Source of the DNA: an uncultured Tenacibaculum sp.
GTDB lineage: Bacteria > Bacteroidota > Bacteroidia > Flavobacteriales > Flavobacteriaceae
Direction of reading: 5' to 3'
Assembly (NCBI RefSeq): GCF_947499065.1
Contig: NZ_CANMMT010000002.1
Span: forward strand, 495,313 to 559,312
DNA: 64,000 bases
In this document: positions 1 through 64,000 of the stretch, in pieces
How the letters are laid out: each line of letters starts with the position of its first letter
How positions within the stretch are numbered: position 1 is the first letter of the stretch
Position numbers and translations under genes: made by a program
Notes under the pieces: generated by a model
The model's input: the letters and a program-made list of their open reading frames with translations, nothing else
The model's database searches: none
Told to the model about the DNA's origin: nothing

Positions 1-272
1 GTGTAAAACCGTTTAAGCTCATTATTTGAATTAAGGGCATCAATGATGTTTTTAGATTTGTTATTAATTTGGATATTTTTAAGTAATTTTTGCTTTTCCT
101 TTTCTCTTATATCCTTATTTGGACACCATTTAACCAAAGTTGTATTGAAACAACCTTTTATTTGATTATTAACATCATCTTTTTTAAATAATATTTTATA
201 GATAGTAGGATTTAAATCAGTGGCAATTCCTGCTCCATAACTAACAATAAATGATAATAAAGTTAACTCCAT
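1..272 (-). CDS. N-terminal fragment of an unknown protein, cut by the window edge
   Basis: An open frame runs from an ATG at 272 leftward off the window, giving about 90 residues that begin MELTLLSFIVSYGAGIATDL. A short hydrophobic start is followed by a charged helical stretch with Lys-Trp-Cys-Pro-Asn-Lys-Asp-Ile-Arg-Glu (about residues 49-58). I recall similar helical leaders in front of NACHT/STAND-type NTPases of Bacteroidota, but the NTPase itself would lie outside the window, so this is a guess. Function is unknown from what can be seen. Confidence 0.6.
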   Translation of the reverse strand, partial: MELTLLSFIVSYGAGIATDLNPTIYKILFKKDDVNNQIKGCFNTTLVKWCPNKDIREKEKQKLLKNIQINNKSKNIIDALNSNNELKRFY

Positions 273-671
273 ATAATAATATGATTAATTAAAAAATGTA
301 CTGTAAATTTTGTCGGAAATTAAATTTTGAAAAGTACTTCTTCAAATATAAAAAAATAGCACTCATTTAATTGCTGTATTGTACAATAAATCACGCTTAG
401 AAAAGCATTTTCATTCCACACACATTACACTTCCCTCCTACGTCATCGTGTAAAGAGTGTTCCATTAACATTGTAAAGAAGCTTTTGGAGTAAAATTTTT
501 TAAAGAAACTATAGTAACAACTTTCGCTTTTAGCCAAAGCTCAAGTTACATAACGCAGAACATTATAATACAAAGAATAAGCAAAGTTTATTCTTTGATT
601 TAAAGCCAAAGAAATATTTTTTTCTTCTAAACAAGAGACTGTTAATTCTAAGATGATAACAAATAGATATA
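273..671. other. Intergenic stretch without a recognised gene
   Basis: No convincing reading frame. It holds the motif ACTTCCCTCCT at 429-439, which recurs at 7188 and 8510. A 9-bp perfect inverted repeat lies at 571-597 (CAAAGAATA and TATTCTTTG), overlapping a smaller one with CAAAGAA at 607-613. A palindrome ATTGTACAAT lies near 379-388. No function can be assigned. Confidence 0.5.
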
Positions 672-713
672 AAATACAAAAGAAACAGTATTTTAACTGT
701 CTCTTTTGTATTT
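672..713 (-). terminator. Hairpin terminator after the hydroxylase gene
   Basis: Arms 672-689 and 696-713 pair over 18 bp with a single mismatch around a 6-nt loop. It lies about 80 bases past the stop of the minus-strand hydroxylase at 790, so it most likely ends that transcript. It can fold on either strand. Confidence 0.65.
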
Positions 714-789
714 GATAATTATTCCATAATCTAATAAAAATATATCCCCACTCTCCTACTCATTTTACTATAATTTATTGGTTTGATAA

Positions 790-1554
790 TTATTGCTTTT
801 TAAATAGCCCTTTAAAATAGTCTACCATAGGTTTAAACACAATGACAAACGGATTGTGTCCCATAAATCCAGTAGTAACACCATAGGTTACTTTTTCTGT
901 TTCGGGAACATAAGTCCCAAAAACTCTGTCCCAAAAAATAAGCATTCCACCATAGTTTTTATCTAAGTATTTTTCGTTAGAACCATGGTGTACTCTATGA
1001 GCAGAGGGTGTATTGAAAAACTTTCCTTCTAGCAGTCCTAATTTTCCTATGGCTTCCGTGTGTAATAAAAATTGATACAATAAACTGATGGCTAATGATA
1101 ATGATATTAGGGTGGGATTAAAACCTAAAATAACCAACGGCACATAAAACAGGATACTCGTAAACTTACCTACCCAATTTAAACGACCCGCTGCGGTTAA
1201 ATTAAACCACATACTTGAATGATGTGTATGATGGATTGACCATAAAAATGGAATTTCATGACTCCATCTATGGTACCAGTAATAGACCATTTCTACCACC
1301 ATAAAAGTTATAAGAAATGTGTAAATATTAACTGGAATTGTAAATAATTTGAAAGACTCAACAGCTTCAAATAAAAATAATCCCCAAGCCAATGAAATTG
1401 GTTTTATGAATCTACCAATAATGATAATTGCCAAATTAGAAAGAGAATCTTTTGTGCTATAACTTCCCTTTTTAGTAATTAAAGACCAAATAATCTCAGC
1501 GAATATTAAACCTATAAAAATCAAGAAGAATACTTTTGCGTATGTTGTTTCCAT
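790..1554 (-). CDS. Sterol desaturase / fatty acid hydroxylase family membrane protein
   Basis: A 254-residue membrane protein of the fatty acid hydroxylase superfamily, which uses a di-iron centre held by histidine boxes to hydroxylate or desaturate lipids. The boxes are visible: H95 and H99 (HRWSH), H108-H112 (HHTHH), H165, and H186/H189/H190 (HRVHH). Several hydrophobic segments flank them (about residues 8-25, 40-60, 75-95, 130-160). Length is normal for bacterial members. The substrate cannot be told from sequence. It stands alone between a terminator and the kinase/regulator pair. Confidence 0.85.
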   Translation of the reverse strand: METTYAKVFFLIFIGLIFAEIIWSLITKKGSYSTKDSLSNLAIIIIGRFIKPISLAWGLFLFEAVESFKLFTIPVNIYTFLITFMVVEMVYYWYHRWSHEIPFLWSIHHTHHSSMWFNLTAAGRLNWVGKFTSILFYVPLVILGFNPTLISLSLAISLLYQFLLHTEAIGKLGLLEGKFFNTPSAHRVHHGSNEKYLDKNYGGMLIFWDRVFGTYVPETEKVTYGVTTGFMGHNPFVIVFKPMVDYFKGLFKKQ

Positions 1555-1666
1555 AATATTTGTGTGTTAATTATGGTTCAAAAGTATTGAGGGAAAGAGT
1601 GTTTATTTAAAAAATGAAAGTGAAGCTGCTAAAATAGAAAGTGAAACGACCTTAATGTTATTTTAA

Positions 1667-2428
1667 CTATTGATGGTGCATCCAATTTTTTAATTGTGGC
1701 GCTTTAGCCTTGCTAACAACTATTTGTTCCTGTGGTTTTGGATTGACATTTAAAATCAATTTTCCATTAAAATAGAGCTGAAGATTTTCGATAGCGTTTC
1801 TATTGACTATAAACTGTCTATTAGCTCTAAAAAATAGCGCTGGATTTAATTCTGTTTCAATGTCTTCAAGTTTTTTATCGATTATAAAACTTTTATTGTC
1901 TTTAACAACCGCTTTTACAATACTATCATCAATAGTAAAATAAGCCACATCGTTTACATTTAAAGGGATTAAGGTATCTCGTTGTTGAACCAAATAAGTG
2001 TTTTTATACGACTTCTTTTCAGATTTTATTAGCTGCAACATTTGCTGAAATTGCTCATTAATTGGCGAAGCTTGTCTTGTGGATTTGTATTTATCAATAG
2101 CATCTTTTAACTCCTCTTCGTCAATTGGTTTTAATAGGTAATCTACACTATTAACCTTGAAAGCTTTAATAGCATATTCGTCAAAAGCCGTTGTAAAGAT
2201 GATAGGAACATTAACTTGGACTTTTTCAAATATTTCAAAGGATATACCATCGGCTAAATGAATATCGAAAAAAGCTAAGGCTATTGAATGCTCTTTATTA
2301 AAAAAATCTACAGCATCAACCACAGTGTCTATAACAGTTTCCACAGTAATTAAAGGATCAATTTCCTTTAAAAGATATTTTAAATTTTCTGCTGCTGCTT
2401 GTTCGTCTTCTATAATGAGTACGTTCAT
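1667..2428 (-). CDS. LytTR-family response regulator
   Basis: Two-domain response regulator: receiver domain (about residues 1-120) with acidic pocket E7/D8, phosphoacceptor D55 (FFDIHLADG) and the conserved TTAF and K-P switch residues, then a LytTR DNA-binding domain (about 140-253) with the FFRANRQFIVN signature. It acts in the cytoplasm as a transcription factor for the neighbouring kinase. Its start overlaps the kinase stop by 4 bases (2425-2428), indicating translational coupling. One of four such pairs in this window. Confidence 0.93.
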   Translation of the reverse strand: MNVLIIEDEQAAAENLKYLLKEIDPLITVETVIDTVVDAVDFFNKEHSIALAFFDIHLADGISFEIFEKVQVNVPIIFTTAFDEYAIKAFKVNSVDYLLKPIDEEELKDAIDKYKSTRQASPINEQFQQMLQLIKSEKKSYKNTYLVQQRDTLIPLNVNDVAYFTIDDSIVKAVVKDNKSFIIDKKLEDIETELNPALFFRANRQFIVNRNAIENLQLYFNGKLILNVNPKPQEQIVVSKAKAPQLKNWMHHQ

Positions 2429-3426
2429 ATTATTGGTAATTTTACTATGAAATAATCACTGTTGTTTTCAATACTTATTTCCTTATTTAAAAGTAGCTTA
2501 AATCTGGTATTTAGATTGCTTAATCCGGTGTTGGTGCTTTCTACATTGCCTGTTCGTTTTTGCAATTTATTCTTTACAATTAAAAAATGATCTTGACTAT
2601 AAATAGTAACCGTTAAAGGTTTGTTTACAGAAATTTCATTGTGTTTTACTGAGTTTTCAACCAATAATTGCAATGCTAATGACGGAATTTTCTTCTGAAG
2701 TAAGGCATCATCAATGTTGATAATGGCTTTAAAATTTTCTCGATAGCGTTGTTTAATCAAATAAAGATAACTATCTAAAAACTTTAATTCTTCTTTTAAG
2801 CTAACTAAGTCCTGGTCTTTACTTTGAAGAATATAGCGATATAAAAAAGAGAGTTTCTTTATAAATTTCCCTGCTGAATTTTGGTCCTCTCTAACTAACA
2901 AACTCAATGAATTTAAAGAGTTAAATAGAAAATGAGGATTAACTTGATTTTTTAAGGCAGCCAATTCATTTTGTAAGCTCTGTTGCTTGAGTTGCTCTTT
3001 TTCTACAGCGTCAATTTTCGCTTGATTATTAAGTGTTATAGTCCTGCTAATAACTATAAGCATCAGCATTACAAAGAAGTAAACAAAACTATTAAAACGA
3101 GGGTTTAATGTTGTTGAATTATTTCCATTGATAACAACATCGAAAATTCTAAATATGAAAATCCAAACAACAAGAATTGCAAAACTTAAAAGGACAGCTT
3201 TCAAAAAAGTGTTCTTTTGAAACCATTGAATACTCCAGTCTATGTTAAGTTTTAGAATAAAAAAACAAAATCCAAATAAGGATATAATACGAAGCAAGGT
3301 ATCTTTTGTAGATACTTCCCAAAGACCACTACCATCTGCACTACCGAATAAAAATACTAGACGTGGAATATTTACTAGTAATGAAAAGCTAATAGCTACT
3401 ATAAGTATGAGTTTGTTGTTATTCAT
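2425..3426 (-). CDS. LytS-like membrane sensor histidine kinase
   Basis: Membrane kinase with four to five N-terminal hydrophobic helices, a short coiled coil and a His_kinase/HATPase module. The phosphoacceptor box NPHFLFNSLNSL and the N-box (QLLVENSVKHN) are clear. The first possible ATG is at 3444, but its first codons lie inside a perfect hairpin (3433-3455) that looks like the terminator of the upstream gene, so I prefer the ATG at 3426 (MNNNKLILIV). It phosphorylates the overlapping LytTR regulator. The signal sensed is unknown. Confidence 0.9.
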   Translation of the reverse strand: MNNNKLILIVAISFSLLVNIPRLVFLFGSADGSGLWEVSTKDTLLRIISLFGFCFFILKLNIDWSIQWFQKNTFLKAVLLSFAILVVWIFIFRIFDVVINGNNSTTLNPRFNSFVYFFVMLMLIVISRTITLNNQAKIDAVEKEQLKQQSLQNELAALKNQVNPHFLFNSLNSLSLLVREDQNSAGKFIKKLSFLYRYILQSKDQDLVSLKEELKFLDSYLYLIKQRYRENFKAIINIDDALLQKKIPSLALQLLVENSVKHNEISVNKPLTVTIYSQDHFLIVKNKLQKRTGNVESTNTGLSNLNTRFKLLLNKEISIENNSDYFIVKLPII

Positions 3427-3432
3427 AGATAG

Positions 3433-3455
3433 AAAGGCTTGCATTGCAAGCCTTT
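3433..3455 (-). terminator. Hairpin terminator of the Spy-like gene
   Basis: Perfect 10-bp stem AAAGGCTTGC / GCAAGCCTTT with a 3-nt loop, right after the stop of the minus-strand gene at 3472. The trailing U-rich stretch is short. It overlaps the alternative start codon of the kinase and so argues for the downstream start at 3426. Confidence 0.6.
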
Positions 3456-3471
3456 TATAATTAGAGAGTTA

Positions 3472-4110
3472 TTATTTTTTTTCTTTTCGTTTTTCCTTCA
3501 TCTTCTTTTGAATTTCTTTTTGTATCTCTAAATATACTTTATATTGTTTAGATGACAATAAAGACTTCATTTCCTTGTTTTTACCTTTTTGAATAGATTT
3601 ATATGCTCTGTATTTACTAAAACGAGATTTGCTACTATTTTTTAAGTCCTTTAATTGATTACCATACCTTTTTGAGATTTCGATATATTGTGGCTTTTGA
3701 TCTTCTGTTAGATTTAATCGATTGATATATTCTGAAAACTCACCCGAAAAATTTTCAATTAATGATTTACGTTGGTCTATCTTGAAATCTTGATACACTA
3801 AATATTGTTCTTCAGACAATAATTCTTTTAATTCTGAATCTTTTTCAGACTGAATACGCTGTACTTCTTTTATTTTTTCTTGTTTAGAAAGACCAGATTC
3901 TTTTACAAATTTTAACTGCTCGCCATATTTTTTAGCAATAGTTTCATAAGATGTTTTTTGACTTTCAGATAAGTTCAGTTTTTCAAAATACTGTGCTAGT
4001 TTTTCTTTTGCTTGCTCTTTTTGTTTTTCACTAAGTTTTTTGTCTTGAGCAAATGTTATTGAACTGGCTATTAATAATGTAACTATTAAGATATTTTTTA
4101 TTGCTTTCAT
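3472..4110 (-). CDS. Periplasmic Spy/LTXXQ-like protein with two internal repeats
   Basis: The likely start is the ATG at 4110, giving a clean signal peptide (MKAIKNILIVTLLIASSITFAQ). The mature protein is highly charged and helical and contains two similar halves, each with a LN-L-[ST]-E-[SD]-Q-K motif followed by Y-x-x-I-[AS]-K-[KR]-YG-[EN]-QLK and ending in LLS-[ES]-[EK]-QY-x-VY. This resembles the LTXXQ helices of the envelope chaperones Spy/CpxP, duplicated. The kinase/LytTR pair directly downstream may respond to envelope state; that link is inference. About 210 residues. Confidence 0.75.
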   Translation of the reverse strand: MKAIKNILIVTLLIASSITFAQDKKLSEKQKEQAKEKLAQYFEKLNLSESQKTSYETIAKKYGEQLKFVKESGLSKQEKIKEVQRIQSEKDSELKELLSEEQYLVYQDFKIDQRKSLIENFSGEFSEYINRLNLTEDQKPQYIEISKRYGNQLKDLKNSSKSRFSKYRAYKSIQKGKNKEMKSLLSSKQYKVYLEIQKEIQKKMKEKRKEKK

Positions 4111-4336
4111 TTTTATTTTTTTAATAATTATGAGACAAATGTATTTTAGTAGTTGAAGCATAATTTAATTTTTAAAGTGAAACGTCTAAAATGATATGTG
4201 AAATGACTTTGATTTATATTGAAATATTTCAATGAGGCTTCACTCCTATCTTTTTTATGTTACAAGTTTTAGTGATTAGTAAAAAAACTTCTATAGAAAC
4301 TTATTGACGAAAATTTAGAAAAAAACACTCAAATTT

Positions 4337-4409
4337 TGACCTCTCTGAGAATTGAGTATTCAGTACTATGATACAGAAATTTTAAAATACGCGATTCTCA
4401 GAAAGGTCA
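4337..4409. repeat. Long intergenic inverted repeat
   Basis: The 16-bp arms 4337-4352 (TGACCTCTCTGAGAAT) and 4394-4409 (ATTCTCAGAAAGGTCA) pair with one mismatch around a 41-bp loop. It lies in the 383-bp gap between the cupin stop (4494) and the Spy-like start (4110). No U-tract follows, so it is not a simple terminator. It could be an operator, an RNA structure or a relic of a small mobile repeat. Confidence 0.6.
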
Positions 4410-4493
4410 TAAAAAGTAACAGATTTTAATGTTTTTTATCTCATTTTATAAATTCTAAACAAGATGTTTAAAATTAGTGAATTTGATATAATA

Positions 4494-4817
4494 TTAAAGA
4501 GTTTTATATCTATCAGCTTGATCGAATAAAGTTAAGTCTTTATAGCCAGCTTTAATTTTAGCAGAATGCAAAACATCTTTTTCGATAAAATAGCTATCGC
4601 CTTTTTTTAATAATCTAGGTTTTCCATCTATGGTTAATTCCATTTCTCCATCTAAAACAATTCCCCATTGTGCATTGTGAGAGTGAGTTGGAACTTCAGC
4701 ATCATTTTCAAATTCCATAAAAATAAATTGTTGATCTCCAGCTTGAATCAGTTTTGAAGTAACTCCTTCTAAAGGAATTATTGCACTAGGATGTCTATTT
4801 ATTATTTCAGGTAACAT
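4494..4817 (-). CDS. Small cupin-domain protein
   Basis: A single cupin barrel of about 107 residues. The metal-binding motif is visible as H-S-H at the start of motif 1 (PTHSHNAQWGIVLDGEMELTIDG) and a later H in motif 2 (EKDVLHSAKI). The start is taken at the ATG 4817, one base after the stop of the MarR gene; a longer frame from 4883 would overlap that gene and lacks homology-like features. It is probably a metal-dependent enzyme or small-molecule sensor. Co-transcription with the MarR regulator suggests the cupin substrate or product is the MarR effector. Confidence 0.85.
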   Translation of the reverse strand: MLPEIINRHPSAIIPLEGVTSKLIQAGDQQFIFMEFENDAEVPTHSHNAQWGIVLDGEMELTIDGKPRLLKKGDSYFIEKDVLHSAKIKAGYKDLTLFDQADRYKTL

Positions 4818-4818
4818 A

Positions 4819-5313
4819 TTATTGTATTTTGTTGTTTTTAAGTTTTTTGTCATCATTGAAACGCTCGAAAAAATTCCTTTCATCTAAATTTTTTTCTATT
4901 TGAGAAAATTGTAATAAAAAATTTTCATCAACAATTTCATTGACTATATCTTTAATCTTTTTCCATTGAAGTTTAAAAGCAGGAAACATTTCTTTACTTT
5001 TTTGAGATAGCTCAATAAGTTTCCTTCTCGAATCTTTTTTATCTGTTGAAATTAACACATAGCCCTTCTCCTCCATTTTCTTTATTACTTTTATAACTGC
5101 TGGATGTGAGAACTTTAGCTTGTCTGCTATTTCAGTTACTGTTAAGCGATGCTCTTTTTCTAAGAGTAAAAAATATAAATGCCAATTAGGTTCAATATCA
5201 AATTCAGAATTGTCATATATTTTCCTTACATCATAAATTATGCTATCACTAAATCTCTTTACTCTAGCTATAATTCCTGAATAATCTAATGTTGTTAAAA
5301 AATCTTTTTCCAT
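4819..5313 (-). CDS. MarR-family repressor
   Basis: A 164-residue winged-helix regulator. The recognition helix is in LKFSHPAVIKVIKKMEEKGYVLIS and the wing in DKKDSRRKLIEL, the classic DxRxxxxxLT-like MarR wing. It sits first in an operon with the cupin gene. Two identical palindromic boxes (5319-5333 and 5351-5365) flank its -7 element, so it very probably represses itself and the cupin. Confidence 0.92.
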   Translation of the reverse strand: MEKDFLTTLDYSGIIARVKRFSDSIIYDVRKIYDNSEFDIEPNWHLYFLLLEKEHRLTVTEIADKLKFSHPAVIKVIKKMEEKGYVLISTDKKDSRRKLIELSQKSKEMFPAFKLQWKKIKDIVNEIVDENFLLQFSQIEKNLDERNFFERFNDDKKLKNNKIQ

Positions 5314-5318
5314 TTTAT

Positions 5319-5365
5319 ATGTAACTGGTTACGCAAATATATCAAAATAAATGTAACTGGTTACG
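5319..5365 (-). promoter_or_regulatory. MarR autoregulatory promoter with two identical operators
   Basis: The 15-mer ATGTAACTGGTTACG occurs exactly at 5319-5333 and again at 5351-5365, 32 bp apart (three helical turns). Its core GTAAC-TG-GTTAC is a palindrome. Between them, on the minus strand, lies TATATTTG (5334-5341), a match to the Bacteroidota -7 element TAnnTTTG. A dimer on each box would cover the promoter. Confidence 0.8.
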
Positions 5366-5415
5366 TTTTGGATTGAGTTTTAAATAATCAATCTAGTATA
5401 TTATTAAAAAAGTAA

Positions 5416-6417
5416 TTAATTCCCTTTAATTCTTTGCCAAAGTGTTTTCATTAAGAATTTGGCATCACGACCAGTTTTAGGAAGTTCTGTTGCTTGGATA
5501 TTGCCCTCCTCTTCTTTTAAAAGATAAGAAAAAGTAAAAAATGAAGTACCATCTTTTTTGGGGATTAATCCAAAACGCAAATCGTTAAAATACCATTGGT
5601 TATCTTTTTGTTCTATAATATACCAACCTTCTGAAATATCTATAAGTCGTTGTACATTAGTGTATTTAGTCAATACATCAGATTTTTCACGATGCTTAGG
5701 ATATTTTGTGAATTTTAAGGGTTGAGTATCAAAAAAAGAATAATCGGTAATAAGATAATTGTCTTTTGTATCGATATTAATATTCCATAAAATAGTATTC
5801 AAAGCTGCTGGACGTGTACTAATGGTAGTATATTCTATACCTTGATTTTTTAATTCGTTTTCTACTTTATTATAAACGATTAGCTTTAAAATCAAGGCGA
5901 TAAAAAGATAGCTTGTCGATATTATAAGACCAAACTTATTAATTCGTGCCCTGCGTTTTGATTCAGGTTTATAAAAAAGAACCGCGATACAACAAAAGAG
6001 AAATGGTAAAGTATATAAGGGATCTATAACAAAAATAGAATTGAAAGCTACTTTGATATCCAACGGCCAAAATATCTGTGTGCCCCATGTAGTAAAAGCA
6101 TCTAACAATGGATGTGTAATCAAACTCCAAAAAAATAGCTTGGCCCAAGGTTGCCAACCAAGGTTTTTCTTTTTTTCTAATTTATTGACTAGCCAGCCCA
6201 AAAGTGGTGCCATAATGATAGAAAATAGAATAGAATGACTAAAACCACGGTGTAATTCTATAGCAGTAATGGTATCTGTAAAAGAACCTAGAAATACATC
6301 AAGATCAGGAATAGTACCTCCAATAGCTCCATAAAGTAAAGCTTTGTTGCCAATTTTTTTTCCTAAAACAGCTTCGCCAACTGCTGCTCCTAATACAATT
6401 TGGGTAAGTGAATCCAA
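5416..6417 (-). CDS. YdjM-like membrane-bound metal-dependent hydrolase
   Basis: 333-residue inner-membrane protein of the YdjM family (PF04307). The N-terminus MDSLTQIVLGAAVGEAVLGK, the G-x-x-P-D-x-D motif (GGTIPDLDVF), HRGFSHS and HPLLDAFTTWGT carry the conserved Asp/His residues thought to bind metal. Four hydrophobic segments precede a soluble C-terminal domain of about 150 residues. The E. coli relative is SOS-induced; here the true substrate is unknown and the gene stands alone. Confidence 0.88.
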   Translation of the reverse strand: MDSLTQIVLGAAVGEAVLGKKIGNKALLYGAIGGTIPDLDVFLGSFTDTITAIELHRGFSHSILFSIIMAPLLGWLVNKLEKKKNLGWQPWAKLFFWSLITHPLLDAFTTWGTQIFWPLDIKVAFNSIFVIDPLYTLPFLFCCIAVLFYKPESKRRARINKFGLIISTSYLFIALILKLIVYNKVENELKNQGIEYTTISTRPAALNTILWNINIDTKDNYLITDYSFFDTQPLKFTKYPKHREKSDVLTKYTNVQRLIDISEGWYIIEQKDNQWYFNDLRFGLIPKKDGTSFFTFSYLLKEEEGNIQATELPKTGRDAKFLMKTLWQRIKGN

Positions 6418-6481
6418 TTTTAACTACTTTTCTTTAACAATAATACAATTATAATGTGTGAATTAAATAGGCTTTAGTAAT

Positions 6482-7081
6482 TTAATAATACAACCTAAAA
6501 TCGAGAAGTTTACAAAGTTTATAATGCTTTTTGTAGAGCTCTTCTACTGCATTTAACATGTCATCGTCTTTTTTAAACAGGTTAAAAAACACTTTATCGA
6601 GATCTGAACTAGCTATTCCATTAAATTGATTACCGTACCCAGAAATACCTTTTGCTCCTGTAATATCTAAAAAATACTGTGCTTCATCTTCATCTAAATC
6701 AAGTACTTTTGCATTAGAAAAATGCAAAAGTTTATCATTTAATCGACCTTCAAAAATCTCTGCAATTTCTTGTAAACTATAGTAATAATCATTCAAACAA
6801 ATACTATTGGCTTCGCCTGTTATAACAAAGTAGATGATTTCATAGTTTTTAAAGTTGTGATCATCTAAAACCAAAGTATTTAAACTTGCTTCTAAGCCTT
6901 CAATAGAATCGCATGTTTGATAAATACTAGCGATTCCATATTGCATAGTTAACTCCTCTAATTTCTTTTGAGTAAGCGTATCCTCATTCATTTCAACATC
7001 ATCAACAGCTTCTAAACAGAATATAAAATAGTCTGTTTCTCTTAAATTTTCTTGGGGTAAATGCTCTATGTTTTTTAACAA
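6482..7081 (-). CDS. DUF6642-like protein, possible degenerate caspase/CHAT fold
   Basis: A 199-residue cytosolic acidic protein that I recognise as DUF6642-like, found in Flavobacteriia. The alternation YEIIYFVITGE (80-90), a helix, KLLHFSNAKVL (117-127), a helix and AKGISGYG (143-150) follows the strand order of CHAT/caspase-like folds. The catalytic His would fall at T88-G89-E90 and the Cys at F121-S122-N123, so the site would be dead if the assignment is right. That fold call is inference. A minus-strand TATTTTTG lies near 7104-7111 as a likely -7 element. Function unknown. Confidence 0.75.
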   Translation of the reverse strand: MLKNIEHLPQENLRETDYFIFCLEAVDDVEMNEDTLTQKKLEELTMQYGIASIYQTCDSIEGLEASLNTLVLDDHNFKNYEIIYFVITGEANSICLNDYYYSLQEIAEIFEGRLNDKLLHFSNAKVLDLDEDEAQYFLDITGAKGISGYGNQFNGIASSDLDKVFFNLFKKDDDMLNAVEELYKKHYKLCKLLDFRLYY

Positions 7082-7265
7082 GTTTCTGGATTTATAAAAA
7101 TGAAAGACAAAAATACTACAACTCTTTCTATTATTTAACTCTAAATTGAACGTAAAAAGTTAAGAGAATGTTGGTAAATTAAACAATACTTCCCTCCTGT
7201 TACTTAATGTATTCAATTAAAAAATAGACTCTTTTTAATTATATTCGTTTTCCAATATTTTAATA

Positions 7266-8354
7266 ATGAACAAAGTTGATTTTTTAAATGGATTAAGGAT
7301 TCTATTTGTAATTGTTTTAGTTTTTACTTCTTGTAGTAAGAGCAATACTATAAATCCTGAGAATGAAAATGATGTACAAGAGTTTATCTCTGCAGTAGAC
7401 ATTTCTAGGTTTCCTGAAATATCAAGTTCAAATACAAAATTTTATGACTCAAACGGAAATTCGAGTGATTTTTTAGATATCCTGAAACAAAATGGTATTA
7501 ATACTATTCGGTTACGACTATGGGTAAATCCTTCGAATGTACATTCGGGTTTTGATGAAGTTCAAAAGTTTTCTAAAGAGTTAAAAACTAAAGGTTTTAA
7601 AATATGGTTAACACTTCATTATTCAGATACTTGGGCAGACCCTAGCCAGCAAAAAATACCAGCGGATTGGATTGGACTCAATTTTTCTGAAATGAAAGAC
7701 AAAGTTTATGATTATACTAAACAAATAGTAGAAAATTTACAGTCAGAATACATTCAAATTGGTAATGAAATTAATACTGGATTTTTGCATCCAATGGGAC
7801 ATATAACTGATAATTATAATCAGTTTAATGCACTAATGAGTTCAGGGATTAAAGCTGTTAGAGACCACTCTAAGAGCACTAAAATTATAATACATTTTGC
7901 AGGTATAGAAAATGCTGTATGGTTTTATAATCAAGTAAAAACACTTGATTATGATATAATTGGGCTTTCGTACTACCCTATTTGGCATGGGAAATCTTTG
8001 GATAAGTTGGCATCAACAATGAATCAGTTAACTAATGAGCATGATAAAAAAATACTCATAGCTGAAACAGCGTATCCTTTTACACTAGGTTGGAATGATT
8101 GGACCAATAATATTGTAGGTTTAGATAACCACTTGATTTTACCTGATTATCCTGCATCACCAGAGGGACAACAGTTATTTATACGAAAAGTTAAAAAACT
8201 TACGAATGAAGTTAAAAATGGAATAGGTTTTTGTTATTGGGGAGCTGAATTAATTGCCTGGAAAGGAACTCAAGCTACTGAAGCATCTACATGGGAGAAT
8301 CAAGCTTTATTTGACTTTAGTAACAAAGCTTTGCCTGTTTTAGAAGAGTTTTAA
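7266..8354 (+). CDS. GH53 endo-beta-1,4-galactanase lipoprotein
   Basis: Glycoside hydrolase family 53 enzyme that cuts beta-1,4-galactan side chains of pectin. A lipoprotein signal ends at Cys23 (LVFTSCSK), so it is membrane-anchored, probably outward. The (beta/alpha)8 barrel shows IRLRLWVNP (81-89), WLTLHYSDTWADP (114-126), acid/base Glu168 in IQIGNEIN and nucleophile Glu267 in ILIAETAYP, then GFCYWGAELIAWKG near the end. Length is normal. There is no SusC/D pair beside it, so it is not in a recognisable polysaccharide locus here. Confidence 0.93.
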   Translation: MNKVDFLNGLRILFVIVLVFTSCSKSNTINPENENDVQEFISAVDISRFPEISSSNTKFYDSNGNSSDFLDILKQNGINTIRLRLWVNPSNVHSGFDEVQKFSKELKTKGFKIWLTLHYSDTWADPSQQKIPADWIGLNFSEMKDKVYDYTKQIVENLQSEYIQIGNEINTGFLHPMGHITDNYNQFNALMSSGIKAVRDHSKSTKIIIHFAGIENAVWFYNQVKTLDYDIIGLSYYPIWHGKSLDKLASTMNQLTNEHDKKILIAETAYPFTLGWNDWTNNIVGLDNHLILPDYPASPEGQQLFIRKVKKLTNEVKNGIGFCYWGAELIAWKGTQATEASTWENQALFDFSNKALPVLEEF

Positions 8355-8404
8355 AATTGCTTCGAATTTAATAAAACTTTAATTCTGTATAACTTTATAT
8401 TTAT

Positions 8405-8491
8405 CAATAAAAAAGCACCCAAGTAGGGTGCTTTTAACCATAAAACTATCTATTAATTTAGCTGTTCCCATCAGCTAAATACTCAACAGCG
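8405..8491 (-). ncRNA. Candidate small RNA (about 85 nt)
   Basis: On the minus strand a TATATTTG element (8495-8502) is followed by a perfect 9-bp hairpin (arms 8456-8464 and 8472-8480) and then by a perfect 10-bp terminator stem (8411-8420 with 8426-8435) with a U-rich tail. No reading frame of note lies between. Promoter, structure and terminator in 85 bases make a small RNA gene plausible; the terminator also serves the converging GH53 gene. The ACTTCCCTCCT motif (8510-8520) sits 20-30 bases upstream of the predicted start. Confidence 0.45.
8411..8435. terminator. Bidirectional terminator
   Basis: Perfect stem AAAAGCACCC / GGGTGCTTTT with loop AAGTA. It follows the GH53 stop by about 55 bases. 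The U-tract is longer on the minus strand, suggesting it also ends a minus-strand transcript. Confidence 0.85.
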
Positions 8492-8684
8492 AAACAAATA
8501 TAAATACAGACTTCCCTCCTTTTCTTATTTGTAGAACTACAAAACCACTACAAGGCACACTACATATTTACTACATCATACAAAGCTTTTTTCTTAAAAA
8601 CTTTAAGATCAGTAAGCTGTATTTTTTCTGTTCGTTTTGAATTAAACTGATATTAAAAAAAGAATCATCATCATTTTACTTTTT

Positions 8685-9056
8685 CTAACGATGTTGGTCT
8701 ATCAATATGATATTACCATCTGGATCATTTAATGTAAAACTAGCAGGACCTTCTGTTGTATCATCTGCTTCATTTGTTAAACTGATTCCATTAGTTTTTA
8801 AATGTTGTTGAATTTTACGAACATCATCAAATTCATCAATATTTTTCCCATTTTCATCCCATCCAGGGTTAAATGTTAAAATATTACCTTTAAACATTCC
8901 TTGGAATAACCCTATAAGTGCCTTATCATTTTTCATTATTAAATAATGTTTATCTATATCTCCTCCTAAAACACTAAAACCTAATGTTTCATAAAATTTC
9001 TTAGATTCCTTTATGTCTTTTACGCTAAGACTTATTGAAAAAGCTCCTAATTTCAT
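8685..9056 (-). CDS. VOC (glyoxalase/bleomycin-resistance) family protein
   Basis: A 123-residue vicinal-oxygen-chelate protein with two beta-alpha-beta-beta-beta units: SISLSVKDIKESKKFYETLGF at the N-terminus and GPASFTLNDPDGNIILIDQ at the C-terminus. Such proteins bind metal between paired units and act in detoxification or resistance. Which metal ligands are functional cannot be settled here. Monocistronic; substrate unknown. Confidence 0.85.
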   Translation of the reverse strand: MKLGAFSISLSVKDIKESKKFYETLGFSVLGGDIDKHYLIMKNDKALIGLFQGMFKGNILTFNPGWDENGKNIDEFDDVRKIQQHLKTNGISLTNEADDTTEGPASFTLNDPDGNIILIDQHR

Positions 9057-9162
9057 ATAATTCTGTTTTTATAGTATTAATTTTCTGTACAAAAAAGTTC
9101 TATGAAATTACACTTTTTCTGCTTAATATGAGTTGATTAGTTTAATTTTATAGTCTTTTAAT

Positions 9163-10332
9163 TTATTGAATAAATGCAGGTATAACGATTTCAGAAATTG
9201 GAGTCATTATTTTATCATCTCTATCATGTCCAGTAATAACAATAACTAAATCAAGTTTTTCTACTACAATAATACGTTGTCCACCGCCTCCCCAGGCAAA
9301 AGAAGCATTATAACTTTTGTTACCGACTACAATAGGTGTTTGATACCAGAAATACCCATAACGATAAGTTTTTGGCATCCAATCTTCAGTAGGCTTTACT
9401 ATTCCACTGGTAGCTTTTTTAAGATATGCTACAGGGATAAGTTGTTCTCCATTCCATTTTCCTTTATCAAGTACTAATTTTCCTAACTTAAGCATATCAC
9501 GAGAGGTTATTTTTACCTTCCATCCAGATTCTGGTAAACCGCTAACTTCGTTTTTCCAATTATAATTAGTAATTCCCAATTTATCTAGAAGTTCTCTTTT
9601 GATGAAATCTTGTGCTGTACCAGGTACCACAGCATCAATAACCTGCATAACTAATCTAGGATTAAAATTACCATATAAATAGGTTTGAGTAGCTTTTGTA
9701 ATTGGTTTGCTATGCTTAAGAAGTGTTTGAACTAAACCTTGACCTTTTAATAATGCAGTATCTTTTTCAATTTCTTTCCACTTATCACGATCAATTGTAA
9801 GTCCACCATGCATAGTTAAAGCTTTATGAAGAGTAATTTTTTCTGCTCCTTTCACAAATTTTGTTGGGTCTAAATCCTTTAAAAAATGTACAAGAGGTTT
9901 ATTTAAATCATTCATAGATAAATACCCCATTTGTATTGCGCGCCCTAATATTAAACTTGTATGCCCCTTAGTTGCAGAAGCTTGACCATGTGCAAGATTA
10001 ATACGTCCCTTTTTGTAATAAGATTCAAAAACCAATTTATTTTTATGAGATATGAGTAAGCCATCATATTTACCGTGTTTTCCTTTTGCAATATCTTTTG
10101 CTAATTTAACAATTTTGTCTTCTCCATTCTTATTTGTCAATTTACCAACCAAAATGCCATCATCTCTTTTATCAGGAGAAGTATCGATAAAAGCTTTTTT
10201 AATGTCTGGAATATCCCAAAATGTAAGTTTTTTTTCAGTTTCTGTTGCTTCGGCTGCCGAACTATGTATTTGTTGAGAAAAGCCGCTATGTGTTAGTATA
10301 AAACATAGTAAAATTAGTAGGTTGTTTTTCAT
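9163..10332 (-). CDS. Exported serine hydrolase, beta-lactamase class C family
   Basis: 389 residues with a signal peptide (MKNNLLILLCFILTHSGFSQ). The beta-lactamase/transpeptidase fold shows the S-x-x-K nucleophile motif S119-A-T-K122 and the Y-x-N motif Y220-G-N222; the third motif near the C-terminus is probably in FAWGGGGQRIIVV. Family members are esterases, D-aminopeptidases or beta-lactamases acting in the periplasm. The PD40 lipoprotein gene 33 bases upstream on the same strand may be co-transcribed with it. Confidence 0.87.
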   Translation of the reverse strand: MKNNLLILLCFILTHSGFSQQIHSSAAEATETEKKLTFWDIPDIKKAFIDTSPDKRDDGILVGKLTNKNGEDKIVKLAKDIAKGKHGKYDGLLISHKNKLVFESYYKKGRINLAHGQASATKGHTSLILGRAIQMGYLSMNDLNKPLVHFLKDLDPTKFVKGAEKITLHKALTMHGGLTIDRDKWKEIEKDTALLKGQGLVQTLLKHSKPITKATQTYLYGNFNPRLVMQVIDAVVPGTAQDFIKRELLDKLGITNYNWKNEVSGLPESGWKVKITSRDMLKLGKLVLDKGKWNGEQLIPVAYLKKATSGIVKPTEDWMPKTYRYGYFWYQTPIVVGNKSYNASFAWGGGGQRIIVVEKLDLVIVITGHDRDDKIMTPISEIVIPAFIQ

Positions 10333-10365
10333 AATATTGAATTTTTATAAAAGTTTAATAATATT

Positions 10366-11280
10366 TTATTGATTGGAATTATCAAGTCTCATTAGCTCTT
10401 TTTTAAGTTGAATGAAATCCACCCAGTGTTTACTAGATATCCAATAAGTAGTTCCATCTTCTTTTTGTTTTTCAATGGCTCTCCAAAAGCATAAATATTT
10501 TTTGTCTTTAGTTAGCCTTGCAGTATTTTCATCAATAGCAGTGTTTACCTTATTTCCTAAATTAATAGCTGTTCCCCAAGAACCATTTTTTTGTTTAAAA
10601 CTGATATAAATGTCTGAACCACCATAACCTTCTTCTCTTTCAGAATCCCACATTAAAAAAGATTCATCAGCTGCTATAAAAGGATGAGCTGTCCATTTAC
10701 CAGTATTGATATTTTTACCTAATAGCTTCGGTTCTTCACGCTTTCCATTTTTAATGGTTGATATACGAATGACATCATTATTTTTATAATCATCAAAAAC
10801 ATAAGTGCCTTTTGCAGATGCTGTTAAACGCATTATTCCCCAGTTATCTTTTTCAATCATAGAGCCAAGACTTTTAATTTTTGACCAGCCAGTATCAGTA
10901 CGTTCTATATATTTGGTTTTAGCATATAAAATGTTATCATGACCACTATCCATTGTATGGAAATCATATTTTTTCCAAGAGTTATACTTGTTTTCTTCTT
11001 TTTTAAATACAATAACGCTAGGTAAAAAAGGTGAATAATGAGAAGTAGTAAAAGAAAACTCTTTCATATCGGGAGAAAAGCTTCCTTTTAATTCTCTATC
11101 TCTTGATGAATGAAAATTTGCAGGAAACAACTCAGCTACTTTATCAGGTGTCTTTAGTCCTTTATAGGGAGTTTCTATTGTAGCTGTAACATTTTGAATA
11201 GAACTAGGTTTTTTAGTATCACAAGAGATATAAAAGAGTGTCAATACAAGTGTTGACAATAAAATTGGGTAGTTTTTCAT
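10366..11280 (-). CDS. PD40/TolB-like beta-propeller lipoprotein
   Basis: 304 residues with a lipoprotein signal (LFYISCDTKK). Repeated PD40-type blade motifs are seen: GSFSPDMKEFSFTT, HPFIAADESFLMWDSEREEGYGGSDIYIS and ARLTKDKKYLCFW. These WD40-like propellers are common in Bacteroidota envelope proteins as binding platforms. It directly precedes the serine hydrolase gene and probably forms an operon with it. Ligand unknown. Confidence 0.82.
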   Translation of the reverse strand: MKNYPILLSTLVLTLFYISCDTKKPSSIQNVTATIETPYKGLKTPDKVAELFPANFHSSRDRELKGSFSPDMKEFSFTTSHYSPFLPSVIVFKKEENKYNSWKKYDFHTMDSGHDNILYAKTKYIERTDTGWSKIKSLGSMIEKDNWGIMRLTASAKGTYVFDDYKNNDVIRISTIKNGKREEPKLLGKNINTGKWTAHPFIAADESFLMWDSEREEGYGGSDIYISFKQKNGSWGTAINLGNKVNTAIDENTARLTKDKKYLCFWRAIEKQKEDGTTYWISSKHWVDFIQLKKELMRLDNSNQ

Positions 11281-11472
11281 ACTTATTTTGTTAATGATTA
11301 TTGAAAACTCTTCGATAAAAGTAGTGGATGAAAACTGTCAATTTATTTTTATAGGATAAAGGGCAAGATTAAATGATAAAACCATTTCATCATTGATATA
11401 TCGCTTTTGTAAAGAAATTATGAAACTTGTAGTGATAGATAGTATCTTTATTTTTTTTAATAAAAAGTATTC

Positions 11473-12477
11473 ATGAAAAAAAAGTCTTGGAAAAATATAC
11501 TGTTCATTAATATAGGTGCTTTTTTATTGGTGCTATTACTTGAAGTAATGAGTGGATGGTTAACCAGAGATCAATTTGAATCTGATCTATCTTTTTACTT
11601 ATGGGAATTAGAATATACAGTTATTATTATGACTTTGATATGGATAAATCATTTCATTCTTATTCCTTTTTTGTTAGATAAAAAACGATATTTCTTATTC
11701 ATAACACTGCTCATGGGAAGTATATTTTTGGTGTCTTACATAAAAACTTACGGAAAAGATTGGGCTATTGTATCTAAAATTTTTTTCTTTTTTTTATATA
11801 CTACAGGAACAGGGATGGCAGCTTTCTTTTTAAGAAGAAATATGATAGTTCAAAAAGAAAATGCGGAAAAAGAAAAATTGCAAAAAGAAATGGAATTAAA
11901 TTATTTGAAAGAACAAGTAAATCCCCATTTTTTATTCAATTCATTAAATAGTATTTATGCCCTTTCTAGGCAGCAATCTCTAGAAACTCCTGATGTTGTA
12001 ATGCAGCTCTCTGAATTGATGAGATATCAATTAGAAAGTGCTAAAAAAGATACAGTGCTACTAAAAGAAGAACTTGAGTTTGTAGAAAATTATTTATTGC
12101 TAGAAGAAAAAAGATTAAGTAAACGTTGTACTATAGAACTCTTAATTGGAGGCGATTTATCTGGTTTTGAATTAGCTCCAATGCTTTTAATACCTTTTGT
12201 TGAAAATGCTATTAAGCACGGCGCACAAGCTACAAATGAGCCAAGTAGTATTGATGTAACAGCTTCTATAAAAAATAGTACATTTTATTTTACTGTTGTA
12301 AATTCCATCCCAGCCATAGTAAAGGAATCTAAGAGAAATGGAATTGGACTTGAAAATGTGAAGAGACGTTTAAATTTATTATATTCTAATGCTTATGAAT
12401 TAGAAATAGAACATAAAAAAAATGAATTCTGTACTAGTTTAACAATTGATTTAACTAAAAGAAAAAGAGATAAATGA
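11473..12477 (+). CDS. LytS-like membrane sensor histidine kinase
   Basis: 334 residues: four hydrophobic helices (about 8-125), a coiled coil, then the His_kinase box NPHFLFNSLNSIYALS near residue 150 and an ATPase domain with PFVENAIKHG and NGIGLENVKRRL. The stop overlaps the start of the downstream regulator by 4 bases. It diverges from the PD40/serine hydrolase operon, which is a possible target. Confidence 0.93.
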   Translation: MKKKSWKNILFINIGAFLLVLLLEVMSGWLTRDQFESDLSFYLWELEYTVIIMTLIWINHFILIPFLLDKKRYFLFITLLMGSIFLVSYIKTYGKDWAIVSKIFFFFLYTTGTGMAAFFLRRNMIVQKENAEKEKLQKEMELNYLKEQVNPHFLFNSLNSIYALSRQQSLETPDVVMQLSELMRYQLESAKKDTVLLKEELEFVENYLLLEEKRLSKRCTIELLIGGDLSGFELAPMLLIPFVENAIKHGAQATNEPSSIDVTASIKNSTFYFTVVNSIPAIVKESKRNGIGLENVKRRLNLLYSNAYELEIEHKKNEFCTSLTIDLTKRKRDK

Positions 12478-13175
12478 TTAAAATAGGAATCATAGATGAC
12501 GAAATTTTAGCACGTAAGGTTTTGGAAGAGTACTGTTCAAAAATTAACAATTTTGAACTAGTGTTAAGTACTGGGAATCCAATTGAATTTGTCAATTTTA
12601 TACAGCAAAATACTGTAGATTTAATTTTTCTAGATATTGAAATGCCTGAGTTAAATGGTATGGAAATTTTACGTTCCTTGATTAATCCACCAAAGGTTAT
12701 TTTAACAACAGCTTACTCAGAATACGCTTTAGAAAGTTATAATTATGGCGTAGTTGATTATTTATTAAAACCTATAAAATTAGCCCGTTTTTTAAAAGCG
12801 ATTAATAAAGTTTCTTCATCAAAATTAATTGAACCTAAAAAAGAAAAAGAGAGTGAAGAATTACAAATCAAACACGATGGAATGCCTCTTAATATATCAT
12901 TCAAATCAATTCAATACATTCAGAGTTTTGGAAATTATTTAAAAATATTTACCGATGCCAGAATGTATCTTATCACAGAAACTTTAATTAACATTGCTAC
13001 TCTAATACCAGACAATTTTCAGCGAACGCATAAGTCTTATATTGCCAATTTAGATAGAGTTTCTAAAGCAACGCGTACAGATTTAGTAATTGAAGACAAA
13101 AAAATACCTGTAAGTGCTACCTATAAGGTTATGGTTTTTGAAAAAATAAAACTTCTAGCAGAAAACAAGAGCTAA
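12474..13175 (+). CDS. LytTR-family response regulator
   Basis: 233 residues. The receiver domain carries the DD pocket (GIIDDEI), phosphoacceptor Asp in LIFLDIEMPELNG, and the TTAYSEYA and LLKPI switch motifs. The LytTR domain (about 130-233) carries FQRTHKSYIANLD. Translationally coupled to the kinase by an ATGA overlap. A strong bidirectional terminator follows. Confidence 0.93.
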   Translation: MIKIGIIDDEILARKVLEEYCSKINNFELVLSTGNPIEFVNFIQQNTVDLIFLDIEMPELNGMEILRSLINPPKVILTTAYSEYALESYNYGVVDYLLKPIKLARFLKAINKVSSSKLIEPKKEKESEELQIKHDGMPLNISFKSIQYIQSFGNYLKIFTDARMYLITETLINIATLIPDNFQRTHKSYIANLDRVSKATRTDLVIEDKKIPVSATYKVMVFEKIKLLAENKS

Positions 13176-13181
13176 AACAAT

Positions 13182-13210
13182 AAAAGTCTGTAATTTATAT
13201 ACAGACTTTT
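13182..13210. terminator. Bidirectional terminator between convergent genes
   Basis: Perfect 11-bp stem AAAAGTCTGTA / TACAGACTTTT with a 7-nt loop and A/T runs on both sides. It separates the LytTR gene (plus) from the membrane protein gene (minus). Confidence 0.88.
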
Positions 13211-13227
13211 AAAATTAATTTTCAAGG

Positions 13228-13728
13228 TTAATTTTTCAATTTAAGTAGTGTAGATAGTTTATAGATTCCGTAAGCAGGTAAAACAAATCTAAACACATTT
13301 AAAATCCCCCATAGTTTTAGTTTACCAGGAATTAACTCTGAAGGAACACTATTTTCATTAAAAACAGGAACATTAATTCCTGTGATAATATATACAGAAA
13401 TAGCATAGGTTATTAAAAAAGTAATAAAGGCTATCCAAATAGCATTCTTTTCAACAGCATTTTTCATAAAACTAGATTTTTTCCTAATCAACATGATAAA
13501 ACCAACAAGCACAGTAGTTGAAACAGGGAAATGAAAAACACCAGCATCTACAGCATGATGAAATTTTCTAAAACTATCAGCATTTACAACTGGATCACCT
13601 ACAAGCCAATTAATAACATATGTTATTTGTTCAAAAAGCTCTACTGCACCTAATGCTGTTAATGAGATAAAAGTAAGCATTAACCAAAAAAAATCTTTTC
13701 TTGATTTTGTATTTGTTATTTCAGACAT
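13228..13728 (-). CDS. Four-helix membrane protein, DUF1772-like
   Basis: 166 residues with four hydrophobic segments (about 13-32, 57-78, 92-118, 140-160). The pattern ITGINVPVFN...KLWGILNVFRF resembles the NVP...W...N..R signature of DUF1772/anthrone-oxygenase-like proteins, though the match is partial. Function unknown. It lies next to a minus-strand AraC gene, and a 14-bp direct repeat spaced 21 bp (13784-13818) sits between the two, so that AraC protein probably controls it. Confidence 0.7.
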   Translation of the reverse strand: MSEITNTKSRKDFFWLMLTFISLTALGAVELFEQITYVINWLVGDPVVNADSFRKFHHAVDAGVFHFPVSTTVLVGFIMLIRKKSSFMKNAVEKNAIWIAFITFLITYAISVYIITGINVPVFNENSVPSELIPGKLKLWGILNVFRFVLPAYGIYKLSTLLKLKN

Positions 13729-13783
13729 AATTTAATTTTAATAATCATTTGCAAATTTACAGTCGTAATACATGAGTATTGAT

Positions 13784-13818
13784 ATTAAAAACTATGTAAT
13801 GATTATTAAAAACTATGT
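13784..13818. promoter_or_regulatory. AraC-type operator: direct repeat spaced 21 bp
   Basis: ATTAAAAACTATGT occurs at 13784-13797 and 13805-13818, exactly 21 bp apart, two helical turns. The spacing fits the two HTH motifs of AraC proteins binding one face of DNA. It lies between the DUF1772-like gene and the AraC gene at 13818-14702. Confidence 0.6.
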
Positions 13819-14702
13819 TATTTATGGTTTTTTCTATAAGTTGAAGGAGATATTCCAATATGTTTTTTAAAAAATATACCAAAATTAGAAGTGTTAGTAT
13901 ATCCAACAGTATATGCAATTTCATCTATGGTTTTTGTCGATTGTAATAGCATAGAACTGGCTTGAAGAAGAACATATTCTGTAATAATCTGTTTAGCAGT
14001 TTTACCTGTGGCTTTTTTAACGCATTCAGATAAATAAACACTACTGATATTTAGTTTATTGGCATAATATTCTATAGGTTTTCTTTTGTTAACTGTTTCT
14101 TTAATTTGGTTTTCAAATGCAAAAGCTACTTCATTATGTCGAGATACAACAGTGTTTTGGATTTCACCATTAAAAAACGATTTTCGACCTTCGTAAAGTA
14201 AAATTGTTAAATACGATCGGATAATTTCAAGATTTTCAGAACTAAACTCTTGGAAGAGTTTATAAATTTTTTCCATTAAATGAAAAAAATCAGCAGTATT
14301 CTCTTTTAAAAAATAAACAGGTGAATAGTTGACGTTAAAAAAAGGGAATTTTTGGATTAAATCAAATTCAGAAATACCCAAACGCAAAAAATTAGAACTG
14401 AAAACTAGCATATACCCCAAGCCTAAATCTTCAACGCTTTTTACATTAGTAGATAATGTTTGATGTGGAGCCATAAAAGTAATGCTATCTTCCATAGCTG
14501 AAAAAGATACATCATCAACAATTACATCAACATTATGATTTTTCGTTATAACAATTTGAAAAAAATCACATTTACGAAAATCAGTTTTCATTGGAATTTC
14601 GTCTAAATGATCTTTAAACTTAAGAATATGAAAGTTTTGATGTTTTTGAAACTTAGAAATATTCATTTCTTTCAATAACTCTTCAATAGTGTTAAAAGTC
14701 AT
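13818..14702 (-). CDS. AraC-family transcriptional regulator
   Basis: 294 residues: an N-terminal cupin-like effector domain with little recognisable sequence, then a C-terminal AraC DNA-binding domain with two HTH motifs (KLNISSVYLSECVKKATGKTAKQII and TIDEIAYTVGYTNTSNFGIFFKKHIGISPSTYRK). Its last base abuts the downstream operator-like direct repeat, and the next gene on the strand is the DUF1772-like membrane protein, the likely target. Confidence 0.92.
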   Translation of the reverse strand: MTFNTIEELLKEMNISKFQKHQNFHILKFKDHLDEIPMKTDFRKCDFFQIVITKNHNVDVIVDDVSFSAMEDSITFMAPHQTLSTNVKSVEDLGLGYMLVFSSNFLRLGISEFDLIQKFPFFNVNYSPVYFLKENTADFFHLMEKIYKLFQEFSSENLEIIRSYLTILLYEGRKSFFNGEIQNTVVSRHNEVAFAFENQIKETVNKRKPIEYYANKLNISSVYLSECVKKATGKTAKQIITEYVLLQASSMLLQSTKTIDEIAYTVGYTNTSNFGIFFKKHIGISPSTYRKNHK

Positions 14703-14836
14703 ATTGTTATTATTTGAAAACTAAGATACAAAACATAATTATTAATATTTATTTGATTGGTAATAATTCAAAAATTATGTTTTTAGTTTAGCTCTTCAAG
14801 CAAACTGAATTTATTTAGTTTATTAAAATAACAAAA

Positions 14837-14862
14837 AAAGAACCCTACAAGTAGAGTTCTTT
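14837..14862 (-). terminator. Terminator with U-tract on the minus strand
   Basis: Stem AAAGAAC-C-CTAC / GTAG-A-GTTCTTT with one mismatch and a 2-base apex. On the minus strand it runs into a T-rich stretch (14831-14839 reversed), while the plus side has a poor tail. No minus-strand gene lies upstream, hence the small-RNA call. Confidence 0.7.
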
Positions 14863-14957
14863 CTTAGCAAAAATAAGTCCCCCGACCTATACAATTGCTA
14901 GGTAATCTATTGATTACCAGTTGCAATATAGGTATAAAAATTCAGGTTTTAAAATTT
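14837..14957 (-). ncRNA. Candidate structured small RNA
   Basis: A 543-bp gap between the AraC and MerC genes contains, read on the minus strand, a long hairpin (14885-14933) with nested stems ACCTATA/TATAGGT, ATTGC/GCAAT and GGTAATC/GATTACC, a single-stranded G5 stretch (14879-14883), and a strong terminator (stem 14837-14862) with a long U-rich tail. A weak -7-like element lies near 14963-14970. No protein-coding frame explains the hairpins. Start and strand are inferred. Confidence 0.45.
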
Positions 14958-15007
14958 TTACTTACAAAAATTGCTAAAATATGATATTACTTATTAGTTA
15001 AAAGGAC

Positions 15008-15041
15008 AAAAAGTGTCGATGAAATGTCTAAAAGTTTCGAT
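15008..15041. promoter_or_regulatory. AraC-type direct repeat spaced 21 bp
   Basis: AAAAAGTGTCGAT at 15008-15020 and AAAAGTTTCGAT at 15030-15041 have their shared GTnTCGAT cores 21 bp apart. The arrangement is the same as at 13784, 16342 and 18262. The target gene is unclear: MerC lies 200 bp away on the plus strand and the candidate small RNA on the minus strand. Confidence 0.45.
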
Positions 15042-15167
15042 TAATTAAAATTACACATCTGCTACTGATTTAGAGTTTATTAACCATATTGATTAGTCTT
15101 TATCTATTTGTTTTATTCTTTTCTCCTACCCTGTTTTATATCTATTAGAAAAAATAACAAATCAACT

Positions 15168-15228
15168 TAACGCATCTTTGTTGCATTAAAATGAAAAAGA
15201 TGCATATATTTGCAACTAAGTTGCGTTA
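15168..15228 (+). promoter_or_regulatory. Metal-type operator pair and promoter of merC
   Basis: TATATTTG (15205-15212) is the -7 element. Two related palindromic sites surround it: an interrupted repeat TTAACGCA...TGCATTAA at about 15168-15189 and GCAACTAAGTTGC (15212-15224, perfect 6-1-6) followed by GTTAA. The half-site TGC[GA]TTAA is common to both. A Fur/Zur-type repressor is the natural guess given MerC and the folE remnant; that is inference. Confidence 0.6.
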
Positions 15229-15245
15229 AATTATAAAAACAAATA

Positions 15246-15650
15246 ATGAAAATAACTTTAGCTAAACCAGATACTTTTGGTGCATTTGCAAGTGGTTTGT
15301 GTATGATACACTGTATTGCCACTCCTTTTTTATTTATAGTCCAAACTTGTGCAACTGGAGGTTGTGAAAATGCTCCTACTTGGTGGAAAAGTATAGATTA
15401 TGTTTTCTTAGCTGTTTCATTTTTGGCTATTTATCGTTCAGCAGAAACAACAACAAATAAGTACATAAAACCAGCTTTTTGGGTAACATGGATTTTATTG
15501 CTTGTTGTTATTCTTAATGAAAAATTAAACTGGATTTCTATTCCAGAATATGCTGTACATATACCAGCTTCTATATTGATAGTATTGCATGTTTACAATT
15601 TAAAATACTGTCAGTGTAAATCAGATAAATACGCCGTTAATCATGAATAA
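15246..15650 (+). CDS. MerC-domain membrane protein
   Basis: 134 residues with four predicted helices and MerC cysteines: LCMIHCIATPF in helix 1, TCATGGCEN in the first loop and YCQCKSD at the C-terminus. MerC proteins move mercuric or other soft metal ions across the inner membrane; in marine Bacteroidota small MerC proteins are often part of zinc-responsive sets. Preceded by twin palindromes around a clear -7 element. The stop overlaps the start of a ruined folE gene, showing the ancestral operon. Confidence 0.85.
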   Translation: MKITLAKPDTFGAFASGLCMIHCIATPFLFIVQTCATGGCENAPTWWKSIDYVFLAVSFLAIYRSAETTTNKYIKPAFWVTWILLLVVILNEKLNWISIPEYAVHIPASILIVLHVYNLKYCQCKSDKYAVNHE

Positions 15651-15758
15651 AGAACAGATAGAAATTGTTGGTGATAATCATTTTCATCAAATGTAGAAAC
15701 TTCTTTACGTCCGGATGCTTTTGAAAAATCAGATGATGAAAAAATAAAAAAGAATTAA
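15643..15758 (+). pseudogene. folE: Remnant of GTP cyclohydrolase I (folE), frameshifted and truncated
   Basis: The ATG at 15643 starts MNKEQIEIVGDNHFHQM and stops at 15694-15696. Reading on in another frame from 15696 gives ETSLRPDAFEKSDDEKIKKN and a stop at 15756. Joined, these match the N-terminus of GTP cyclohydrolase I as I remember it (GDNH...ETSLRPDAFEKSDEEKIKKI). Restoring one A in the CAAATG at 15688-15693 would repair the frame (His-Gln-Asn-Val-Glu-Thr). The remaining 180 or so residues, including the zinc and active-site residues, are gone, and a terminator follows directly. Confidence 0.75.
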
Positions 15759-15773
15759 TATTTGATCTAATAA

Positions 15774-15804
15774 AAAAGGACCGTTAGAAATAACGGTCCT
15801 TTTT
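15774..15804. terminator. Strong bidirectional terminator with GAAA loop
   Basis: Perfect stem AAGGACCGTTA / TAACGGTCCTT with GAAA tetraloop and A/T runs on both sides. It ends the merC-folE' transcript and the converging cold-shock gene. Confidence 0.9.
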
Positions 15805-15825
15805 ATGTATAAAATTATAAAGCTA

Positions 15826-16017
15826 TTAAATAACTTCCACATTTACAGCGTTAAGACCTTTTCTGCCTTGCTCTGTATGATATTGAACTTTATCATTTTC
15901 TCTTATATCATCAATTAAACCTGAATTGTGAACGAAAATATCTTCACCTGATTCTGATGATGTAATAAATCCAAATCCTTTTGAGTCGTTAAAAAATTTT
16001 ACTGTACCTTCTTGCAT
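15826..16017 (-). CDS. Cold-shock domain protein
   Basis: 63-residue CSD protein, a single OB fold that binds single-stranded RNA/DNA and melts RNA structure. RNP1 (KGFGFI) and RNP2 (DIFVH) are intact. Size is standard. It has a long leader (about 200 nt, 16018-16220) as is usual for cold-shock genes, where the leader acts as a temperature-sensitive structure. Confidence 0.95.
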   Translation of the reverse strand: MQEGTVKFFNDSKGFGFITSSESGEDIFVHNSGLIDDIRENDKVQYHTEQGRKGLNAVNVEVI

Positions 16018-16232
16018 CTTTACTAAATTTTAAATTGTTAAATATTATTTTGTTTAAGAAGAAACCTTGTGATAGTAGTTTATAACAACAACTAAGCACT
16101 ATGCTTTCTAAACACTGAAAAAATAAAGTAATGGTGATATAAAAGGAAAGAAGAGAATAAACTCAAAAAAACTAAATACTAAAATACTACTCTAAAATTA
16201 AAGAGGTGTTCAACTTGAACGGTACAAATGTA
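16018..16232 (-). promoter_or_regulatory. Long 5' leader and promoter of the cold-shock gene
   Basis: On the minus strand TACATTTG (16225-16232) matches TAnnTTTG. A perfect 6-1-6 palindrome GTTCAACTTGAAC lies at 16208-16220, right at the predicted start of transcription. About 200 untranslated bases follow to the ATG at 16017. Between 16233 and 16341 I see nothing definite. Confidence 0.6.
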
Positions 16233-16341
16233 GTCTATTATTTATTAATAATGTTCTTTTTTATTAAAAAAATAGAAACATAATAAAATCTTGATCTTTT
16301 CTAATCTAAATGATTTAGAATAAATAGAAAAAAATGAAGTA

Positions 16342-16373
16342 AAAAAGTATACAACTCATGTAAAAAAGTATAC
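16342..16373 (+). promoter_or_regulatory. AraC-type operator upstream of the SDR gene
   Basis: AAAAAGTATAC occurs exactly at 16342-16352 and 16363-16373, 21 bp apart. It lies 60 bases upstream of the SDR start, and the next gene encodes an AraC regulator. The half-site is close to that in front of the hydrolase gene at 18356. Confidence 0.65.
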
Positions 16374-16432
16374 GTTTTAGTTCTTTGTTGTTCAGAATTT
16401 TGTTTTAAGATTTAATCTTAATTTTTAAAACA

Positions 16433-17260
16433 ATGAATTCAACAAATAAAACAGTATTAATAACAGGAAGTTCAACAGGAATAGGTAAATCAGCAGTAAA
16501 GATTTTTCAATCAAAAGGTTGGAATGTGATTGCGACCATGAGAACTCCAGAAAAAGAAACTGAATTAAATAAATTTGATAATGTATTAGTTACAGAGTTA
16601 GATGTTACTAAACAAAATACTATTGATTCAGCTATAGAAAAAGGTTTGGCAACCTTTGGTAAAATAGACGTTTTAATTAACAATGCTGGTTTTGGTATGA
16701 TGGGGATTGCTGAAGCTTCAGACGAGGCTTTAATGCAACGTATTTTTGATGTAAATGTATTTGGAGTAATTAGAACAACCAAAGCTATTTTACCTCATAT
16801 GCGCGCCAATAAAAATGGACTTATTCTTAATGTTTCATCCATTGTAGGTTTATTTACATTACCGTATCAAGGTTTATATCATGCAACAAAACACGCTGTA
16901 GAAGGCTTTACAGGTTCTATTCAATATGAATTAAAATCGTTAGGGATTGATGTGAAATTGGTTGAACCAGGAGGTGTCAATACAGAGTTTATCAATAATA
17001 TATCGTTAACTGGTAATAAGGAAATTAACGATTATAAAGAAGGATTAGAGAAATATATGGCAGCAGTTCAAGAATATATGGGACATCTTAGTACTTCTGA
17101 TAGCATTGCTGAAATTGTATATAATGCGGTAACCGACAATAAAGAACAACTAAGGTATTTAGCAGGTCCAGATGCAGAACAATTCATGGCAGCACGTAAA
17201 TCGATGGATGATAAAGCATTTTTCGAAATGGTATCAAATCAATTTGGATTATTAAATTAA
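16433..17260 (+). CDS. Short-chain dehydrogenase/reductase
   Basis: 275-residue classical SDR. TGSSTGIG near the N-terminus binds the dinucleotide, NNAG (about residue 84) stabilises the fold, and S...YHATKHA holds the catalytic Ser-Tyr-Lys. It oxidises or reduces an unknown alcohol/carbonyl with NAD(P). It sits behind an AraC-type operator and 52 bases before an AraC gene, so it is probably that regulator's target. Confidence 0.92.
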   Translation: MNSTNKTVLITGSSTGIGKSAVKIFQSKGWNVIATMRTPEKETELNKFDNVLVTELDVTKQNTIDSAIEKGLATFGKIDVLINNAGFGMMGIAEASDEALMQRIFDVNVFGVIRTTKAILPHMRANKNGLILNVSSIVGLFTLPYQGLYHATKHAVEGFTGSIQYELKSLGIDVKLVEPGGVNTEFINNISLTGNKEINDYKEGLEKYMAAVQEYMGHLSTSDSIAEIVYNAVTDNKEQLRYLAGPDAEQFMAARKSMDDKAFFEMVSNQFGLLN

Positions 17261-17312
17261 GAATAAAAGTTTTTACTTATCTTTTGTCAAAAGCATTTTA
17301 AGGTGAAGAGTT

Positions 17313-18209
17313 ATGTTACATTTTAAAAGTATCTCAAGCTACTTAGAATATATAAATGCTCCTAAATCAGAGCATCCATTATTAAGTGTAGTTTCAATAA
17401 ATGAAAGTTTTATAAAGTCATTACGAAAGAGCTCCTCTCCTATGATGAATAATTGTTATTCCATTTCATTTAAGAGAATAATTTCAGGAAGTTTAAACTA
17501 TGGCCGAACAAAATATGACTTTTCTAATGGAGCTATGGTTTTTATGGCTCCAAGGCAAATAATGGAATGGGATGAAACTACTGAAATGGAGCAAAATGGG
17601 TTTATAATTACTTTTCATGAAGATTTTATAAGAGGTACAGAATTATCAAAAAAAATCAATGATTATGGATATTTTTCATATTCAACAAACGAAGCTTTAC
17701 ATGTATCTCCCAAAGAAGAGAAGTTAATACAGTCGGTTTTTGAAACTATTGAAGCTGAGTACCACAATAATCATGATGAGTTTAGCAAGGATATTATTGT
17801 TTCTCAACTAGAAACATTGTTGAAATACTCAGATAGGTTTTATAAACGTCAGTTTTTAAATAGAAAAGAAGTTTCAAGTATTTTATTAGATAAATTTAAA
17901 GTTGAACTCAGGTGTTTTTATAATGAAAATCAGTTAAGTGGTATTCCTAACATTGAAGATATAGCTTTAAGGTTGAATGTTTCGCAACGTTATTTAAGTG
18001 ATACCTTGAAAACAGAAACAGGAAAAAGTGCAAAAGAACATATAACTCTTTTTATTGTTGAAAAAGCGAAAGACAAACTTATAGGAACTTCTGAAAGTAT
18101 TAGTCAAATAGCATATGATTTAGGATTTGAATATCCTCAACATTTTAGTAAATTATTTAAAAAACAAACGGGAAAGTCACCCAAAGAATATAGACATACT
18201 CTTAACTAG
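17313..18209 (+). CDS. AraC-family transcriptional regulator
   Basis: 298 residues. The N-terminal sensor is similar in pattern to that of the AraC protein at 19903 (both have SISFK-II-SG-L-YGRTKYD and a KDIIVSQL/KEIIISQLDTLLKY[SA]DRFYKRQFLNR segment), so the two are paralogs. The C-terminal double HTH includes LNVSQRYLSDTLKTETGKSAKEHI and ISQIAYDLGFEYPQHFSKLFKKQTGKSPKEYR. Likely regulates the flanking SDR and hydrolase genes. A terminator follows. Confidence 0.93.
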   Translation: MLHFKSISSYLEYINAPKSEHPLLSVVSINESFIKSLRKSSSPMMNNCYSISFKRIISGSLNYGRTKYDFSNGAMVFMAPRQIMEWDETTEMEQNGFIITFHEDFIRGTELSKKINDYGYFSYSTNEALHVSPKEEKLIQSVFETIEAEYHNNHDEFSKDIIVSQLETLLKYSDRFYKRQFLNRKEVSSILLDKFKVELRCFYNENQLSGIPNIEDIALRLNVSQRYLSDTLKTETGKSAKEHITLFIVEKAKDKLIGTSESISQIAYDLGFEYPQHFSKLFKKQTGKSPKEYRHTLN

Positions 18210-18228
18210 AGAATTAATAGAATTGTAG

Positions 18229-18254
18229 AAAATCCACTTTTTTAAGTGGATTTT
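18229..18254 (+). terminator. Terminator after the AraC gene
   Basis: Perfect 11-bp stem AAAATCCACTT / AAGTGGATTTT followed by a run of T, 20 bases past the AraC stop. Confidence 0.88.
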
Positions 18255-18261
18255 TTTATTT

Positions 18262-18300
18262 ATACCAAAAAGTATAAGTCTCATACCAAAATGTTTAAGT
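18262..18300 (+). promoter_or_regulatory. AraC-type operator upstream of the hydrolase gene
   Basis: ATACCAAAAAGTATAAGT (18262-18279) and ATACCAAAATGTTTAAGT (18283-18300) form an 18-bp direct repeat with a 21-bp period, 56 bases before the hydrolase start. The AAAAAGTATA core is shared with the site at 16342, suggesting the same or a sister AraC protein binds both. Confidence 0.65.
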
Positions 18301-18355
18301 TTCAAACTTGGATGCCGATTTAAATTTGCACTGTAATCATTAAACATTATAAAAA

Positions 18356-19405
18356 ATGAAACAAGTTTTAATACTAGCAAGTATAGTAATACTGACTATA
18401 AGCTGCAAAAAAGAACAAAAAACAACGGTTTCAGAACAAATAACAACTAAAAAAGAGAATACAATGGAAAATTTAAAAGCAGGAAAAAACAGTGTAATAT
18501 TTACATCATTTGGAGTTGATTTAGCAGGCGATTTATACTTACCTGAAGGTTTTGACCCAAACAAAAAATACAAGGCCATCGTAAGTGCTAGTCCATTTCC
18601 ACAAGTTAAAGGGCAGGTTATGGCAACCTATGGACCAGAAATGGCAAAAAGAGGCTTTGTTTTCTTAGGCTTTGATTATTTAGGAATGGGAGATTCTCCA
18701 GCATTACCAGGAGAGCATAAAAAATCTAGATATATGTTTAGATTAATAGAAAATACTTGGGATGCGGTTTCTTATTTAGGAACATTGCCTTTTGTAGAAG
18801 AGATTGAAGGATTAGGTGTTTGTCAGGGTGGTTCTATCATTGCATCAGCAGCAATTACCGACCATAGAATTAAGAAAATTGCAATGGTTTCTGGTATGAT
18901 GGCAGCAGATGGTTTTCAATGGGCCGATAAAAATGCTGCTAATCAAATGATTGCTGCAGCTAATGCATCAAAGCAGAAAATGTATGAAACTGGAGAAGCA
19001 GATATTGTAGTTCCTTTTGGGCTTACTGATGATATGTCAAGAGAAGAAGCTATGGAGGCCGCAGCATATCCGGAAATGGCTGCTGAATCCTATGATTATT
19101 ACGGAAGAGATGGTTTTAGAGGACCTAAAGCTGTTAAAACCTTTTCAAATTTACATATTGGCGACCAAGCTATGCAGTCATTAATTTCTATTGGAGAAGC
19201 ATATGCAGATAAAATTGTGCAACCTACTTTAGTTGTATATGGTAAAAATGCAATGACTGCCCCTTGTTCAACACAATTTATTGACAAATTAACAAATGAA
19301 CACGAAGTTATGGCTTTAGAAGAATTTGGACATGTAGATTTTTATTACAAGCCAGAAGCAGTAAAGGTATCAACAGATGCAGTAGCAGAATTCTTCAATA
19401 AATAA
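18356..19405 (+). CDS. Alpha/beta hydrolase lipoprotein
   Basis: 349 residues with a lipoprotein signal (LTISCKKE). The nucleophile elbow is GVCQGG (Cys in the nucleophile position), as in dienelactone-hydrolase-like members; the acid and His are probably in VVYGKNAM and EFGHVDFYY. A paralog of the same build lies at 25918-26946 and has GVCAGS at the elbow. Substrate unknown. It is preceded by an AraC-type direct repeat and followed by a terminator. Confidence 0.85.
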   Translation: MKQVLILASIVILTISCKKEQKTTVSEQITTKKENTMENLKAGKNSVIFTSFGVDLAGDLYLPEGFDPNKKYKAIVSASPFPQVKGQVMATYGPEMAKRGFVFLGFDYLGMGDSPALPGEHKKSRYMFRLIENTWDAVSYLGTLPFVEEIEGLGVCQGGSIIASAAITDHRIKKIAMVSGMMAADGFQWADKNAANQMIAAANASKQKMYETGEADIVVPFGLTDDMSREEAMEAAAYPEMAAESYDYYGRDGFRGPKAVKTFSNLHIGDQAMQSLISIGEAYADKIVQPTLVVYGKNAMTAPCSTQFIDKLTNEHEVMALEEFGHVDFYYKPEAVKVSTDAVAEFFNK

Positions 19406-19435
19406 TAATTTCCTTATACATTTTTATAAGATAAT

Positions 19436-19478
19436 AACCTTTTGATTTATCTAATGATAATAACAAAAGGTTCTTTTT
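19436..19478 (+). terminator. Terminator after the hydrolase gene
   Basis: Perfect 9-bp stem AACCTTTTG / CAAAAGGTT with a 19-nt loop and CTTTTT tail, between the hydrolase and the DUF2255-like gene. Confidence 0.75.
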
Positions 19479-19491
19479 AAAATGACTTTAT

Positions 19492-19857
19492 ATGACAATT
19501 CAAGAATTAGAAAAATTAGTACAAAGTAAAAAAGTACATCAAATTAGATGCGGAGACCATCGTTTTATCGACATTACCATTGTTGCTACTGAAGGACGCT
19601 TTTTTGTACGTCAATATAAATTCGGGAAAAGAAGTTGGTATGATGCTTTTTTAGTTAATTCTAAGGGAGCTATGAAAATTGGAGATTTGGAAGTAGAAAT
19701 TAATGGTCTAGTACCTCATGATTTAGATGAAGTAAATCCTAAAGTAAATAAAGCGTATAGAAAATTATTAGGTTTATTATATCCAGCAATGCGATTAACC
19801 TACAATACTAAAAAGCATGAAGCTTCTACTTTAGAATTGATTCCAATACTTGCTTAA
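19492..19857 (+). CDS. DUF2255-like small protein
   Basis: 121 residues. The ordered features GRFFVRQYKFGKRSWYDAF, VNKAYRKL and the closing STLELIP fit my memory of DUF2255 (W-Y near the middle, AYR-K and ATTL-L-P at the end). Role unknown. It precedes an AraC gene by 45 bases and is probably in the same small regulon. Confidence 0.65.
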   Translation: MTIQELEKLVQSKKVHQIRCGDHRFIDITIVATEGRFFVRQYKFGKRSWYDAFLVNSKGAMKIGDLEVEINGLVPHDLDEVNPKVNKAYRKLLGLLYPAMRLTYNTKKHEASTLELIPILA

Positions 19858-19902
19858 GAGTATCAAAATTAAATAGTAAATTTATAATATAAAATAACAA
19901 TA

Positions 19903-20832
19903 ATGCCAGTATTTAGCTTCAATAATATATCAGAAATGCATAAGTATTATGATTTTCCAGAGCCAGAAAATCCATTGTTTAGCATATTACATACAGATTT
20001 AAAAGAGAATGAAAAAGCAAGTTGCGAAACCTATGCTTTTAATGAACCAGTGGTACTTTCATGCGATTTTTATAGCATTAGTTTTAAAAACATTATTTCT
20101 GGTGAATTGTCTTATGGACGTACCAAATATGATTGTACTAATGGAACTATGTTATTTACAGCTCCCAACCAAACTTTAACCTTTAATGATATGGTTTTTA
20201 GTTCGGAAAGCTATCATATTTCTTTTCATAAAGATTATATCAGGAGCTTGGATATTTATGAAAGTATTAAAAAATATAATTTCTTTAATTATAATGTAAA
20301 CGAAGCGCTTCATTTATCGCCAAAAGAAGAACAGATTATAAAAGATATTTTTAAAAATATTAAAACGGAATATCATAATAACCAAGATGAGTTTAGTAAA
20401 GAAATCATCATATCTCAGTTAGATACTCTATTAAAGTATGCGGATCGATTTTATAAACGACAATTTTTGAACAGAACGGATGAGAATAAAATTCTAATTA
20501 CAAGATTTAAGGAAATTCTAAATAGTTATTTTGAACAAAATTTATTAGCAGAGGAAGGTATTCCTACAGTAGACTGGATGGCAACTCAGTTAAATGTAAG
20601 TCATCGTTACATGAGTGATACTATTAAAGCAGAAACAGGGAAAACTGCTGTAGATCAAATTAACTTATTTTTAGTTGAAGAAGCAAAAAGCATGTTGCTA
20701 AATCCAAATTTATCCATATCAGAAACTGCGTATAAACTTGGTTTTGAATACCCTCAGTATTTTACAAGGGTATTTAAAAAGAAAGTAGGAATGAGTCCTA
20801 AAGAGTATATTAAAAATCATTCATTGAATTAA
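19903..20832 (+). CDS. AraC-family transcriptional regulator
   Basis: 309 residues, paralog of the AraC protein at 17313. The sensor half includes YSISFKNIISGELSYGRTKYD. The DNA-binding half has LNVSHRYMSDTIKAETGKTAVDQI and ISETAYKLGFEYPQYFTRVFKKKVGMSPKEYIK. The duplication of regulator plus target-like neighbours (SDR/hydrolase/DUF2255) suggests a local gene-cluster expansion. A strong terminator follows at 20831-20865. Confidence 0.93.
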   Translation: MPVFSFNNISEMHKYYDFPEPENPLFSILHTDLKENEKASCETYAFNEPVVLSCDFYSISFKNIISGELSYGRTKYDCTNGTMLFTAPNQTLTFNDMVFSSESYHISFHKDYIRSLDIYESIKKYNFFNYNVNEALHLSPKEEQIIKDIFKNIKTEYHNNQDEFSKEIIISQLDTLLKYADRFYKRQFLNRTDENKILITRFKEILNSYFEQNLLAEEGIPTVDWMATQLNVSHRYMSDTIKAETGKTAVDQINLFLVEEAKSMLLNPNLSISETAYKLGFEYPQYFTRVFKKKVGMSPKEYIKNHSLN

Positions 20833-20865
20833 AAGGCGGATAATTTTTTACCCGCCTTTTTTAAA
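20831..20865. terminator. Bidirectional terminator between convergent genes
   Basis: Stem AAAAGGCGG / CCGCCTTTTTT around an A/T-rich loop, between the AraC gene (plus) and the S41 protease gene (minus). Confidence 0.88.
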
Positions 20866-20878
20866 TAAGATTTCTCTC

Positions 20879-22729
20879 CTATTTATTAATTAAAGTAACT
20901 AATCTCTCTAGCTGAGTATCTTTACCTGTAAAAATTTGAGTTGCATCAACAGGAATATAAATATTAGGTTCTGTTCCATTGCCATCTAGTGTTTTTCCGT
21001 TTCGTTGAAAAGATAGCATTGTAGATACTTTTACTCTTATTTTTGAATTGTTTAAATACACTTTTCTTGAATTTCCACTAGAACCATCGGTAGTAACTCC
21101 AACAATTTTTACATTTGGTAACCCTTTAAATGCTGTAGTAAATACAGTAGCAGCGCTAAAACTGTTTTCATTTACAAGAATATATACAGGCTTTTGATAT
21201 GGAGTTTTTCCACTTCGTAAAACCATATAAAAAGGATTACTAAATTTAGACTTATCAAATTGTTGAGTTGTTTTATAAGTTTTATTGAAATTATTTATGG
21301 CTACTCTATCTGACTCTGAAAACTCATTCGAATTATAGCTATTTAAATAACGAGTACTCATTGAACTTTCATCAGTGGTTAATTTTTCATTAGTACGTAA
21401 ATACGCGATATTGGCTATCCAAGGAGATTGTGCTGGTTGTACTATATATTTTGCAAAAGTTTGTAAAATAACTCTTCTTCCTCCTGGATTATCTCGTACA
21501 TCAATAATTAGAGCTTTGGTTTTTGAAAATTCCTTCATAGTATTTTCTAAAAAGTCTTCATATCCTTCAACTCTTTTATAATTAAACATTCTTGGAATTT
21601 TAATGTAACCAATATTATTAGTTAACAGCTTCTTAGTGTCATTAAAACGTCCTGCTTGAATATTCATCATAGAAATAAAACTATGAACGCTTAAATTTGA
21701 GATATATCCCTTTTTATCTAATGTTAGCTCAACAGTTTCCTTTTTAGTTTTTTTATTGTTTGAAAACTCTACTTCTACTGTTTTTGAGCAATTTTTGTTG
21801 TTTTTAAATAAAAGTGCACCTAGTTTTTGAATGGCATTGGCTCCTCTTGTAAGTTTGGCTTCTTTAGGAGCTTTTTTATTTCTATAATTATAGTCATTCA
21901 TTAAGGTTTCTATAGCAATACCATCAATACTTTTAATGTAAGGATATTCATTATTGTAATAACTATATTCTTTTTTATTATTTGGTTTTTGTTGAACCGC
22001 AATAGCTTTTCCGTTTAAAATTGTAATACCAAAGGGCAACCTTAAATTATACGTATTATGTGCTTTTTTATTAAAAGCTTCATTTTTTATAGATGAGTGC
22101 CTATCTCCTATTTCAGCCATTATTTTACCTATTTCATGCGTCAATTTATCAATATTTATAGTTTCTTTATTACTACTTAATATAGTTGCAGCTAGTTTTT
22201 TTATAGCAGTATTGTAATCGTAGTTAGAAAGTTGAGCATAGGATGATTTATTATTAAGAATATCACTAAACTGTTTTAAATCATCAATGGCTTGCATTTT
22301 ACTTACCTCTTTCAGTGCTTTTTTAACAGGTTTAGAGTTTTTTTGAGCTCTATTGTAGAGTAAACATTTTTTTCTGTTTTCAGCAGTAAACACTCCTGTA
22401 TATTCCTTAGAAATTCCTTTTTTAGATAAGGTTAGTTGTACTTTTTGATTCGGTGTATAATTTAACCCTTGCAAAACTTCTACAAGGTCTTCTGAAAAAC
22501 GTTTTTTCCATTTATGTCCAAATTCCTTTTTGCAAAAGTTTAATATCTTATCTCTAGTAAAATTGTCTAATTTTTCAAAAGAATACCATACATTTTCAAA
22601 TTGTACAATTGGTTGATTATTTTCCCATTTGACAGCCATAAAAGGAGATGCTTTTTCTAGTGTAAGTTTTTGTCCAAAAGCACTAAGGGAGCATAGAACA
22701 ATTATAATTCCTATAATTTTTGCCTTCAT
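20879..22729 (-). CDS. S41-family exported peptidase
   Basis: 616 residues with a signal peptide (MKAKIIGIIIVLCSLSAFGQ). The C-terminal S41 tail-specific protease domain shows IGYIKIPRMF, LIIDVRDNPGG and the catalytic Ser in NENSFSAATVF, then VGVTTDGSSGNSR. The central part probably contains the PDZ-like region (GIAIETLMNDYNY). Periplasmic protein turnover is the family role. The divergent kinase/LytTR pair at 22894 could control it. Confidence 0.88.
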   Translation of the reverse strand: MKAKIIGIIIVLCSLSAFGQKLTLEKASPFMAVKWENNQPIVQFENVWYSFEKLDNFTRDKILNFCKKEFGHKWKKRFSEDLVEVLQGLNYTPNQKVQLTLSKKGISKEYTGVFTAENRKKCLLYNRAQKNSKPVKKALKEVSKMQAIDDLKQFSDILNNKSSYAQLSNYDYNTAIKKLAATILSSNKETINIDKLTHEIGKIMAEIGDRHSSIKNEAFNKKAHNTYNLRLPFGITILNGKAIAVQQKPNNKKEYSYYNNEYPYIKSIDGIAIETLMNDYNYRNKKAPKEAKLTRGANAIQKLGALLFKNNKNCSKTVEVEFSNNKKTKKETVELTLDKKGYISNLSVHSFISMMNIQAGRFNDTKKLLTNNIGYIKIPRMFNYKRVEGYEDFLENTMKEFSKTKALIIDVRDNPGGRRVILQTFAKYIVQPAQSPWIANIAYLRTNEKLTTDESSMSTRYLNSYNSNEFSESDRVAINNFNKTYKTTQQFDKSKFSNPFYMVLRSGKTPYQKPVYILVNENSFSAATVFTTAFKGLPNVKIVGVTTDGSSGNSRKVYLNNSKIRVKVSTMLSFQRNGKTLDGNGTEPNIYIPVDATQIFTGKDTQLERLVTLINK

Positions 22730-22893
22730 TTTATATGTTTTTATAATTAAAATCTACTCAAACATATTTCTATTCTTATCCCAAGAAAAATGAAATCGAC
22801 AAACGTAAACTTTGGATAGATAACTTTACTATGAGTATCGATATAACTGAAAGGCATTTTAATATCTTTACAAAAGAGTTTTAAGGTTTAGCT

Positions 22894-23898
22894 ATGTTTG
22901 AATTGTCAGATAAACGAATACAAGTTTTTAAAGTAACTTTTCATATAATTTTTATCAGCATTATTATGATAATGTTATTAGATAAAACATTGTTGTTATT
23001 ACCAGATTATTGGTTGCTTTTTTTAACATGCGATGCTGTAGAGTATTTTGTATTTACAGTTCTTGCATATCTACTTTACTATTACGTGTTAAAGCTTCAT
23101 GAGTTTTGGTTTAAAACAAGTTTTATTATACTATTTATAATCATAATTGCAGTATTGGCCGCAACAAAATCATATAGAATTCATGATGAAATATTAATAG
23201 ATAGAACTTTTGATTTTTTTACAGAATTTATTGGGAAAACCTTTTTATTCTATGCTTTAATACAAATAGTGAATCGATTAGATTTTTTTAATAAGTATGA
23301 AAAATTAAAAAATGAACTAGAATTAGCTAAAGGCCAACTATTAAGAAATCAATTACACCCTCATTTCTTATTTAATGCTTTTAATTCATTGTATAGTATG
23401 TCTTTAAGTAACAATCCGAAAACTTCAGATACTATTTTAAAACTATCAGGAATGATGCGTTATTTAACCGACGATTCGGTTCATAAACAAGTGAAATTAG
23501 AACATGAATTGAAATTTATTAACGAATATATTGCTATTGAGAAAATACGCTTTGGAGAGCAAGCAAATATAAGTTTACAAATAGAAGGAACTCCTCAAGG
23601 AATAAGCATAGAACCTTTACTATTAATTACTTTGGTAGAAAACGCTTTTAAGCATGGGTTTTATACAAATGATTCAAGTTCATTTGTAAATGTAAAAATA
23701 GATGTAGACGATAAATCATTGCTATTTAAAGTGAAAAACAGTATTCAAGATCAGCAACACTTTAATCAAAATTCAAGAGAAGGAAAAGGGTTAGAAAATT
23801 TAAAAAACAGATTACAATTATCTTATCCAAAAAAGTATGAATTATTACTAGAAAGTGAAAACAATGTATATTTAGCGCAACTTAAAATTAACTTTTAA
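22894..23898 (+). CDS. LytS-like membrane sensor histidine kinase
   Basis: 334 residues: four N-terminal hydrophobic helices, a coiled coil, the phosphoacceptor box HPHFLFNAFNSLYSMS, the N-box TLVENAFKHGF and GKGLENLKNRL. Paired with the LytTR gene 2 bases downstream. Divergent from the S41 peptidase. Confidence 0.93.
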   Translation: MFELSDKRIQVFKVTFHIIFISIIMIMLLDKTLLLLPDYWLLFLTCDAVEYFVFTVLAYLLYYYVLKLHEFWFKTSFIILFIIIIAVLAATKSYRIHDEILIDRTFDFFTEFIGKTFLFYALIQIVNRLDFFNKYEKLKNELELAKGQLLRNQLHPHFLFNAFNSLYSMSLSNNPKTSDTILKLSGMMRYLTDDSVHKQVKLEHELKFINEYIAIEKIRFGEQANISLQIEGTPQGISIEPLLLITLVENAFKHGFYTNDSSSFVNVKIDVDDKSLLFKVKNSIQDQQHFNQNSREGKGLENLKNRLQLSYPKKYELLLESENNVYLAQLKINF

Positions 23899-23900
23899 GC

Positions 23901-24605
23901 ATGAAAAAGTATAAAGTTATTATTATTGATGATGAACCTTTGGCTATAGATGTTTTGGTTCATTATATAAAAAGATTTCCTGAGTTTGAAATTGCTAAAA
24001 CTTTTATAAACTCAGTAGAAGCCTTTAAATACTTGAATGAAAATATAATAGATTTAGTATTTACGGATATTGCCATGCCTCAAATATCAGGTATAGAAAT
24101 GGTGAAACTGACCCAGAATAAAACACAATTTGTAATGGTTACCTCCTATTCTGAATATGCGATAGAAAGTTTTGAATTGAATGTGATTGATTATCTCTTA
24201 AAGCCATTATCGTTTGAAAGATTTACTAAGACAATAGAACGATTCAAATTCAATATACAGGAAGTAAAAACAAAAGAAAAAAATCAAGAAAAGTCTTTTT
24301 TTATCAAAGAAGGAGATGAATTTGTAAAAGTATTTGTACAAGATATAGACTATATCGAAGGAATGAAAGATTATGCAAAAATTGTATGTGGTAAAAACTA
24401 TTATTTAGCTTTAAAAACACTAAAGTCAATAGAAGAAAAGTTAAGTAGTTTAGACTTTATTAGAGTGCATAAATCTTTTATAATTCCACTAAAAAAGATA
24501 TCTCAATACAATAGCAAGTGTGTGTTAATTAATTCTCATGAAATCCCAGTTGGTAATAGTTATAGAAATCAATTAAAAGAGTATTTAGAGAATAATAAGT
24601 TGTAA
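23901..24605 (+). CDS. LytTR-family response regulator
   Basis: 234 residues. Receiver with IIIDDEP, phosphoacceptor Asp in LVFTDIAMPQISG, VTSYSEYA and LLKPLS; LytTR domain with FIRVHKSFIIPL. It starts 2 bases after the kinase stop. The next gene on the strand, 48 bases on, is a membrane protease-like gene, a possible target. Confidence 0.93.
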   Translation: MKKYKVIIIDDEPLAIDVLVHYIKRFPEFEIAKTFINSVEAFKYLNENIIDLVFTDIAMPQISGIEMVKLTQNKTQFVMVTSYSEYAIESFELNVIDYLLKPLSFERFTKTIERFKFNIQEVKTKEKNQEKSFFIKEGDEFVKVFVQDIDYIEGMKDYAKIVCGKNYYLALKTLKSIEEKLSSLDFIRVHKSFIIPLKKISQYNSKCVLINSHEIPVGNSYRNQLKEYLENNKL

Positions 24606-24653
24606 AAACTACTGAATTATTAGAATTACATTATATTGAACCTCAAAAATTGT

Positions 24654-25835
24654 ATGTATATCTTTATTTTATTCATATTACTATTTGGGGCTGTATTAAT
24701 GCCATTATCAACGTTAATACATGAATTGGGTCATGGAATTCCAGCTTTACTGTTTACTAAAGAAAAAGTTACTATATACTTAGGTTCTTTAGGTAATCCC
24801 AAAAAGAGCCTTTTGGTTAAGATAGGAAGATTAGAATTCTTTTTTAATAAGGAACTATTTAATTGGAAAACCGGTCTTTGTAGATTTGAAAAAGGAAATA
24901 TGTCTATTAACAAGCATATTATTATAGTTTTAATGGGACCAATAGCTTCTTTAATATTATCATTAATATTAAGTTATTTTATTTTTTTTTATGAGTTAAG
25001 CGATAATTTAAAAGCTTTTTTATTCCTTTTTAACGTCTCAACATACTATGATTTTCTTGTGGACATTTTACCTAGTAATCGCCCAATTAAATTAGATGAT
25101 GATTCTAGTACATATAATGATGGAAAACAAATATTGGAATTGATTAAATATAAGTATACTCCTGAAGAATATAATATTGCAATTAGACATTATAATAACA
25201 AAGAATACTATTTAAGTACTATAGCTTTAGAAAAAGTTTTAAAAAAGGGATATAAAAAACAATTAGTATATCGGTTATTGATAAGTGCTTATTTACAAGA
25301 AAAAGATTATGTAAATGCTATGAAAATAAACGATTTATATATTGTGAAATTTAAAAAAGAGCTTGATTCAAATGATTATACTAATTCAGGTCTTCTAAAA
25401 TCACACTTGAGTAAATATAATGAAGCGATAAAAGATTATAATAAAGCGATTGAAATGGATCCTAATAATGATTTAGCATTCAATAATAGAGGCTATACTT
25501 ATAATATTTTAGAAGATTATGAAAAAGGCTTGAAAGACTTTGAAAAAGCTATATTGTTAAATTCAAATTTCGCTTATGCATTGAATAATAGAGGATTTTC
25601 AAAAATTAAATTAGGAGATAAAAAAGAAGGATTTGAGGACTTAAAAAAATCAATGAAAATAGATGGAACAAATTCTTATTGTTATCTAAATTTTGGTCTT
25701 TATTATTTTGAAAATAATGAATATGAAAAAGCACTAGACTATTTAAAAAAAGCTAAAGAATTAGATGATACTACACATTTGTTAAATACTTATTTAGAAA
25801 AAGTAAAAAAGAAATTAGTTATTGAAAATAGATGA
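24654..25835 (+). CDS. M50-like membrane metalloprotease fused to TPR repeats
   Basis: About 393 residues from the ATG at 24654 (a TTG at 24636 is an alternative). An early helix carries the zinc motif HELGH within LIHELGHGIPALLF; two further hydrophobic segments follow near residues 90-130, with DILPSNRPIKLDDD resembling the second M50 motif (NLLP...LDG). The C-terminal half has four TPR-like repeats (YNEAIKDYNKAIEMDPNN, YEKGLKDFEKAILLNSNF and others). Regulated intramembrane proteolysis is the family role; the TPRs may present a partner. Confidence 0.75.
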   Translation: MYIFILFILLFGAVLMPLSTLIHELGHGIPALLFTKEKVTIYLGSLGNPKKSLLVKIGRLEFFFNKELFNWKTGLCRFEKGNMSINKHIIIVLMGPIASLILSLILSYFIFFYELSDNLKAFLFLFNVSTYYDFLVDILPSNRPIKLDDDSSTYNDGKQILELIKYKYTPEEYNIAIRHYNNKEYYLSTIALEKVLKKGYKKQLVYRLLISAYLQEKDYVNAMKINDLYIVKFKKELDSNDYTNSGLLKSHLSKYNEAIKDYNKAIEMDPNNDLAFNNRGYTYNILEDYEKGLKDFEKAILLNSNFAYALNNRGFSKIKLGDKKEGFEDLKKSMKIDGTNSYCYLNFGLYYFENNEYEKALDYLKKAKELDDTTHLLNTYLEKVKKKLVIENR

Positions 25836-25854
25836 GCTAGATAAAATAATAATA

Positions 25855-25886
25855 AAAAAGAGACTATAAGTTTATAGCCTCCTTTC
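25855..25886. terminator. Imperfect bidirectional terminator
   Basis: Stem built on CTATAA / TTATAG and extended by AAAGAGA / CCTCCTTT with mismatches, between the convergent M50-like and hydrolase genes. Confidence 0.5.
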
Positions 25887-25917
25887 ATTCTGCGCTTTAA
25901 TAAAAAACTAAGGGGAA

Positions 25918-26946
25918 TTAAAGTTTATTCTTAAAAAAAGCACTTGTTTTTTCTACAGCTAAAGACACTTCTTTTTCTTGATCGTAAAACATGAATTGGT
26001 GCATAGGTGATTGAATTTCAGTATCAACCCAAAACAGTTCTTTATCTTCTGAGCTAATTTCTTCAAAATACTTTTTAGTATAATCTGGTAATACAGAACC
26101 ATCACTATGTAACATAAAAACAGGTTTGTTTAAGTTTTTTGCTGATGGAAATGGATCTAAGGTTAACCAATCTTCCCAAGTTGCAACTGCAAACTTATCA
26201 GCACTCCATTGTGGAATTGCTCCTCTATCTGGATTTAAATAATAATCAAATTCACCAAACATAGCAGCTGTATCATCAGTAGTTGAAATAGTTTTGATGT
26301 AAGTAAACTCACCTGTTTCAGCAAATTTCTTTTTTGCCTCTTGAGCTGCTTTGATACGTTTTTGTATGCCCTCTTCTCCACCGTAAAATAATTTTACTGC
26401 TTCTCCATCATGTAACCATGAGGCTACGGTTGCAACTGCTTTAATATCGTTATCTTCTGAAGCAGCTATTAAAGTATACATTGATCCTGCACATACTCCA
26501 AAAGCGCCAATTGCATCTCCTTTTACTTCAGGTCTGATTTTTAAGTAAGCAACTGCATTTTCAATATCCTGAATCTTCATTGTTGGATTTTCCCAAGCTC
26601 TTGGCTCTCCTTCACTTTCTCCATAATTTCTAAAATCGAATGATAAGGTAATAAAACCTTGTTCAGCCAAACGTTTAGCATATAAACCTCCCATTTGCTC
26701 TTTTACAGTAGTCCAGCTTCCAGAACATACAATAGCTGGATATTGTTTTCCTATTTGAAAATTAGGTGGATAATAAATATTTCCAACTAAATTTAATCCT
26801 TCACTTTTAAAATTTACTTTTTTCATTTCTACCTGTTTTTTTATTGCTGTTTTGTTTGTTGAAGTTTTTACTTCTTCTGTTTTTTTCTCTGTTTTACAGC
26901 TCCATAAGCATAAAACACTTAGTAAGCCTAAAATGTATGTTTTCAT
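25918..26946 (-). CDS. Alpha/beta hydrolase lipoprotein
   Basis: 342 residues with lipoprotein signal (LCLWSCKTEKK). The elbow is GVCAGS, with FRNYGESEGEPR upstream and MLHSDGSVLPD and SPMHQFMF as likely acid and His sites. It is the build of the hydrolase at 18356. It closes an operon with two SnoaL-like lipoproteins, an unusual trio that suggests a shared extracytoplasmic substrate. The AraC gene upstream on the same strand probably regulates all three. Confidence 0.86.
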   Translation of the reverse strand: MKTYILGLLSVLCLWSCKTEKKTEEVKTSTNKTAIKKQVEMKKVNFKSEGLNLVGNIYYPPNFQIGKQYPAIVCSGSWTTVKEQMGGLYAKRLAEQGFITLSFDFRNYGESEGEPRAWENPTMKIQDIENAVAYLKIRPEVKGDAIGAFGVCAGSMYTLIAASEDNDIKAVATVASWLHDGEAVKLFYGGEEGIQKRIKAAQEAKKKFAETGEFTYIKTISTTDDTAAMFGEFDYYLNPDRGAIPQWSADKFAVATWEDWLTLDPFPSAKNLNKPVFMLHSDGSVLPDYTKKYFEEISSEDKELFWVDTEIQSPMHQFMFYDQEKEVSLAVEKTSAFFKNKL

Positions 26947-26955
26947 TTGTTAGTT

Positions 26956-27498
26956 TTATTTAATGTTTTCTAATAATCCAAAGCCACGAGCTGCAACAAT
27001 TGGATTAAAAATTTCTACATATTCAGTTATTTTACCCTCAGTATTAAATTTAAATGTGGAATAATAATTATTGGTATATACTCCGGCATTGTTCTTTAGT
27101 TTGATATTCCCTGAATATTTTACAAAAACCATTGTAGGGTCTTCCATTGCATATATTTCCTTGATAGGAAAAGTCATACCGTCAAAATTTGGAAATACAG
27201 GAGTCCAATAGGTTCTAATTCCATCTTTTCCTGAAGTACCTTCTGGAAAAATACCTGAATGATATGGGTTTATATGCTTAGCATCGTCAGCAAATAAATC
27301 AACCAGTTTATCAATATTTTCATCTTCTAAAGCCTTAAAAAAAGCTTTTACTGATGTTTTATTTTTAGTTGCTATATCCATAATCTTAGTTTGTTGTTCT
27401 TTTAACTTATGTAATTCAATTTCGAATTTTTTTATTTTTTCTGAATTGCTACATGATGTAAAAATCCCGATTAATAATAGGACTAATAACCTTTTCAT
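26956..27498 (-). CDS. SnoaL-like (NTF2-fold) lipoprotein
   Basis: The ATG at 27498, two bases after the stop of the upstream gene, gives a lipoprotein signal (LIGIFTSCSNS). The remainder is an NTF2-like fold: VKAFFKALEDENIDKLVDLFADDAKHINPYHSGIFPEGTSG, then KYSGNIKLK and the strand pair up to IVAARGFG. Related enzymes are ketosteroid-isomerase-like cyclases or binding proteins. Function unknown. Confidence 0.8.
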   Translation of the reverse strand: MKRLLVLLLIGIFTSCSNSEKIKKFEIELHKLKEQQTKIMDIATKNKTSVKAFFKALEDENIDKLVDLFADDAKHINPYHSGIFPEGTSGKDGIRTYWTPVFPNFDGMTFPIKEIYAMEDPTMVFVKYSGNIKLKNNAGVYTNNYYSTFKFNTEGKITEYVEIFNPIVAARGFGLLENIK

Positions 27499-27499
27499 C

Positions 27500-28027
27500 T
27501 TAGTTAGATTTAGCATTATCAATAGCTTTTTGTATTAGCATATTATTTCCATCTTGGTACTTGTAGTTGAACTTCATAGAAGTAATTTTCCAATTATTTT
27601 CAATGTTTTTAAGGATAAAATCATAACTACCAACAACAGTCCATATATTTCCATTTTCATCTTTTAAATAATGTGTTGCGGTGCCATAACAAAAAGAATG
27701 TGCCTTATTTCCATCTATTTTTGTAATAAAATTTCCAATTTGATGATGTGTGTATTCAAATCCTGGTAATACAGTTTTCCAACCAGTTGTAATTTCATTA
27801 GGAGTGATTTCTGAGGCTGGATTACCAGTCATAGATGAATAATCAAGAGCTACTTTAGAAGCAAACAATTCTTCTACTTCTTTCCAGTTTTTATTATCTG
27901 TATTTACAAATAAGTTACTTATAGTCTGTTGAATTTTGTTAGTGTTATTCATAATATTTGTTTGTTTTTCAGTGTTTTGGCATCCTATGAAGAAAACCAT
28001 TGTAATTAAAATTATTGCTGCTCTCAT
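27500..28027 (-). CDS. SnoaL-like (NTF2-fold) lipoprotein
   Basis: The start at the ATG 28027 gives a lipoprotein signal (MVFFIGCQNTEK); a longer frame would begin at a TTG lying in the promoter. NTF2-fold features: ISNLFVNTDNKNWKEVEELFASKVALDYSS, TTGWKTVLPGFEYTHHQIGNF and WKITSMKFNYKYQDGN. First of a three-gene operon. A direct repeat spaced 22 bp (28072-28103) separates it from the AraC gene. Confidence 0.8.
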   Translation of the reverse strand: MRAAIILITMVFFIGCQNTEKQTNIMNNTNKIQQTISNLFVNTDNKNWKEVEELFASKVALDYSSMTGNPASEITPNEITTGWKTVLPGFEYTHHQIGNFITKIDGNKAHSFCYGTATHYLKDENGNIWTVVGSYDFILKNIENNWKITSMKFNYKYQDGNNMLIQKAIDNAKSN

Positions 28028-28071
28028 ACCTCTTTGTTTTTGATAGTACAAAGATGCGACAGGCTTTTTCT

Positions 28072-28103
28072 GAAAAGTTTATGAAATCAAACTAAGAAGT
28101 ATA
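28072..28103 (-). promoter_or_regulatory. Possible AraC-type direct repeat, 22-bp period
   Basis: GAAAAGTTTA (28072-28081) and AGAAGTATA (28095-28103) are imperfect repeats of the same half-site seen at 16342 and 18262. Here the spacing is 22 rather than 21 bp. Located between the AraC gene and the SnoaL/hydrolase operon. Confidence 0.4.
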
Positions 28104-28114
28104 AAAATCAAAGA

Positions 28115-29023
28115 TTAGTGATTTTTTCTATATGAATTTGGTGTTTGTGAGGTGTTTTTTTTGAAAAAACTATTGAAATTGTTAGGAGCATCAAAATGTA
28201 AAGAATAAGCTATTTCTTTAACGCTCATTTGTGTTTGTAGCAATCTTGATTTTGCCAAACGTAAAATATGATTTTGTATGTGTTTCTTTGCGGTATGCCC
28301 CGTAATTTGTTTTACAGTAGCATTTAAATGATTTGGGTGTATGGCAAGTTTCTCTGCGTAAAAGCTTGGAGAATGTGCTTTTTTATTAGCTATGCTGCTT
28401 TCGTAGAAATTAGTTTCTATTAATGTTTGAAAACGTGATAAGAGATTTACATCCGCTTTTCTAAATTCTTCCAAAGCTTCTTCTTTATTTACTTGTGCAT
28501 TGAAAAAACGCTTTACATAATTAAGTAATACTAATAACTGAGCTTCCATTATTAATAAAGAATCATCCTTTAAATTTTGCTGCTCTTCATGTATTGTTTC
28601 ATAAATAGCCAGTAATTTAGATACCTCTTTAGGTTGTACTTCAAAAGGTATTGACTTATCTATTTTTAGAAAAGGAAACTCTTTTAAAAGCTGTTGCAAA
28701 TGCTTTGATTGTGTAATAAATTCTTTTGAAAACATTAAATAATAGCCTTCCCAATCTGGAAGTATATCCCAAGAGATTAGTTGAAAAGGCGAATTGAAAA
28801 AAACGGTAGCTCCTTTAGGGAAATTAGTATGATGTCCAGAAATGGCCTTCCCAGTTCCTTCTACTTTTATAGCAATGGCATAAAATTCGTGCTTAAAAGA
28901 TTCCATTTTAGAAACAACTGTAGGCATATTCTCTTCAAAGCTCCTAATATCAAAATAAGGATGCTTTGAAGGTGGAATATTAATTGCCTTACAATAATTT
29001 TGTATGTTTTTAAAATGCTTCAC
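28115..29023 (-). CDS. AraC-family transcriptional regulator
   Basis: 302 residues. N-terminal cupin-like sensor, then C-terminal double HTH: LAIHPNHLNATVKQITGHTAKKHI and VKEIAYSLHFDAPNNFNSFFKKNTSQTPNSYRK. Directly upstream of, and same strand as, the SnoaL/SnoaL/hydrolase operon, its likely target. Confidence 0.92.
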   Translation of the reverse strand: MKHFKNIQNYCKAINIPPSKHPYFDIRSFEENMPTVVSKMESFKHEFYAIAIKVEGTGKAISGHHTNFPKGATVFFNSPFQLISWDILPDWEGYYLMFSKEFITQSKHLQQLLKEFPFLKIDKSIPFEVQPKEVSKLLAIYETIHEEQQNLKDDSLLIMEAQLLVLLNYVKRFFNAQVNKEEALEEFRKADVNLLSRFQTLIETNFYESSIANKKAHSPSFYAEKLAIHPNHLNATVKQITGHTAKKHIQNHILRLAKSRLLQTQMSVKEIAYSLHFDAPNNFNSFFKKNTSQTPNSYRKNH

Positions 29024-29085
29024 AAATCAAATCTACATTTTCTTTTTCAAAAAAGCATGCTTTATCTTCATAGCTACATTACCTT

Positions 29086-29543
29086 CTATTTTTGAAAGGA
29101 TTTAAATATAGCTAGTACTGAGGTAATTAAAGCTCCAAGAGCAAAAAATGTTCTTTGCAATGATATTTTAACCAGTTGTTAAGTTCTGGACTTACCTTGT
29201 TTATTGCTATTGTTTGTTCTTCAAAAGATGTATTAGTCGGTAAGAAATATAGTGGAAAATACAAAACATTTATAAGTGTTAGTATTACAGTTAAAGTCCA
29301 TAGCATTTTATTTTCTTTATTGAGTACTAAAGCTAGGATTGCCAAAATAAGTACTCCAGGTCCAAGAGGAATCATAAAACTTCCTATATTACCACTATAA
29401 ACAGAAAACCAGTTTAAAAATGTTTGTGGTTCTGATGCTTTCCAAAATGGAACTAGTATAAAGGCTATAAATAACATAGCTGATATAAATGCTGCATTGA
29501 GTATTACAGTAGATAACTGTACAATTTTGTTTGTTGTTTTCAT
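29086..29543 (-). pseudogene. DUF1772-like membrane protein with a C-terminal frameshift
   Basis: The intact part (138 residues from 29543) has three hydrophobic helices and ends ...SPELNNWLKYHC-KEHFLLLEL with a stop at 29127. In the adjacent frame the DNA downstream reads RTFFALGALITSVLAIFKSFQK and stops at 29086-29088. Inserting one G at the GC around 29157-29158 restores W-L-K-Y-H-W-Q-R-T-F-F-A-L-G, the W..WHW.RT signature of DUF1772 proteins and the missing last helix. So a single-base deletion has removed the final membrane helix. It lies 2 bases after the cytochrome b561 gene. Confidence 0.75.
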
Positions 29544-29545
29544 GT

Positions 29546-30076
29546 TTATGATATTCTTTTTAAAGTATTTTCTTTAGTTAATATATAGTGTTTAGCAACA
29601 CCAATTACATGCATTAATAATAGAATCATCATTATGGTAGCCAATAATCCGTGAGCTTTTAATGATTTTAAGTCATTTGTTTTTATTATGTCAAAAGTGC
29701 CTGTTAGTAAGGCATTTGAATAACCTCCAATAAACATTGTAGCAATTCCAGATATCGAAATTCCCATTAATAAAAAGTAAAAGGCGTTATGTATCCATTC
29801 TGCCAATTTATCGTTCCATTTTGAACCAGTTTTCAAGCTTTCTGGTCTTTTCGAAGTAAAGAATAAATAGCTTCTTATTAGTGTAAGTATGAACACAATT
29901 ATTCCTAGTATAACATGTAATTTTATCATTAATATTTTTTCAGATACTGGAATCCCTTCCATAAATTTTCCTAGAGGATATAAGGTTAATATGAGTATTG
30001 CTGTTAACCAATGTATAACAATTGTTGACTTGTTATACTTATTGTCTAAATCATTTTTAATATTTGTTTTGTCCAT
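29546..30076 (-). CDS. Cytochrome b561-type membrane protein
   Basis: 176 residues with four hydrophobic helices and the paired haem histidines: IHWLTAILIL in helix 1, KLHVILGIIVF in helix 2, KAHGLLATIMMILLLMHVIGV in helix 4. These proteins bind two b haems and move electrons in the membrane, for example from ubiquinol/menaquinol to oxygen radicals. First gene after the MarR gene; an exact 20-bp palindrome covers its promoter. Confidence 0.85.
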   Translation of the reverse strand: MDKTNIKNDLDNKYNKSTIVIHWLTAILILTLYPLGKFMEGIPVSEKILMIKLHVILGIIVFILTLIRSYLFFTSKRPESLKTGSKWNDKLAEWIHNAFYFLLMGISISGIATMFIGGYSNALLTGTFDIIKTNDLKSLKAHGLLATIMMILLLMHVIGVAKHYILTKENTLKRIS

Positions 30077-30105
30077 AATATGTTAGGTTTTGTTTTGTTG
30101 TAACA

Positions 30106-30126
30106 ATATTTGTCATGACAAATATA
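30106..30126 (-). promoter_or_regulatory. MarR operator and promoter of the b561 operon
   Basis: ATATTTGTCATGACAAATAT (30106-30125) is a perfect 20-bp palindrome. On the minus strand it contains TATATTTG (30119-30126), the -7 element for the b561 gene, so binding would block transcription. Confidence 0.8.
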
Positions 30127-30136
30127 TGTAAAAAAA

Positions 30137-30571
30137 TTATTTCATAAGATTTTTAAGAATAACATTAGAAGTTCTATTGAAATCATCTACTTGCTTATTT
30201 GTTAAACCATTAGTGGCTTTTTTAAGTACTTCAATAGCCAAAGGTTCTATTTGATTGCGTATATTTTTACCATCTTTAGTAATTGAAATTTTCCAAGCTC
30301 TTCTATCATTAGGGTCAGCTAATCTTTCAATTAATCCTTTTTTTTCAAGCTTATCAACAATTCTAGTAATGTTAGCATTATCTTTAAAAGTAATCTTTGC
30401 AACTTCTTTTTGCGTAAGTGCTGAATTTTCATTCAAACGATTAAGAATTGCCCATTGTTCTGTAGTTAAATCGATTTTTTTAGACTTAATAGCACTATTT
30501 AGTTCTCTTTTTAATAAAAGAGCTGTCATATTAATTAAATATCCTGCAGAGTTGTCTAAAAATGATTCCAT
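30137..30571 (-). CDS. MarR-family repressor
   Basis: 144-residue winged-helix regulator: ALTQKEVAKITFKDNANITRIVDKLEKKGLIERLADPNDRRAWKISITKDG covers recognition helix and wing (DPNDRR). It precedes the cytochrome b561 and DUF1772-like genes on the same strand. Both its own promoter (30595-30607) and that of b561 carry ATGACAAATATA over the -7 element, so it very likely regulates itself and the operon. Confidence 0.93.
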   Translation of the reverse strand: MESFLDNSAGYLINMTALLLKRELNSAIKSKKIDLTTEQWAILNRLNENSALTQKEVAKITFKDNANITRIVDKLEKKGLIERLADPNDRRAWKISITKDGKNIRNQIEPLAIEVLKKATNGLTNKQVDDFNRTSNVILKNLMK

Positions 30572-30594
30572 TTATTTGTTGTGTTATTAGTTAA

Positions 30595-30607
30595 CATGAC
30601 AAATATA
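30595..30607 (-). promoter_or_regulatory. Second MarR site over the MarR promoter
   Basis: CATGACAAATATA repeats one full half plus centre of the palindrome at 30106. It holds TATATTTG on the minus strand (30600-30607), 28 bases upstream of the MarR start. Confidence 0.65.
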
Positions 30608-30654
30608 TAATCAAATTTTAAAAATACAGTATGTATTTATTGAAACTTATTAGT

Positions 30655-31782
30655 TTAAATAGTTCTCAATCGTTCTGCAGCAGCAATTAAAGTTTCATCT
30701 GTTTTTGCAAAACAAAATCGAAGCATTTGTTTATCGGTTGCATCTTTATAAAAAACAGATATAGGAATAGCAGCAACACCATGATTGGCTATTAAATCTG
30801 TAGCAAAATCCATATCGTTTTTAGTACTGATTTCTTTATAATTGACTATTTGAAAATAAGTTCCTTCTGAAGGTAAAACCTCAAAACGACTATCTTTTAA
30901 TAAGTTTTGAAATAAAGCTCTTTTTTTAGCATACATGTCTGCTACTTCATTAAAATTGACAATATCTAAGTATTCTGAAATAACGTGTTGTGAAATACTG
31001 TTTACACTAAAAACTAAGAATTGATGAATCTTTTTAATTTCTTTCATTAAAAATTCTGGAGCAATTAAATATCCAACTTTCCAACCTGTAACATGTAGTG
31101 ATTTTCCAAAGGATGATGCTATAATCGCTTTATTTACTAGCTTAGGACGAGTATTTACGGATATATGTGAATGTTTAAACGAAATGTACTCATATACTTC
31201 ATCACTCAGTAGTAAAACATGAGCATGTTTTTCTAAAATAGTTTCTAAAGCTTCAAACTCTTCTTCCTTCCAAATTTTTCCTGTTGGATTGTGCGGATTA
31301 TTTACAATAATCAATTTTGTTTTTGAAGTAATTGCCGATTCTATTCGATTGAAGTTTGGCGAATAATCGTCATTCAAAGAAATTCTTACTGGCTTCCCTC
31401 CTGCTACTAAAACTGAAGGCTCATAGCTATCATAACTAGGGTCTAAAATAATTACTTCATCTCCTTGGTTTACCAAAGCATTGATTGCTGTGTAAATTCC
31501 TTGTGTAGCTCCTGATGTAATTAATAATTCTGTAGAAGTGTTTATACTTCTTTGATAGTTTTCTTGCGTTAATAAAGCTATTTTTTGAAGCAAAGAAGGT
31601 AGCCCAGCCATAGGCGTATATTGATGAATATTCTCTGTTAATAAACGCTGAGATATTTCTAATAATCTTTCATCAACAGGGAAATTTGGAAATCCTTGTG
31701 ATAAATTAATCGCATTATGCTGTTTTGCTAATTGCGACATTACAGAAAATATACTAGCTGTAGTACCAGGTAATTTTGACAT
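30655..31782 (-). CDS. ybdL: Class I/II PLP aminotransferase, methionine-type
   Basis: 375 residues, fold type I PLP enzyme. GTTASIFSVMSQLAKQHNAINLSQGFPNFPVD is the start typical of YbdL-like methionine aminotransferases; NNPHNPTGKIW and LLSDEVYEYI hold cofactor contacts, and the Schiff-base Lys lies in ASSFGKSLHVTGWKVGYL. Likely substrate is methionine or its keto acid in salvage, by similarity. Monocistronic. Confidence 0.85.
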   Translation of the reverse strand: MSKLPGTTASIFSVMSQLAKQHNAINLSQGFPNFPVDERLLEISQRLLTENIHQYTPMAGLPSLLQKIALLTQENYQRSINTSTELLITSGATQGIYTAINALVNQGDEVIILDPSYDSYEPSVLVAGGKPVRISLNDDYSPNFNRIESAITSKTKLIIVNNPHNPTGKIWKEEEFEALETILEKHAHVLLLSDEVYEYISFKHSHISVNTRPKLVNKAIIASSFGKSLHVTGWKVGYLIAPEFLMKEIKKIHQFLVFSVNSISQHVISEYLDIVNFNEVADMYAKKRALFQNLLKDSRFEVLPSEGTYFQIVNYKEISTKNDMDFATDLIANHGVAAIPISVFYKDATDKQMLRFCFAKTDETLIAAAERLRTI

Positions 31783-31819
31783 AGAAATAAAACTTATTAT
31801 TGCTAAAATACTATATTGA

Positions 31820-32458
31820 TTATAATTTGGTTATTAATCCAAATACATAATTAGAATCTTTTCTATTAATTATTTTTGCTTTATATAAATATGTTTTTTC
31901 ATTTAAAATCTCTACAATTTCAACTGAAATAATTCCTCCTTCTTTATGTTTATCTTTTTCTAAAGACATTTTGATAGTCTCTAGTTCATATTTATAATCA
32001 TTTAACCAATTAATTTTATAAACTTGCCTGCCTCCAATGCCTCCTTTTTCTATTTGACGTCTTTTTCTTCTTTTTATTATAGTTTCATTATACGCTGGGC
32101 TTTCATATTTGAATTTACCACTATGAAATACCTTACACTTAACATAATCATCTTTAGATAGCTGATATGTTTTATATTTTGAATTTACAAAATAATAAAC
32201 TGATTGCCAGCATTTATTAGTCATTTTCATCGGATGATATAATTTTGCTTTTTTAAAATGATCTAAGCAACCTAATCTCCAACCATTATGACTATATGTG
32301 CTTTTTTCTTCATTAATTTTTATATTATATCGTTTACCATTTTCATCAACACAGTAGTCTATTACTACTATTGCAACTCTATCAATATCATCAACAAAAG
32401 TTTGTGAAAATGTAAAAAAAGGAATTATTAGAAATAGAAAGAAATATAGCTTTTTCAT
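31820..32458 (-). CDS. Secreted protein of unknown function
   Basis: 212 residues with a clear signal peptide (MKKLYFFLFLIIPFFTFSQ). Four to five cysteines (YCVDENGKRY, LGCLDHFK, NKCWQS, VKCKVF) could form disulphides in the periplasm. Charged patch KRRKRRQIEKGG in the middle. I do not recognise a family. It stands alone. Confidence 0.7.
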   Translation of the reverse strand: MKKLYFFLFLIIPFFTFSQTFVDDIDRVAIVVIDYCVDENGKRYNIKINEEKSTYSHNGWRLGCLDHFKKAKLYHPMKMTNKCWQSVYYFVNSKYKTYQLSKDDYVKCKVFHSGKFKYESPAYNETIIKRRKRRQIEKGGIGGRQVYKINWLNDYKYELETIKMSLEKDKHKEGGIISVEIVEILNEKTYLYKAKIINRKDSNYVFGLITKL

Positions 32459-32547
32459 TTTTTTAGGCTAAAGTACTTTATCTCTATTTATCTAGAAAAT
32501 ATTCATTAGATAATATTATGAAAATTAAAAAGAAACTTGTTAAGCAA

Positions 32548-32580
32548 AAAAATACTTTCCAAAACTTGAAAAGTATTTTT
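32548..32580 (-). terminator. Strong hairpin terminator, possibly of a small RNA
   Basis: 15-bp stem AAAAATACTTTCCAA / TTGAAAAGTATTTTT with one mismatch and a 3-base loop. The repressor gene upstream already has its own terminator (32731-32768), so this one may end a separate short minus-strand RNA starting between them. A C6 stretch (32587-32592 read on minus) lies just before it. In the rest of 32459-32807 I see no gene. Confidence 0.6.
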
Positions 32581-32730
32581 AATTAAAGCGGGGGGCTCTT
32601 ACTACTTTAATAAAAAAGTATTTAATACAAGAAACCTAAAAAAATGTAGAAAATAAAATGTATTGAAGGCTAAGTTTGCCTAAGGATAAAATCAGATAAG
32701 AGAATGAGTAAATAGTATCTATTGATGATA

Positions 32731-32768
32731 ATAAAAAACGAGAATTGAATACAATTCAATCCTCGTTT
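32731..32768 (-). terminator. Terminator of the XRE-S24 repressor gene
   Basis: 15-bp stem AAACGAGAATTGAAT / ATTCAATCCTCGTTT with one mismatch, loop ACA and a T6 tail on the minus strand, 40 bases past the stop. Confidence 0.85.
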
Positions 32769-32807
32769 ATACTTTTGCTTTAGAAGCTTAAATAGTCTAA
32801 TCGATAC

Positions 32808-33581
32808 TTATTTTTCTAATTGTGCTAACGATTTTAATTCTACACCTAATTGCGTAAGCATCGTAGCGATACTGCTTATTTTTAAATCTCTTTCGTCGTA
32901 TTCTTGAGTATTGATACTACAAGTAAACTCCCATAGTTCTACAACTTCAGAAATTGGGACATTGTAGCTTTGATAATTTCTATTGTCTGGAACTAACAAT
33001 AATGTTTTATTCTCCTCAATTTTATCATACACTCTTTTATAGGTAATTCCGTCGTTTTTAGTAACAATTATGTAGGAAACACCATCTTTAACTTCGTTTA
33101 TATTTTCAATAAATCGAGCTACAACAAAAGATCCGTCTTTCATAGGATGCATAGAGTCTCCCTTAATTGGAAAAGCTCTATGCTTACCAACCGGTAAAAA
33201 AGGTAGTTTTATTCTTTGCAATTGTTCAATATATTCAGGATCATCATAACCTAATAAATAACCAGCAGATGCTTCTGTAGGTATAATTTCTATTAAGTTA
33301 TCATCTTCACTATCTACCATTATTGGGAAAAGCACTCTTTGACTCCCAATTTCTATGAATGATGATTCTTTTGAAAACGTTAAATCGTTTTTCACTAAAA
33401 CATCAATAGGTAACTTAAAATAATCTGATATAGTGATTAAAAACTCAATAGAAGGCTCTGATCTTCCTTCTTCATATGAAGAAACCCTAGACCTTGTTAT
33501 GTCTAGTTTTTCTGCAAATTGTTCTTGAGTTAATCCTCTTAATTTTCTTAAATGGCGTATATTTGTTGATATTTTTCTCAT
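32808..33581 (-). CDS. XRE-family repressor with S24 (LexA-like) peptidase domain
   Basis: 257 residues: HTH (about 3-60, LRGLTQEQFAEKLDITRSRVSSYEEGRSEPS), linker with the self-cleavage-type Ala-Gly (EASAGYLLGY), then S24 peptidase domain with nucleophile Ser in IKGDSMHP and base Lys in GITYKRV. Such repressors cleave themselves when stimulated by RecA or another signal and so act as damage switches. Its own promoter carries operator-like repeats. It borders the RNA-repair island on the left and may report damage to it; that link is inference. Confidence 0.92.
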   Translation of the reverse strand: MRKISTNIRHLRKLRGLTQEQFAEKLDITRSRVSSYEEGRSEPSIEFLITISDYFKLPIDVLVKNDLTFSKESSFIEIGSQRVLFPIMVDSEDDNLIEIIPTEASAGYLLGYDDPEYIEQLQRIKLPFLPVGKHRAFPIKGDSMHPMKDGSFVVARFIENINEVKDGVSYIIVTKNDGITYKRVYDKIEENKTLLLVPDNRNYQSYNVPISEVVELWEFTCSINTQEYDERDLKISSIATMLTQLGVELKSLAQLEK

Positions 33582-33619
33582 TTGCTACAAATATAAACAA
33601 GTGTTGCTACAATTTGTAG
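33582..33619 (-). promoter_or_regulatory. Autoregulatory operator and promoter of the XRE-S24 gene
   Basis: TTGCTACAA occurs at 33582-33590 and 33604-33612; the second is part of a perfect 6-1-6 palindrome CTACAATTTGTAG (33607-33619). The -7 element TATATTTG on the minus strand is 33588-33595, so transcription would begin within a few bases of the ATG at 33581: the mRNA is close to leaderless. Confidence 0.7.
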
Positions 33620-33757
33620 TTTTAAGAAAAAATATTCGTAATTCTTTACATTAAATAATCACTCAAAAACCGATTGTTTTAATTGATTTTATGCACTAAA
33701 TATACGCTTCGACTTGAAAATCAAAGTAGTTATTACTAATAAAAAGAATGGATTTAT

Positions 33758-34066
33758 TTAAGATTCTGTAAGTTCCAGAACCGTATTTTTTTCTTTTAAA
33801 AGTTGTTGGCGGTATTTTAACCATCCTCCATTTTTAAGTATTCTTTTACCTTTTGCGGTAAGATTTAGAATCATTGCTCTTTTACGTTTTATTAAAGATT
33901 TGGCTTCCATTTCATCACCAAGTCTGTTACATTCGTAAACATCACTTAATTCTTTGTTGTCTAATCCTACGAGTCTCCAGATACTCGTGTTTTCTTTTTT
34001 TGACCTTGTAAGCTTCTCTATTAAAGGAAGATTTTTGTCAATTAAATTGTTAATGTTGAGGGACAT
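33758..34066 (-). CDS. Small protein, possibly winged helix, unknown function
   Basis: 102 residues, basic. RLVGLDNKELSDVYECNRLGDEMEAKSLIKRKRAMILNLTAKGKRILKNGGW has the shape of a small winged-helix (helix, helix, strand, L-T-x-x-G-[KR]-xx wing as in MarR-like ends). I do not recognise a named family. Between the slipin gene and the XRE-S24 gene on the same strand, with a terminator before it, so it has its own promoter. Confidence 0.65.
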   Translation of the reverse strand: MSLNINNLIDKNLPLIEKLTRSKKENTSIWRLVGLDNKELSDVYECNRLGDEMEAKSLIKRKRAMILNLTAKGKRILKNGGWLKYRQQLLKEKNTVLELTES

Positions 34067-34090
34067 AATCTTATTTTTCTCTAATATAAG

Positions 34091-34124
34091 AAAAAAAAGA
34101 GTTTCATCAAAAACTCCTTTTTTT
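34091..34124. terminator. Terminator after the slipin gene
   Basis: Stem AAAGAGTTT / AAACTCCTTT with one bulge, flanked by A8 and T7 runs, 40 bases past the slipin stop. Can work on both strands. Confidence 0.75.
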
Positions 34125-34160
34125 CACATTTAGATACCTCTATTTACATTTATAAACTTA

Positions 34161-35261
34161 TTAATTATTAACCGTAAAAATTTCTTTTAACTGCTTTACA
34201 ACATTGCCATTACCTGAAACTGTAATCTCACCAATTTTATCGGCAATTTTTTCTACATATTCCATTTCTTTTAATTTGAACAACATTTCATTGTCTTCCA
34301 TTAATTTGGCTGTGTTTAATAAACTTCTGGTGGAAGCAGTTTCCTCTCTCCTAGTTATAATATTAGCTTGTGCTCTTTTTTGTGCTATTAAAACCTGATT
34401 CATGATGTCTTTCATATCACCAGTTAAAATAACATCTCTAATTCCGCAATTCACTATTTTTACACCTAATTGATTAGTGTTTTTAGAAACATCTTCAAAT
34501 ACTGCATTAGCAATGTTTTCTTTTTTCTCTAACAATTCATCTAAGGTATAACCTCCAACATAAGTTCTTAAAGCCAATTGCATTAAAATGTACAATTGCT
34601 TTTCATACTCTTTATTATCTAACAAAGCTTTCTCAATATCAACTACTTTATACTGCGTATAAAAGTTAATTCTTACATTGGCTTTGTCTTTTGTTAACAA
34701 TTCTTGTCCAGCTATTTCTAATTGCAATTGTCTCATATCTGCTTTGGCAATTTTAATAGATGTATCATTTCTCCAAAATCGATAAGTTCCTCCTGTTAAT
34801 GTTTTTGTATATACATCATTTACTAACAATAAGGCTTTTTCATAGGCTGCTACTTCAAAAGCTCTAATATGTTTATTTAATTGATAATTACTAAACAATG
34901 CTTTATCTATATTTTCTGTAATATAAATTTTGCTTTTATCTATTTTTTGAAAAGTTCTATTAATTAAACCTTTCCAATAAAAATACCTACCGGCTTCTAA
35001 TACTCTTTTAAAATTATGGTTTTCATAAACTAATACGAATTCATTATCCTTTACTTCTACAATATCTAACATGTCTGCTAAAACTGTATCTTTTAATAAG
35101 ATTTCTATAGCAATAGTTCCGATAAACTCACTTGTTAAATCATAAATAATGACGTTTTGATTTAAATACAACCAATGTGTACCTTCAGTAATTACTTTTT
35201 GATATTCTCCTTTTTTAAATACCAATCCTACTTTTCCTGTGTTAATTTTTATTCTTTTCAT
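34161..35261 (-). CDS. Slipin / SPFH (band 7) family protein of the RNA-repair island
   Basis: 366 residues. The SPFH domain is about 135-310 (IRAFEVAAYEKALLLVNDVYTKTLTGGTYRFW to the NQLGVKIVNCGIRDVILTGDMKDIMNQVLIAQKRAQA motif), followed by a helical tail (ANIITRREETASTRSLLNTAKLMEDNEMLFKLKEMEYVEKIADKIGEI). The N-terminus lacks the usual membrane anchor; instead there is a beta-rich leader, so it may be soluble. Slipins scaffold protein assemblies and, as I recall, recur with RtcB and tRNA-like RNA genes in bacterial RNA-repair operons. It lies directly downstream of the tRNA-like RNA, with no terminator between. Confidence 0.9.
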   Translation of the reverse strand: MKRIKINTGKVGLVFKKGEYQKVITEGTHWLYLNQNVIIYDLTSEFIGTIAIEILLKDTVLADMLDIVEVKDNEFVLVYENHNFKRVLEAGRYFYWKGLINRTFQKIDKSKIYITENIDKALFSNYQLNKHIRAFEVAAYEKALLLVNDVYTKTLTGGTYRFWRNDTSIKIAKADMRQLQLEIAGQELLTKDKANVRINFYTQYKVVDIEKALLDNKEYEKQLYILMQLALRTYVGGYTLDELLEKKENIANAVFEDVSKNTNQLGVKIVNCGIRDVILTGDMKDIMNQVLIAQKRAQANIITRREETASTRSLLNTAKLMEDNEMLFKLKEMEYVEKIADKIGEITVSGNGNVVKQLKEIFTVNN

Positions 35262-35561
35262 TCTTCTATTTTTTTTTATGATTTTATAAAAACGATATAT
35301 TTTAAATGCTTAAGAAAGCACGGAAATTGATCTTTTTAAAAAGGCTATAATTCGTTTTTTAAAATGGATTGAAATCATATATGAAATCAACTGATTTATA
35401 AAAAGGAACTACTTTCTTATTTAAAAAATTAAAAATTTCAAAGTTCTTTTTTAAGTGTTCTCGAAAGAACTCATAAAAAACATATCGTTTTTGTTAATGG
35501 TCATCAGTTTTACAAGTTGATGAGCTTCCTTAAATAATAGGCACTTTACTGCCCGAATTCT
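35262..35561 (-). other. Untranslated spacer between the tRNA-like RNA and slipin
   Basis: About 300 A/T-rich bases with no terminator. Two small hairpins are visible on the minus strand: TCATCA/TGATGA (35501-35523) and GTTCT-TTCG-AGAAC (near 35455-35470, perfect 5-bp stem with TTCG loop). Probably the slipin mRNA leader or a processing region. Confidence 0.5.
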
Positions 35562-35702
35562 CTAGAACCGAAATCTAGTGTCCTACCAATTAGACGATAT
35601 CCTAACGGATAGTGGGACTCGAACCCACACGGAATTCTCTATTGCATAACCGCTTTGCTACATAACTTTCGTTATGGAAGGATTCGAACCTCCGTACATA
35701 GA
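35562..35702 (-). ncRNA. Tandem circularly permuted tRNA-like modules (Y-RNA-like)
   Basis: Module 1, read on the minus strand: anticodon-stem strand TCTAT (35702-35698), variable GTAC, T-arm GGAGG-TTCGAAT-CCTTC (35693-35677), acceptor stem CATAAC/GTTATG closed by GAAA (35661-35676), T8-A9, D-arm GCA...TGC with GG in the loop (35644-35658), A26, and ATAGA (35642-35638) pairing perfectly with TCTAT. Module 2: T-arm GTGGG-TTCGAGT-CCCAC (35612-35628), acceptor TATCC/GGATA closed by GTTA (35598-35611), D-arm (35580-35595), anticodon arm CTAGA-TTTCGGT-TCTAG (35562-35578). There are no free acceptor ends or CCA, so it cannot be charged. The layout matches the tRNA-like modules described for bacterial Y RNAs. 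It sits between the rtcB2-prfH-TPR genes and slipin, behind its own promoter. Confidence 0.85.
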
Positions 35703-35706
35703 ATGC

Positions 35707-35930
35707 TGATTATTTTTTGGTAAATAATCAAAACCTTCAAGGCTAGTTGCATATAATAACCGAATACAAATATTGTACGGAATTATACAATGGTGCTATA
35801 CTGAAACACTCAACAAGACTTGCTTGATATTTTTAAAATCTTATTTCTAAATCTAACCTCACTTCAGTCTCTTATAAAGTGAGGTGTTTTGCAATTTTCC
35901 CACTTAGGCGCGATCTTTTTCATAATTACA
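35707..35930 (-). other. Structured 5' part of the tRNA-like transcript
   Basis: From the predicted start near 35928 to the first module there are three hairpins on the minus strand: ACCTCACTT/AAGTGAGGT (35856-35864 with 35877-35885), ATTGTA/TACAAT (near 35770-35790) and TGATTATTT/AAATAATCA (35707-35715 with 35722-35730). There is no reading frame. It may be the protein-binding part of the RNA. Confidence 0.5.
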
Positions 35931-35933
35931 CTG

Positions 35934-35971
35934 CAAATATTATATGTTATTGCGCAACCTTTTTGCGTAGT
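35934..35971 (-). promoter_or_regulatory. Promoter of the tRNA-like RNA with shared 21-bp box (copy 1)
   Basis: The box at 35951-35971 (TGCGCAACCTTTTTGCGTAG plus T) differs from the one at 42230-42250 by one base. In both cases exactly 10 bp separate it from CAAATAT (minus strand ATATTTG), the -7 element. The box contains TTGCGCAA, a palindrome. Probably the operator of an island-specific regulator. Confidence 0.8.
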
Positions 35972-35981
35972 GAAAAATATT

Positions 35982-36512
35982 TTACTTTTTCTTCTTCTTT
36001 TTATTACTTTTAGTTGCTTTTTTCTTCTTTGAATTTGGCATTTTTTCTTTTATACGATCTTTAGTGGTATCAATAGTATACATGAAATCAGAATTATAGC
36101 TATGCTCTTTTGCTAACTTGATAAACTTTAAAGCTGATTTATATTTTTTCTGATGTTCTTTTACAACAGCTTTCTTTAAATACAACATTGCTTTGTCTGA
36201 TCCTTTTACTGTTAATGCAAAGTCAATAAAATCTTCAGCCTCTTTTAAATCTTCATTCCATAGCAACACATTGATATAAGGTGAGTACACTTCAAAAGCA
36301 TTGATATTGATAGCTAAAACTTCTTTATAATATTCAATGGCTTCTGAATATTTATATAACTTTTCAGCATATACTCTACCCATTAATGTTAATGCCATTG
36401 TATTTTTATCGTCATAAGACAAAGCATAATTCAAAGACTCCATTGTTTCCTCTAAATCGTAATAAAATGCGTCTAATGCTTTAAAAACATAGTTGTTTAT
36501 ATAGTTTTCCAT
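35982..36512 (-). CDS. TPR protein with lysine-rich tail
   Basis: 176 residues. Three to four TPR-like helical pairs (ESLNYALSYDDKNTMALTLMGRVYAEK, YSEAIEYYKEVLAININAFEVYSPYINVL, EAEDFIDFALTVKGSDKAMLYLKKA, YKSALKFIKLAKEHSYNSDFM), then a tail of KKKKATKSNKKKKKK that would bind RNA. It starts 4 bases after prfH and is the third gene of the rtcB2 operon. A role in bringing PrfH/RtcB2 to RNA or ribosomes is inference. Confidence 0.85.
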   Translation of the reverse strand: MENYINNYVFKALDAFYYDLEETMESLNYALSYDDKNTMALTLMGRVYAEKLYKYSEAIEYYKEVLAININAFEVYSPYINVLLWNEDLKEAEDFIDFALTVKGSDKAMLYLKKAVVKEHQKKYKSALKFIKLAKEHSYNSDFMYTIDTTKDRIKEKMPNSKKKKATKSNKKKKKK

Positions 36513-36516
36513 GATT

Positions 36517-37209
36517 TTATTCTAATTGTTTACGCAAATCTGTTTTCAACTGATTACGTGTTGTTTTAAAAGATTTCTCTTTCTTTTTTTGTTTAAAATC
36601 GGAACCTGTAAATATTTTAATGGGGTTCCCTCTTTCTAAATTCAAATGGTTTTCCCATTCTTGTTTTACAGCTTCTTTTAATTGAGTTGTATTATGTTCC
36701 GAAACTTTTTCTTTTAATCGTTCTACTGCTATTTTTTTGTTTTGATGTTGTGATCGGCTATCCATAACTAAAACCTGAATTCCAGTAGGTAAATGTTTTG
36801 CTCTTATTGCTGAGCTTACCTTATTTACATGCTGCCCTCCTGCCCCAGAACTTCTAATAGCTTGAAATTGAATTTCTTTTTCATGAATTGTATTTTGCTG
36901 AACCTGATTCAATTCATAACATCCTATATACCAATTTTTACGTTTATGGTATTTTCTGAATGTAGATACTCCTATCCACTGAATTGTCCCTATCCAATTC
37001 TTTAAGAAATTCGAAATCTCTTTACCATTTAATTTTATACTTACCGATTGTATCGTGCCATTTTCTATTCCGTTTTCTTTATGAAGTATTTGATATTCAA
37101 TCTTATTAATTATCAATTCTTTTAAGAATATTTTTAGCACTTTGGCTACAACCCATGCACATTCTGCAGGTCCTTTTGCAGCTGTTAATTGTATTATTTT
37201 TGTTTCCAT
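36517..37209 (-). CDS. prfH: PrfH, release-factor-like ribosome rescue protein
   Basis: 230 residues. The catalytic GGQ is at 124-126 (RSSGAGGQHVNKVSSAIRAKHLPTGIQV), with the SRSQHQNK element after it, as in class-I release factors. It is much shorter than RF1/RF2 (about 360), lacking the N-terminal domain, as in the PrfH family. Published work on PrfH-RtcB pairs, as I recall it, has PrfH hydrolysing peptidyl-tRNA on ribosomes cut in the decoding centre so that RtcB2 can reseal the 16S rRNA. It begins one base after the rtcB2 stop, so the two are translationally coupled. Confidence 0.93.
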   Translation of the reverse strand: METKIIQLTAAKGPAECAWVVAKVLKIFLKELIINKIEYQILHKENGIENGTIQSVSIKLNGKEISNFLKNWIGTIQWIGVSTFRKYHKRKNWYIGCYELNQVQQNTIHEKEIQFQAIRSSGAGGQHVNKVSSAIRAKHLPTGIQVLVMDSRSQHQNKKIAVERLKEKVSEHNTTQLKEAVKQEWENHLNLERGNPIKIFTGSDFKQKKKEKSFKTTRNQLKTDLRKQLE

Positions 37210-37210
37210 T

Positions 37211-38602
37211 TTATGTATCCATTCTTACAATTTTTGGGGTAAATGTTCCTATTACTTCCACCAATTCTTGTTGATTCGCCATTACCTTTTTAATATTTTT
37301 ATAGGCCATTGGAGCTTCATCAATTCCTCCTCCTATAAGAGTTACATCGTTCATTTTTAACTGATGTTTGATATCACTTTTAGTAAACTTTTCTTTACAT
37401 TTTCTACGTGAATACAAACGACCAGCTCCATGTGAAGCCGAATTAAGACTCTCTACTTTACCTAAACCACGTACAATAAAACCTGGCGCTGTCATAGAAC
37501 CTGGAATAATACCTAATTGCCCTTTATTAGCTGGTGTAGCTCCTTTTCTATGCACAATTAATTCTTGATTATTTACTTGTTCTTTCCAAGCGAAATTGTG
37601 ATGATTTTCAATTTTAGCAATAGCTTTAGCTCCTAACAATTTTCCTATTCGTTTATGAATATTATCATGACACGCCTTAGCATAATCTCCAGCTAAATTC
37701 ATTGCTAACCAATATTCTTGTCCGTCATGTGTATTCAAATCTAACCATGCTAAATGTTGAACATTTTTGGGTAAAGGACATTGTTTTGCTGCCAAATAGG
37801 TATAGTGCTTTGCTATATTTGCTCCTAAACCTCGACTTCCACTATGCGTTAATAAGCCAATATATTCGCCAATTGGTAATTGAAATTCATTGTTCTCATC
37901 TGTAATATTTACAATTCCAAATTCAACAAAATGATTTCCACTTCCAGAGGTTCCTAATTGTTGATATGCCTTTGTTTTTAACCGCTTAACTAAAGGAATG
38001 TCCTTAAATTCTGAACGCTCAAATATTTCATGATCATGTTTTACCTTGTGTGTTTCTCGCATACCGAACTTTGTGTGTTCTGAAAGGATGCTTTCTAATT
38101 GATGTCTTTTTCCTTTTAAATAAGATGCTTTTATCGGATAGACAGTTAAACACATTCTACAACCAATATCTACTCCTACTCCATAGGGGATTACAGTGTT
38201 TTCAGTAGCTAGTACACCTCCAATTGGTAAACCATAACCTGAGTGTGCATCGGGCATTAAAGCGCCTTGTACAGCAATTGGTAATTTTAAAGCGTTATAT
38301 AATTGATATTTTGCTTGATCATCTATTTCATTTTCTCCGTAAATTGTAAAAGGAGCTCTTGTATTTTTTAATTCGTGAAAACGAACTTCTACAGGCTTTA
38401 GTAATCCTTCTACTACTTTACCCCAAATAGCATTTCCTTGAAATCTATCAGGCTCAAGTAATACTTCTTTAGCCTCCTCTAAAATACGTTCCTTCTTTTC
38501 TCTTTTCCGGTATCTGTTAATTTGCCCTAAAGCAATATTGATACTATTATTTTTTGGAAACCCTAATTTTATTAGGTCTTTTCCTTTTAATTTATTTCCC
38601 AT
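37211..38602 (-). CDS. rtcB2: RtcB-family 3'-phosphate RNA ligase, PrfH-linked type
   Basis: 463 residues, RtcB fold. It joins 2',3'-cyclic phosphate or 3'-phosphate ends to 5'-OH ends using GTP and Mn2+. Metal and active-site residues are all present: D145 and C148 (GVDIGC), H224 (GSGNHFVE), H253 (THSGSRGLG), H334/H335 (ENHHNFA) and the guanylylated H391 (SASHGAGR). DAHSGYG and HRKGATPANKG are also kept. First gene of the operon rtcB2-prfH-TPR. Its leader has two hairpins (38631-38652, 38661-38676) and an upstream RNA gene. Confidence 0.95.
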   Translation of the reverse strand: MGNKLKGKDLIKLGFPKNNSINIALGQINRYRKREKKERILEEAKEVLLEPDRFQGNAIWGKVVEGLLKPVEVRFHELKNTRAPFTIYGENEIDDQAKYQLYNALKLPIAVQGALMPDAHSGYGLPIGGVLATENTVIPYGVGVDIGCRMCLTVYPIKASYLKGKRHQLESILSEHTKFGMRETHKVKHDHEIFERSEFKDIPLVKRLKTKAYQQLGTSGSGNHFVEFGIVNITDENNEFQLPIGEYIGLLTHSGSRGLGANIAKHYTYLAAKQCPLPKNVQHLAWLDLNTHDGQEYWLAMNLAGDYAKACHDNIHKRIGKLLGAKAIAKIENHHNFAWKEQVNNQELIVHRKGATPANKGQLGIIPGSMTAPGFIVRGLGKVESLNSASHGAGRLYSRRKCKEKFTKSDIKHQLKMNDVTLIGGGIDEAPMAYKNIKKVMANQQELVEVIGTFTPKIVRMDT

Positions 38603-38630
38603 GATTTAATTTTGAGATGTTTGATTTTAG

Positions 38631-38676
38631 GGAATCAACTTTGGTTGACTCCTATTTAATCTCGAATGTACTCGAG
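38631..38676 (-). promoter_or_regulatory. Two hairpins in the rtcB2 leader
   Basis: On the minus strand GGAGTCAAC-CAAA-GTTGATTCC (38631-38652; 9 bp with one G-T pair) and CTCGA-GTACAT-TCGAG (38661-38676). They lie 30-75 bases before the rtcB2 ATG. No U-tract follows, so they are not terminators. Possible translation control or RNA-cleavage sensor. Confidence 0.55.
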
Positions 38677-38710
38677 CTAACACTTCGGGAAATCTTTAGA
38701 AAATAGCCAT

Positions 38711-38743
38711 AAAAAAATCCGAAGTTTTTGCTTCGGACTTTTT
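38711..38743. terminator. Terminator of the upstream RNA
   Basis: Stem TCCGAAG / CTTCGGA with 6-nt loop and A7/T5 flanks; the U7 is on the minus strand. Confidence 0.85.
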
Positions 38744-38890
38744 CATATATAGTATAATTAATTATCTATTTGTGAAGAAAGTCGCGAAGTAAATACTGTA
38801 CACTAGAACCTGGTTCTATTACTGTACATATGTTGATTTGAAATTTAAACATGTTACTTCGTTTTAAAATTGTTTTGTGCTTTATTGCGG
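38711..38890 (-). ncRNA. Structured RNA gene upstream of rtcB2
   Basis: On the minus strand: TTTG (38921-38924), 20 bases, TATGTTTG (38893-38900) is a full Bacteroidota promoter. The transcript would fold into a closing stem CGAAGTAA/TTACTTCG (38854-38861 with 38785-38792, 8 bp), enclosing a hairpin with TGTACA/TGTACA (38823-38828 with 38797-38802) and inner TAGAA/TTCTA (38804-38818), and a second weaker hairpin. It ends at a 7-bp terminator stem TCCGAAG/CTTCGGA (38718-38737) with U7. About 175 nt, no reading frame. No known RNA family recognised. Confidence 0.6.
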
Positions 38891-39097
38891 TGCAAACATA
38901 AAAGGACTTTTTCAATTATGCAAATCAAAAACCAATTTATTTCACTGATAATCAACTGGTTATGTTTAATTTTAAACAAGAGGATACCTGTCCGCTTTTG
39001 TGCGGATATAATGAGTTTAGATAACTCTTTGATTTATTGTTATGTAGCTAAAACTTACACGATGTATTGGCATCTATTAGTTTTTGAAAAAAAATAT

Positions 39098-39190
39098 AAA
39101 AAAAACGTCCAAAAAATCAATTTTGGACGCCTTTAATATGCTTTTTAAAGTTTTTAACCTAGAACACCGACCTAAAAAGTCGCAGTTTAG
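39098..39190 (-). terminator. 3' hairpin plus strong terminator after the S24-like gene
   Basis: Perfect 9-bp stem CGTCCAAAA / TTTTGGACG (39106-39129) with an eight-base U-tract on the minus strand. Upstream of it, at 39159-39190, is a longer interrupted hairpin (CTAAAC, internal loop, CGAC, 7-nt loop TTTTTAG, GTCG, GTT, TAG) that looks like an anticodon arm. No promoter is visible between it and the S24-like gene, so it is probably a 3' UTR structure. Confidence 0.65.
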
Positions 39191-39277
39191 CGCCCATTTT
39201 ATGTAATTTAATTATGCTCATAAGCTTTTTACTTTATTTTTATAAAATATAATTAATAATTTCTTTTTTAATAATGC

Positions 39278-39574
39278 CTATGGCATTGGAAGTATTTCTA
39301 CTACTTTTCCATAAACATTTTTTGTCCATCCGTTAATTCTACCATGATTGTTACCAATCAATAATCCTCTTTTATCATTTTTACCTTTTACAAGATGTGT
39401 AAAACAATTTCCACGAACCTTGCAATAAACAATATCTCCAGCTTTACAATCTTTCCAATTAATAGGAGCTAATTTTACTGGTTGTTTAGATTTTAAAAGG
39501 GGTAACATAGAATTACCTGGTTCTTTTGATATAATGGTTTCTCCATTAGTCAATTTTTGAATTTTCCAATTCAT
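39278..39574 (-). CDS. S24/signal-peptidase-like domain protein without HTH
   Basis: 98 residues. EPGNSMLPLLKSKQPVKLAP holds the G-x-S-M-x-P nucleophile serine of S24/S26 peptidases; the base Lys would be in FTHLVKGKND, and GNNHGRINGWTKNVYGKVVEI is the usual end. There is no DNA-binding domain. It follows the second rtcB operon at 134 bases. Could be a protease acting on a regulator or a dead fold; unknown. Confidence 0.75.
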   Translation of the reverse strand: MNWKIQKLTNGETIISKEPGNSMLPLLKSKQPVKLAPINWKDCKAGDIVYCKVRGNCFTHLVKGKNDKRGLLIGNNHGRINGWTKNVYGKVVEILPMP

Positions 39575-39707
39575 ATTACTATATTTTATAAATTATGTAA
39601 CGCATTATTGTGTTACATATCTTATAAAAATTAGATAAGAACCTGTCAATGAACTAACGCAAAGATGAATAAAATACTTTTAAACTTCCAAATTTTGTTT
39701 GTAAAAT

Positions 39708-40343
39708 TTAAGTCAACCCTAAAAAATTAAGAAGAGAATCATAAAACTTATTTGTTTTTCTTTTTTTCAGACTATAAGATTCTATATCCTCGTTATCTTT
39801 TTTAGCATAATTAAAATTGTTATAATTTTTATCTGTCAAAAAGTTATCCCAGTCTTCATTTTCTTTATAAAAATTAAACATGTCAATAACAATTTTTGAA
39901 TATTCCTTTGTGTTTTTTATAATTTGCTCTTTATCTATTTCACTGTAACTATACCCCATTTCTGAAATAAAAATACTTTCGTTATTAAGTCTATAAAAGT
40001 TATAGAAAACATTGTATTCATAATTACTTTCCACATATTGATCAGAAAGGTATTTAAGACTATTGCCAAATTCTTCTATGTTTTCATATTGTATTATTTT
40101 TAAACAATTCTCATAAACATTTAAGCTTAATAGTTCATTTTTGGTGAAAAGCTTTTTTATTAAAGTATATAATTCTTTTTTCGAGTTTTTAGATTTATAG
40201 TTAATACTAACAATATCAAACAATAAACTATTACTACTAAATTCTGCTTTCTCGGTTAATTTATATATAAATTCCTCAAAAGTTTCAATATCAATTTTGT
40301 CTATCAAAACTTCATATGCTTTTTGTTTTAGTTCCTCTTTCAT
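39708..40343 (-). CDS. Unknown helical protein in the second rtcB operon
   Basis: About 211 residues from the ATG at 40343 (a further ATG at 40364 would overlap the preceding gene by 7 bases). Acidic, helical, rich in Glu, Asn and Tyr (EFIYKLTEKAEFSSNSLLFDIVSINYKS, IIQYENIEEFGNSLKYLSDQYVESNYEYNVFYNFYR). No motif recognised, no signal peptide or membrane helix. Its place 14 bases behind the zinc-ribbon gene suggests a joint role with the RtcB paralog. Confidence 0.75.
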   Translation of the reverse strand: MKEELKQKAYEVLIDKIDIETFEEFIYKLTEKAEFSSNSLLFDIVSINYKSKNSKKELYTLIKKLFTKNELLSLNVYENCLKIIQYENIEEFGNSLKYLSDQYVESNYEYNVFYNFYRLNNESIFISEMGYSYSEIDKEQIIKNTKEYSKIVIDMFNFYKENEDWDNFLTDKNYNNFNYAKKDNEDIESYSLKKRKTNKFYDSLLNFLGLT

Positions 40344-40357
40344 TTTAATGTTATTAA

Positions 40358-40726
40358 TTACCAAACTGGTCGTTCACTTACTTTATTCTTATCTATACCT
40401 ATAAAATATGGTGTATAACAATCTGCTACTAAAACGCCTACTTCTTGTTTACATTTTGGACAAAGTTGATTTAATCCATCTACTCCTGAGGGGCCACAAC
40501 ATCCTTGCATTTTCGTATGATTATAATGATTCTTTAAATTAATATTATTAACATTTAATAAATAAGTTATTCCTAAGTTTTCAAAATTCCAGATATTATT
40601 ATTATTATTAATATATTTTCCAATTGGAATTAAATCATATTCATCTGCATAAATAACCTCTTTATTTATAGCTTTCACTAACCCTTCTACTAATAAATAA
40701 TTACATTTTTTACAGTATAATTTCAT
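40358..40726 (-). CDS. Unknown zinc-ribbon-like protein in the second rtcB operon
   Basis: 122 residues. Two cysteine pairs make a likely zinc ribbon: CKKC at residues 5-8 and CPKC near 89-92; between them is a CCGPSGVDGLNQLCPKC segment with extra cysteines. The middle is Asn-rich. It starts 3 bases after the rtcB paralog stop, so it is co-transcribed. Family not recognised; zinc ribbons here may bind RNA or protein. Confidence 0.75.
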   Translation of the reverse strand: MKLYCKKCNYLLVEGLVKAINKEVIYADEYDLIPIGKYINNNNNIWNFENLGITYLLNVNNINLKNHYNHTKMQGCCGPSGVDGLNQLCPKCKQEVGVLVADCYTPYFIGIDKNKVSERPVW

Positions 40727-40729
40727 AAT

Positions 40730-42250
<1,521 letters not shown>

Positions 42251-42288
42251 AGGGATTATTTTCTAATTTTATCAAAAAATTGATATAA

Positions 42289-42903
42289 ATGAATTTAGAA
42301 CAACGTTTTTCAGAATTGATATCTAAGTATACGAATGATGCTACTATTAAAGAATTACTATGGAAAGAGATAGAAACAAATTATTCTGAAAAGCATAGAG
42401 CTTACCATAATCTTACGCATTTAAAAGAGATTTTCAATTATGTTGATACTTATAATGATCAGATTGAAAATATAGATTTAGTATCATTCTCTGTATTTTA
42501 TCATGATATTATCTATAGCATTTGGAAAAAAGATAATGAAGAAAAAAGCGCTTTATATGCTCTTGATTGTCTTTCTAAAATTAATTTATCTTCTAATAAT
42601 TTAGATACTATTCACAAACAAATCATAGCCACTAAAACACATGAAGCAAATGACAGTGATACGAAATGGCTTATTGATTTTGATTTAGGAATTTTAGGTA
42701 CTTCCTCCGATACTTATTTTAAGTATACTAAGTTGATACGAGAAGAATACAAATCGGTTCCTAATTTTCTTTATAAAAAAGGACGTAAGAAAGTATTGCA
42801 ACACTTCATTAATAAGCCCTTTATTTATGCTACAGCAACGTTTAGAGATTTATATGAAGAACAAGCAAGAACGAATTTGAAAAATGAATTAAAAAGCATT
42901 TAG
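42289..42903 (+). CDS. HD-superfamily metal-dependent phosphohydrolase
   Basis: 204 residues. HD signature: RAYHNLTHLKEIF (first His), then VSFSVFYHDIIYSIWKKDNEEKSA (H-D pair) and LIDFDLGILG (distal Asp). This is the small HD family with the YHNxxHI start. Members are predicted nucleotide or RNA 2',3'-phosphate hydrolases; the E. coli-type substrates are not established. First gene of the plus-strand operon HD - CAP/OmpA - WYL. End processing for RtcB would be a fitting job, but that is inference. Confidence 0.87.
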   Translation: MNLEQRFSELISKYTNDATIKELLWKEIETNYSEKHRAYHNLTHLKEIFNYVDTYNDQIENIDLVSFSVFYHDIIYSIWKKDNEEKSALYALDCLSKINLSSNNLDTIHKQIIATKTHEANDSDTKWLIDFDLGILGTSSDTYFKYTKLIREEYKSVPNFLYKKGRKKVLQHFINKPFIYATATFRDLYEEQARTNLKNELKSI

Positions 42904-42931
42904 GCATCGTTTTTGTTTAATTGGCTTTACT

Positions 42932-45238
42932 ATGAAAAATAAAATACTACTATTAATTGCTATAAGTGTAAACATTTATTCAATTTATTCGCAACAGTTA
43001 ACTACATCGCAAGAAAAATACTTGACTGATTTATTAACAAAAAAAATTAATCTCCAGAGAAAAAAAATGGGGATACATTTATTAGAAAAAGACATAAACC
43101 TTGCTAAAGCTGCAAAACTTCATGCTGTTTACATGTCTAAATCTAATAATGTAACTCATTCTCAAAAAAGTGAAGAACTAGAAACTCCTTATAAAAGAGT
43201 TTTAAAATATTCTGACTCTTTTACATCTGTTGGTGAAAATGTATTGAAAACAAGATCAATAAAGCCTCCTTTTTCTAATAAAAAACTAGGGTTAATTGCT
43301 AACTTAATGTTTAAAGCATGGAAAAAATCGCCAGATCATTATAGTACCATGATTGGTAGTGAATTTTCTTATGCTGATTTTGGATTTTCTTATAATATCA
43401 AAAAAAGACAGTTTTTTGTAGCCCATGTTTTTGGTAACAAAATTTATAAAGTTCCAAATCAATTGTCTAAAGATGCATTTGGTATAAGAAATAATACTGA
43501 TTGTAAATCTCTTCATAGATTCAATAATATTATTGCAAGCATGGGAAATAATATTTCTATTGAAGAAAATGAAATAATACTTAGATTTCATAATAAAGAA
43601 ATCTTTAATACTATTTTCAGTGATTCATGGGATGGTATTGCTGTTGATTTAGTAACTAAAGATCAAATAAAGTGTGGTGTTAAAAATAAATTAGATTCCT
43701 CACCTATTTATGATGGTGTATTGTTACCTCCATTTTATAGAGACGAGTTAATTTCTAAAAATAAAGCTAAAGGGGATTATCGAGTAGTAATTTCATTGGG
43801 CAAAATCCCAGATTTTTTAAAGGATAAAACAATAGCACCCAATATAATTATTATAAAGAGGCGTAATAAATGTGCTTATAAAATACCAGTTACAATTCCT
43901 TCAAGTGAATATAATCTTATTCCAATTAAACCTAAGATATTTATACCTAATATAAAGCTAAAAACTGAAGGAGTATCATTTGTAAAAGAGATATACTTTG
44001 ACTTCTATTCTTCTAAAGTTACAGCTCATAAAATCACTCCTATAAAAGTTAATAAAGACAAAACAAATTTAATTGATATTAAAAGTTTTACATCTATTGA
44101 TGGAACGTTTAAAAATAATCAATATTTGTTTAATAAACGAGCTGCTTTTATAAAAAAGTATTTAAATAATAACTTAAAGCTTAATCAAATTAAAATTGTA
44201 ACTGAAGCTAAAGAAAACTGGGAATTATTTGATTTTCAATTAGAAATTTATGGTTTGGGTAAAAAACTTAATAGCTCTAAAAAAGAAAAACGTAAACTAG
44301 CAAATACAAAGTTGAAAAATAAATGGAAACAACAGTTTGAAAATCAACGAAAATCTAAAGCTATTATTTTTGAAAAAGGAACTTGGACGGCTACGGATAA
44401 AAACCATGCTTACTATAATTTAATAAATGCTTTATTAAATAACGATATAAATATTGCCAATAAAGCTCTAGCGACTTTATATAATCAGAAAAATGACCTT
44501 AATTATATCTTAGATCAAGATTTTATTTTAGAAAGGTTGTTACATCAAAAAGATTTAGTTCAAAATACAAGTGCTTTAATAATTAAGAATATTAATTTTT
44601 ATCAAATAGACACTATAATTTATTATATAAACTATTGGTTGAAAAATTATGATAAGCTTAATTCTGGTGCACAAAAAAACTTATTAAACCTTTATTCAAT
44701 AACTGCAAAACAGTTATTAATGTTTTGGGATACAGATAAAAAAAGATTGGCCAGAGTATTGCACCCAGAGAAAGTAGATAAGTTATTTTCTCATTATAAA
44801 GATAGTGAGGAAATTGATCCACTGTATTTAAATTATCAAATGGCTATAATTAATTATTATGGACAAATTAATAATTACCAAAAAATAAATGACTCATTTG
44901 TCTTTATAACAGATTATTATAGCAAAAAATCGTCAAGTATTGAAGATGATATTAATTTAGCCTTGTTCTTTAATCGTTGGAGTATGTATCATTTAACTAT
45001 TAATTTATTATCTAAAGCATACATAGATGGTAAATTAAATGAAGATGCTAGCTTTATTTTGGCTCAAACTTTAATTGCTTATCCTGATAAACAAGAAAAG
45101 ATTTTATTGAAAATGATACAACAAAAAGCTATTAAGTATAATAAAAACAGATGGTGTAATTGGATTAATAGAAATTATCAGAATTTACGCTTCGATTATA
45201 TAAAAGATTTATACTGTTCAACTTGCAATAAAAATTAA
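42932..45238 (+). CDS. Large secreted CAP (SCP) plus OmpA-like protein
   Basis: 768 residues with signal peptide (MKNKILLLIAISVNIYSIYSQ). A CAP domain covers about 25-175 (KAAKLHAVYMSKSNNVTHSQ, SVGENVL, AWKKSPDHYSTMIGSEFSYADFGFSY). An OmpA-like peptidoglycan-binding domain covers about 350-450 (EIYFDFYSSKVTAHK, ITSFT-like SFTSIDGTFKNNQYLFNKRAAFIKKYL). The last 300 residues are helical and unassigned. It sits between the HD and WYL genes with gaps of 28 and 2 bases, an odd envelope partner for an RNA-repair locus. Confidence 0.8.
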   Translation: MKNKILLLIAISVNIYSIYSQQLTTSQEKYLTDLLTKKINLQRKKMGIHLLEKDINLAKAAKLHAVYMSKSNNVTHSQKSEELETPYKRVLKYSDSFTSVGENVLKTRSIKPPFSNKKLGLIANLMFKAWKKSPDHYSTMIGSEFSYADFGFSYNIKKRQFFVAHVFGNKIYKVPNQLSKDAFGIRNNTDCKSLHRFNNIIASMGNNISIEENEIILRFHNKEIFNTIFSDSWDGIAVDLVTKDQIKCGVKNKLDSSPIYDGVLLPPFYRDELISKNKAKGDYRVVISLGKIPDFLKDKTIAPNIIIIKRRNKCAYKIPVTIPSSEYNLIPIKPKIFIPNIKLKTEGVSFVKEIYFDFYSSKVTAHKITPIKVNKDKTNLIDIKSFTSIDGTFKNNQYLFNKRAAFIKKYLNNNLKLNQIKIVTEAKENWELFDFQLEIYGLGKKLNSSKKEKRKLANTKLKNKWKQQFENQRKSKAIIFEKGTWTATDKNHAYYNLINALLNNDINIANKALATLYNQKNDLNYILDQDFILERLLHQKDLVQNTSALIIKNINFYQIDTIIYYINYWLKNYDKLNSGAQKNLLNLYSITAKQLLMFWDTDKKRLARVLHPEKVDKLFSHYKDSEEIDPLYLNYQMAIINYYGQINNYQKINDSFVFITDYYSKKSSSIEDDINLALFFNRWSMYHLTINLLSKAYIDGKLNEDASFILAQTLIAYPDKQEKILLKMIQQKAIKYNKNRWCNWINRNYQNLRFDYIKDLYCSTCNKN

Positions 45239-45240
45239 AT

Positions 45241-46242
45241 ATGGCTTCTAATAAAAATGCGCTAATTCGATATAAAACAATAGATCAATGTTTGCGAAAT
45301 AAAATGAAACGTTGGACTTTGGATGATTTAATTGATGCTTGTTCTGATGCTTTGTATGAATATGAAGGCAAAGATGTTTATGTAAGCAAGCGAACTGTTC
45401 AATTGGATATTCAATCAATGCGAAGTGATAAACTAGGCTACAATGCTCCTATTGAAGTATATGATCGTAAGTTTTATCGTTATTCTGAAGAAGAATACAG
45501 TATTATGAATATTCCTGTAACAGATAATGATATTCAAATTATGAATGAAGCTATTCAAGTTTTACGTCAGTTTAAAGATTTTTCATTGTTTAAAGAAATG
45601 GATGGTGTTTTACAGAGATTAGAAGATTCTGTTTATGCTTCACAAAAAACAAATCGAGCAATTATTCATTTAGATAAAAATGAACAATTAAAAGGTTTAA
45701 AATATATTGATCCTATTTATGCAGCCATTCAAAATAAAAAAGTTATAACAATTACGTATCAATCATTTAAAGCTCGTAAAGCAAGTAATATGACCGTGCA
45801 TCCTCAATTATTGAAGGAGTATAATAACAGATGGTTTTTATTAGCTTCTCATAAAAAACAATATATCACTCTTGCTCTAGATAGAATATCAAATATAGTA
45901 CAGGAAGAGAGCCAAGAATACAACGATTTGCAAATTGATGGAGATATATATTATAGAGATGTAATCGGTGCTACAGTGGCTAACACTAGAGCACAACGCA
46001 TTGAATTTTGGATTGATAAAGAGAATGCACCTTATGTTATTACCAAACCTTTTCATAGAAGTCAACGTTTAATTAAACGAACCGATGATGGAGTAATATT
46101 CAATATTTTAGTTCAAGTTAATTATGAACTGGAACGTAAAATCCTTGGTTTTGGTAACAGTATTGAAATATTAAAACCAGAACGTTTACGAAAGCGTATG
46201 ATAGACAAATTGCATAAAGCAATTGAGAATTATACTTCTTAA
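45241..46242 (+). CDS. WYL-domain transcriptional regulator
   Basis: 333 residues. N-terminal winged helix (IRYKTIDQCLRNKMKRWTLDDLIDACSDALYEYEGKDVYVSKRTVQLDIQSMR), then WYL domain (VITITYQSFKARKASNMTVHPQLLKEYNNRWFLLASHKK) and the WCX C-terminal part (IEFWIDKENAPYVITKPFHRSQRLIKR). WYL domains sense ligands or nucleic acid and often control phage-defence and RNA-repair loci. It begins 2 bases after the CAP/OmpA stop. It is the best candidate to bind the 21-bp boxes at 35951 and 42230. Confidence 0.92.
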   Translation: MASNKNALIRYKTIDQCLRNKMKRWTLDDLIDACSDALYEYEGKDVYVSKRTVQLDIQSMRSDKLGYNAPIEVYDRKFYRYSEEEYSIMNIPVTDNDIQIMNEAIQVLRQFKDFSLFKEMDGVLQRLEDSVYASQKTNRAIIHLDKNEQLKGLKYIDPIYAAIQNKKVITITYQSFKARKASNMTVHPQLLKEYNNRWFLLASHKKQYITLALDRISNIVQEESQEYNDLQIDGDIYYRDVIGATVANTRAQRIEFWIDKENAPYVITKPFHRSQRLIKRTDDGVIFNILVQVNYELERKILGFGNSIEILKPERLRKRMIDKLHKAIENYTS

Positions 46243-46405
46243 GTTTCTGTTTGTTGTTTGAAATCTGATTATAATTAAATATAGGTCACTAGTACAAGTA
46301 ACCTATGTTTAAGAAAGTTATTAGTTTATAAATTAATTTTTTACAGGAGCTTTTTCGCTATTTATTTCATTTTGTAACGATGCTATTGCCCCTTTTAATT
46401 CCTCA

Positions 46406-48178
46406 TTATAACTTTTTAGCAATCATTTGTTCCCCATTTTCAGTAATTGTAAAACTATCTATATCAGTTGCATTATTCTTAAATATAAGGGACGCATTTC
46501 TATTAGCTATAGAAAATTTAGTTTCTGATTTAGGAATTAATTGCATTAAAGGTCTTCCTGGGAATTCTATATACAAACTACTTTGTTTTATTAATACTTT
46601 GATTGAATGTCCAGATTTTAATTGGTATTTTCCTATATACTTTTTTAATATGTTTTTAGAAATATTTATAGTTTTAGGAGTTTCATTAGTATATGCAATA
46701 CCTAATTCTTTTAATGATTTTATCGAAGTAGTAATAGTAGGATCTAATTCTAATGCTTTTTTATAAGATTTAATAGCGCTTTTTGTATCGTTGATACTTT
46801 TATAACCATCACCTAATGAATCCCATAAATTAGCGTTATCTGGAAACAAATGGACATTTAATTTGAATAATTCAATCATCCAATTAGAAGATTGATTTTT
46901 TTCTAAAAGCATATAACCTATTTTGTTTAATACATTGGTGTCTGTAAATTTTGCTCCGTATTTCTGTTTAATTACAGATGATAATTCTTTTGATTGATTA
47001 ACTTTATTTTTCTCAATAAAATCTAAGACTAAAAAATAAGGGCTTTTCTGAATAGGTTTAGGTGAATAATTTTGATCAAATAGCATTTTTTCTAATTCCC
47101 ATGTAATTTCCATTTCTCTACTGTAAGCGTTTGTGAAAAATATTAATACGGTGTCTTCTTCTGGTAACCACATGAACTCATGAAAAAAGATACCATTTGA
47201 CCCATTATGTGTTACTATTTTAGTTTTTCTATTTGAGTTAAAAATAGCCCAACCATATGCATAATGACTAAGATCGCTACCCTCCTGTTCTTGTATATAG
47301 GGAGTTGTTAAAAGTTTAATCGATGATTTTGACAATATAAGACTTGAGTTCAATGCTTGATACCACTTATACATATCTTTTGGTGTTGATTGTATTCCTC
47401 CATTTCCTTTTAAAGCCCAAGATATGTTACCCGATTTTTGAAAACGGGGAATCATAGCTCCCCAATTTCTAATTCCATTGACATAACCGTTTGCTAATTT
47501 TTTATTTCCCCATTTAGGCATTAAATAACCTGTATGCATCATACCTGATGGTTTAAACAAATATTCTAACAAAAACTCTTCATACTCTTGTTTAGAAACC
47601 AATTCAATAATACGTGCTAAAACACTATAACCAGCATTTGAATATCTATGTTCTGTTCCTGGTTTAAAACGTAATTTTGTATTGAACAACGTTTTAAAAA
47701 AAATATTTGTAGATATATCTTCAAAATCACCTATACCAATTCCTCCTACTAAACCAGAAGCATGTATTAATAATTGATGTATAGTAATGTTTTTCTTGTC
47801 TTCTGGTAAATTTTTAAAAAAAGTTGCTAATTTATCCGTTAGTTTTAACTTATCTAATTCTACTAATTTGAGAGTAGCTGCCGCAGTAAATTGTTTTGTT
47901 ACTGACCCTGTAGAAAAAACAGTTTCAGAAGTTATAACTTCTTTCTTTTCTCTATTAGCTATCCCATATCCTTTGTTCAAAAGGATTTTTCCGTTTTTAG
48001 CTATTAATACAGATCCGGAAAAACCTTTTGCTTGTCCTTCAATAAGATATTTATCTATTTTCTTCTCTAAAGCCTTGTTATTTTTATCTAAAGATTGAGA
48101 GTAATTAAGTTTAGTTGTTAAAAATAGAATTAGAATGATAATTTTTATTGTTGTTGATTTTGGTTGATTTGAAAACAT
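46406..48178 (-). CDS. Exported serine hydrolase with TPR and C-terminal domain
   Basis: 590 residues with signal peptide. The beta-lactamase class C fold has nucleophile S-V-T-K (STGSVTKQF), Y-S-N (RYSNAGYSVLARIIE) and H-N-G (THNGSNGIFFHEF). Then a TPR-like pair (MIELFKLNVHLFPDNANLWDSLGDGYKSINDTKSAIKSYKKALELDP) and a beta-rich DUF3471-like tail (KKYIGKYQLKSGHSIKVLIKQSSLYIEFPGRPLMQLIP). Third gene of an ECF sigma operon. The protein at 51125 is a shorter paralog. Confidence 0.88.
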   Translation of the reverse strand: MFSNQPKSTTIKIIILILFLTTKLNYSQSLDKNNKALEKKIDKYLIEGQAKGFSGSVLIAKNGKILLNKGYGIANREKKEVITSETVFSTGSVTKQFTAAATLKLVELDKLKLTDKLATFFKNLPEDKKNITIHQLLIHASGLVGGIGIGDFEDISTNIFFKTLFNTKLRFKPGTEHRYSNAGYSVLARIIELVSKQEYEEFLLEYLFKPSGMMHTGYLMPKWGNKKLANGYVNGIRNWGAMIPRFQKSGNISWALKGNGGIQSTPKDMYKWYQALNSSLILSKSSIKLLTTPYIQEQEGSDLSHYAYGWAIFNSNRKTKIVTHNGSNGIFFHEFMWLPEEDTVLIFFTNAYSREMEITWELEKMLFDQNYSPKPIQKSPYFLVLDFIEKNKVNQSKELSSVIKQKYGAKFTDTNVLNKIGYMLLEKNQSSNWMIELFKLNVHLFPDNANLWDSLGDGYKSINDTKSAIKSYKKALELDPTITTSIKSLKELGIAYTNETPKTINISKNILKKYIGKYQLKSGHSIKVLIKQSSLYIEFPGRPLMQLIPKSETKFSIANRNASLIFKNNATDIDSFTITENGEQMIAKKL

Positions 48179-48182
48179 AATT

Positions 48183-48512
48183 TTAATTTTTATTACGTTT
48201 TATTCTTTCTACAAACTTTTTCAAGATGTTTTTAAAAATATTCAAGCCTCTTTTAACAAAGTTTTTTTCAAAATTGCTAATACTTCTTTTGATAAACTCC
48301 ATATCTCTTTTTATAGAGTCTTTTTCAAACTGGCTAATGTTTCCTTTAATAAATTCTAAATCTTTTTTAATTGAGTTTCTTTCAAACTCCGTTGTTTTAC
48401 TTTTTAATTCAATGATTAATTCTGACATAATTATATTTATTTGTTTACCTTGAGATGATTTATTCCATATGTTTTTTAAATCATCCCAAGCTTCTTGTTG
48501 TTTAGTATCCAT
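48183..48512 (-). CDS. Small coiled-coil protein between ECF sigma factor and hydrolase
   Basis: 109 residues, no signal peptide. N-terminus MDTKQQEAWDDLKNIWNKSSQ, then three consecutive repeats of about 18 residues with the pattern F-E-[RK]-[ND]-S-I-K-[KR]-D-[LM]-E-F-I-K, ending in a basic helix. It overlaps the sigma factor gene by 11 bases and is 4 bases before the serine hydrolase gene. Position suggests an anti-sigma or partner, though it has no membrane helix. Confidence 0.75.
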   Translation of the reverse strand: MDTKQQEAWDDLKNIWNKSSQGKQINIIMSELIIELKSKTTEFERNSIKKDLEFIKGNISQFEKDSIKRDMEFIKRSISNFEKNFVKRGLNIFKNILKKFVERIKRNKN

Positions 48513-49020
48513 ATGACTTTATTTTAGAGGTTATACAATCCAATAATATTTTACGTATTCGCTTCATTTTTACTGCAATATGATTTTCAGTTAAATCCTT
48601 TGTTTTAGCAATTTCTTTATAAGCCAATCCTTCTAAAGAGAGAATTACAATTGATTTATTTTTAGGAGTTAATGCTGAAATACAATTTTGCAATGCTTTG
48701 TATTTTTTGTCTTCTAAGGCTGTTGTTGTTGTTTCTTTTGAAGTAAATTGAATAGCATCTAAACGTATTGTTTTGTAATTCTTTTTGTTAAGCTTCTCTT
48801 TTGAACGCATACACACATTTAAAGTAATTCTGTAAATCCATGTATCAATACTAGATTTTCCTTTAAATGAAGCATATGACTTCCAAATTTGGTACACTAC
48901 TTCTTGAAACAAATCTTCAGGTTCTATAGGGTTTACAGCATAAATTCTACAAATCCTGTATATCTTTTCTTTATTGATTTCTATAACCTGTTCGAAAGTT
49001 TGATTTTTTTGATTTTGCAT
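48502..49020 (-). CDS. ECF-family RNA polymerase sigma factor
   Basis: 172 residues. Region 2 (NKEKIYRICRIYAVNPIEPEDLFQEVVYQIWKSYASFKGKSSIDTWIYRITLNVC) binds the -10 element and core; region 4 (ALTPKNKSIVILSLEGLAYKEIAKTKDLTENHIAVKMKRIRKILLDCI) binds the -35 element. Heads a three-gene operon with a coiled-coil protein and a serine hydrolase. Confidence 0.93.
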   Translation of the reverse strand: MQNQKNQTFEQVIEINKEKIYRICRIYAVNPIEPEDLFQEVVYQIWKSYASFKGKSSIDTWIYRITLNVCMRSKEKLNKKNYKTIRLDAIQFTSKETTTTALEDKKYKALQNCISALTPKNKSIVILSLEGLAYKEIAKTKDLTENHIAVKMKRIRKILLDCITSKIKSYGY

Positions 49021-49204
49021 ATAATTTCTTTTCTCTCTATTTATTTAGTACAGAAAGTTTTAAAATATGACAGAAAATTTGAAAAATATTTATTCTTATG
49101 TAAAAAATTATAAAATACTTTAATGTTTATTGATAATATAAGCCTTACAAAAATTAGCCAATTATTAATTTTAATAATATTTTTAAGAGATTTAAATTAA
49201 ACAA

Positions 49205-50050
49205 ATGAAAAGAATACTTGTTACTGGAGCCTCAGGAAGATTAGGTAAAGAAATTGTTTTACTACTTAGAAATAATAACTATGAAGTTATAGGTATTGAT
49301 TTAATTGAAAGCGAAACTACAGATGAATTAATAGATATTCGAAATAAAAAAAGTATACTTAAAATTAGTAAAGGAATGGATGCTATAATCCATACAGCTG
49401 CTTTACATGGAAAACATACAGATTTAAACTACACGCGAGAACAATTTATAAATACTAATATAAATGGTACTAATAATCTTCTTTTTTCCTGTGTACAAAA
49501 TGATATAAGTAAATTTATATATACAAGTACTACATCTATTTATGGCACTGCTATGGTAAATAGTACTCAGGCTGTTTGGGTTGATGAAGATTTAATTCCA
49601 GAACCTAGAGATATTTATGATATAACCAAATTAAGTTGTGAATTACTTTGTAAAGATTATTTTGAAAAAGAAAAAATAGAAACAACAGTTTTAAGAGTCT
49701 CTAGATTTTTACCTGAAGACGAAAATATCAAAGCAAATAACAGAATTTATAGAGGCTTAGATGAAAAAGATGGAGCTAAAGGACATTTATTAGCTTTAGA
49801 GAAAAAGTTTGAATCATTCGAAATTTATAACATCTCTAATGATAGCCCTTTTAAAAAGGAAGATTTAATAAAATTGTATACAAATCCGAAAGAAGTAATT
49901 AGTAAATATTATCCACAGGCTATTGATTACTATAAGAAGAATAATTGGGAGTTTTTGCCTAGTATTGACAGAGTATATTCTATAGAAAAAGCTAAAAAGG
50001 AATTGAATTATAAACCTTTAAAGAACTTTGACTCTTTAATAAATAACTGA
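49205..50050 (+). CDS. NAD-dependent epimerase/dehydratase family protein
   Basis: 281 residues, extended SDR. GASGRLGKEI binds NAD(P), IHTAALHG and TSTTSIYG form the conserved strands; the catalytic Tyr-Lys is YDITKLSCE. Related to UDP-glucose 4-epimerase-like sugar enzymes, but the substrate is not clear. Monocistronic. Confidence 0.9.
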   Translation: MKRILVTGASGRLGKEIVLLLRNNNYEVIGIDLIESETTDELIDIRNKKSILKISKGMDAIIHTAALHGKHTDLNYTREQFINTNINGTNNLLFSCVQNDISKFIYTSTTSIYGTAMVNSTQAVWVDEDLIPEPRDIYDITKLSCELLCKDYFEKEKIETTVLRVSRFLPEDENIKANNRIYRGLDEKDGAKGHLLALEKKFESFEIYNISNDSPFKKEDLIKLYTNPKEVISKYYPQAIDYYKKNNWEFLPSIDRVYSIEKAKKELNYKPLKNFDSLINN

Positions 50051-50082
50051 TTACTAGTTTAATATATTCTAAAATAATTTTC

Positions 50083-50247
50083 TTAGTTATAAGGATATAC
50101 TAAAAATTTATATTGTTCTGGACTGCTAGAAATTTTTGCGAAAAAATCTTTATTTACTGTCATATTAAGTTCTAATTCAGGAAATTTAATATCATATTTA
50201 TTTCCATATACCTTAACTAGTCTTACTAAAATTGGTTGAGCTTTCAT
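50083..50247 (-). CDS. Possible 54-residue small protein
   Basis: ATG at 50247 to TAA at 50083, encoding MKAQPILVRLVKVYGNKYDI... and ending EQYKFLVYPYN. Composition looks coding (mixed hydrophobic and charged residues, no low-complexity runs). It has no family I know, and no clear promoter. It fills an otherwise empty gap of 390 bp between the epimerase and CPBP genes; could also be the relic of a longer gene. Confidence 0.4.
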   Translation of the reverse strand: MKAQPILVRLVKVYGNKYDIKFPELELNMTVNKDFFAKISSSPEQYKFLVYPYN

Positions 50248-50394
50248 TATTTCTTTAATTTTTAGCTAAGATACCATGCATATCTACTTAATTTTAAAGG
50301 TATTAGGTTAAACAGATTTAAGTATCGACGAAATGAAGAAAACGTTCGATAAACTAAAATTGAATTATATAATTGTATTACAGGTTTTTATATA

Positions 50395-50431
50395 TTAGTT
50401 TGGCTTTTAATAGATTTAAAAACCAAACTAA
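50395..50431. terminator. Terminator-like hairpin after the CPBP gene
   Basis: Perfect 9-bp stem TTAGTTTGG / CCAAACTAA around a 19-nt A/T-rich loop, just past the CPBP stop at 50440. No strong U-tract. Confidence 0.5.
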
Positions 50432-50439
50432 TAATACTT

Positions 50440-51114
50440 TTAGATTAAAGACATTGTATTCATAGCACAATGTGCAATAATAAGAGGCCATAAATTTCTA
50501 CCAAACTTCACATAAGCTATTCCCATAATAATTCCAACCAAAGCTACTGACAAAGATCTGTCAGAAATATCATATGAATGTCTAAAACCCCATATACATG
50601 CTTGAATTATGATTGCTAAAGTTGTTTTAAACGATGTTTTTTCAAAAAGCTTCTCTAACCAAGTAATTAAAAAAGCTCGCTCTAGTAGCTCTTCTAATGC
50701 CGATTGAAGCCAAATAAAAATTATAATAGAAAATACATATCCATAATCCCCATTACTCAACGATTTTCCTGATTTTATTCCTCTAGTAGGATTCTCTTTA
50801 ACTAATGAAAAAGATTCTTGAATAAATTTAAAAATAATAAATGTAGCTATTATTGCTAAAAATAAAAGTCCTGCCTTTAAAATCGTTAAAGGTATGTTTT
50901 TAGGCCTTTTCAAACCTATTGATTTCCAAGTTACTCCTCTCCTATGCATCTGCCATGTAGCCACAATAAAAGTTGTTCCTGAATATAAAAATCCAGTTAC
51001 TAAATAATGTGTATTGGGGATATATGTTTCTCTAATTAGAAACATTATACTTATATAGATAATTAGGTCTAATAGATAACTTAATTGATGATTTTGTTTT
51101 ATAAAACTGGTCAT
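50440..51114 (-). CDS. CPBP-family intramembrane metalloprotease
   Basis: 224 residues with six to seven hydrophobic helices. CPBP (Abi/CAAX protease) motifs: EELLER in SALEELLERAFLITW, FRHSYD (His of motif 2) and IAHCAMN (motif 3). Members cleave within the membrane and serve in protein maturation or bacteriocin immunity. It lies 10 bases downstream of the serine hydrolase gene and is probably co-transcribed. Confidence 0.9.
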   Translation of the reverse strand: MTSFIKQNHQLSYLLDLIIYISIMFLIRETYIPNTHYLVTGFLYSGTTFIVATWQMHRRGVTWKSIGLKRPKNIPLTILKAGLLFLAIIATFIIFKFIQESFSLVKENPTRGIKSGKSLSNGDYGYVFSIIIFIWLQSALEELLERAFLITWLEKLFEKTSFKTTLAIIIQACIWGFRHSYDISDRSLSVALVGIIMGIAYVKFGRNLWPLIIAHCAMNTMSLI

Positions 51115-51124
51115 ATCTTACAAA

Positions 51125-52558
51125 TTATAAAAACTTATTCATCTGTTTCCTAAACCTTTCTAGCGTTGTTTTATACGATTCTAATGATCTGTGTGAATGC
51201 TTTTTTGCTAATGCTACAGCTTTTTCATAATTCTTAAGAGCTAAACTATATTGCTTATTTTTTTCATAAGCCTCTCCTAAACTATCATAAACATTGGGTT
51301 CATCAGGAAATAAATGTACATTCAATTTGAATAAGCTTATTGCAAAGTCTATTTCTTTTTCTTTTAAAAATTCATAGGCTATAATATTTAACCTCTGAGG
51401 ATGTCTGAGTGAATATTTGTTATTATTAATATAATTAACAATAGCATCAAATGAGATAAGGCTTTTAATTTTATCCATGTTTTTATAGATAAAAAAACGT
51501 AACCTTTCTTTTGGTAAAGGGTATTCTTTATTATAGAGAATCCCTTCGATTTGACGTACTATATTTCTAGATATCAAATCATAATTAGATAAGGCTATAA
51601 TGGTATACTTATCTTTAAGATATCTTGAAAAGTATGAGGAAAAACCTGGCATACCACCTCCATGACCCACTACTTTATTACCTTGTCTATTTTCAACTTG
51701 AAAAGCTAAACCATAGGTTACTTTTAAAGCTTTAAACATTTTTTTCTTAGATGTTTCATTAATTAAAGTTGAATTATAAAGCCCTTGATCAAACTTTAGC
51801 ATATCTTTTACGGTAGATAAAATACCACCATCTGGAAATGGAGAACTACTGTTAAAATTATTATTATAATATTTTCCTGAAATAGATTTCATATACCCTG
51901 TAGCTCTATTATTAACAACTTCATCGCCAAACTTCATTACCGTATTCTTCATTTTTAAGGGGGCAAATATATTTTTAGTAATGTATTCTGAATATGATAC
52001 CCCCGTTATATTTTCAATAATAGCTCCTAATAAAATCATTCCTGAATTGGAATAAGAAAATCTTTTACCTGGTTCTTTAAAGATTAATTTTTGTTGATAT
52101 ATGATTGGTAATAAATCGTTAATCTCTTTAAATCGATGTCTGTCAGATCTATAATCAGAAGCTCTCATATAATTTCCAACTCCAGATGTATGAGATAATA
52201 GATGAAATATTGTAATCTTATTTCCAAAAGGAAAGTCTTTAAGATACTCTATAACAGGATCATTAATATTTAATTTCCCTTGTTCTTCTAATTGCATTAT
52301 GGAAACACCTGTAAACATTTTTCCCATTGATGCAATATTGAATTTTGTATCTATTGTATTTTTTATACCATAGCTTTTATTAGCATCTCCACATGCTTTT
52401 TGATAAAGAATTTTACCATTTTTAGCTAATAAAACAGTTCCTGAGAATTGATCTAATTCAATATATTTTTGAATGGATTGATCAATTTTTGCATTGAAAT
52501 TTTGAGCATAAAAGTTGGATGTTAAACAAATGATTAGATAAACAGCTATTTTATTCAT
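51125..52558 (-). CDS. Exported serine hydrolase with TPR tail
   Basis: 477 residues with signal peptide (MNKIAVYLIICLTSNFYAQ). Beta-lactamase class C motifs: S-M-G-K (ASMGKMFTGVSIMQLEEQG), Y-S-N (FSYSNSGMILLGAIIE), H-G-G (GHGGGMPGFSS). TPR-like tail: ISLFKLNVHLFPDEPNVYDSLGEAYEKNKQYSLALKNYEKAVAL, sharing the phrase LFKLNVHLFPD with the protein at 46406. Followed by the CPBP protease; preceded by a kinase/LytTR pair that may control it. Confidence 0.88.
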   Translation of the reverse strand: MNKIAVYLIICLTSNFYAQNFNAKIDQSIQKYIELDQFSGTVLLAKNGKILYQKACGDANKSYGIKNTIDTKFNIASMGKMFTGVSIMQLEEQGKLNINDPVIEYLKDFPFGNKITIFHLLSHTSGVGNYMRASDYRSDRHRFKEINDLLPIIYQQKLIFKEPGKRFSYSNSGMILLGAIIENITGVSYSEYITKNIFAPLKMKNTVMKFGDEVVNNRATGYMKSISGKYYNNNFNSSSPFPDGGILSTVKDMLKFDQGLYNSTLINETSKKKMFKALKVTYGLAFQVENRQGNKVVGHGGGMPGFSSYFSRYLKDKYTIIALSNYDLISRNIVRQIEGILYNKEYPLPKERLRFFIYKNMDKIKSLISFDAIVNYINNNKYSLRHPQRLNIIAYEFLKEKEIDFAISLFKLNVHLFPDEPNVYDSLGEAYEKNKQYSLALKNYEKAVALAKKHSHRSLESYKTTLERFRKQMNKFL

Positions 52559-52662
52559 AGGTATATAATTTTATTTCTATTTCGAAGTTGAGAAATTTGA
52601 TTTTTCTACTAAAATAAAATATACCTAGAAGCGTTTTTTATAGAAGTTTAACTATTTTCTAT

Positions 52663-53376
52663 CTACTTTAAAAAATCACCTTCTATAAATTTTTGGAAAT
52701 TTTCTTTATACTTTTCTGAGATAGGAATGTATTTTTCACCGAATACAATTCGATTTCTTTCTACGGTTGTTATCATTTTTAAATTAACTAAAAATGAACG
52801 ATGTACACGCATAAAGTATTTGTTAGACAATTCTTCTTCAAGCGATTTCATACTTTTTAAAGTCAGATATGGTTTTTCTGAATTAACTGTATAAAATTTT
52901 AGGTAGTCTTTCAATCCTTCCACATAAATAATGTCTTTCAGATTTATTTTAATCAATTTATAATCTGATTTGATGAATATATAATCATCCATTGAAGTTT
53001 TACTAGGTGCACTATTAAAAAATAGCTGTTTGGCTTTGTTTGCTGCTGAAAAAAATTCAGTATAACTTATTGGCTTTACTAAATAGTCAATAGCATTTAC
53101 CTTATAACTTTCGAGTGCAAACTCTTCAAAAGCAGTAGTAAAAATGACATTTATATTTTTATTTAAAATCATTTTTGAGAATTCAATTCCAGACAAATTA
53201 GGCATTTGAATATCAGTAAAAATTAAATCTATATTTTCATTTTCTATGATTTCAAAAGCTACAATAGCATTATTGCATTTAGCTTTTAACTCTAAAAATG
53301 GAATGGAATTAATGTAACCTTCTAATAAATTTAAAGCTAAAGGTTCGTCATCAATCAAAATACAAGATAGTTTCAT
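52663..53376 (-). CDS. LytTR-family response regulator
   Basis: 237 residues. Receiver: ILIDDEP, phosphoacceptor Asp in LIFTDIQMPNLSG, FTTAFEEFA, LVKPIS. LytTR domain: FMRVHRSFLVNLKMI. Overlaps the kinase by 4 bases (53373-53376). Likely acts on the flanking hydrolase/CPBP genes or the amine oxidase pair. Confidence 0.93.
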   Translation of the reverse strand: MKLSCILIDDEPLALNLLEGYINSIPFLELKAKCNNAIVAFEIIENENIDLIFTDIQMPNLSGIEFSKMILNKNINVIFTTAFEEFALESYKVNAIDYLVKPISYTEFFSAANKAKQLFFNSAPSKTSMDDYIFIKSDYKLIKINLKDIIYVEGLKDYLKFYTVNSEKPYLTLKSMKSLEEELSNKYFMRVHRSFLVNLKMITTVERNRIVFGEKYIPISEKYKENFQKFIEGDFLK

Positions 53377-54398
53377 TCTTTAAATTTAAGTTTTAATTCG
53401 GCGATGAATAAATTAGCTTCTTCTTTAACTTTTAGTTCAAACTTCTTTGGATATACTAATTCTAATCGTTTTTTTAAGTTTTCTAAACCAATACCAGAGT
53501 CAGTTACTTTTTCTTTTTCAGGGAATGAAGAATTTATAACCTTATAATTTATATACTCTCTGTCTATACTTAACTCTACATTGATAAAACTAGGTTTTAC
53601 AGCATCTATACCATGTTTAAATGCATTTTCTACAAATGAAATTAATAACAAAGGAGCTATTTGTATTGGCTGATTTATGATAGGGAAGTTCTTTTTTAGT
53701 GTTACATTAGATGATACTCTTAATTGCATTAATTCAATATAACGTTCTATAAATTCAATTTCTTTAGTTAAAGAAACCTTGCTATTAGAGGCTTCATGCA
53801 ATAAATAACGCATCATTTTGCTCATAGTATGTATAGATTCTTTAGCTATTTCAGGAGCTGAATCAACTAATGCATAAATATTGTTCAACGTATTAAATAA
53901 GAAATGTGGTTGTACTTGGTATTTTAAGTATTTAATTTCTGAATTTAATTGTGTTTGTTTTATTTGCTCTAGTAATAATTGACTTTTACGAAACCTTGTA
54001 TTAACCTTTAAACCAAGGCACATTCCAATACTTAAGATAATAGGTAAAATTAATTGGATAGTAGTCATTGCTCCGTTTCTTACTTGTCGTACAATTTTAC
54101 CATCAACTGTGGGGTGGAACAAACTTGATTTTAGCGTATGTCGTAATAAAACATAAAGTAATATAATTAACAGAATGTTGAGTATATAGAATACCGGTTT
54201 CTTATTTCTAAAGAAAAAAAGGTCTACTAAAACAAAGTAATTTATATAAAAAGCAATAAAAATGCATGTTAGCGATACCCAGTTTCTGTGAATAAGGTAC
54301 TCTTCATTTAATGAAGCTAAGGGGTAAGTAAACAAAAGCAGCCATATTAATATATGGAATAAAATTTTTAAATACTTTCTTTCTTGAGCGTCTATCAT
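53373..54398 (-). CDS. LytS-like membrane sensor histidine kinase
   Basis: 341 residues: four hydrophobic helices (about 10-130), a coiled coil, phosphoacceptor box QPHFLFNTLNNIYAL, N-box SFVENAFKHGI and SGIGLENLKKRL. Fourth kinase/LytTR pair of the window. A terminator separates it from the amine oxidase gene upstream. Confidence 0.93.
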   Translation of the reverse strand: MIDAQERKYLKILFHILIWLLLFTYPLASLNEEYLIHRNWVSLTCIFIAFYINYFVLVDLFFFRNKKPVFYILNILLIILLYVLLRHTLKSSLFHPTVDGKIVRQVRNGAMTTIQLILPIILSIGMCLGLKVNTRFRKSQLLLEQIKQTQLNSEIKYLKYQVQPHFLFNTLNNIYALVDSAPEIAKESIHTMSKMMRYLLHEASNSKVSLTKEIEFIERYIELMQLRVSSNVTLKKNFPIINQPIQIAPLLLISFVENAFKHGIDAVKPSFINVELSIDREYINYKVINSSFPEKEKVTDSGIGLENLKKRLELVYPKKFELKVKEEANLFIAELKLKFKE

Positions 54399-54402
54399 AA
54401 TA

Positions 54403-54436
54403 AAAAACTAAGGTAAAATAATCTACCTTAGTTTTT
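54403..54436. terminator. Terminator after the amine oxidase operon
   Basis: Perfect 13-bp stem AAAAACTAAGGTA / TACCTTAGTTTTT with an 8-nt loop, between the kinase start (54398) and the oxidase stop (54485). Confidence 0.88.
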
Positions 54437-54484
54437 ATTATTTTATAGATGTTCTTTTATTTTTTATAGACGTTTAAGAAGATT

Positions 54485-55825
54485 TTATCTATCTAAAGTA
54501 AACAGTTTAGTAATCTTTTTAGCTTCTCTAATTCCACTTAAATAAGCTCCATGGACAGTACCTCTATAATCTACGATTGTGTGTTCTCCTGCAAAAAATA
54601 TCTTATTATTAATTGATTCTTCAAATACTTCAAAGTATTCAGGAGTTGTACCATTTGTTGCAAATGAATATGAACCAAATGCATATTTATTCGTATTCCA
54701 CTTAGTTCTTAAAATATTAGTAGGATTTGGAATGTTGGAACCATAAATAGCTCTCAAATTTGTCATTATCTCTTGAGTTACTTCTTCATCAGACATGTGT
54801 TCTGTCTTTTTAGAAAATTCTCCAAAAGCAAAAGTCATTAAGGCATTTATTGGAGCAAACTTATTCATATTCATAAAATAATTAAACTTTCCTCTTTTTT
54901 TAGGAGTATAACCAATGTATTGTAAATCAGTATTCCAAAAAGGTTTTTCCCAAGTAAGTAAAAATTTATTTACTGAACCCATCTCTAAACCTTCAATAGC
55001 TTTTTGAGTTTTTTTAGGAAGTGATGGTATAAAGGTTATATTTTTATTCTTTAAAACACCTAAAGGGACTGTTACCAATACAAAATCTGCTTCATATGTA
55101 TTTTCATTGGTGGTTATAAAAACAGTATTGTTAGTATAATTAATATGGCTTACGTTATTATTCAATCTAATGTCTATCCCTTCAGCTAAATAATTGGTTA
55201 AATTATCATATCCATTAGTTATTATAAGGTCATCTCCACCAAAAGCTTCATCATCATAAAAATAAGTAGATGATAATTTATAAATATCTCCTCCTGTATC
55301 GAATTCTAAATAAGCAGAAAGCATATAAGTCCAAAGATTATTATCTATATATTTTGGGAATTTTTTATAAAACCTTTGACCAAAACTTTGGTTTTTATTT
55401 CCTCTAATTCGATTTATTTTCCTGTTATATTTTCTTTCTTGTCTCTTTAAAAATTTAGCTTGATACTTAGTTCCGTCAATATTATAAACTTCCACATTAT
55501 CATCATCAGTTAAAAATGTTTTAGTCTTAGATAGCTTTGCTATAGTTCTTATAGGATTACCTTTTGGACCATGAATCCAGCTTGCACCTTCATCAAAAGC
55601 GATTCCTAAGCTCCTATCTGTTTTTAACCTGCCTCCTACTTTATTTTGGGCTTCTAAAACAATAGGATTAATACCTTTTTCTTTAAAATATTTTGCGGCA
55701 GCTAATCCTGAAATTCCTGCTCCAATTATGATTACTTTCTTTTCCTTATTTTTTAGAGTTCCCTGCTTTTTATTGAAAGAAAACAAAGAAGTAGTTGTTA
55801 GTATAATTGCTATAATTGAGTTCAT
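54485..55825 (-). CDS. FAD-dependent amine oxidase family protein
   Basis: 446 residues. IIGAGISGLAAAKYF is the Rossmann FAD motif, preceded by a short hydrophobic leader (IIAIILTTTSLFSF) that may be a signal or anchor. VPLGVLKN and KFLLTWEKPFW are typical of polyamine/monoamine oxidases. The C-terminal FAD-pyrophosphate loop is FFAGEHTIVDYRGTVHGAYLSGIREA. It oxidises an amine to an aldehyde with release of H2O2. Tandem paralog of the gene at 55832 (gap 6 bases). Confidence 0.9.
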   Translation of the reverse strand: MNSIIAIILTTTSLFSFNKKQGTLKNKEKKVIIIGAGISGLAAAKYFKEKGINPIVLEAQNKVGGRLKTDRSLGIAFDEGASWIHGPKGNPIRTIAKLSKTKTFLTDDDNVEVYNIDGTKYQAKFLKRQERKYNRKINRIRGNKNQSFGQRFYKKFPKYIDNNLWTYMLSAYLEFDTGGDIYKLSSTYFYDDEAFGGDDLIITNGYDNLTNYLAEGIDIRLNNNVSHINYTNNTVFITTNENTYEADFVLVTVPLGVLKNKNITFIPSLPKKTQKAIEGLEMGSVNKFLLTWEKPFWNTDLQYIGYTPKKRGKFNYFMNMNKFAPINALMTFAFGEFSKKTEHMSDEEVTQEIMTNLRAIYGSNIPNPTNILRTKWNTNKYAFGSYSFATNGTTPEYFEVFEESINNKIFFAGEHTIVDYRGTVHGAYLSGIREAKKITKLFTLDR

Positions 55826-55831
55826 AAAACC

Positions 55832-57025
55832 TTAGTTTTTTTCTAAGATTAACTTAGCCGTATTGTAACCAGATAGTATAGCTCCCTGTACCGTTGATCG
55901 TTCTTCATTTAAATCATACGTTTCTCCAGCAAAAAACACTTTATTTTGAAGTGGTTTATTTAATTCTTTTAAACTTGAAGTATCAGTTTCATTACTGGTC
56001 CAAGCACCTAAAGTATATACTTGTTTACCCCAGTTCTTAATTAAATATTTACCTAAATAATGTTTTGAAGCTTTTCCATCATATATTTCATCTAATTCTT
56101 TAAGTACTTCTTTGATGATTTCTTCTTGACTCCCCAACTGATAGTACTTTTCAGCTGAAATACCTGTTGAAAGCAGCCCTAATACATTATCCTGACTATT
56201 TTTATGATAAGCTACATCATAAAAAGTTTTTTCTCCATTTGAAGTCTCGCAAGCAATCATATTTGGGTAGAATTTTTCTGAAAACTTCAAGAATAATTTA
56301 AAACCAGGTAAAAATTCTACAGATTCTATTGCTTTTATTTTGTTAGATGTTAAAGCTGGAATAAACTTGATTGCTTTTGATTTTAAAACCCCAACAGAAA
56401 CAGTTAAAATTACTTTGTCTGCTTGATATTCTTTTCCTTTTTCTGTCACAATTTTAACTTTACTTCCTGTGTAATCTATTGTAGTGACTTTTGTGTTGTA
56501 AATTATATTATGTTTTACATTTTTAGCAAAATTATTATCTAAATAATCATGCCAAGTTGTATTTTTAAATTTATATTCTGTAAAAAGCGAATAAGCATAT
56601 TCTAAACTTGTTTTAGATACTTTTTCGTAATTCTTTCCATCAAAAGAGTATACATTCATTGGTTGGTATAAAATAGTTTCAATACTAGGTTCTTTACCTT
56701 CCTTTCCAATTAATGTGTTTAATATAGATTTATCCGCATGAATCCATTCGGCACCTTCATCTATAGGAAAATCGGCAAAATCATTGTTTTTTTGAACTCT
56801 TCCTCCATAATGATTGGTAGCTTCTAAAATTTTATAATTAACACCTTTACTATCTAGCATTTTAGCTGCTGCTAAACCAGCAGCTCCAGCACCTATAATA
56901 ATTACTTCTCCTTCAAAATCATTATGTTTTATAACATCCTTTTTCTCATTACATGAAACCATTGTTGATGTTAGAAAAAATATACTTAAAAAAGAGATTA
57001 AAGTGCTATTTAAAAGTTTACTCAT
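55832..57025 (-). CDS. FAD-dependent amine oxidase family lipoprotein
   Basis: The start at the ATG 57025 gives a lipoprotein signal ending TSTMVSCNEKK. VIIIGAGAAGLAAAKML binds FAD, LTVSVGVLKSKAIKFIP and FFAGETYDLNEERSTVQGAILSGYNTA are the conserved mid and C-terminal motifs. About 397 residues. Tandem paralog of the oxidase downstream; both probably work outside the cytoplasm on amines. The AraC-type membrane regulator divergent in position upstream (57168) may control them. Confidence 0.9.
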   Translation of the reverse strand: MSKLLNSTLISFLSIFFLTSTMVSCNEKKDVIKHNDFEGEVIIIGAGAAGLAAAKMLDSKGVNYKILEATNHYGGRVQKNNDFADFPIDEGAEWIHADKSILNTLIGKEGKEPSIETILYQPMNVYSFDGKNYEKVSKTSLEYAYSLFTEYKFKNTTWHDYLDNNFAKNVKHNIIYNTKVTTIDYTGSKVKIVTEKGKEYQADKVILTVSVGVLKSKAIKFIPALTSNKIKAIESVEFLPGFKLFLKFSEKFYPNMIACETSNGEKTFYDVAYHKNSQDNVLGLLSTGISAEKYYQLGSQEEIIKEVLKELDEIYDGKASKHYLGKYLIKNWGKQVYTLGAWTSNETDTSSLKELNKPLQNKVFFAGETYDLNEERSTVQGAILSGYNTAKLILEKN

Positions 57026-57167
57026 AACCTTTGTTTTAATATTTAGAGGCAAAGGAATAGAGAAATCTTTTTTATTTTGTTTTAACTCTTAAGTCGAGAC
57101 AAATATTAAATAAAATAGTTGTGTTAACTTATAAATAAGTACAAGTAAACATTTAATTATGTAATGA

Positions 57168-58322
57168 TTACATTTTAGAAGGTGTTGTATTGTGAATTTT
57201 CTTAAAAGCTGTGTAAAAAGCAGATCTGGAATTGAATCCAACTTCAAAAGCAATGGATTCGTATGTGTAATTTTTATATTTAGGATCTTTTAAAATTTTC
57301 ATAGCCTCTTCTATTCTGTAGCTATTTATAAACTCATAAAAGTTTTGTTGAAAGGACTCATTAATTACTTGGGAAAGATGATGAGAAGGAATATTAATAG
57401 CTTCTGATAATTCTTTAATACGTAATTTGGGTTTTAAATAAGGTTTATACTCCTTCATGAATTGTAGTAAGCGCTCTTTAATATCTTTTGAAGCTTCATT
57501 ATTCAATCCTGAACTAGCATACTTTACAGTTTTCTCTTCTGAACCGATATCAGTTACGAGTGATAAATTTGTTTTAGATAAATTATTTTCTGCAATGTAT
57601 TTGTGAGAAAGAATAGCATCTACTGCAATCAATAGTAAAAATACACCACTCAATACTTCTAATAATGAATAAATAAGTTTATTGTAAGTAATCCCATAAT
57701 AAGTTAAAAAAGTTAAAAGAAACTCTAAAACATATAATCCAATACATATTTTAATTAAAACTTGTGTATAATAAAGGTTGGAATTTCTAATATTAGACAA
57801 TTGTGTTTTTAATTTTAAGTTATAAATATCTAATTCTCTTAAGGCTTTAAGTAAAAAGTAAATATTTACAACTAGATAAAAATTCCATTCCCATATATAT
57901 GCTGAAGTATCAAATACTACATTCTTTTCTAAAGTCAATTCAACTAACTTATTAGATGAATTTTGAAGAAAAATTGGAAGATAGGTTAGTAAAGCAAAAA
58001 CAAAAGGAATAAAAAGTAAAAAATCCGTCTTTTTAAAGTAAAAACATTGATGCACTTGATTTCTAACATAGAGAAATAAAAGCAAACCAAACAACATAAA
58101 AAAAGGTTCGTTAGTATCTATCAAATAAGGAAGCTTTTTAATAGCGCCTGTTTCCACTAAAGCTGAAATAAAAGAATCAAAAAGCGATAATAAAACAAAC
58201 AACAATAAAGGAAAATATCGCTTGCTTTTATATGTTAGACGAATTAAAAAAAAGAATAAAATGAATGCAAAAAGAACTTCAATAGTAAGTAGTACATCCA
58301 AAAAAATTAAACCTTTTAACAT
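57168..58322 (-). CDS. Membrane-bound AraC-type regulator
   Basis: 384 residues. Seven hydrophobic segments fill about 1-235 (VLLTIEVLFAFILFFFLI, YFPLLLFVLLSLFDSF, PFFMLFGLLLFLYV and others), followed by a C-terminal AraC HTH domain (LRIKELSEAINIPSHHLSQVINESFQQNFYEFINSYRIEEAMKIL and YESIAFEVGFNSRSAFYTAFKKIHNTTPSKM). This architecture couples an unknown membrane signal directly to DNA. It precedes the amine oxidase operon on the same strand. A palindrome ACTTATAAATAAGT lies at 57127-57140 between them. Confidence 0.9.
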   Translation of the reverse strand: MLKGLIFLDVLLTIEVLFAFILFFFLIRLTYKSKRYFPLLLFVLLSLFDSFISALVETGAIKKLPYLIDTNEPFFMLFGLLLFLYVRNQVHQCFYFKKTDFLLFIPFVFALLTYLPIFLQNSSNKLVELTLEKNVVFDTSAYIWEWNFYLVVNIYFLLKALRELDIYNLKLKTQLSNIRNSNLYYTQVLIKICIGLYVLEFLLTFLTYYGITYNKLIYSLLEVLSGVFLLLIAVDAILSHKYIAENNLSKTNLSLVTDIGSEEKTVKYASSGLNNEASKDIKERLLQFMKEYKPYLKPKLRIKELSEAINIPSHHLSQVINESFQQNFYEFINSYRIEEAMKILKDPKYKNYTYESIAFEVGFNSRSAFYTAFKKIHNTTPSKM

Positions 58323-58368
58323 TGTTAACTTGTAATTGCTATGAACAACAAATCTACATATAAAATAA

Positions 58369-58402
58369 AAAAAGCATCCTTTTTTCTAAAGATGCTTTTT
58401 AT
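58369..58402. terminator. Bidirectional terminator-like hairpin upstream of the AraC gene
   Basis: Perfect 10-bp stem AAAAAGCATC / GATGCTTTTT around a 12-nt pyrimidine-rich loop. No coding gene ends here on either strand, so it may end a short RNA from the 58403-58591 gap. Confidence 0.7.
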
Positions 58403-58591
58403 TGTTGCATTCTTACAATGTCCCCACATTCTATAAATACGAAGGCAAATATAGTTTCCTATATAATTGCTTCCTGGGGAAAAACCCCTTTTTATCACAA
58501 GTAATAATCCTAAAAAATATAAAGCTTATTTCATTGTACTTTTTTTAAAGTATTTTGAATTTGAAATAGTCTAAAAAACTATATTCGCGGC

Positions 58592-59491
58592 ATGTGGATG
58601 TATTTAGGTTTATTGGCCGCTCTTTTTTTAGGATTACATAATTTATGTAAAAAACATGCTGTACAAGGAAACGAAGTTTTTCCTGTACTTTTAGGTACTA
58701 TTTCTTCTGGTTTTTTGTTTTTAGTACCGTTTTTTATTGGTTCTATATTTTATCCTGAGTATACACAGAAAATTGGATTTCATATTAGTAATATTCCTTG
58801 GAAAACTCATAGTTTTATTTTTATAAAGTCAATGATTATGACTTCTTCATGGATATTAGCTTATCAGGCATTAAAGCATTTACCTATTACTATTGTTACA
58901 CCAATTCGTTCTGCTGGTCCTTTTTTTACTTTTATAGGCGCTATTGTAATTTATAAAGAGAGTCCTAACTTATTACAGTGGATTGGTTTTTTCCTTATTA
59001 TATTATCAGTTATTCTCTATTCTAAGATTGGAAAAAAAGAAGGAATCAATTTCAAAAGAAACAAATGGATTTTTGCCATTATTGGTGCTACATTTTTAGG
59101 AGCTTCTAGTGGTTTATACGATAAATTTTTAATTCAGAATTTAAGTTTAAACCCACAAACACTACAGTTTTGGTTTTGTTGGTATACGATACTCATTTTA
59201 ATTGTTATTTTATCAATTACCTGGTTTCCATACAAACAAAAACGAAAAGATTTTAAATGGAGATGGACAATTATTGCTGTTGGGGTTTTATTACAAACTG
59301 CCGATTATTTTTATTTTAAAGCTCTTCAAGATCCTGATGCTTTAATAATGTTATTATCAGCTATAAAACGTAGTCAAATAATTATTGCTGTTGTATTAGG
59401 TGGACTTGTTTTTAAAGAAAAAAACAAACGGAAAAAGTTAGTTCCTTTAGCAGGTATAATGATAGGTGTGTTTCTAATTTTATATTCTTAA
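58592..59491 (+). CDS. EamA/DMT-type transporter
   Basis: 299 residues with ten hydrophobic helices in two five-helix repeats (ALFLGLHNLCKKHAVQG and FLGASSGLYDKFLIQ begin the repeats; VTPIRSAGPFFTFIGAIVIYKE and MLLSAIKRSQIIIAVVLGGLVFKEK end them). Drug/metabolite transporter superfamily, exporting small metabolites. Monocistronic; a terminator follows. Confidence 0.9.
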   Translation: MWMYLGLLAALFLGLHNLCKKHAVQGNEVFPVLLGTISSGFLFLVPFFIGSIFYPEYTQKIGFHISNIPWKTHSFIFIKSMIMTSSWILAYQALKHLPITIVTPIRSAGPFFTFIGAIVIYKESPNLLQWIGFFLIILSVILYSKIGKKEGINFKRNKWIFAIIGATFLGASSGLYDKFLIQNLSLNPQTLQFWFCWYTILILIVILSITWFPYKQKRKDFKWRWTIIAVGVLLQTADYFYFKALQDPDALIMLLSAIKRSQIIIAVVLGGLVFKEKNKRKKLVPLAGIMIGVFLILYS

Positions 59492-59494
59492 AAA

Positions 59495-59535
59495 AAGAAA
59501 AGAAGCCTGTCCCCCCGGAATGCTTCTTTTCTAAA
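59495..59535 (+). terminator. Terminator with C-rich loop
   Basis: Stem AAAAGAAGC / GCTTCTTTT enclosing the loop CTGTCCCCCCGGAAT, right after the transporter stop. The C6 loop is unusual in such AT-rich DNA. In 59536-59690 I see no gene. Confidence 0.8.
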
Positions 59536-59690
59536 CTCTTAATTAAAATTGTTAAAAATGTATATCAAACTTTTAATTATACTGTAAAGATAGTTTTGAA
59601 TTAGGATTAAAATTTTAAAATTAGATGAGATGAATTAATCCTTAGACGAGTTGCTTTCTTTTTTAAGTAAAGTGAAAAGAAATACTGTTG

Positions 59691-60143
59691 TTATTTATTC
59701 GTTTGAACCATTGGACCTAATTTTTCTCCTCCAATCAAATGCATATGCAAATGAAAAACAGATTGTCCTGCATCTTCATTGATATTCATTGATAAGCGAT
59801 AGCCAGTTTCTGCAACACCTTTTTCTTTAGCTATTTTTTTAGCCACTAAAAACAATTTACCAAGTAACATAGCATCTTCTTCATTAATATCGTTAATAGT
59901 AGGGATTTCTTTTTTGGGTACTATTAACACATGTACTTTGGCTTGTAATCTTAATGGTAGAAAGGCAATTACATCTTTATCTTCATACAAAACAGTCGCT
60001 GGAAGTTCTTTTTTTATAATTTTAGTAAATACTGATCCTTGATTGATTTTTCTTTCTTTTTTAGCTTGATACTCTTTAGATTGAGCAAATCCCACAAGAA
60101 ATTGAAATATAAGAATGATTGTAAAAAGATGTTTGTTCTTCAT
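59691..60143 (-). CDS. HIT-family protein with a signal peptide
   Basis: 150 residues. A clear signal peptide (MKNKHLFTIILIFQFLVGFAQ) precedes a complete HIT domain: FTKIIKKELPATVLYEDKDVIAFLP, HVLIVPKKEIPTINDI and the catalytic HLHMHL within VFHLHMHLIGG. HIT proteins normally hydrolyse nucleotide conjugates in the cytoplasm; export is unusual. Length fits a full HINT-type domain plus leader. Confidence 0.88.
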   Translation of the reverse strand: MKNKHLFTIILIFQFLVGFAQSKEYQAKKERKINQGSVFTKIIKKELPATVLYEDKDVIAFLPLRLQAKVHVLIVPKKEIPTINDINEEDAMLLGKLFLVAKKIAKEKGVAETGYRLSMNINEDAGQSVFHLHMHLIGGEKLGPMVQTNK

Positions 60144-60274
60144 GTTCTAAGTTGAGTTTAATTATATTTTAATGATGCCTCAAAATAAACAAAAAGATAT
60201 AATATACTTTTATATAAAAACGGAGAACATATTTAATATTCTCCGTTTCTTTATTACATACAAAAATATGTTGT

Positions 60275-61558
60275 CTATTTAGCCAAAATAGCTGCTTGAC
60301 CGTATTGAAAATGAATACGGTTATGACCTGGATCTCTTTTGTACATATATAGCTCTTCTGGACTCTTTTCAAATAGCATGATAATATCAGATCCTCCAAA
60401 TTGGAATTTACCAAACTCCTGCCCTTTCACTACTTCTTTTCCTTCTAAACCTGGAGTCATTAAAACACCTGATACTTGACACATACCTATAGGAAGAACA
60501 GCTACTTTACCTAATTCTAGTGTATCTAAAATTATCAATCCTCTCGATTGATTAAACTCATATCCATTGTCTGCTCCATCTGGTGCGTCCCATTGTCCAT
60601 CTGGCTTAATTTGGACGTTTAAATATACTTTACCTGATATTTTCCTACTTTCTAAAACATATCCTGAAACTGGTGTGTGAAAACGATGATAATCAAATGG
60701 TCCTAGAAAATAGTGTACAAAAGTTCCTCCGTTAAAAGCTTCTGCATATTGACTTCCGTCTAAAAGTTCAGTAACTGAACCTATAGAATGTGTATGTTTT
60801 AAATTTATAGAAGCTTGTTTTCCATTTTCTAATACATTCCCATTAGCATTAATTGCATAATCCTTTTTATATGTACAATCAGCTGGCGCAACTATAGTTC
60901 TGTTATTAGTAGGATCAGTAATAGGTCGTAAAGGACTTATTCCTGTTCCTTCTGCAGCATTATTAAACTCTCGATAAAAGAACTTATTAAAGGTGTCCCA
61001 TTTTTCTTCATTGTCTGAGTATAAATCCCAGTTGTACATTGGATTGGCTTTAAAAGAAGCTTTTGACTTTTCTGTAAAAGAAGCCTTAGTCTTACAAAAC
61101 TCTCCCCAACTATTAGCAAACGCTACAAGCCATTCTGCAAATTCTGGAAAACTTTGGATAGTTACATCAGAACCTGGCTCATTTTGATCTACTAACCAAT
61201 AAAATTGGCATAATAAATCATATACTTTTTGATTGTATCCATTTTGATTTGGACCACTCCTCCATGCTTTTGGATAGTTTTCAGATATTTCTTCATTAGG
61301 TACTAATTTTACATAGATATCTAAATAATCATAATAATCTTCTATGGTTGTTGGCCATGCATTATTATTAAAAACTTCATTCAAACCATTATACAATTGA
61401 TCATTTAGTTTTTCTTTAGCCATACCAGAAGCTATCATTAAAGAAGATATTAATGCTCCTTTTAATTCTAAATTATTATTCAAAAGAACTTTTAATTTTT
61501 CTACAATTGGCTGATGTGTTTTAATAGTAGAATCAGCTACATTAATTGTGTTTTCCAT
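60275..61558 (-). CDS. Phosphatidylserine decarboxylase-related pyruvoyl enzyme
   Basis: 427 residues. The N-terminal 180 residues resemble the PSDC-type extension; the C-terminal domain has VHYFLGPFDYHRFHTPVSGYV and the self-cleavage site GGS in FGKFQFGGSDIIMLFE, where Ser becomes the pyruvoyl group (LGST in classical Psd). This long, soluble subtype includes amino-acid decarboxylases such as fungal PsiD, so an amino acid rather than phosphatidylserine may be the substrate. No membrane helix is seen. Monocistronic. Confidence 0.87.
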   Translation of the reverse strand: MENTINVADSTIKTHQPIVEKLKVLLNNNLELKGALISSLMIASGMAKEKLNDQLYNGLNEVFNNNAWPTTIEDYYDYLDIYVKLVPNEEISENYPKAWRSGPNQNGYNQKVYDLLCQFYWLVDQNEPGSDVTIQSFPEFAEWLVAFANSWGEFCKTKASFTEKSKASFKANPMYNWDLYSDNEEKWDTFNKFFYREFNNAAEGTGISPLRPITDPTNNRTIVAPADCTYKKDYAINANGNVLENGKQASINLKHTHSIGSVTELLDGSQYAEAFNGGTFVHYFLGPFDYHRFHTPVSGYVLESRKISGKVYLNVQIKPDGQWDAPDGADNGYEFNQSRGLIILDTLELGKVAVLPIGMCQVSGVLMTPGLEGKEVVKGQEFGKFQFGGSDIIMLFEKSPEELYMYKRDPGHNRIHFQYGQAAILAK

Positions 61559-61883
61559 GTTTAGTTGATTTTAGTTGGTTCCTACTCTTTTATAAGGTTT
61601 TTCAGATTTCACCTTTGTTAAAAATTACTACTAGTCTAACTGAAAATCAATTAGATAATCATTTTAACAACTCAAATTTGAATATTTATAAGACTAAAAT
61701 GATAAAAAACACCATAGAGCTTGATTATTTTTGAATAAGAGCAAGATTCTTAGGTATAAAAGAAAACTTATTTTAAAGTGTTATACACTTTATTATATTT
61801 GTGAAAACGCTATAAAATGAAATACTTAATTCTAATATTAAAAGGAACCTTGTTTTAAGTACTTAACTTAAAACAATAAAAAA
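61559..61883 (+). promoter_or_regulatory. Promoter, leader and hairpin of the 73-residue gene
   Basis: TATATTTG near 61794-61801 is the -7 element. A 10-bp perfect hairpin TTGTTTTAAG / CTTAAAACAA (61850-61876) ends 7 bases before the TTG start at 61884. A 13-codon frame (61817-61858) overlaps its left arm. In 61559-61790 I see nothing. Confidence 0.55.
61817..61858 (+). CDS. Possible leader peptide (13 residues)
   Basis: ATG at 61817 to TAA at 61856-61858 encodes MKYLILILKGTLF. It lies between a clear promoter and the gene at 61884, and its stop lies inside the hairpin, the layout of a translation-coupled leader. Very short, so chance is possible. Confidence 0.3.
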   Translation: MKYLILILKGTLF

Positions 61884-62105
61884 TTGAAAAATCTTAAGAG
61901 ATTAAAAAAAGTTTTTGGATTAAATGAATACGGTTTCATAGACTTCCCTAAGAAAATTTCAAATGTAAAAGTTTCAAGGGAGATTAATTATGTAAAAATG
62001 GGAGGATGCCCTTTTTGCTTTCCTCATGGATTTGAAACTATTAATTCTACTATTTCTAAAAATACGAGATCTTGGAAAAAGAATCGTAAAAAGCAATGGA
62101 AATAA
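61884..62105 (+). CDS. Small conserved basic protein with a CPxC motif
   Basis: 73 residues, probably from a TTG start (LKNLKRLKKVFGLNEYGFID). Very basic, with GGCPFCFPHGFETINST in the middle and a Lys/Arg/Trp-rich end (RSWKKNRKKQWK). I recall near-identical small proteins across Flavobacteriaceae, but no function. The Cys pair and basic charge could suit metal and nucleic-acid binding. Ends at a perfect terminator. Confidence 0.75.
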   Translation: MKNLKRLKKVFGLNEYGFIDFPKKISNVKVSREINYVKMGGCPFCFPHGFETINSTISKNTRSWKKNRKKQWK

Positions 62106-62119
62106 AGACTTTTAACATT

Positions 62120-62144
62120 AAGCAAACTTCGGTTTGCTTTTTTT
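62120..62144 (+). terminator. Terminator with TTCG loop
   Basis: Perfect 8-bp stem AAGCAAAC / GTTTGCTT with a TTCG tetraloop and T7 tail, directly after the 73-residue gene. Confidence 0.93.
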
Positions 62145-62244
62145 ATAAATACATATCAAGGTTTAACTATATTTGTGAAAAAATTGCAAGAAGTTTTACT
62201 TCACAATTACCTATAAAACAACTCTTAAGACAATAATCCTCCTT

Positions 62245-63414
62245 ATGAAAAAGACATTATTAATCATAATTTCTATAATTGCGTTTGCTTCTTGTTCTAA
62301 ATCAAACAAAGAAATATTAAAGGAGGTTTCTACAAATCTATCTAATATAAAAACAATAAAATATACCTCTTCTGTTGAGTTTAAAGACAAAGGAAAATTG
62401 ATATTTAAAGATTTAGACACTATATCTTTTGATTTTAGAATTGATAAGTCAAATAATTTAAAATATCATTTTAATTCACTAAAAGGTGAAGTTATTTTTA
62501 ATGGTAATAAAACAATGCAGTCACATCATAAAGAGAAAATTACTACCATAAATAATGATATCAGCAATGAATCTGTTAATAACCCTTTAATACTTACCAT
62601 AAGTTCTTTAAAACAGCTCTTGCCAAAAATTATTCGAAATGACAGTATCTCTATTACAAGAAAAAATGATACTATTATTAATAACAATAAGTACTTAGTC
62701 TTTAATTTCTTTCTTAAAAATAAATATATAGACTGGGTTAATTATGGATTTAAGGAAAACGATAATAATGATTCTGAGTATTATTTAATTGTAAATAATA
62801 GCAGTTATTTCCCTTATAAAATAATTAGTCAAAATGGAAAAACTGGTTTTATAAGCAGAACTATTGAAAACATAACCTTAAATTACAAATTTGATAATAA
62901 ACTTTGGACTGGAGAAAATCTACCTAAAGATTATCCTGTATTTACTGTAGAAGAATATCTTACTCTGCGTAAAAATAGTATGCTTAACAATGTTGGAAAA
63001 CAAATTACTAATTGGGAGTTACCAGAATTAAATAGTAATAGCACAGTAAATCTATCTAAATTAAAAGGAAATGTGGTCTTATTAGAGTTTTGGTTTAAAG
63101 GCTGTGTAGCTTGCTTAAAAGCAATTCCAAGTCTAAATAAAATTAAAAAAAGGTTTGAAAAAAACGATTTTAAAATTTATGGAATTGAATATCTTCAAGA
63201 CTATTCTAAAAAAGAATTAGAAAACTACCTTACCGAGTATAAAGTTGAATTTCCAAGTTTATATAATGGAAAAAAGATGGCATTAACTTATGGGATTCAA
63301 AGAGCTCCTACCTTTATGATTTTAGATAAAGATGGTGAAATCATAGCTATTAAAAATGGTTTTTCTGAAAAAAATATAAATGATATTGTAAGTTTTATTA
63401 AAAAAAATATCTAA
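62245..63414 (+). CDS. TlpA-like thiol-disulphide lipoprotein
   Basis: 389 residues, lipoprotein signal (IIAFASCSKSNK). The N-terminal 250 residues form a beta-rich domain of unknown role; the C-terminal thioredoxin fold (about 255-389) has the redox motif GCVACLKAIPSLNKI (C-V-A-C) and the cis-Pro in IQRAPTFMILDKDGE. Bacteroidota use such proteins in the envelope for disulphide reduction and cytochrome maturation. Followed 12 bases later by another lipoprotein gene. Confidence 0.88.
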   Translation: MKKTLLIIISIIAFASCSKSNKEILKEVSTNLSNIKTIKYTSSVEFKDKGKLIFKDLDTISFDFRIDKSNNLKYHFNSLKGEVIFNGNKTMQSHHKEKITTINNDISNESVNNPLILTISSLKQLLPKIIRNDSISITRKNDTIINNNKYLVFNFFLKNKYIDWVNYGFKENDNNDSEYYLIVNNSSYFPYKIISQNGKTGFISRTIENITLNYKFDNKLWTGENLPKDYPVFTVEEYLTLRKNSMLNNVGKQITNWELPELNSNSTVNLSKLKGNVVLLEFWFKGCVACLKAIPSLNKIKKRFEKNDFKIYGIEYLQDYSKKELENYLTEYKVEFPSLYNGKKMALTYGIQRAPTFMILDKDGEIIAIKNGFSEKNINDIVSFIKKNI

Positions 63415-63426
63415 AAATTATAAATA

Positions 63427-63876
63427 ATGAATTTTATTAGAAATTTAAAACGTATTATTAATCCATTATTGTTTTTTTTAATATCTTTTATGCTAATTGG
63501 ATGTGGAATAGAAACTTATGATGCTGAAAAGGCTTATGATTATTGGGAAAATGGAAATATTAATGAAGAGGTTGAAATAGTAAATGGACAATTTTGGAAA
63601 TCTGACCACTGGACTTATGAATACGCTGTTTTTTTAAAATTAAAACCTTCTAAAAAATGGAAGAAAAAATTTTTTAAAATCTATAAAACTAAAAAGAATA
63701 AAATAGGAAAATATAATCCTAAAAATCAAGAACATTCAACATTGTACCTAGAATGGTTTGAAAAGCCTGACTGGTTTTTTCCTACTTCAGAATTTGAAGT
63801 ATTTAAAGGGTATGGTGGGAATTATTACTGGAATGAAAAAGATAATGTTTTACTATTTTTCGAAATGCAACTATAA
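63427..63876 (+). CDS. Lipoprotein of unknown function
   Basis: 149 residues with a lipoprotein signal (LISFMLIGCGIETYD). Rich in Trp, Tyr and Lys (YWENGN, FWKSDHWTYEYAVF, WFEKPDWFFPTSEFEVF). No family recognised. Co-directional with and close to the TlpA-like gene, so likely co-transcribed. Confidence 0.7.
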   Translation: MNFIRNLKRIINPLLFFLISFMLIGCGIETYDAEKAYDYWENGNINEEVEIVNGQFWKSDHWTYEYAVFLKLKPSKKWKKKFFKIYKTKKNKIGKYNPKNQEHSTLYLEWFEKPDWFFPTSEFEVFKGYGGNYYWNEKDNVLLFFEMQL

Positions 63877-63922
63877 ATATTTTCATTATACTTTAAAATA
63901 TCATCTAAATCCGAATAAAATT

Positions 63923-64000
63923 ATGAAAGTTACAGCAAAGAAAAATGAACAGGTTGCCAATATGGTATTTGCTTCTATTTATCCACATTATGTAAATAGA
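63923..64000 (+). CDS. N-terminus of a DUF2200 protein, cut by the window edge
   Basis: ATG at 63923; 26 residues MKVTAKKNEQVANMVFASIY then PHYVNR. This closely resembles the start of DUF2200 family proteins (MKVTATHDERIAKMTFASVYPHYV). The rest is outside the window. Function of the family unknown. Confidence 0.7.
   Translation, partial: MKVTAKKNEQVANMVFASIYPHYVNR

Follow-up and report, generated by a model that had tools for sequence, protein, structure and literature searches.

The window, a stretch of 64,000 nucleotides from the genome of an uncultured Tenacibaculum species, carries on its minus strand an rtcB gene (37211..38602; PF01139, 285.2 bits), which is followed by prfH, the gene for peptide chain release factor H (36517..37209; TIGR03072, 226.9 bits at a cut-off of 166.65), by a gene for a TPR-like protein (35982..36512; Pfam TPR matches, one of them over the cut-off) and, further downstream, by a gene for a slipin/SPFH protein (34161..35261; Band_7, 105.8 bits). 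The putative RNA described here lies on the same strand between the last two genes. It is preceded by an operator-like palindrome, CTACGCA-N7-TGCGCA (35951..35970, minus strand), after which comes the promoter-like box TAATATTTG (35934-35942, minus strand); from what is generally known of Bacteroidota, this box is presumably a promoter. A second rtcB gene (40730..42223, minus strand; PF01139, 125.3 bits), whose reading frame was taken from the first TTG and whose true start is probably further in, has another copy of the operator upstream (42230..42249, minus strand). A regulator gene of the HTH and peptidase S24 type lies beyond slipin (32808-33581), and a 98-amino acid protein without family match is encoded upstream of rtcB (39278-39574). 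A PADLOC search of eight proteins found nothing, and no anticodon nuclease linked to the locus was found.

Within this RNA there are two tandem, circularly permuted tRNA-like modules (35562-35702, minus strand), which the first-pass annotation had described, and we found each of their elements where it had been placed on that strand. Module 1 (35638..35702; alignment of 31 sequences) comprises a T-arm with the T-loop TTCGAAT (35677-35693), an acceptor hairpin with a GAAA loop (35661-35676) and a D-arm region with GG in the loop (35644-35660). These parts are enclosed by the outer strands TCTAT (35698-35702) and ATAGA (35638-35642), which correspond to an anticodon stem. Module 2 (35562..35628; alignment of 24 sequences) consists of a T-arm with the T-loop TTCGAGT (35612-35628), a 5-bp acceptor hairpin capped by the tetraloop GTTA (35598-35611), a D-arm with GG in the loop (35580-35595) and an anticodon arm (35562-35578), in which TCG occupies the anticodon position (35569..35571) of the loop TTTCGGT. 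The sequence also agrees with the annotation as to the outer strands of module 1 and the anticodon arm that module 2 has for itself. Module 2 matches the model R2 with 65.7 bits, a score to be read knowing that the module belongs to R2's own alignment. Module 1 is predicted to be a tRNA permuted at the anticodon loop, which is the layout of YrlA, and module 2 a complete one whose permutation point is in the variable region.

The RNA appears to be longer than the annotation had reported, with a 5' domain, a 3' hairpin and a run-on to slipin. Judged from its conservation in sequence, the stretch 35562-35702 is the middle of an RNA that extends from about 35833 to slipin at 35261; across relatives, the distance from the 5' domain to the slipin start amounts to 572-937 nt. 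The conserved 5' domain (35715..35833, minus strand) measures about 119 nt and has 30 predicted pairs, 11 of which carry changes on both sides among 12 sequences. From this domain only, and from neither the modules nor slipin, we built the covariance model R1, which matches the window with 131.4 bits (G000:C2:531027-531145), the window sequence itself being part of R1's alignment. Searching for the same structure in Flavobacteriaceae genomes had been suggested in the annotation, and of 397 genomes in this family R1 picked out 41 with the RNA (37 of 237 genera). Among 395 genomes drawn from the phylum there were 13 with the RNA, nine of them new and two of these nine from another family of the same order. 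The 41 family genomes and the nine further ones make up the 50 regions compared below. Relatives of PrfH were found at no fewer than 80 loci from named genomes and are present in 32 of the 397 family genomes; at 11 of these 32 family loci, the window included, the RNA lies downstream of prfH and the TPR gene and before slipin, and a twelfth PrfH locus (G036) keeps only the 5' part of the RNA. When the RNA was compared by BLAST with phages, eight records with short matches only were obtained, five of them over annotated tRNAs, and the comparison with plasmids gave no match. A pattern of the 5' domain matched three viral contigs (L226, L227, L228). The L227 stretch showed no module on reading and its R2 matches sit on ordinary tRNAs, R2 matched neither L226 nor L228 at E<=0.05, and an R2 match in L072 was rejected as it overlaps a tRNA-Val.

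In relatives of Polaribacter and Tenacibaculum, the conserved RNA lies directly upstream of slipin. The slipin gene of 49 of the 50 regions begins 449-821 nt past the 5' domain and has the same orientation, and when the 12 seed genomes were left out it was downstream in 38 of 38. The sole region without slipin (G036) has kept the 5' domain, and both the modules and slipin are missing there. Among the 397 family genomes, 41 carry the RNA, 42 carry slipin (E<=1e-60) and 40 carry both (hypergeometric probability 2e-51). Slipin occurs without the RNA in two genomes, once as a relative of 47% identity (G033) and once as a fragment with an internal stop (G200). The annotation had placed the modules inside an RtcB/PrfH/slipin locus. 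RtcB and PrfH are not constant companions of the RNA: RtcB is present in 39 of the 50 RNA genomes, and PrfH is encoded in only 12 of the regions, each of which had been selected as a seed for its PrfH. By gene order, the constant partner of the predicted RNA is slipin and not Ro60, RtcB or PrfH. A TPR-like relative is encoded within 33 of the 50 regions.

Downstream of module 2, the fold of the window suggests a hairpin, GGGCAGTAAAGTGCC (35540..35554, minus strand), which is weak (5 pairs) and, as 35539-35554, is one of two terminator-like sites in a scan of the window. It is followed by the 3' hairpin CATCA-ACTTGTAAAAC-TGATG (35502..35522, minus strand), the stem of which varies across leaders with its pairing kept (TATCA/TGATA, GATCA/TGATC, GACCA/TGGTC, AATCA/TGATT) and with a similar loop; a strict pattern that itself requires pairing recovers this hairpin in 18 of 49 leaders. 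The remaining 3' region (35320..35444, minus strand) contains the short motifs ACTTTGAAAT (35435-35444) and TTTCCGT (35320-35326). In a leader scan that begins 150 nt past the 5' domain, ACYTTGAAA was present in 22 and TTTCYGT in 25 of the 49 leaders. Between the modules and slipin, admittedly crude scans detected a promoter-like TANNTTTG box in 2/49 leaders and a terminator-like hairpin also in 2/49. The RNA is likely co-transcribed with slipin as its mRNA leader.

When the window sequence was folded without constraint, both modules were recovered, yet the fold was not exceptional. The evidence from the single sequence is weak because the z-score was only -1.84 and 5 of 200 shuffled sequences folded equally well, so that the case rests on comparison. 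Here, anchors in the T-arm and D-arm alone, with no criterion for the acceptor, served to locate 96 modules, and 81 of them were found to contain a flush 5-bp acceptor hairpin; shuffled segments yielded 0.9 such hairpins on average and at most four in 500 rounds. Counted by the same anchors, 39 regions have two modules, six have one, four have three and one (G036) has none. Because R2 responds to tandem ordinary tRNAs as well (344 matches in 69 sources), modules were not counted with it. The acceptor strands, which form 70 distinct sequence pairs, paired within their own module in 43 of 47 consecutive module pairs, and in only 1/47 did the acceptor halves pair as in ordinary tRNA genes, around the D, anticodon and T arms.

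The two module alignments gave the same picture. For module 1, 97.3% of the cells are paired and 19 of 20 pairs have changes on both sides, all five pairs of the outer stem included; for module 2, 97.1% of the cells are paired and 18 of 20 pairs have such changes. The alignments hold 31 of 35 listed module 1 stretches (A4) and 24 of 27 listed module 2 stretches (A5); the sequences are related to one another, and the source lists had been preselected for stem pairing, which biases the percentages of paired cells upward and the diversity of pairs less so. When partners were slid by 1-3 columns, the share of paired cells dropped to 32-51%. Of 500 shuffles none attained the observed covariation scores, except that for A5 a single shuffle did so in one of the five measures. 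The compensatory changes in relatives that the annotation had wanted to see are there, and its argument that two ordinary adjacent tRNAs do not explain the arrangement gains from both the pairing test and these changes.

Several tRNA searches bear on the same point. ARAGORN called neither a tRNA nor a tmRNA in the window. In relatives, the Rfam tRNA model reached its cut-off inside the RNA at 6 of 10 loci searched (8 plus-strand stretches), on the RNA strand in L111, L115, L116, L118 and L135 and on the other strand in L114, and ARAGORN called one minus-strand tRNA-His within the RNA of L114. Despite these matches, two ordinary or decayed tRNAs are excluded by the pairing test. A tmRNA was likewise rejected, as the only match to it was one of 18 nt and 16.2 bits in L116.

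Modules of two kinds can be distinguished. Among 82 modules with a near-complete acceptor, strict criteria assigned 38 to those with an outer stem only, 29 to those with an anticodon arm of their own only, one to both and 14 to neither. All 38 outer-stem modules are the first module found in their region, and 24 of the 29 modules with an anticodon arm are the second or third found; these numbers count modules found, and a missed first module shifts them. The anticodon loops follow the rules of tRNA: in a tally of 29 loops made without loop criteria, which replaced an earlier one whose scoring favoured U33 and R37, U33 was kept in 27, a purine at position 37 in all 29 and a pyrimidine at position 32 in 27. 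Ten anticodons occur in these loops (UUU 7, GUU 5, UAG 4, CAU 4, GAA 3, UCG 2 and four others once each), and by eye we saw no rule that ties the module anticodon to the tRNAs of the neighbouring array. The acceptor stems in relatives measure 4-8 bp, several of them 7 bp, with mostly short loops, compared with 5 bp and 4 nt in the window. Since the acceptor end is capped and its sequence is free to vary, aminoacylation is an unlikely role. The elbow (T-loop and GG of the D-loop) and the anticodon-loop rules are kept, which suggests that the clients are probably enzymes that read tRNA shape or anticodon loops.

The slipin of the window has 366 amino acids, with the SPFH domain at about residues 170-340. 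Structure models (pLDDT 72.8 and 80.3) suggest two extra beta repeats ahead of this domain, and residues 299-366 of the whole-protein model fall below a pLDDT of 50. Major vault protein can be aligned to this whole-protein model as well, but the N-terminal part by itself matches SPFH-type domains better, at low Z scores, and we do not propose a parallel with vaults. SPFH proteins form rings, as stated in the available part of one report (PMC12624060), and the precise functions of the slipin family are described as unclear in an excerpt of another (PMC2258279). In Anabaena, a stress-induced tRNA operon, rtcB and a slipin gene stand under one translation-stress regulator, TrcR, according to the accessible portion of PMC10272220. 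The grouping of tRNA array, rtcB and slipin gene is the same here; the genes are dispersed in Anabaena, and that portion of the source mentions no tRNA-like leader RNA (PMC10272220).

The annotation had noted that no Ro60 was visible, and a genome-wide search for TROVE in the window's own genome did give no match. TROVE was also absent from the first 60 family genomes searched, and it is missing in 47 of the 50 RNA genomes. It is encoded just downstream of slipin in G353 and G079 and about 32 kb away in G449. The RNAs that lie behind TROVE in G353 and G079 carry a motif, GTGTCGT...ACTT, that none of the 49 slipin leaders has. Of its longer form, GTGTCGT...ACTTCG, which may be a contact site of Ro60, there are four copies in G353, one in G079 (at the contig end) and one in the Fulvivirga locus L007. 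To judge by these sequences, the slipin RNA is distinct from the RNAs of Ro60, and the two can be neighbours. In G353, an RNA array lies behind Ro60 (L197 9776-10600), one or two members of which have tRNA-like parts by eye. In one locus of Fulvivirga sediminis (L007 9477-11700), the order rtcB-prfH-orf-Ro60 is continued by two or more YrlA-like modules, and here, too, the GTGTCGT...ACTT motif is found behind Ro60. The Rfam YrlA model scored 24.1 bits in the window at a cut-off of 69, and 40.2 and 36.7 bits when applied to the tRNA-like part alone in L116, where the best match covers model positions 23-88 only; none of ten further loci reached the gathering score of 69 bits.

The palindrome in front of the RNA has the general form CTACGCA-N7-TGCG(T/C)A. 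The pattern TACGCA-N6-10-TGCG occurs twice in the window, with 0.06 occurrences expected, and in the own genome we found three sites without mismatch and one with one mismatch, as compared to none for a reversed-pattern control. The third perfect site (G000:C1:585430) precedes the gene of a 453-amino acid protein (L224 5489-6850) without Pfam, NCBIfam or PADLOC match, and a protein with the cyclic-phosphate receiver domain cREC_REC (PF20274) is encoded about 1.1 kb downstream of it. The 50 regions, 581 kb in total, contain 42 sites on the strand of the RNA versus 0 for the reversed pattern. Twenty of these sit at most 600 nt ahead of the RNA, one in each of 20 regions; the 30 other regions have no operator close upstream, and many of these have tRNA genes there instead. 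Eight copies fall within 120 nt of an extrapolated rtcB start, three of them slightly inside that start, the query having been translated from the first TTG. One copy precedes Ro60 in G353 and, by eye, a variant of it does so in G079.

The link with RNA-repair genes that the annotation had pointed out is supported. In one draw of 149 genomes, RtcB was present in 12 of 15 with the RNA (three of these 15 were assigned by numbering order) versus 23 of 134 without it (Fisher 1.4e-6). Eleven of the 50 RNA genomes have no RtcB at E<=1e-20, and a repair step by RtcB can therefore not be obligatory. As for prfH, an RtcB2-PrfH operon is described for E. coli ATCC 25922 in the part available of PMC9223846. 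The rtcB-prfH pair is the same and adjoins the slipin RNA here; that part mentions no RNA (PMC9223846), and the RNA-slipin pair needs no prfH (12/50 regions). On sequence grounds, the slipin link and the operator common with rtcB put the RNA in a response to RNA damage.

Upstream of the RNA, tRNA genes on the same strand were found in 40 of the 50 regions, ten or more of them in 14. Six PrfH loci have tRNA arrays without the RNA (L117, L119, L123, L124, L130, L131), and arrays of 7-17 tRNAs called by ARAGORN lie near rtcB-prfH loci of the family (L113, L115-L119, L121-L124, L130, L131). By eye, some array tRNAs seem to have inserts in the anticodon region (L116 at about 8175-8320, L118 at about 7890-8020). 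A second RNA of about 200 nt, with a tRNA frame of acceptor, D-arm and T-arm by eye, was observed in 8 of 50 relatives (L116 at about 9870-10075 and L118 at about 8478-8678, and also G148, G320, G350, G097, G353 and G050). Its conserved core reads GGAGTGATTGGA...GCTAATGAATAGAATTTGCAGAAGCACCGAAA...AGTAGGGAAGCGCATTTATAGCC. Rfam gave no separate match to it in L116 at E<=3, and the core pattern is absent from the window's region.

We favour, at a probability of about 0.4, the reading that the RNA is a slipin leader whose tRNA mimics serve as bait or sensor for enzymes which cut or bind tRNAs. It would be transcribed as the leader of the slipin message, its permuted modules would be engaged by tRNA-handling enzymes, and the cell would produce slipin in response to an attack on tRNAs, presumably in this direction of effect. 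This reading rests on the permuted fold with its compensatory changes, the near-invariant slipin, the anticodon loops, the capped acceptors and the operator that also stands before rtcB; the enrichment of RtcB in RNA genomes and the tRNA genes upstream also speak for it. Against it count the weak terminator-like hairpin of the window, the presence of an operator close upstream in only 20 of 50 regions, the 11 RNA genomes with no RtcB at E<=1e-20, the tRNA calls inside the RNA of some relatives and the tRNA arrays at PrfH loci that lack the RNA. A tRNA-mimicking mRNA leader is known from the thrS operator of E. coli. In both, an open reading frame is preceded by a tRNA-like structure; the slipin RNA differs in that it usually has two permuted modules and a variable anticodon, and its downstream gene encodes no synthetase. 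A more specific form of the leader reading would be an RNA switch of a new class, with a permuted tRNA as its sensor; the slipin output would report tRNA attack directly, and species would exchange the anticodon according to whichever nuclease prevails. Anticodon nucleases would cut the anticodon loop of module 2, a cut that in the permuted layout would sever the slipin message from the structured leader, and the ends left could be resealed by RtcB. We regard this extension as speculative and rather unlikely.

The adjacency of the predicted RNA and slipin fits a slipin-RNA complex as well as a leader that acts in cis. The RNA might be released and assemble with a ring of slipin, the protein partner that would stand in for Ro60, and the modules might dock a client enzyme, as YrlA has been proposed to dock its nuclease via its tRNA-like modules. 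For such a ribonucleoprotein acting in trans speak the near-obligate pairing with slipin (49/50 regions, both in 40 genomes), the YrlA-like modules, the structured 5' and 3' parts outside them and the rings of SPFH proteins (PMC12624060, available part). We consider it a doubtful alternative that deserves to be kept in mind. A sacrificial decoy in trans, of which anticodon nucleases would cut module 2 and the product would be cleared by RtcB or by turnover, with slipin merely co-expressed, strikes us as improbable. The true anticodon loops with their change of anticodon between species, the enrichment of RtcB and the operator before rtcB are in line with it, and the accessible part of PMC7790460 raises the idea of a competitive inhibitor for YrlA. 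However, a decoy leaves the slipin neighbour and the anticodon-less first module unexplained, would be costly as a co-linear leader and meets 11 of 50 RNA genomes in which RtcB is not seen.

The first-pass annotation had also read the modules as Y-RNA-like. As far as the order of T-arm, acceptor hairpin and D-arm is concerned this holds, since module 1 shares with YrlA (RF02553) this permuted order and the stem at the position of the anticodon stem, and RNA-repair genes are near in both cases; YrlA matches below threshold and the Fulvivirga locus, with its modules behind rtcB-prfH-orf-Ro60, lean the same way. Membership in the Y RNAs, that is, a YrlA-class RNA working with Ro60, did not hold up and is very improbable: TROVE is missing from the own genome and 47 of 50 RNA genomes, the motif of the RNAs beside TROVE is found in 0/49 leaders, the YrlA score is below threshold, and G353 and G079 carry Ro60 together with separate RNAs of its own. 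The slipin RNA further differs from YrlA by its slipin in place of Ro60, one or more extra modules with a full anticodon arm and long 5' and 3' parts.

Permuted tRNA genes of some algae and archaea give transcripts that are circularized by RtcB and opened into working tRNAs. The same route has been considered here, as module 2 is a predicted complete tRNA whose 3' half precedes the 5' half, several relatives have 7-bp acceptors and RtcB, a ligase of the tRNA-splicing type, is encoded in the neighbourhood. Against it stand the acceptors of 4-8 bp, whose mostly short loops leave little room for end maturation, the lack of an anticodon loop in module 1, the fixed position before slipin and the 11 of 50 genomes without RtcB. 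The slipin RNA is also set apart from the algal and archaeal genes by its tandem modules and the lack of any sign of maturation. A precursor of working tRNAs is only disfavoured by these points, and we give it a very slim chance. Decay of ordinary tRNA genes at the end of an array, a better fit that would have spoken against the annotation, has practically no probability left: many relatives have arrays just upstream, and tandem tRNAs share the linear order of arms and score with R2, but relatives pair within modules (43/47 versus 1/47, 70 distinct acceptor pairs) and both module alignments contain compensatory changes, which refutes decay and leaves an origin of the modules from array junctions possible.

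Taken together, these data describe an RNA family whose tRNA-like parts are the only ones matched by Rfam release 15. Among the titles and abstracts returned by literature searches, none dealt with this RNA; such RNAs may be mentioned by Burroughs and Aravind (2016) or by Chen et al. (2014). The family comprises predicted complete permuted tRNAs with species-variable anticodons that are tied almost one-to-one to slipin, which suggests that tRNA mimics of the YrlA type are not confined to Ro60 systems. One operator links slipin, rtcB and, in two relatives, Ro60. Two questions may thereby be made testable, the role of bacterial slipins and the purpose of the tRNA-like modules in Y-type RNAs.
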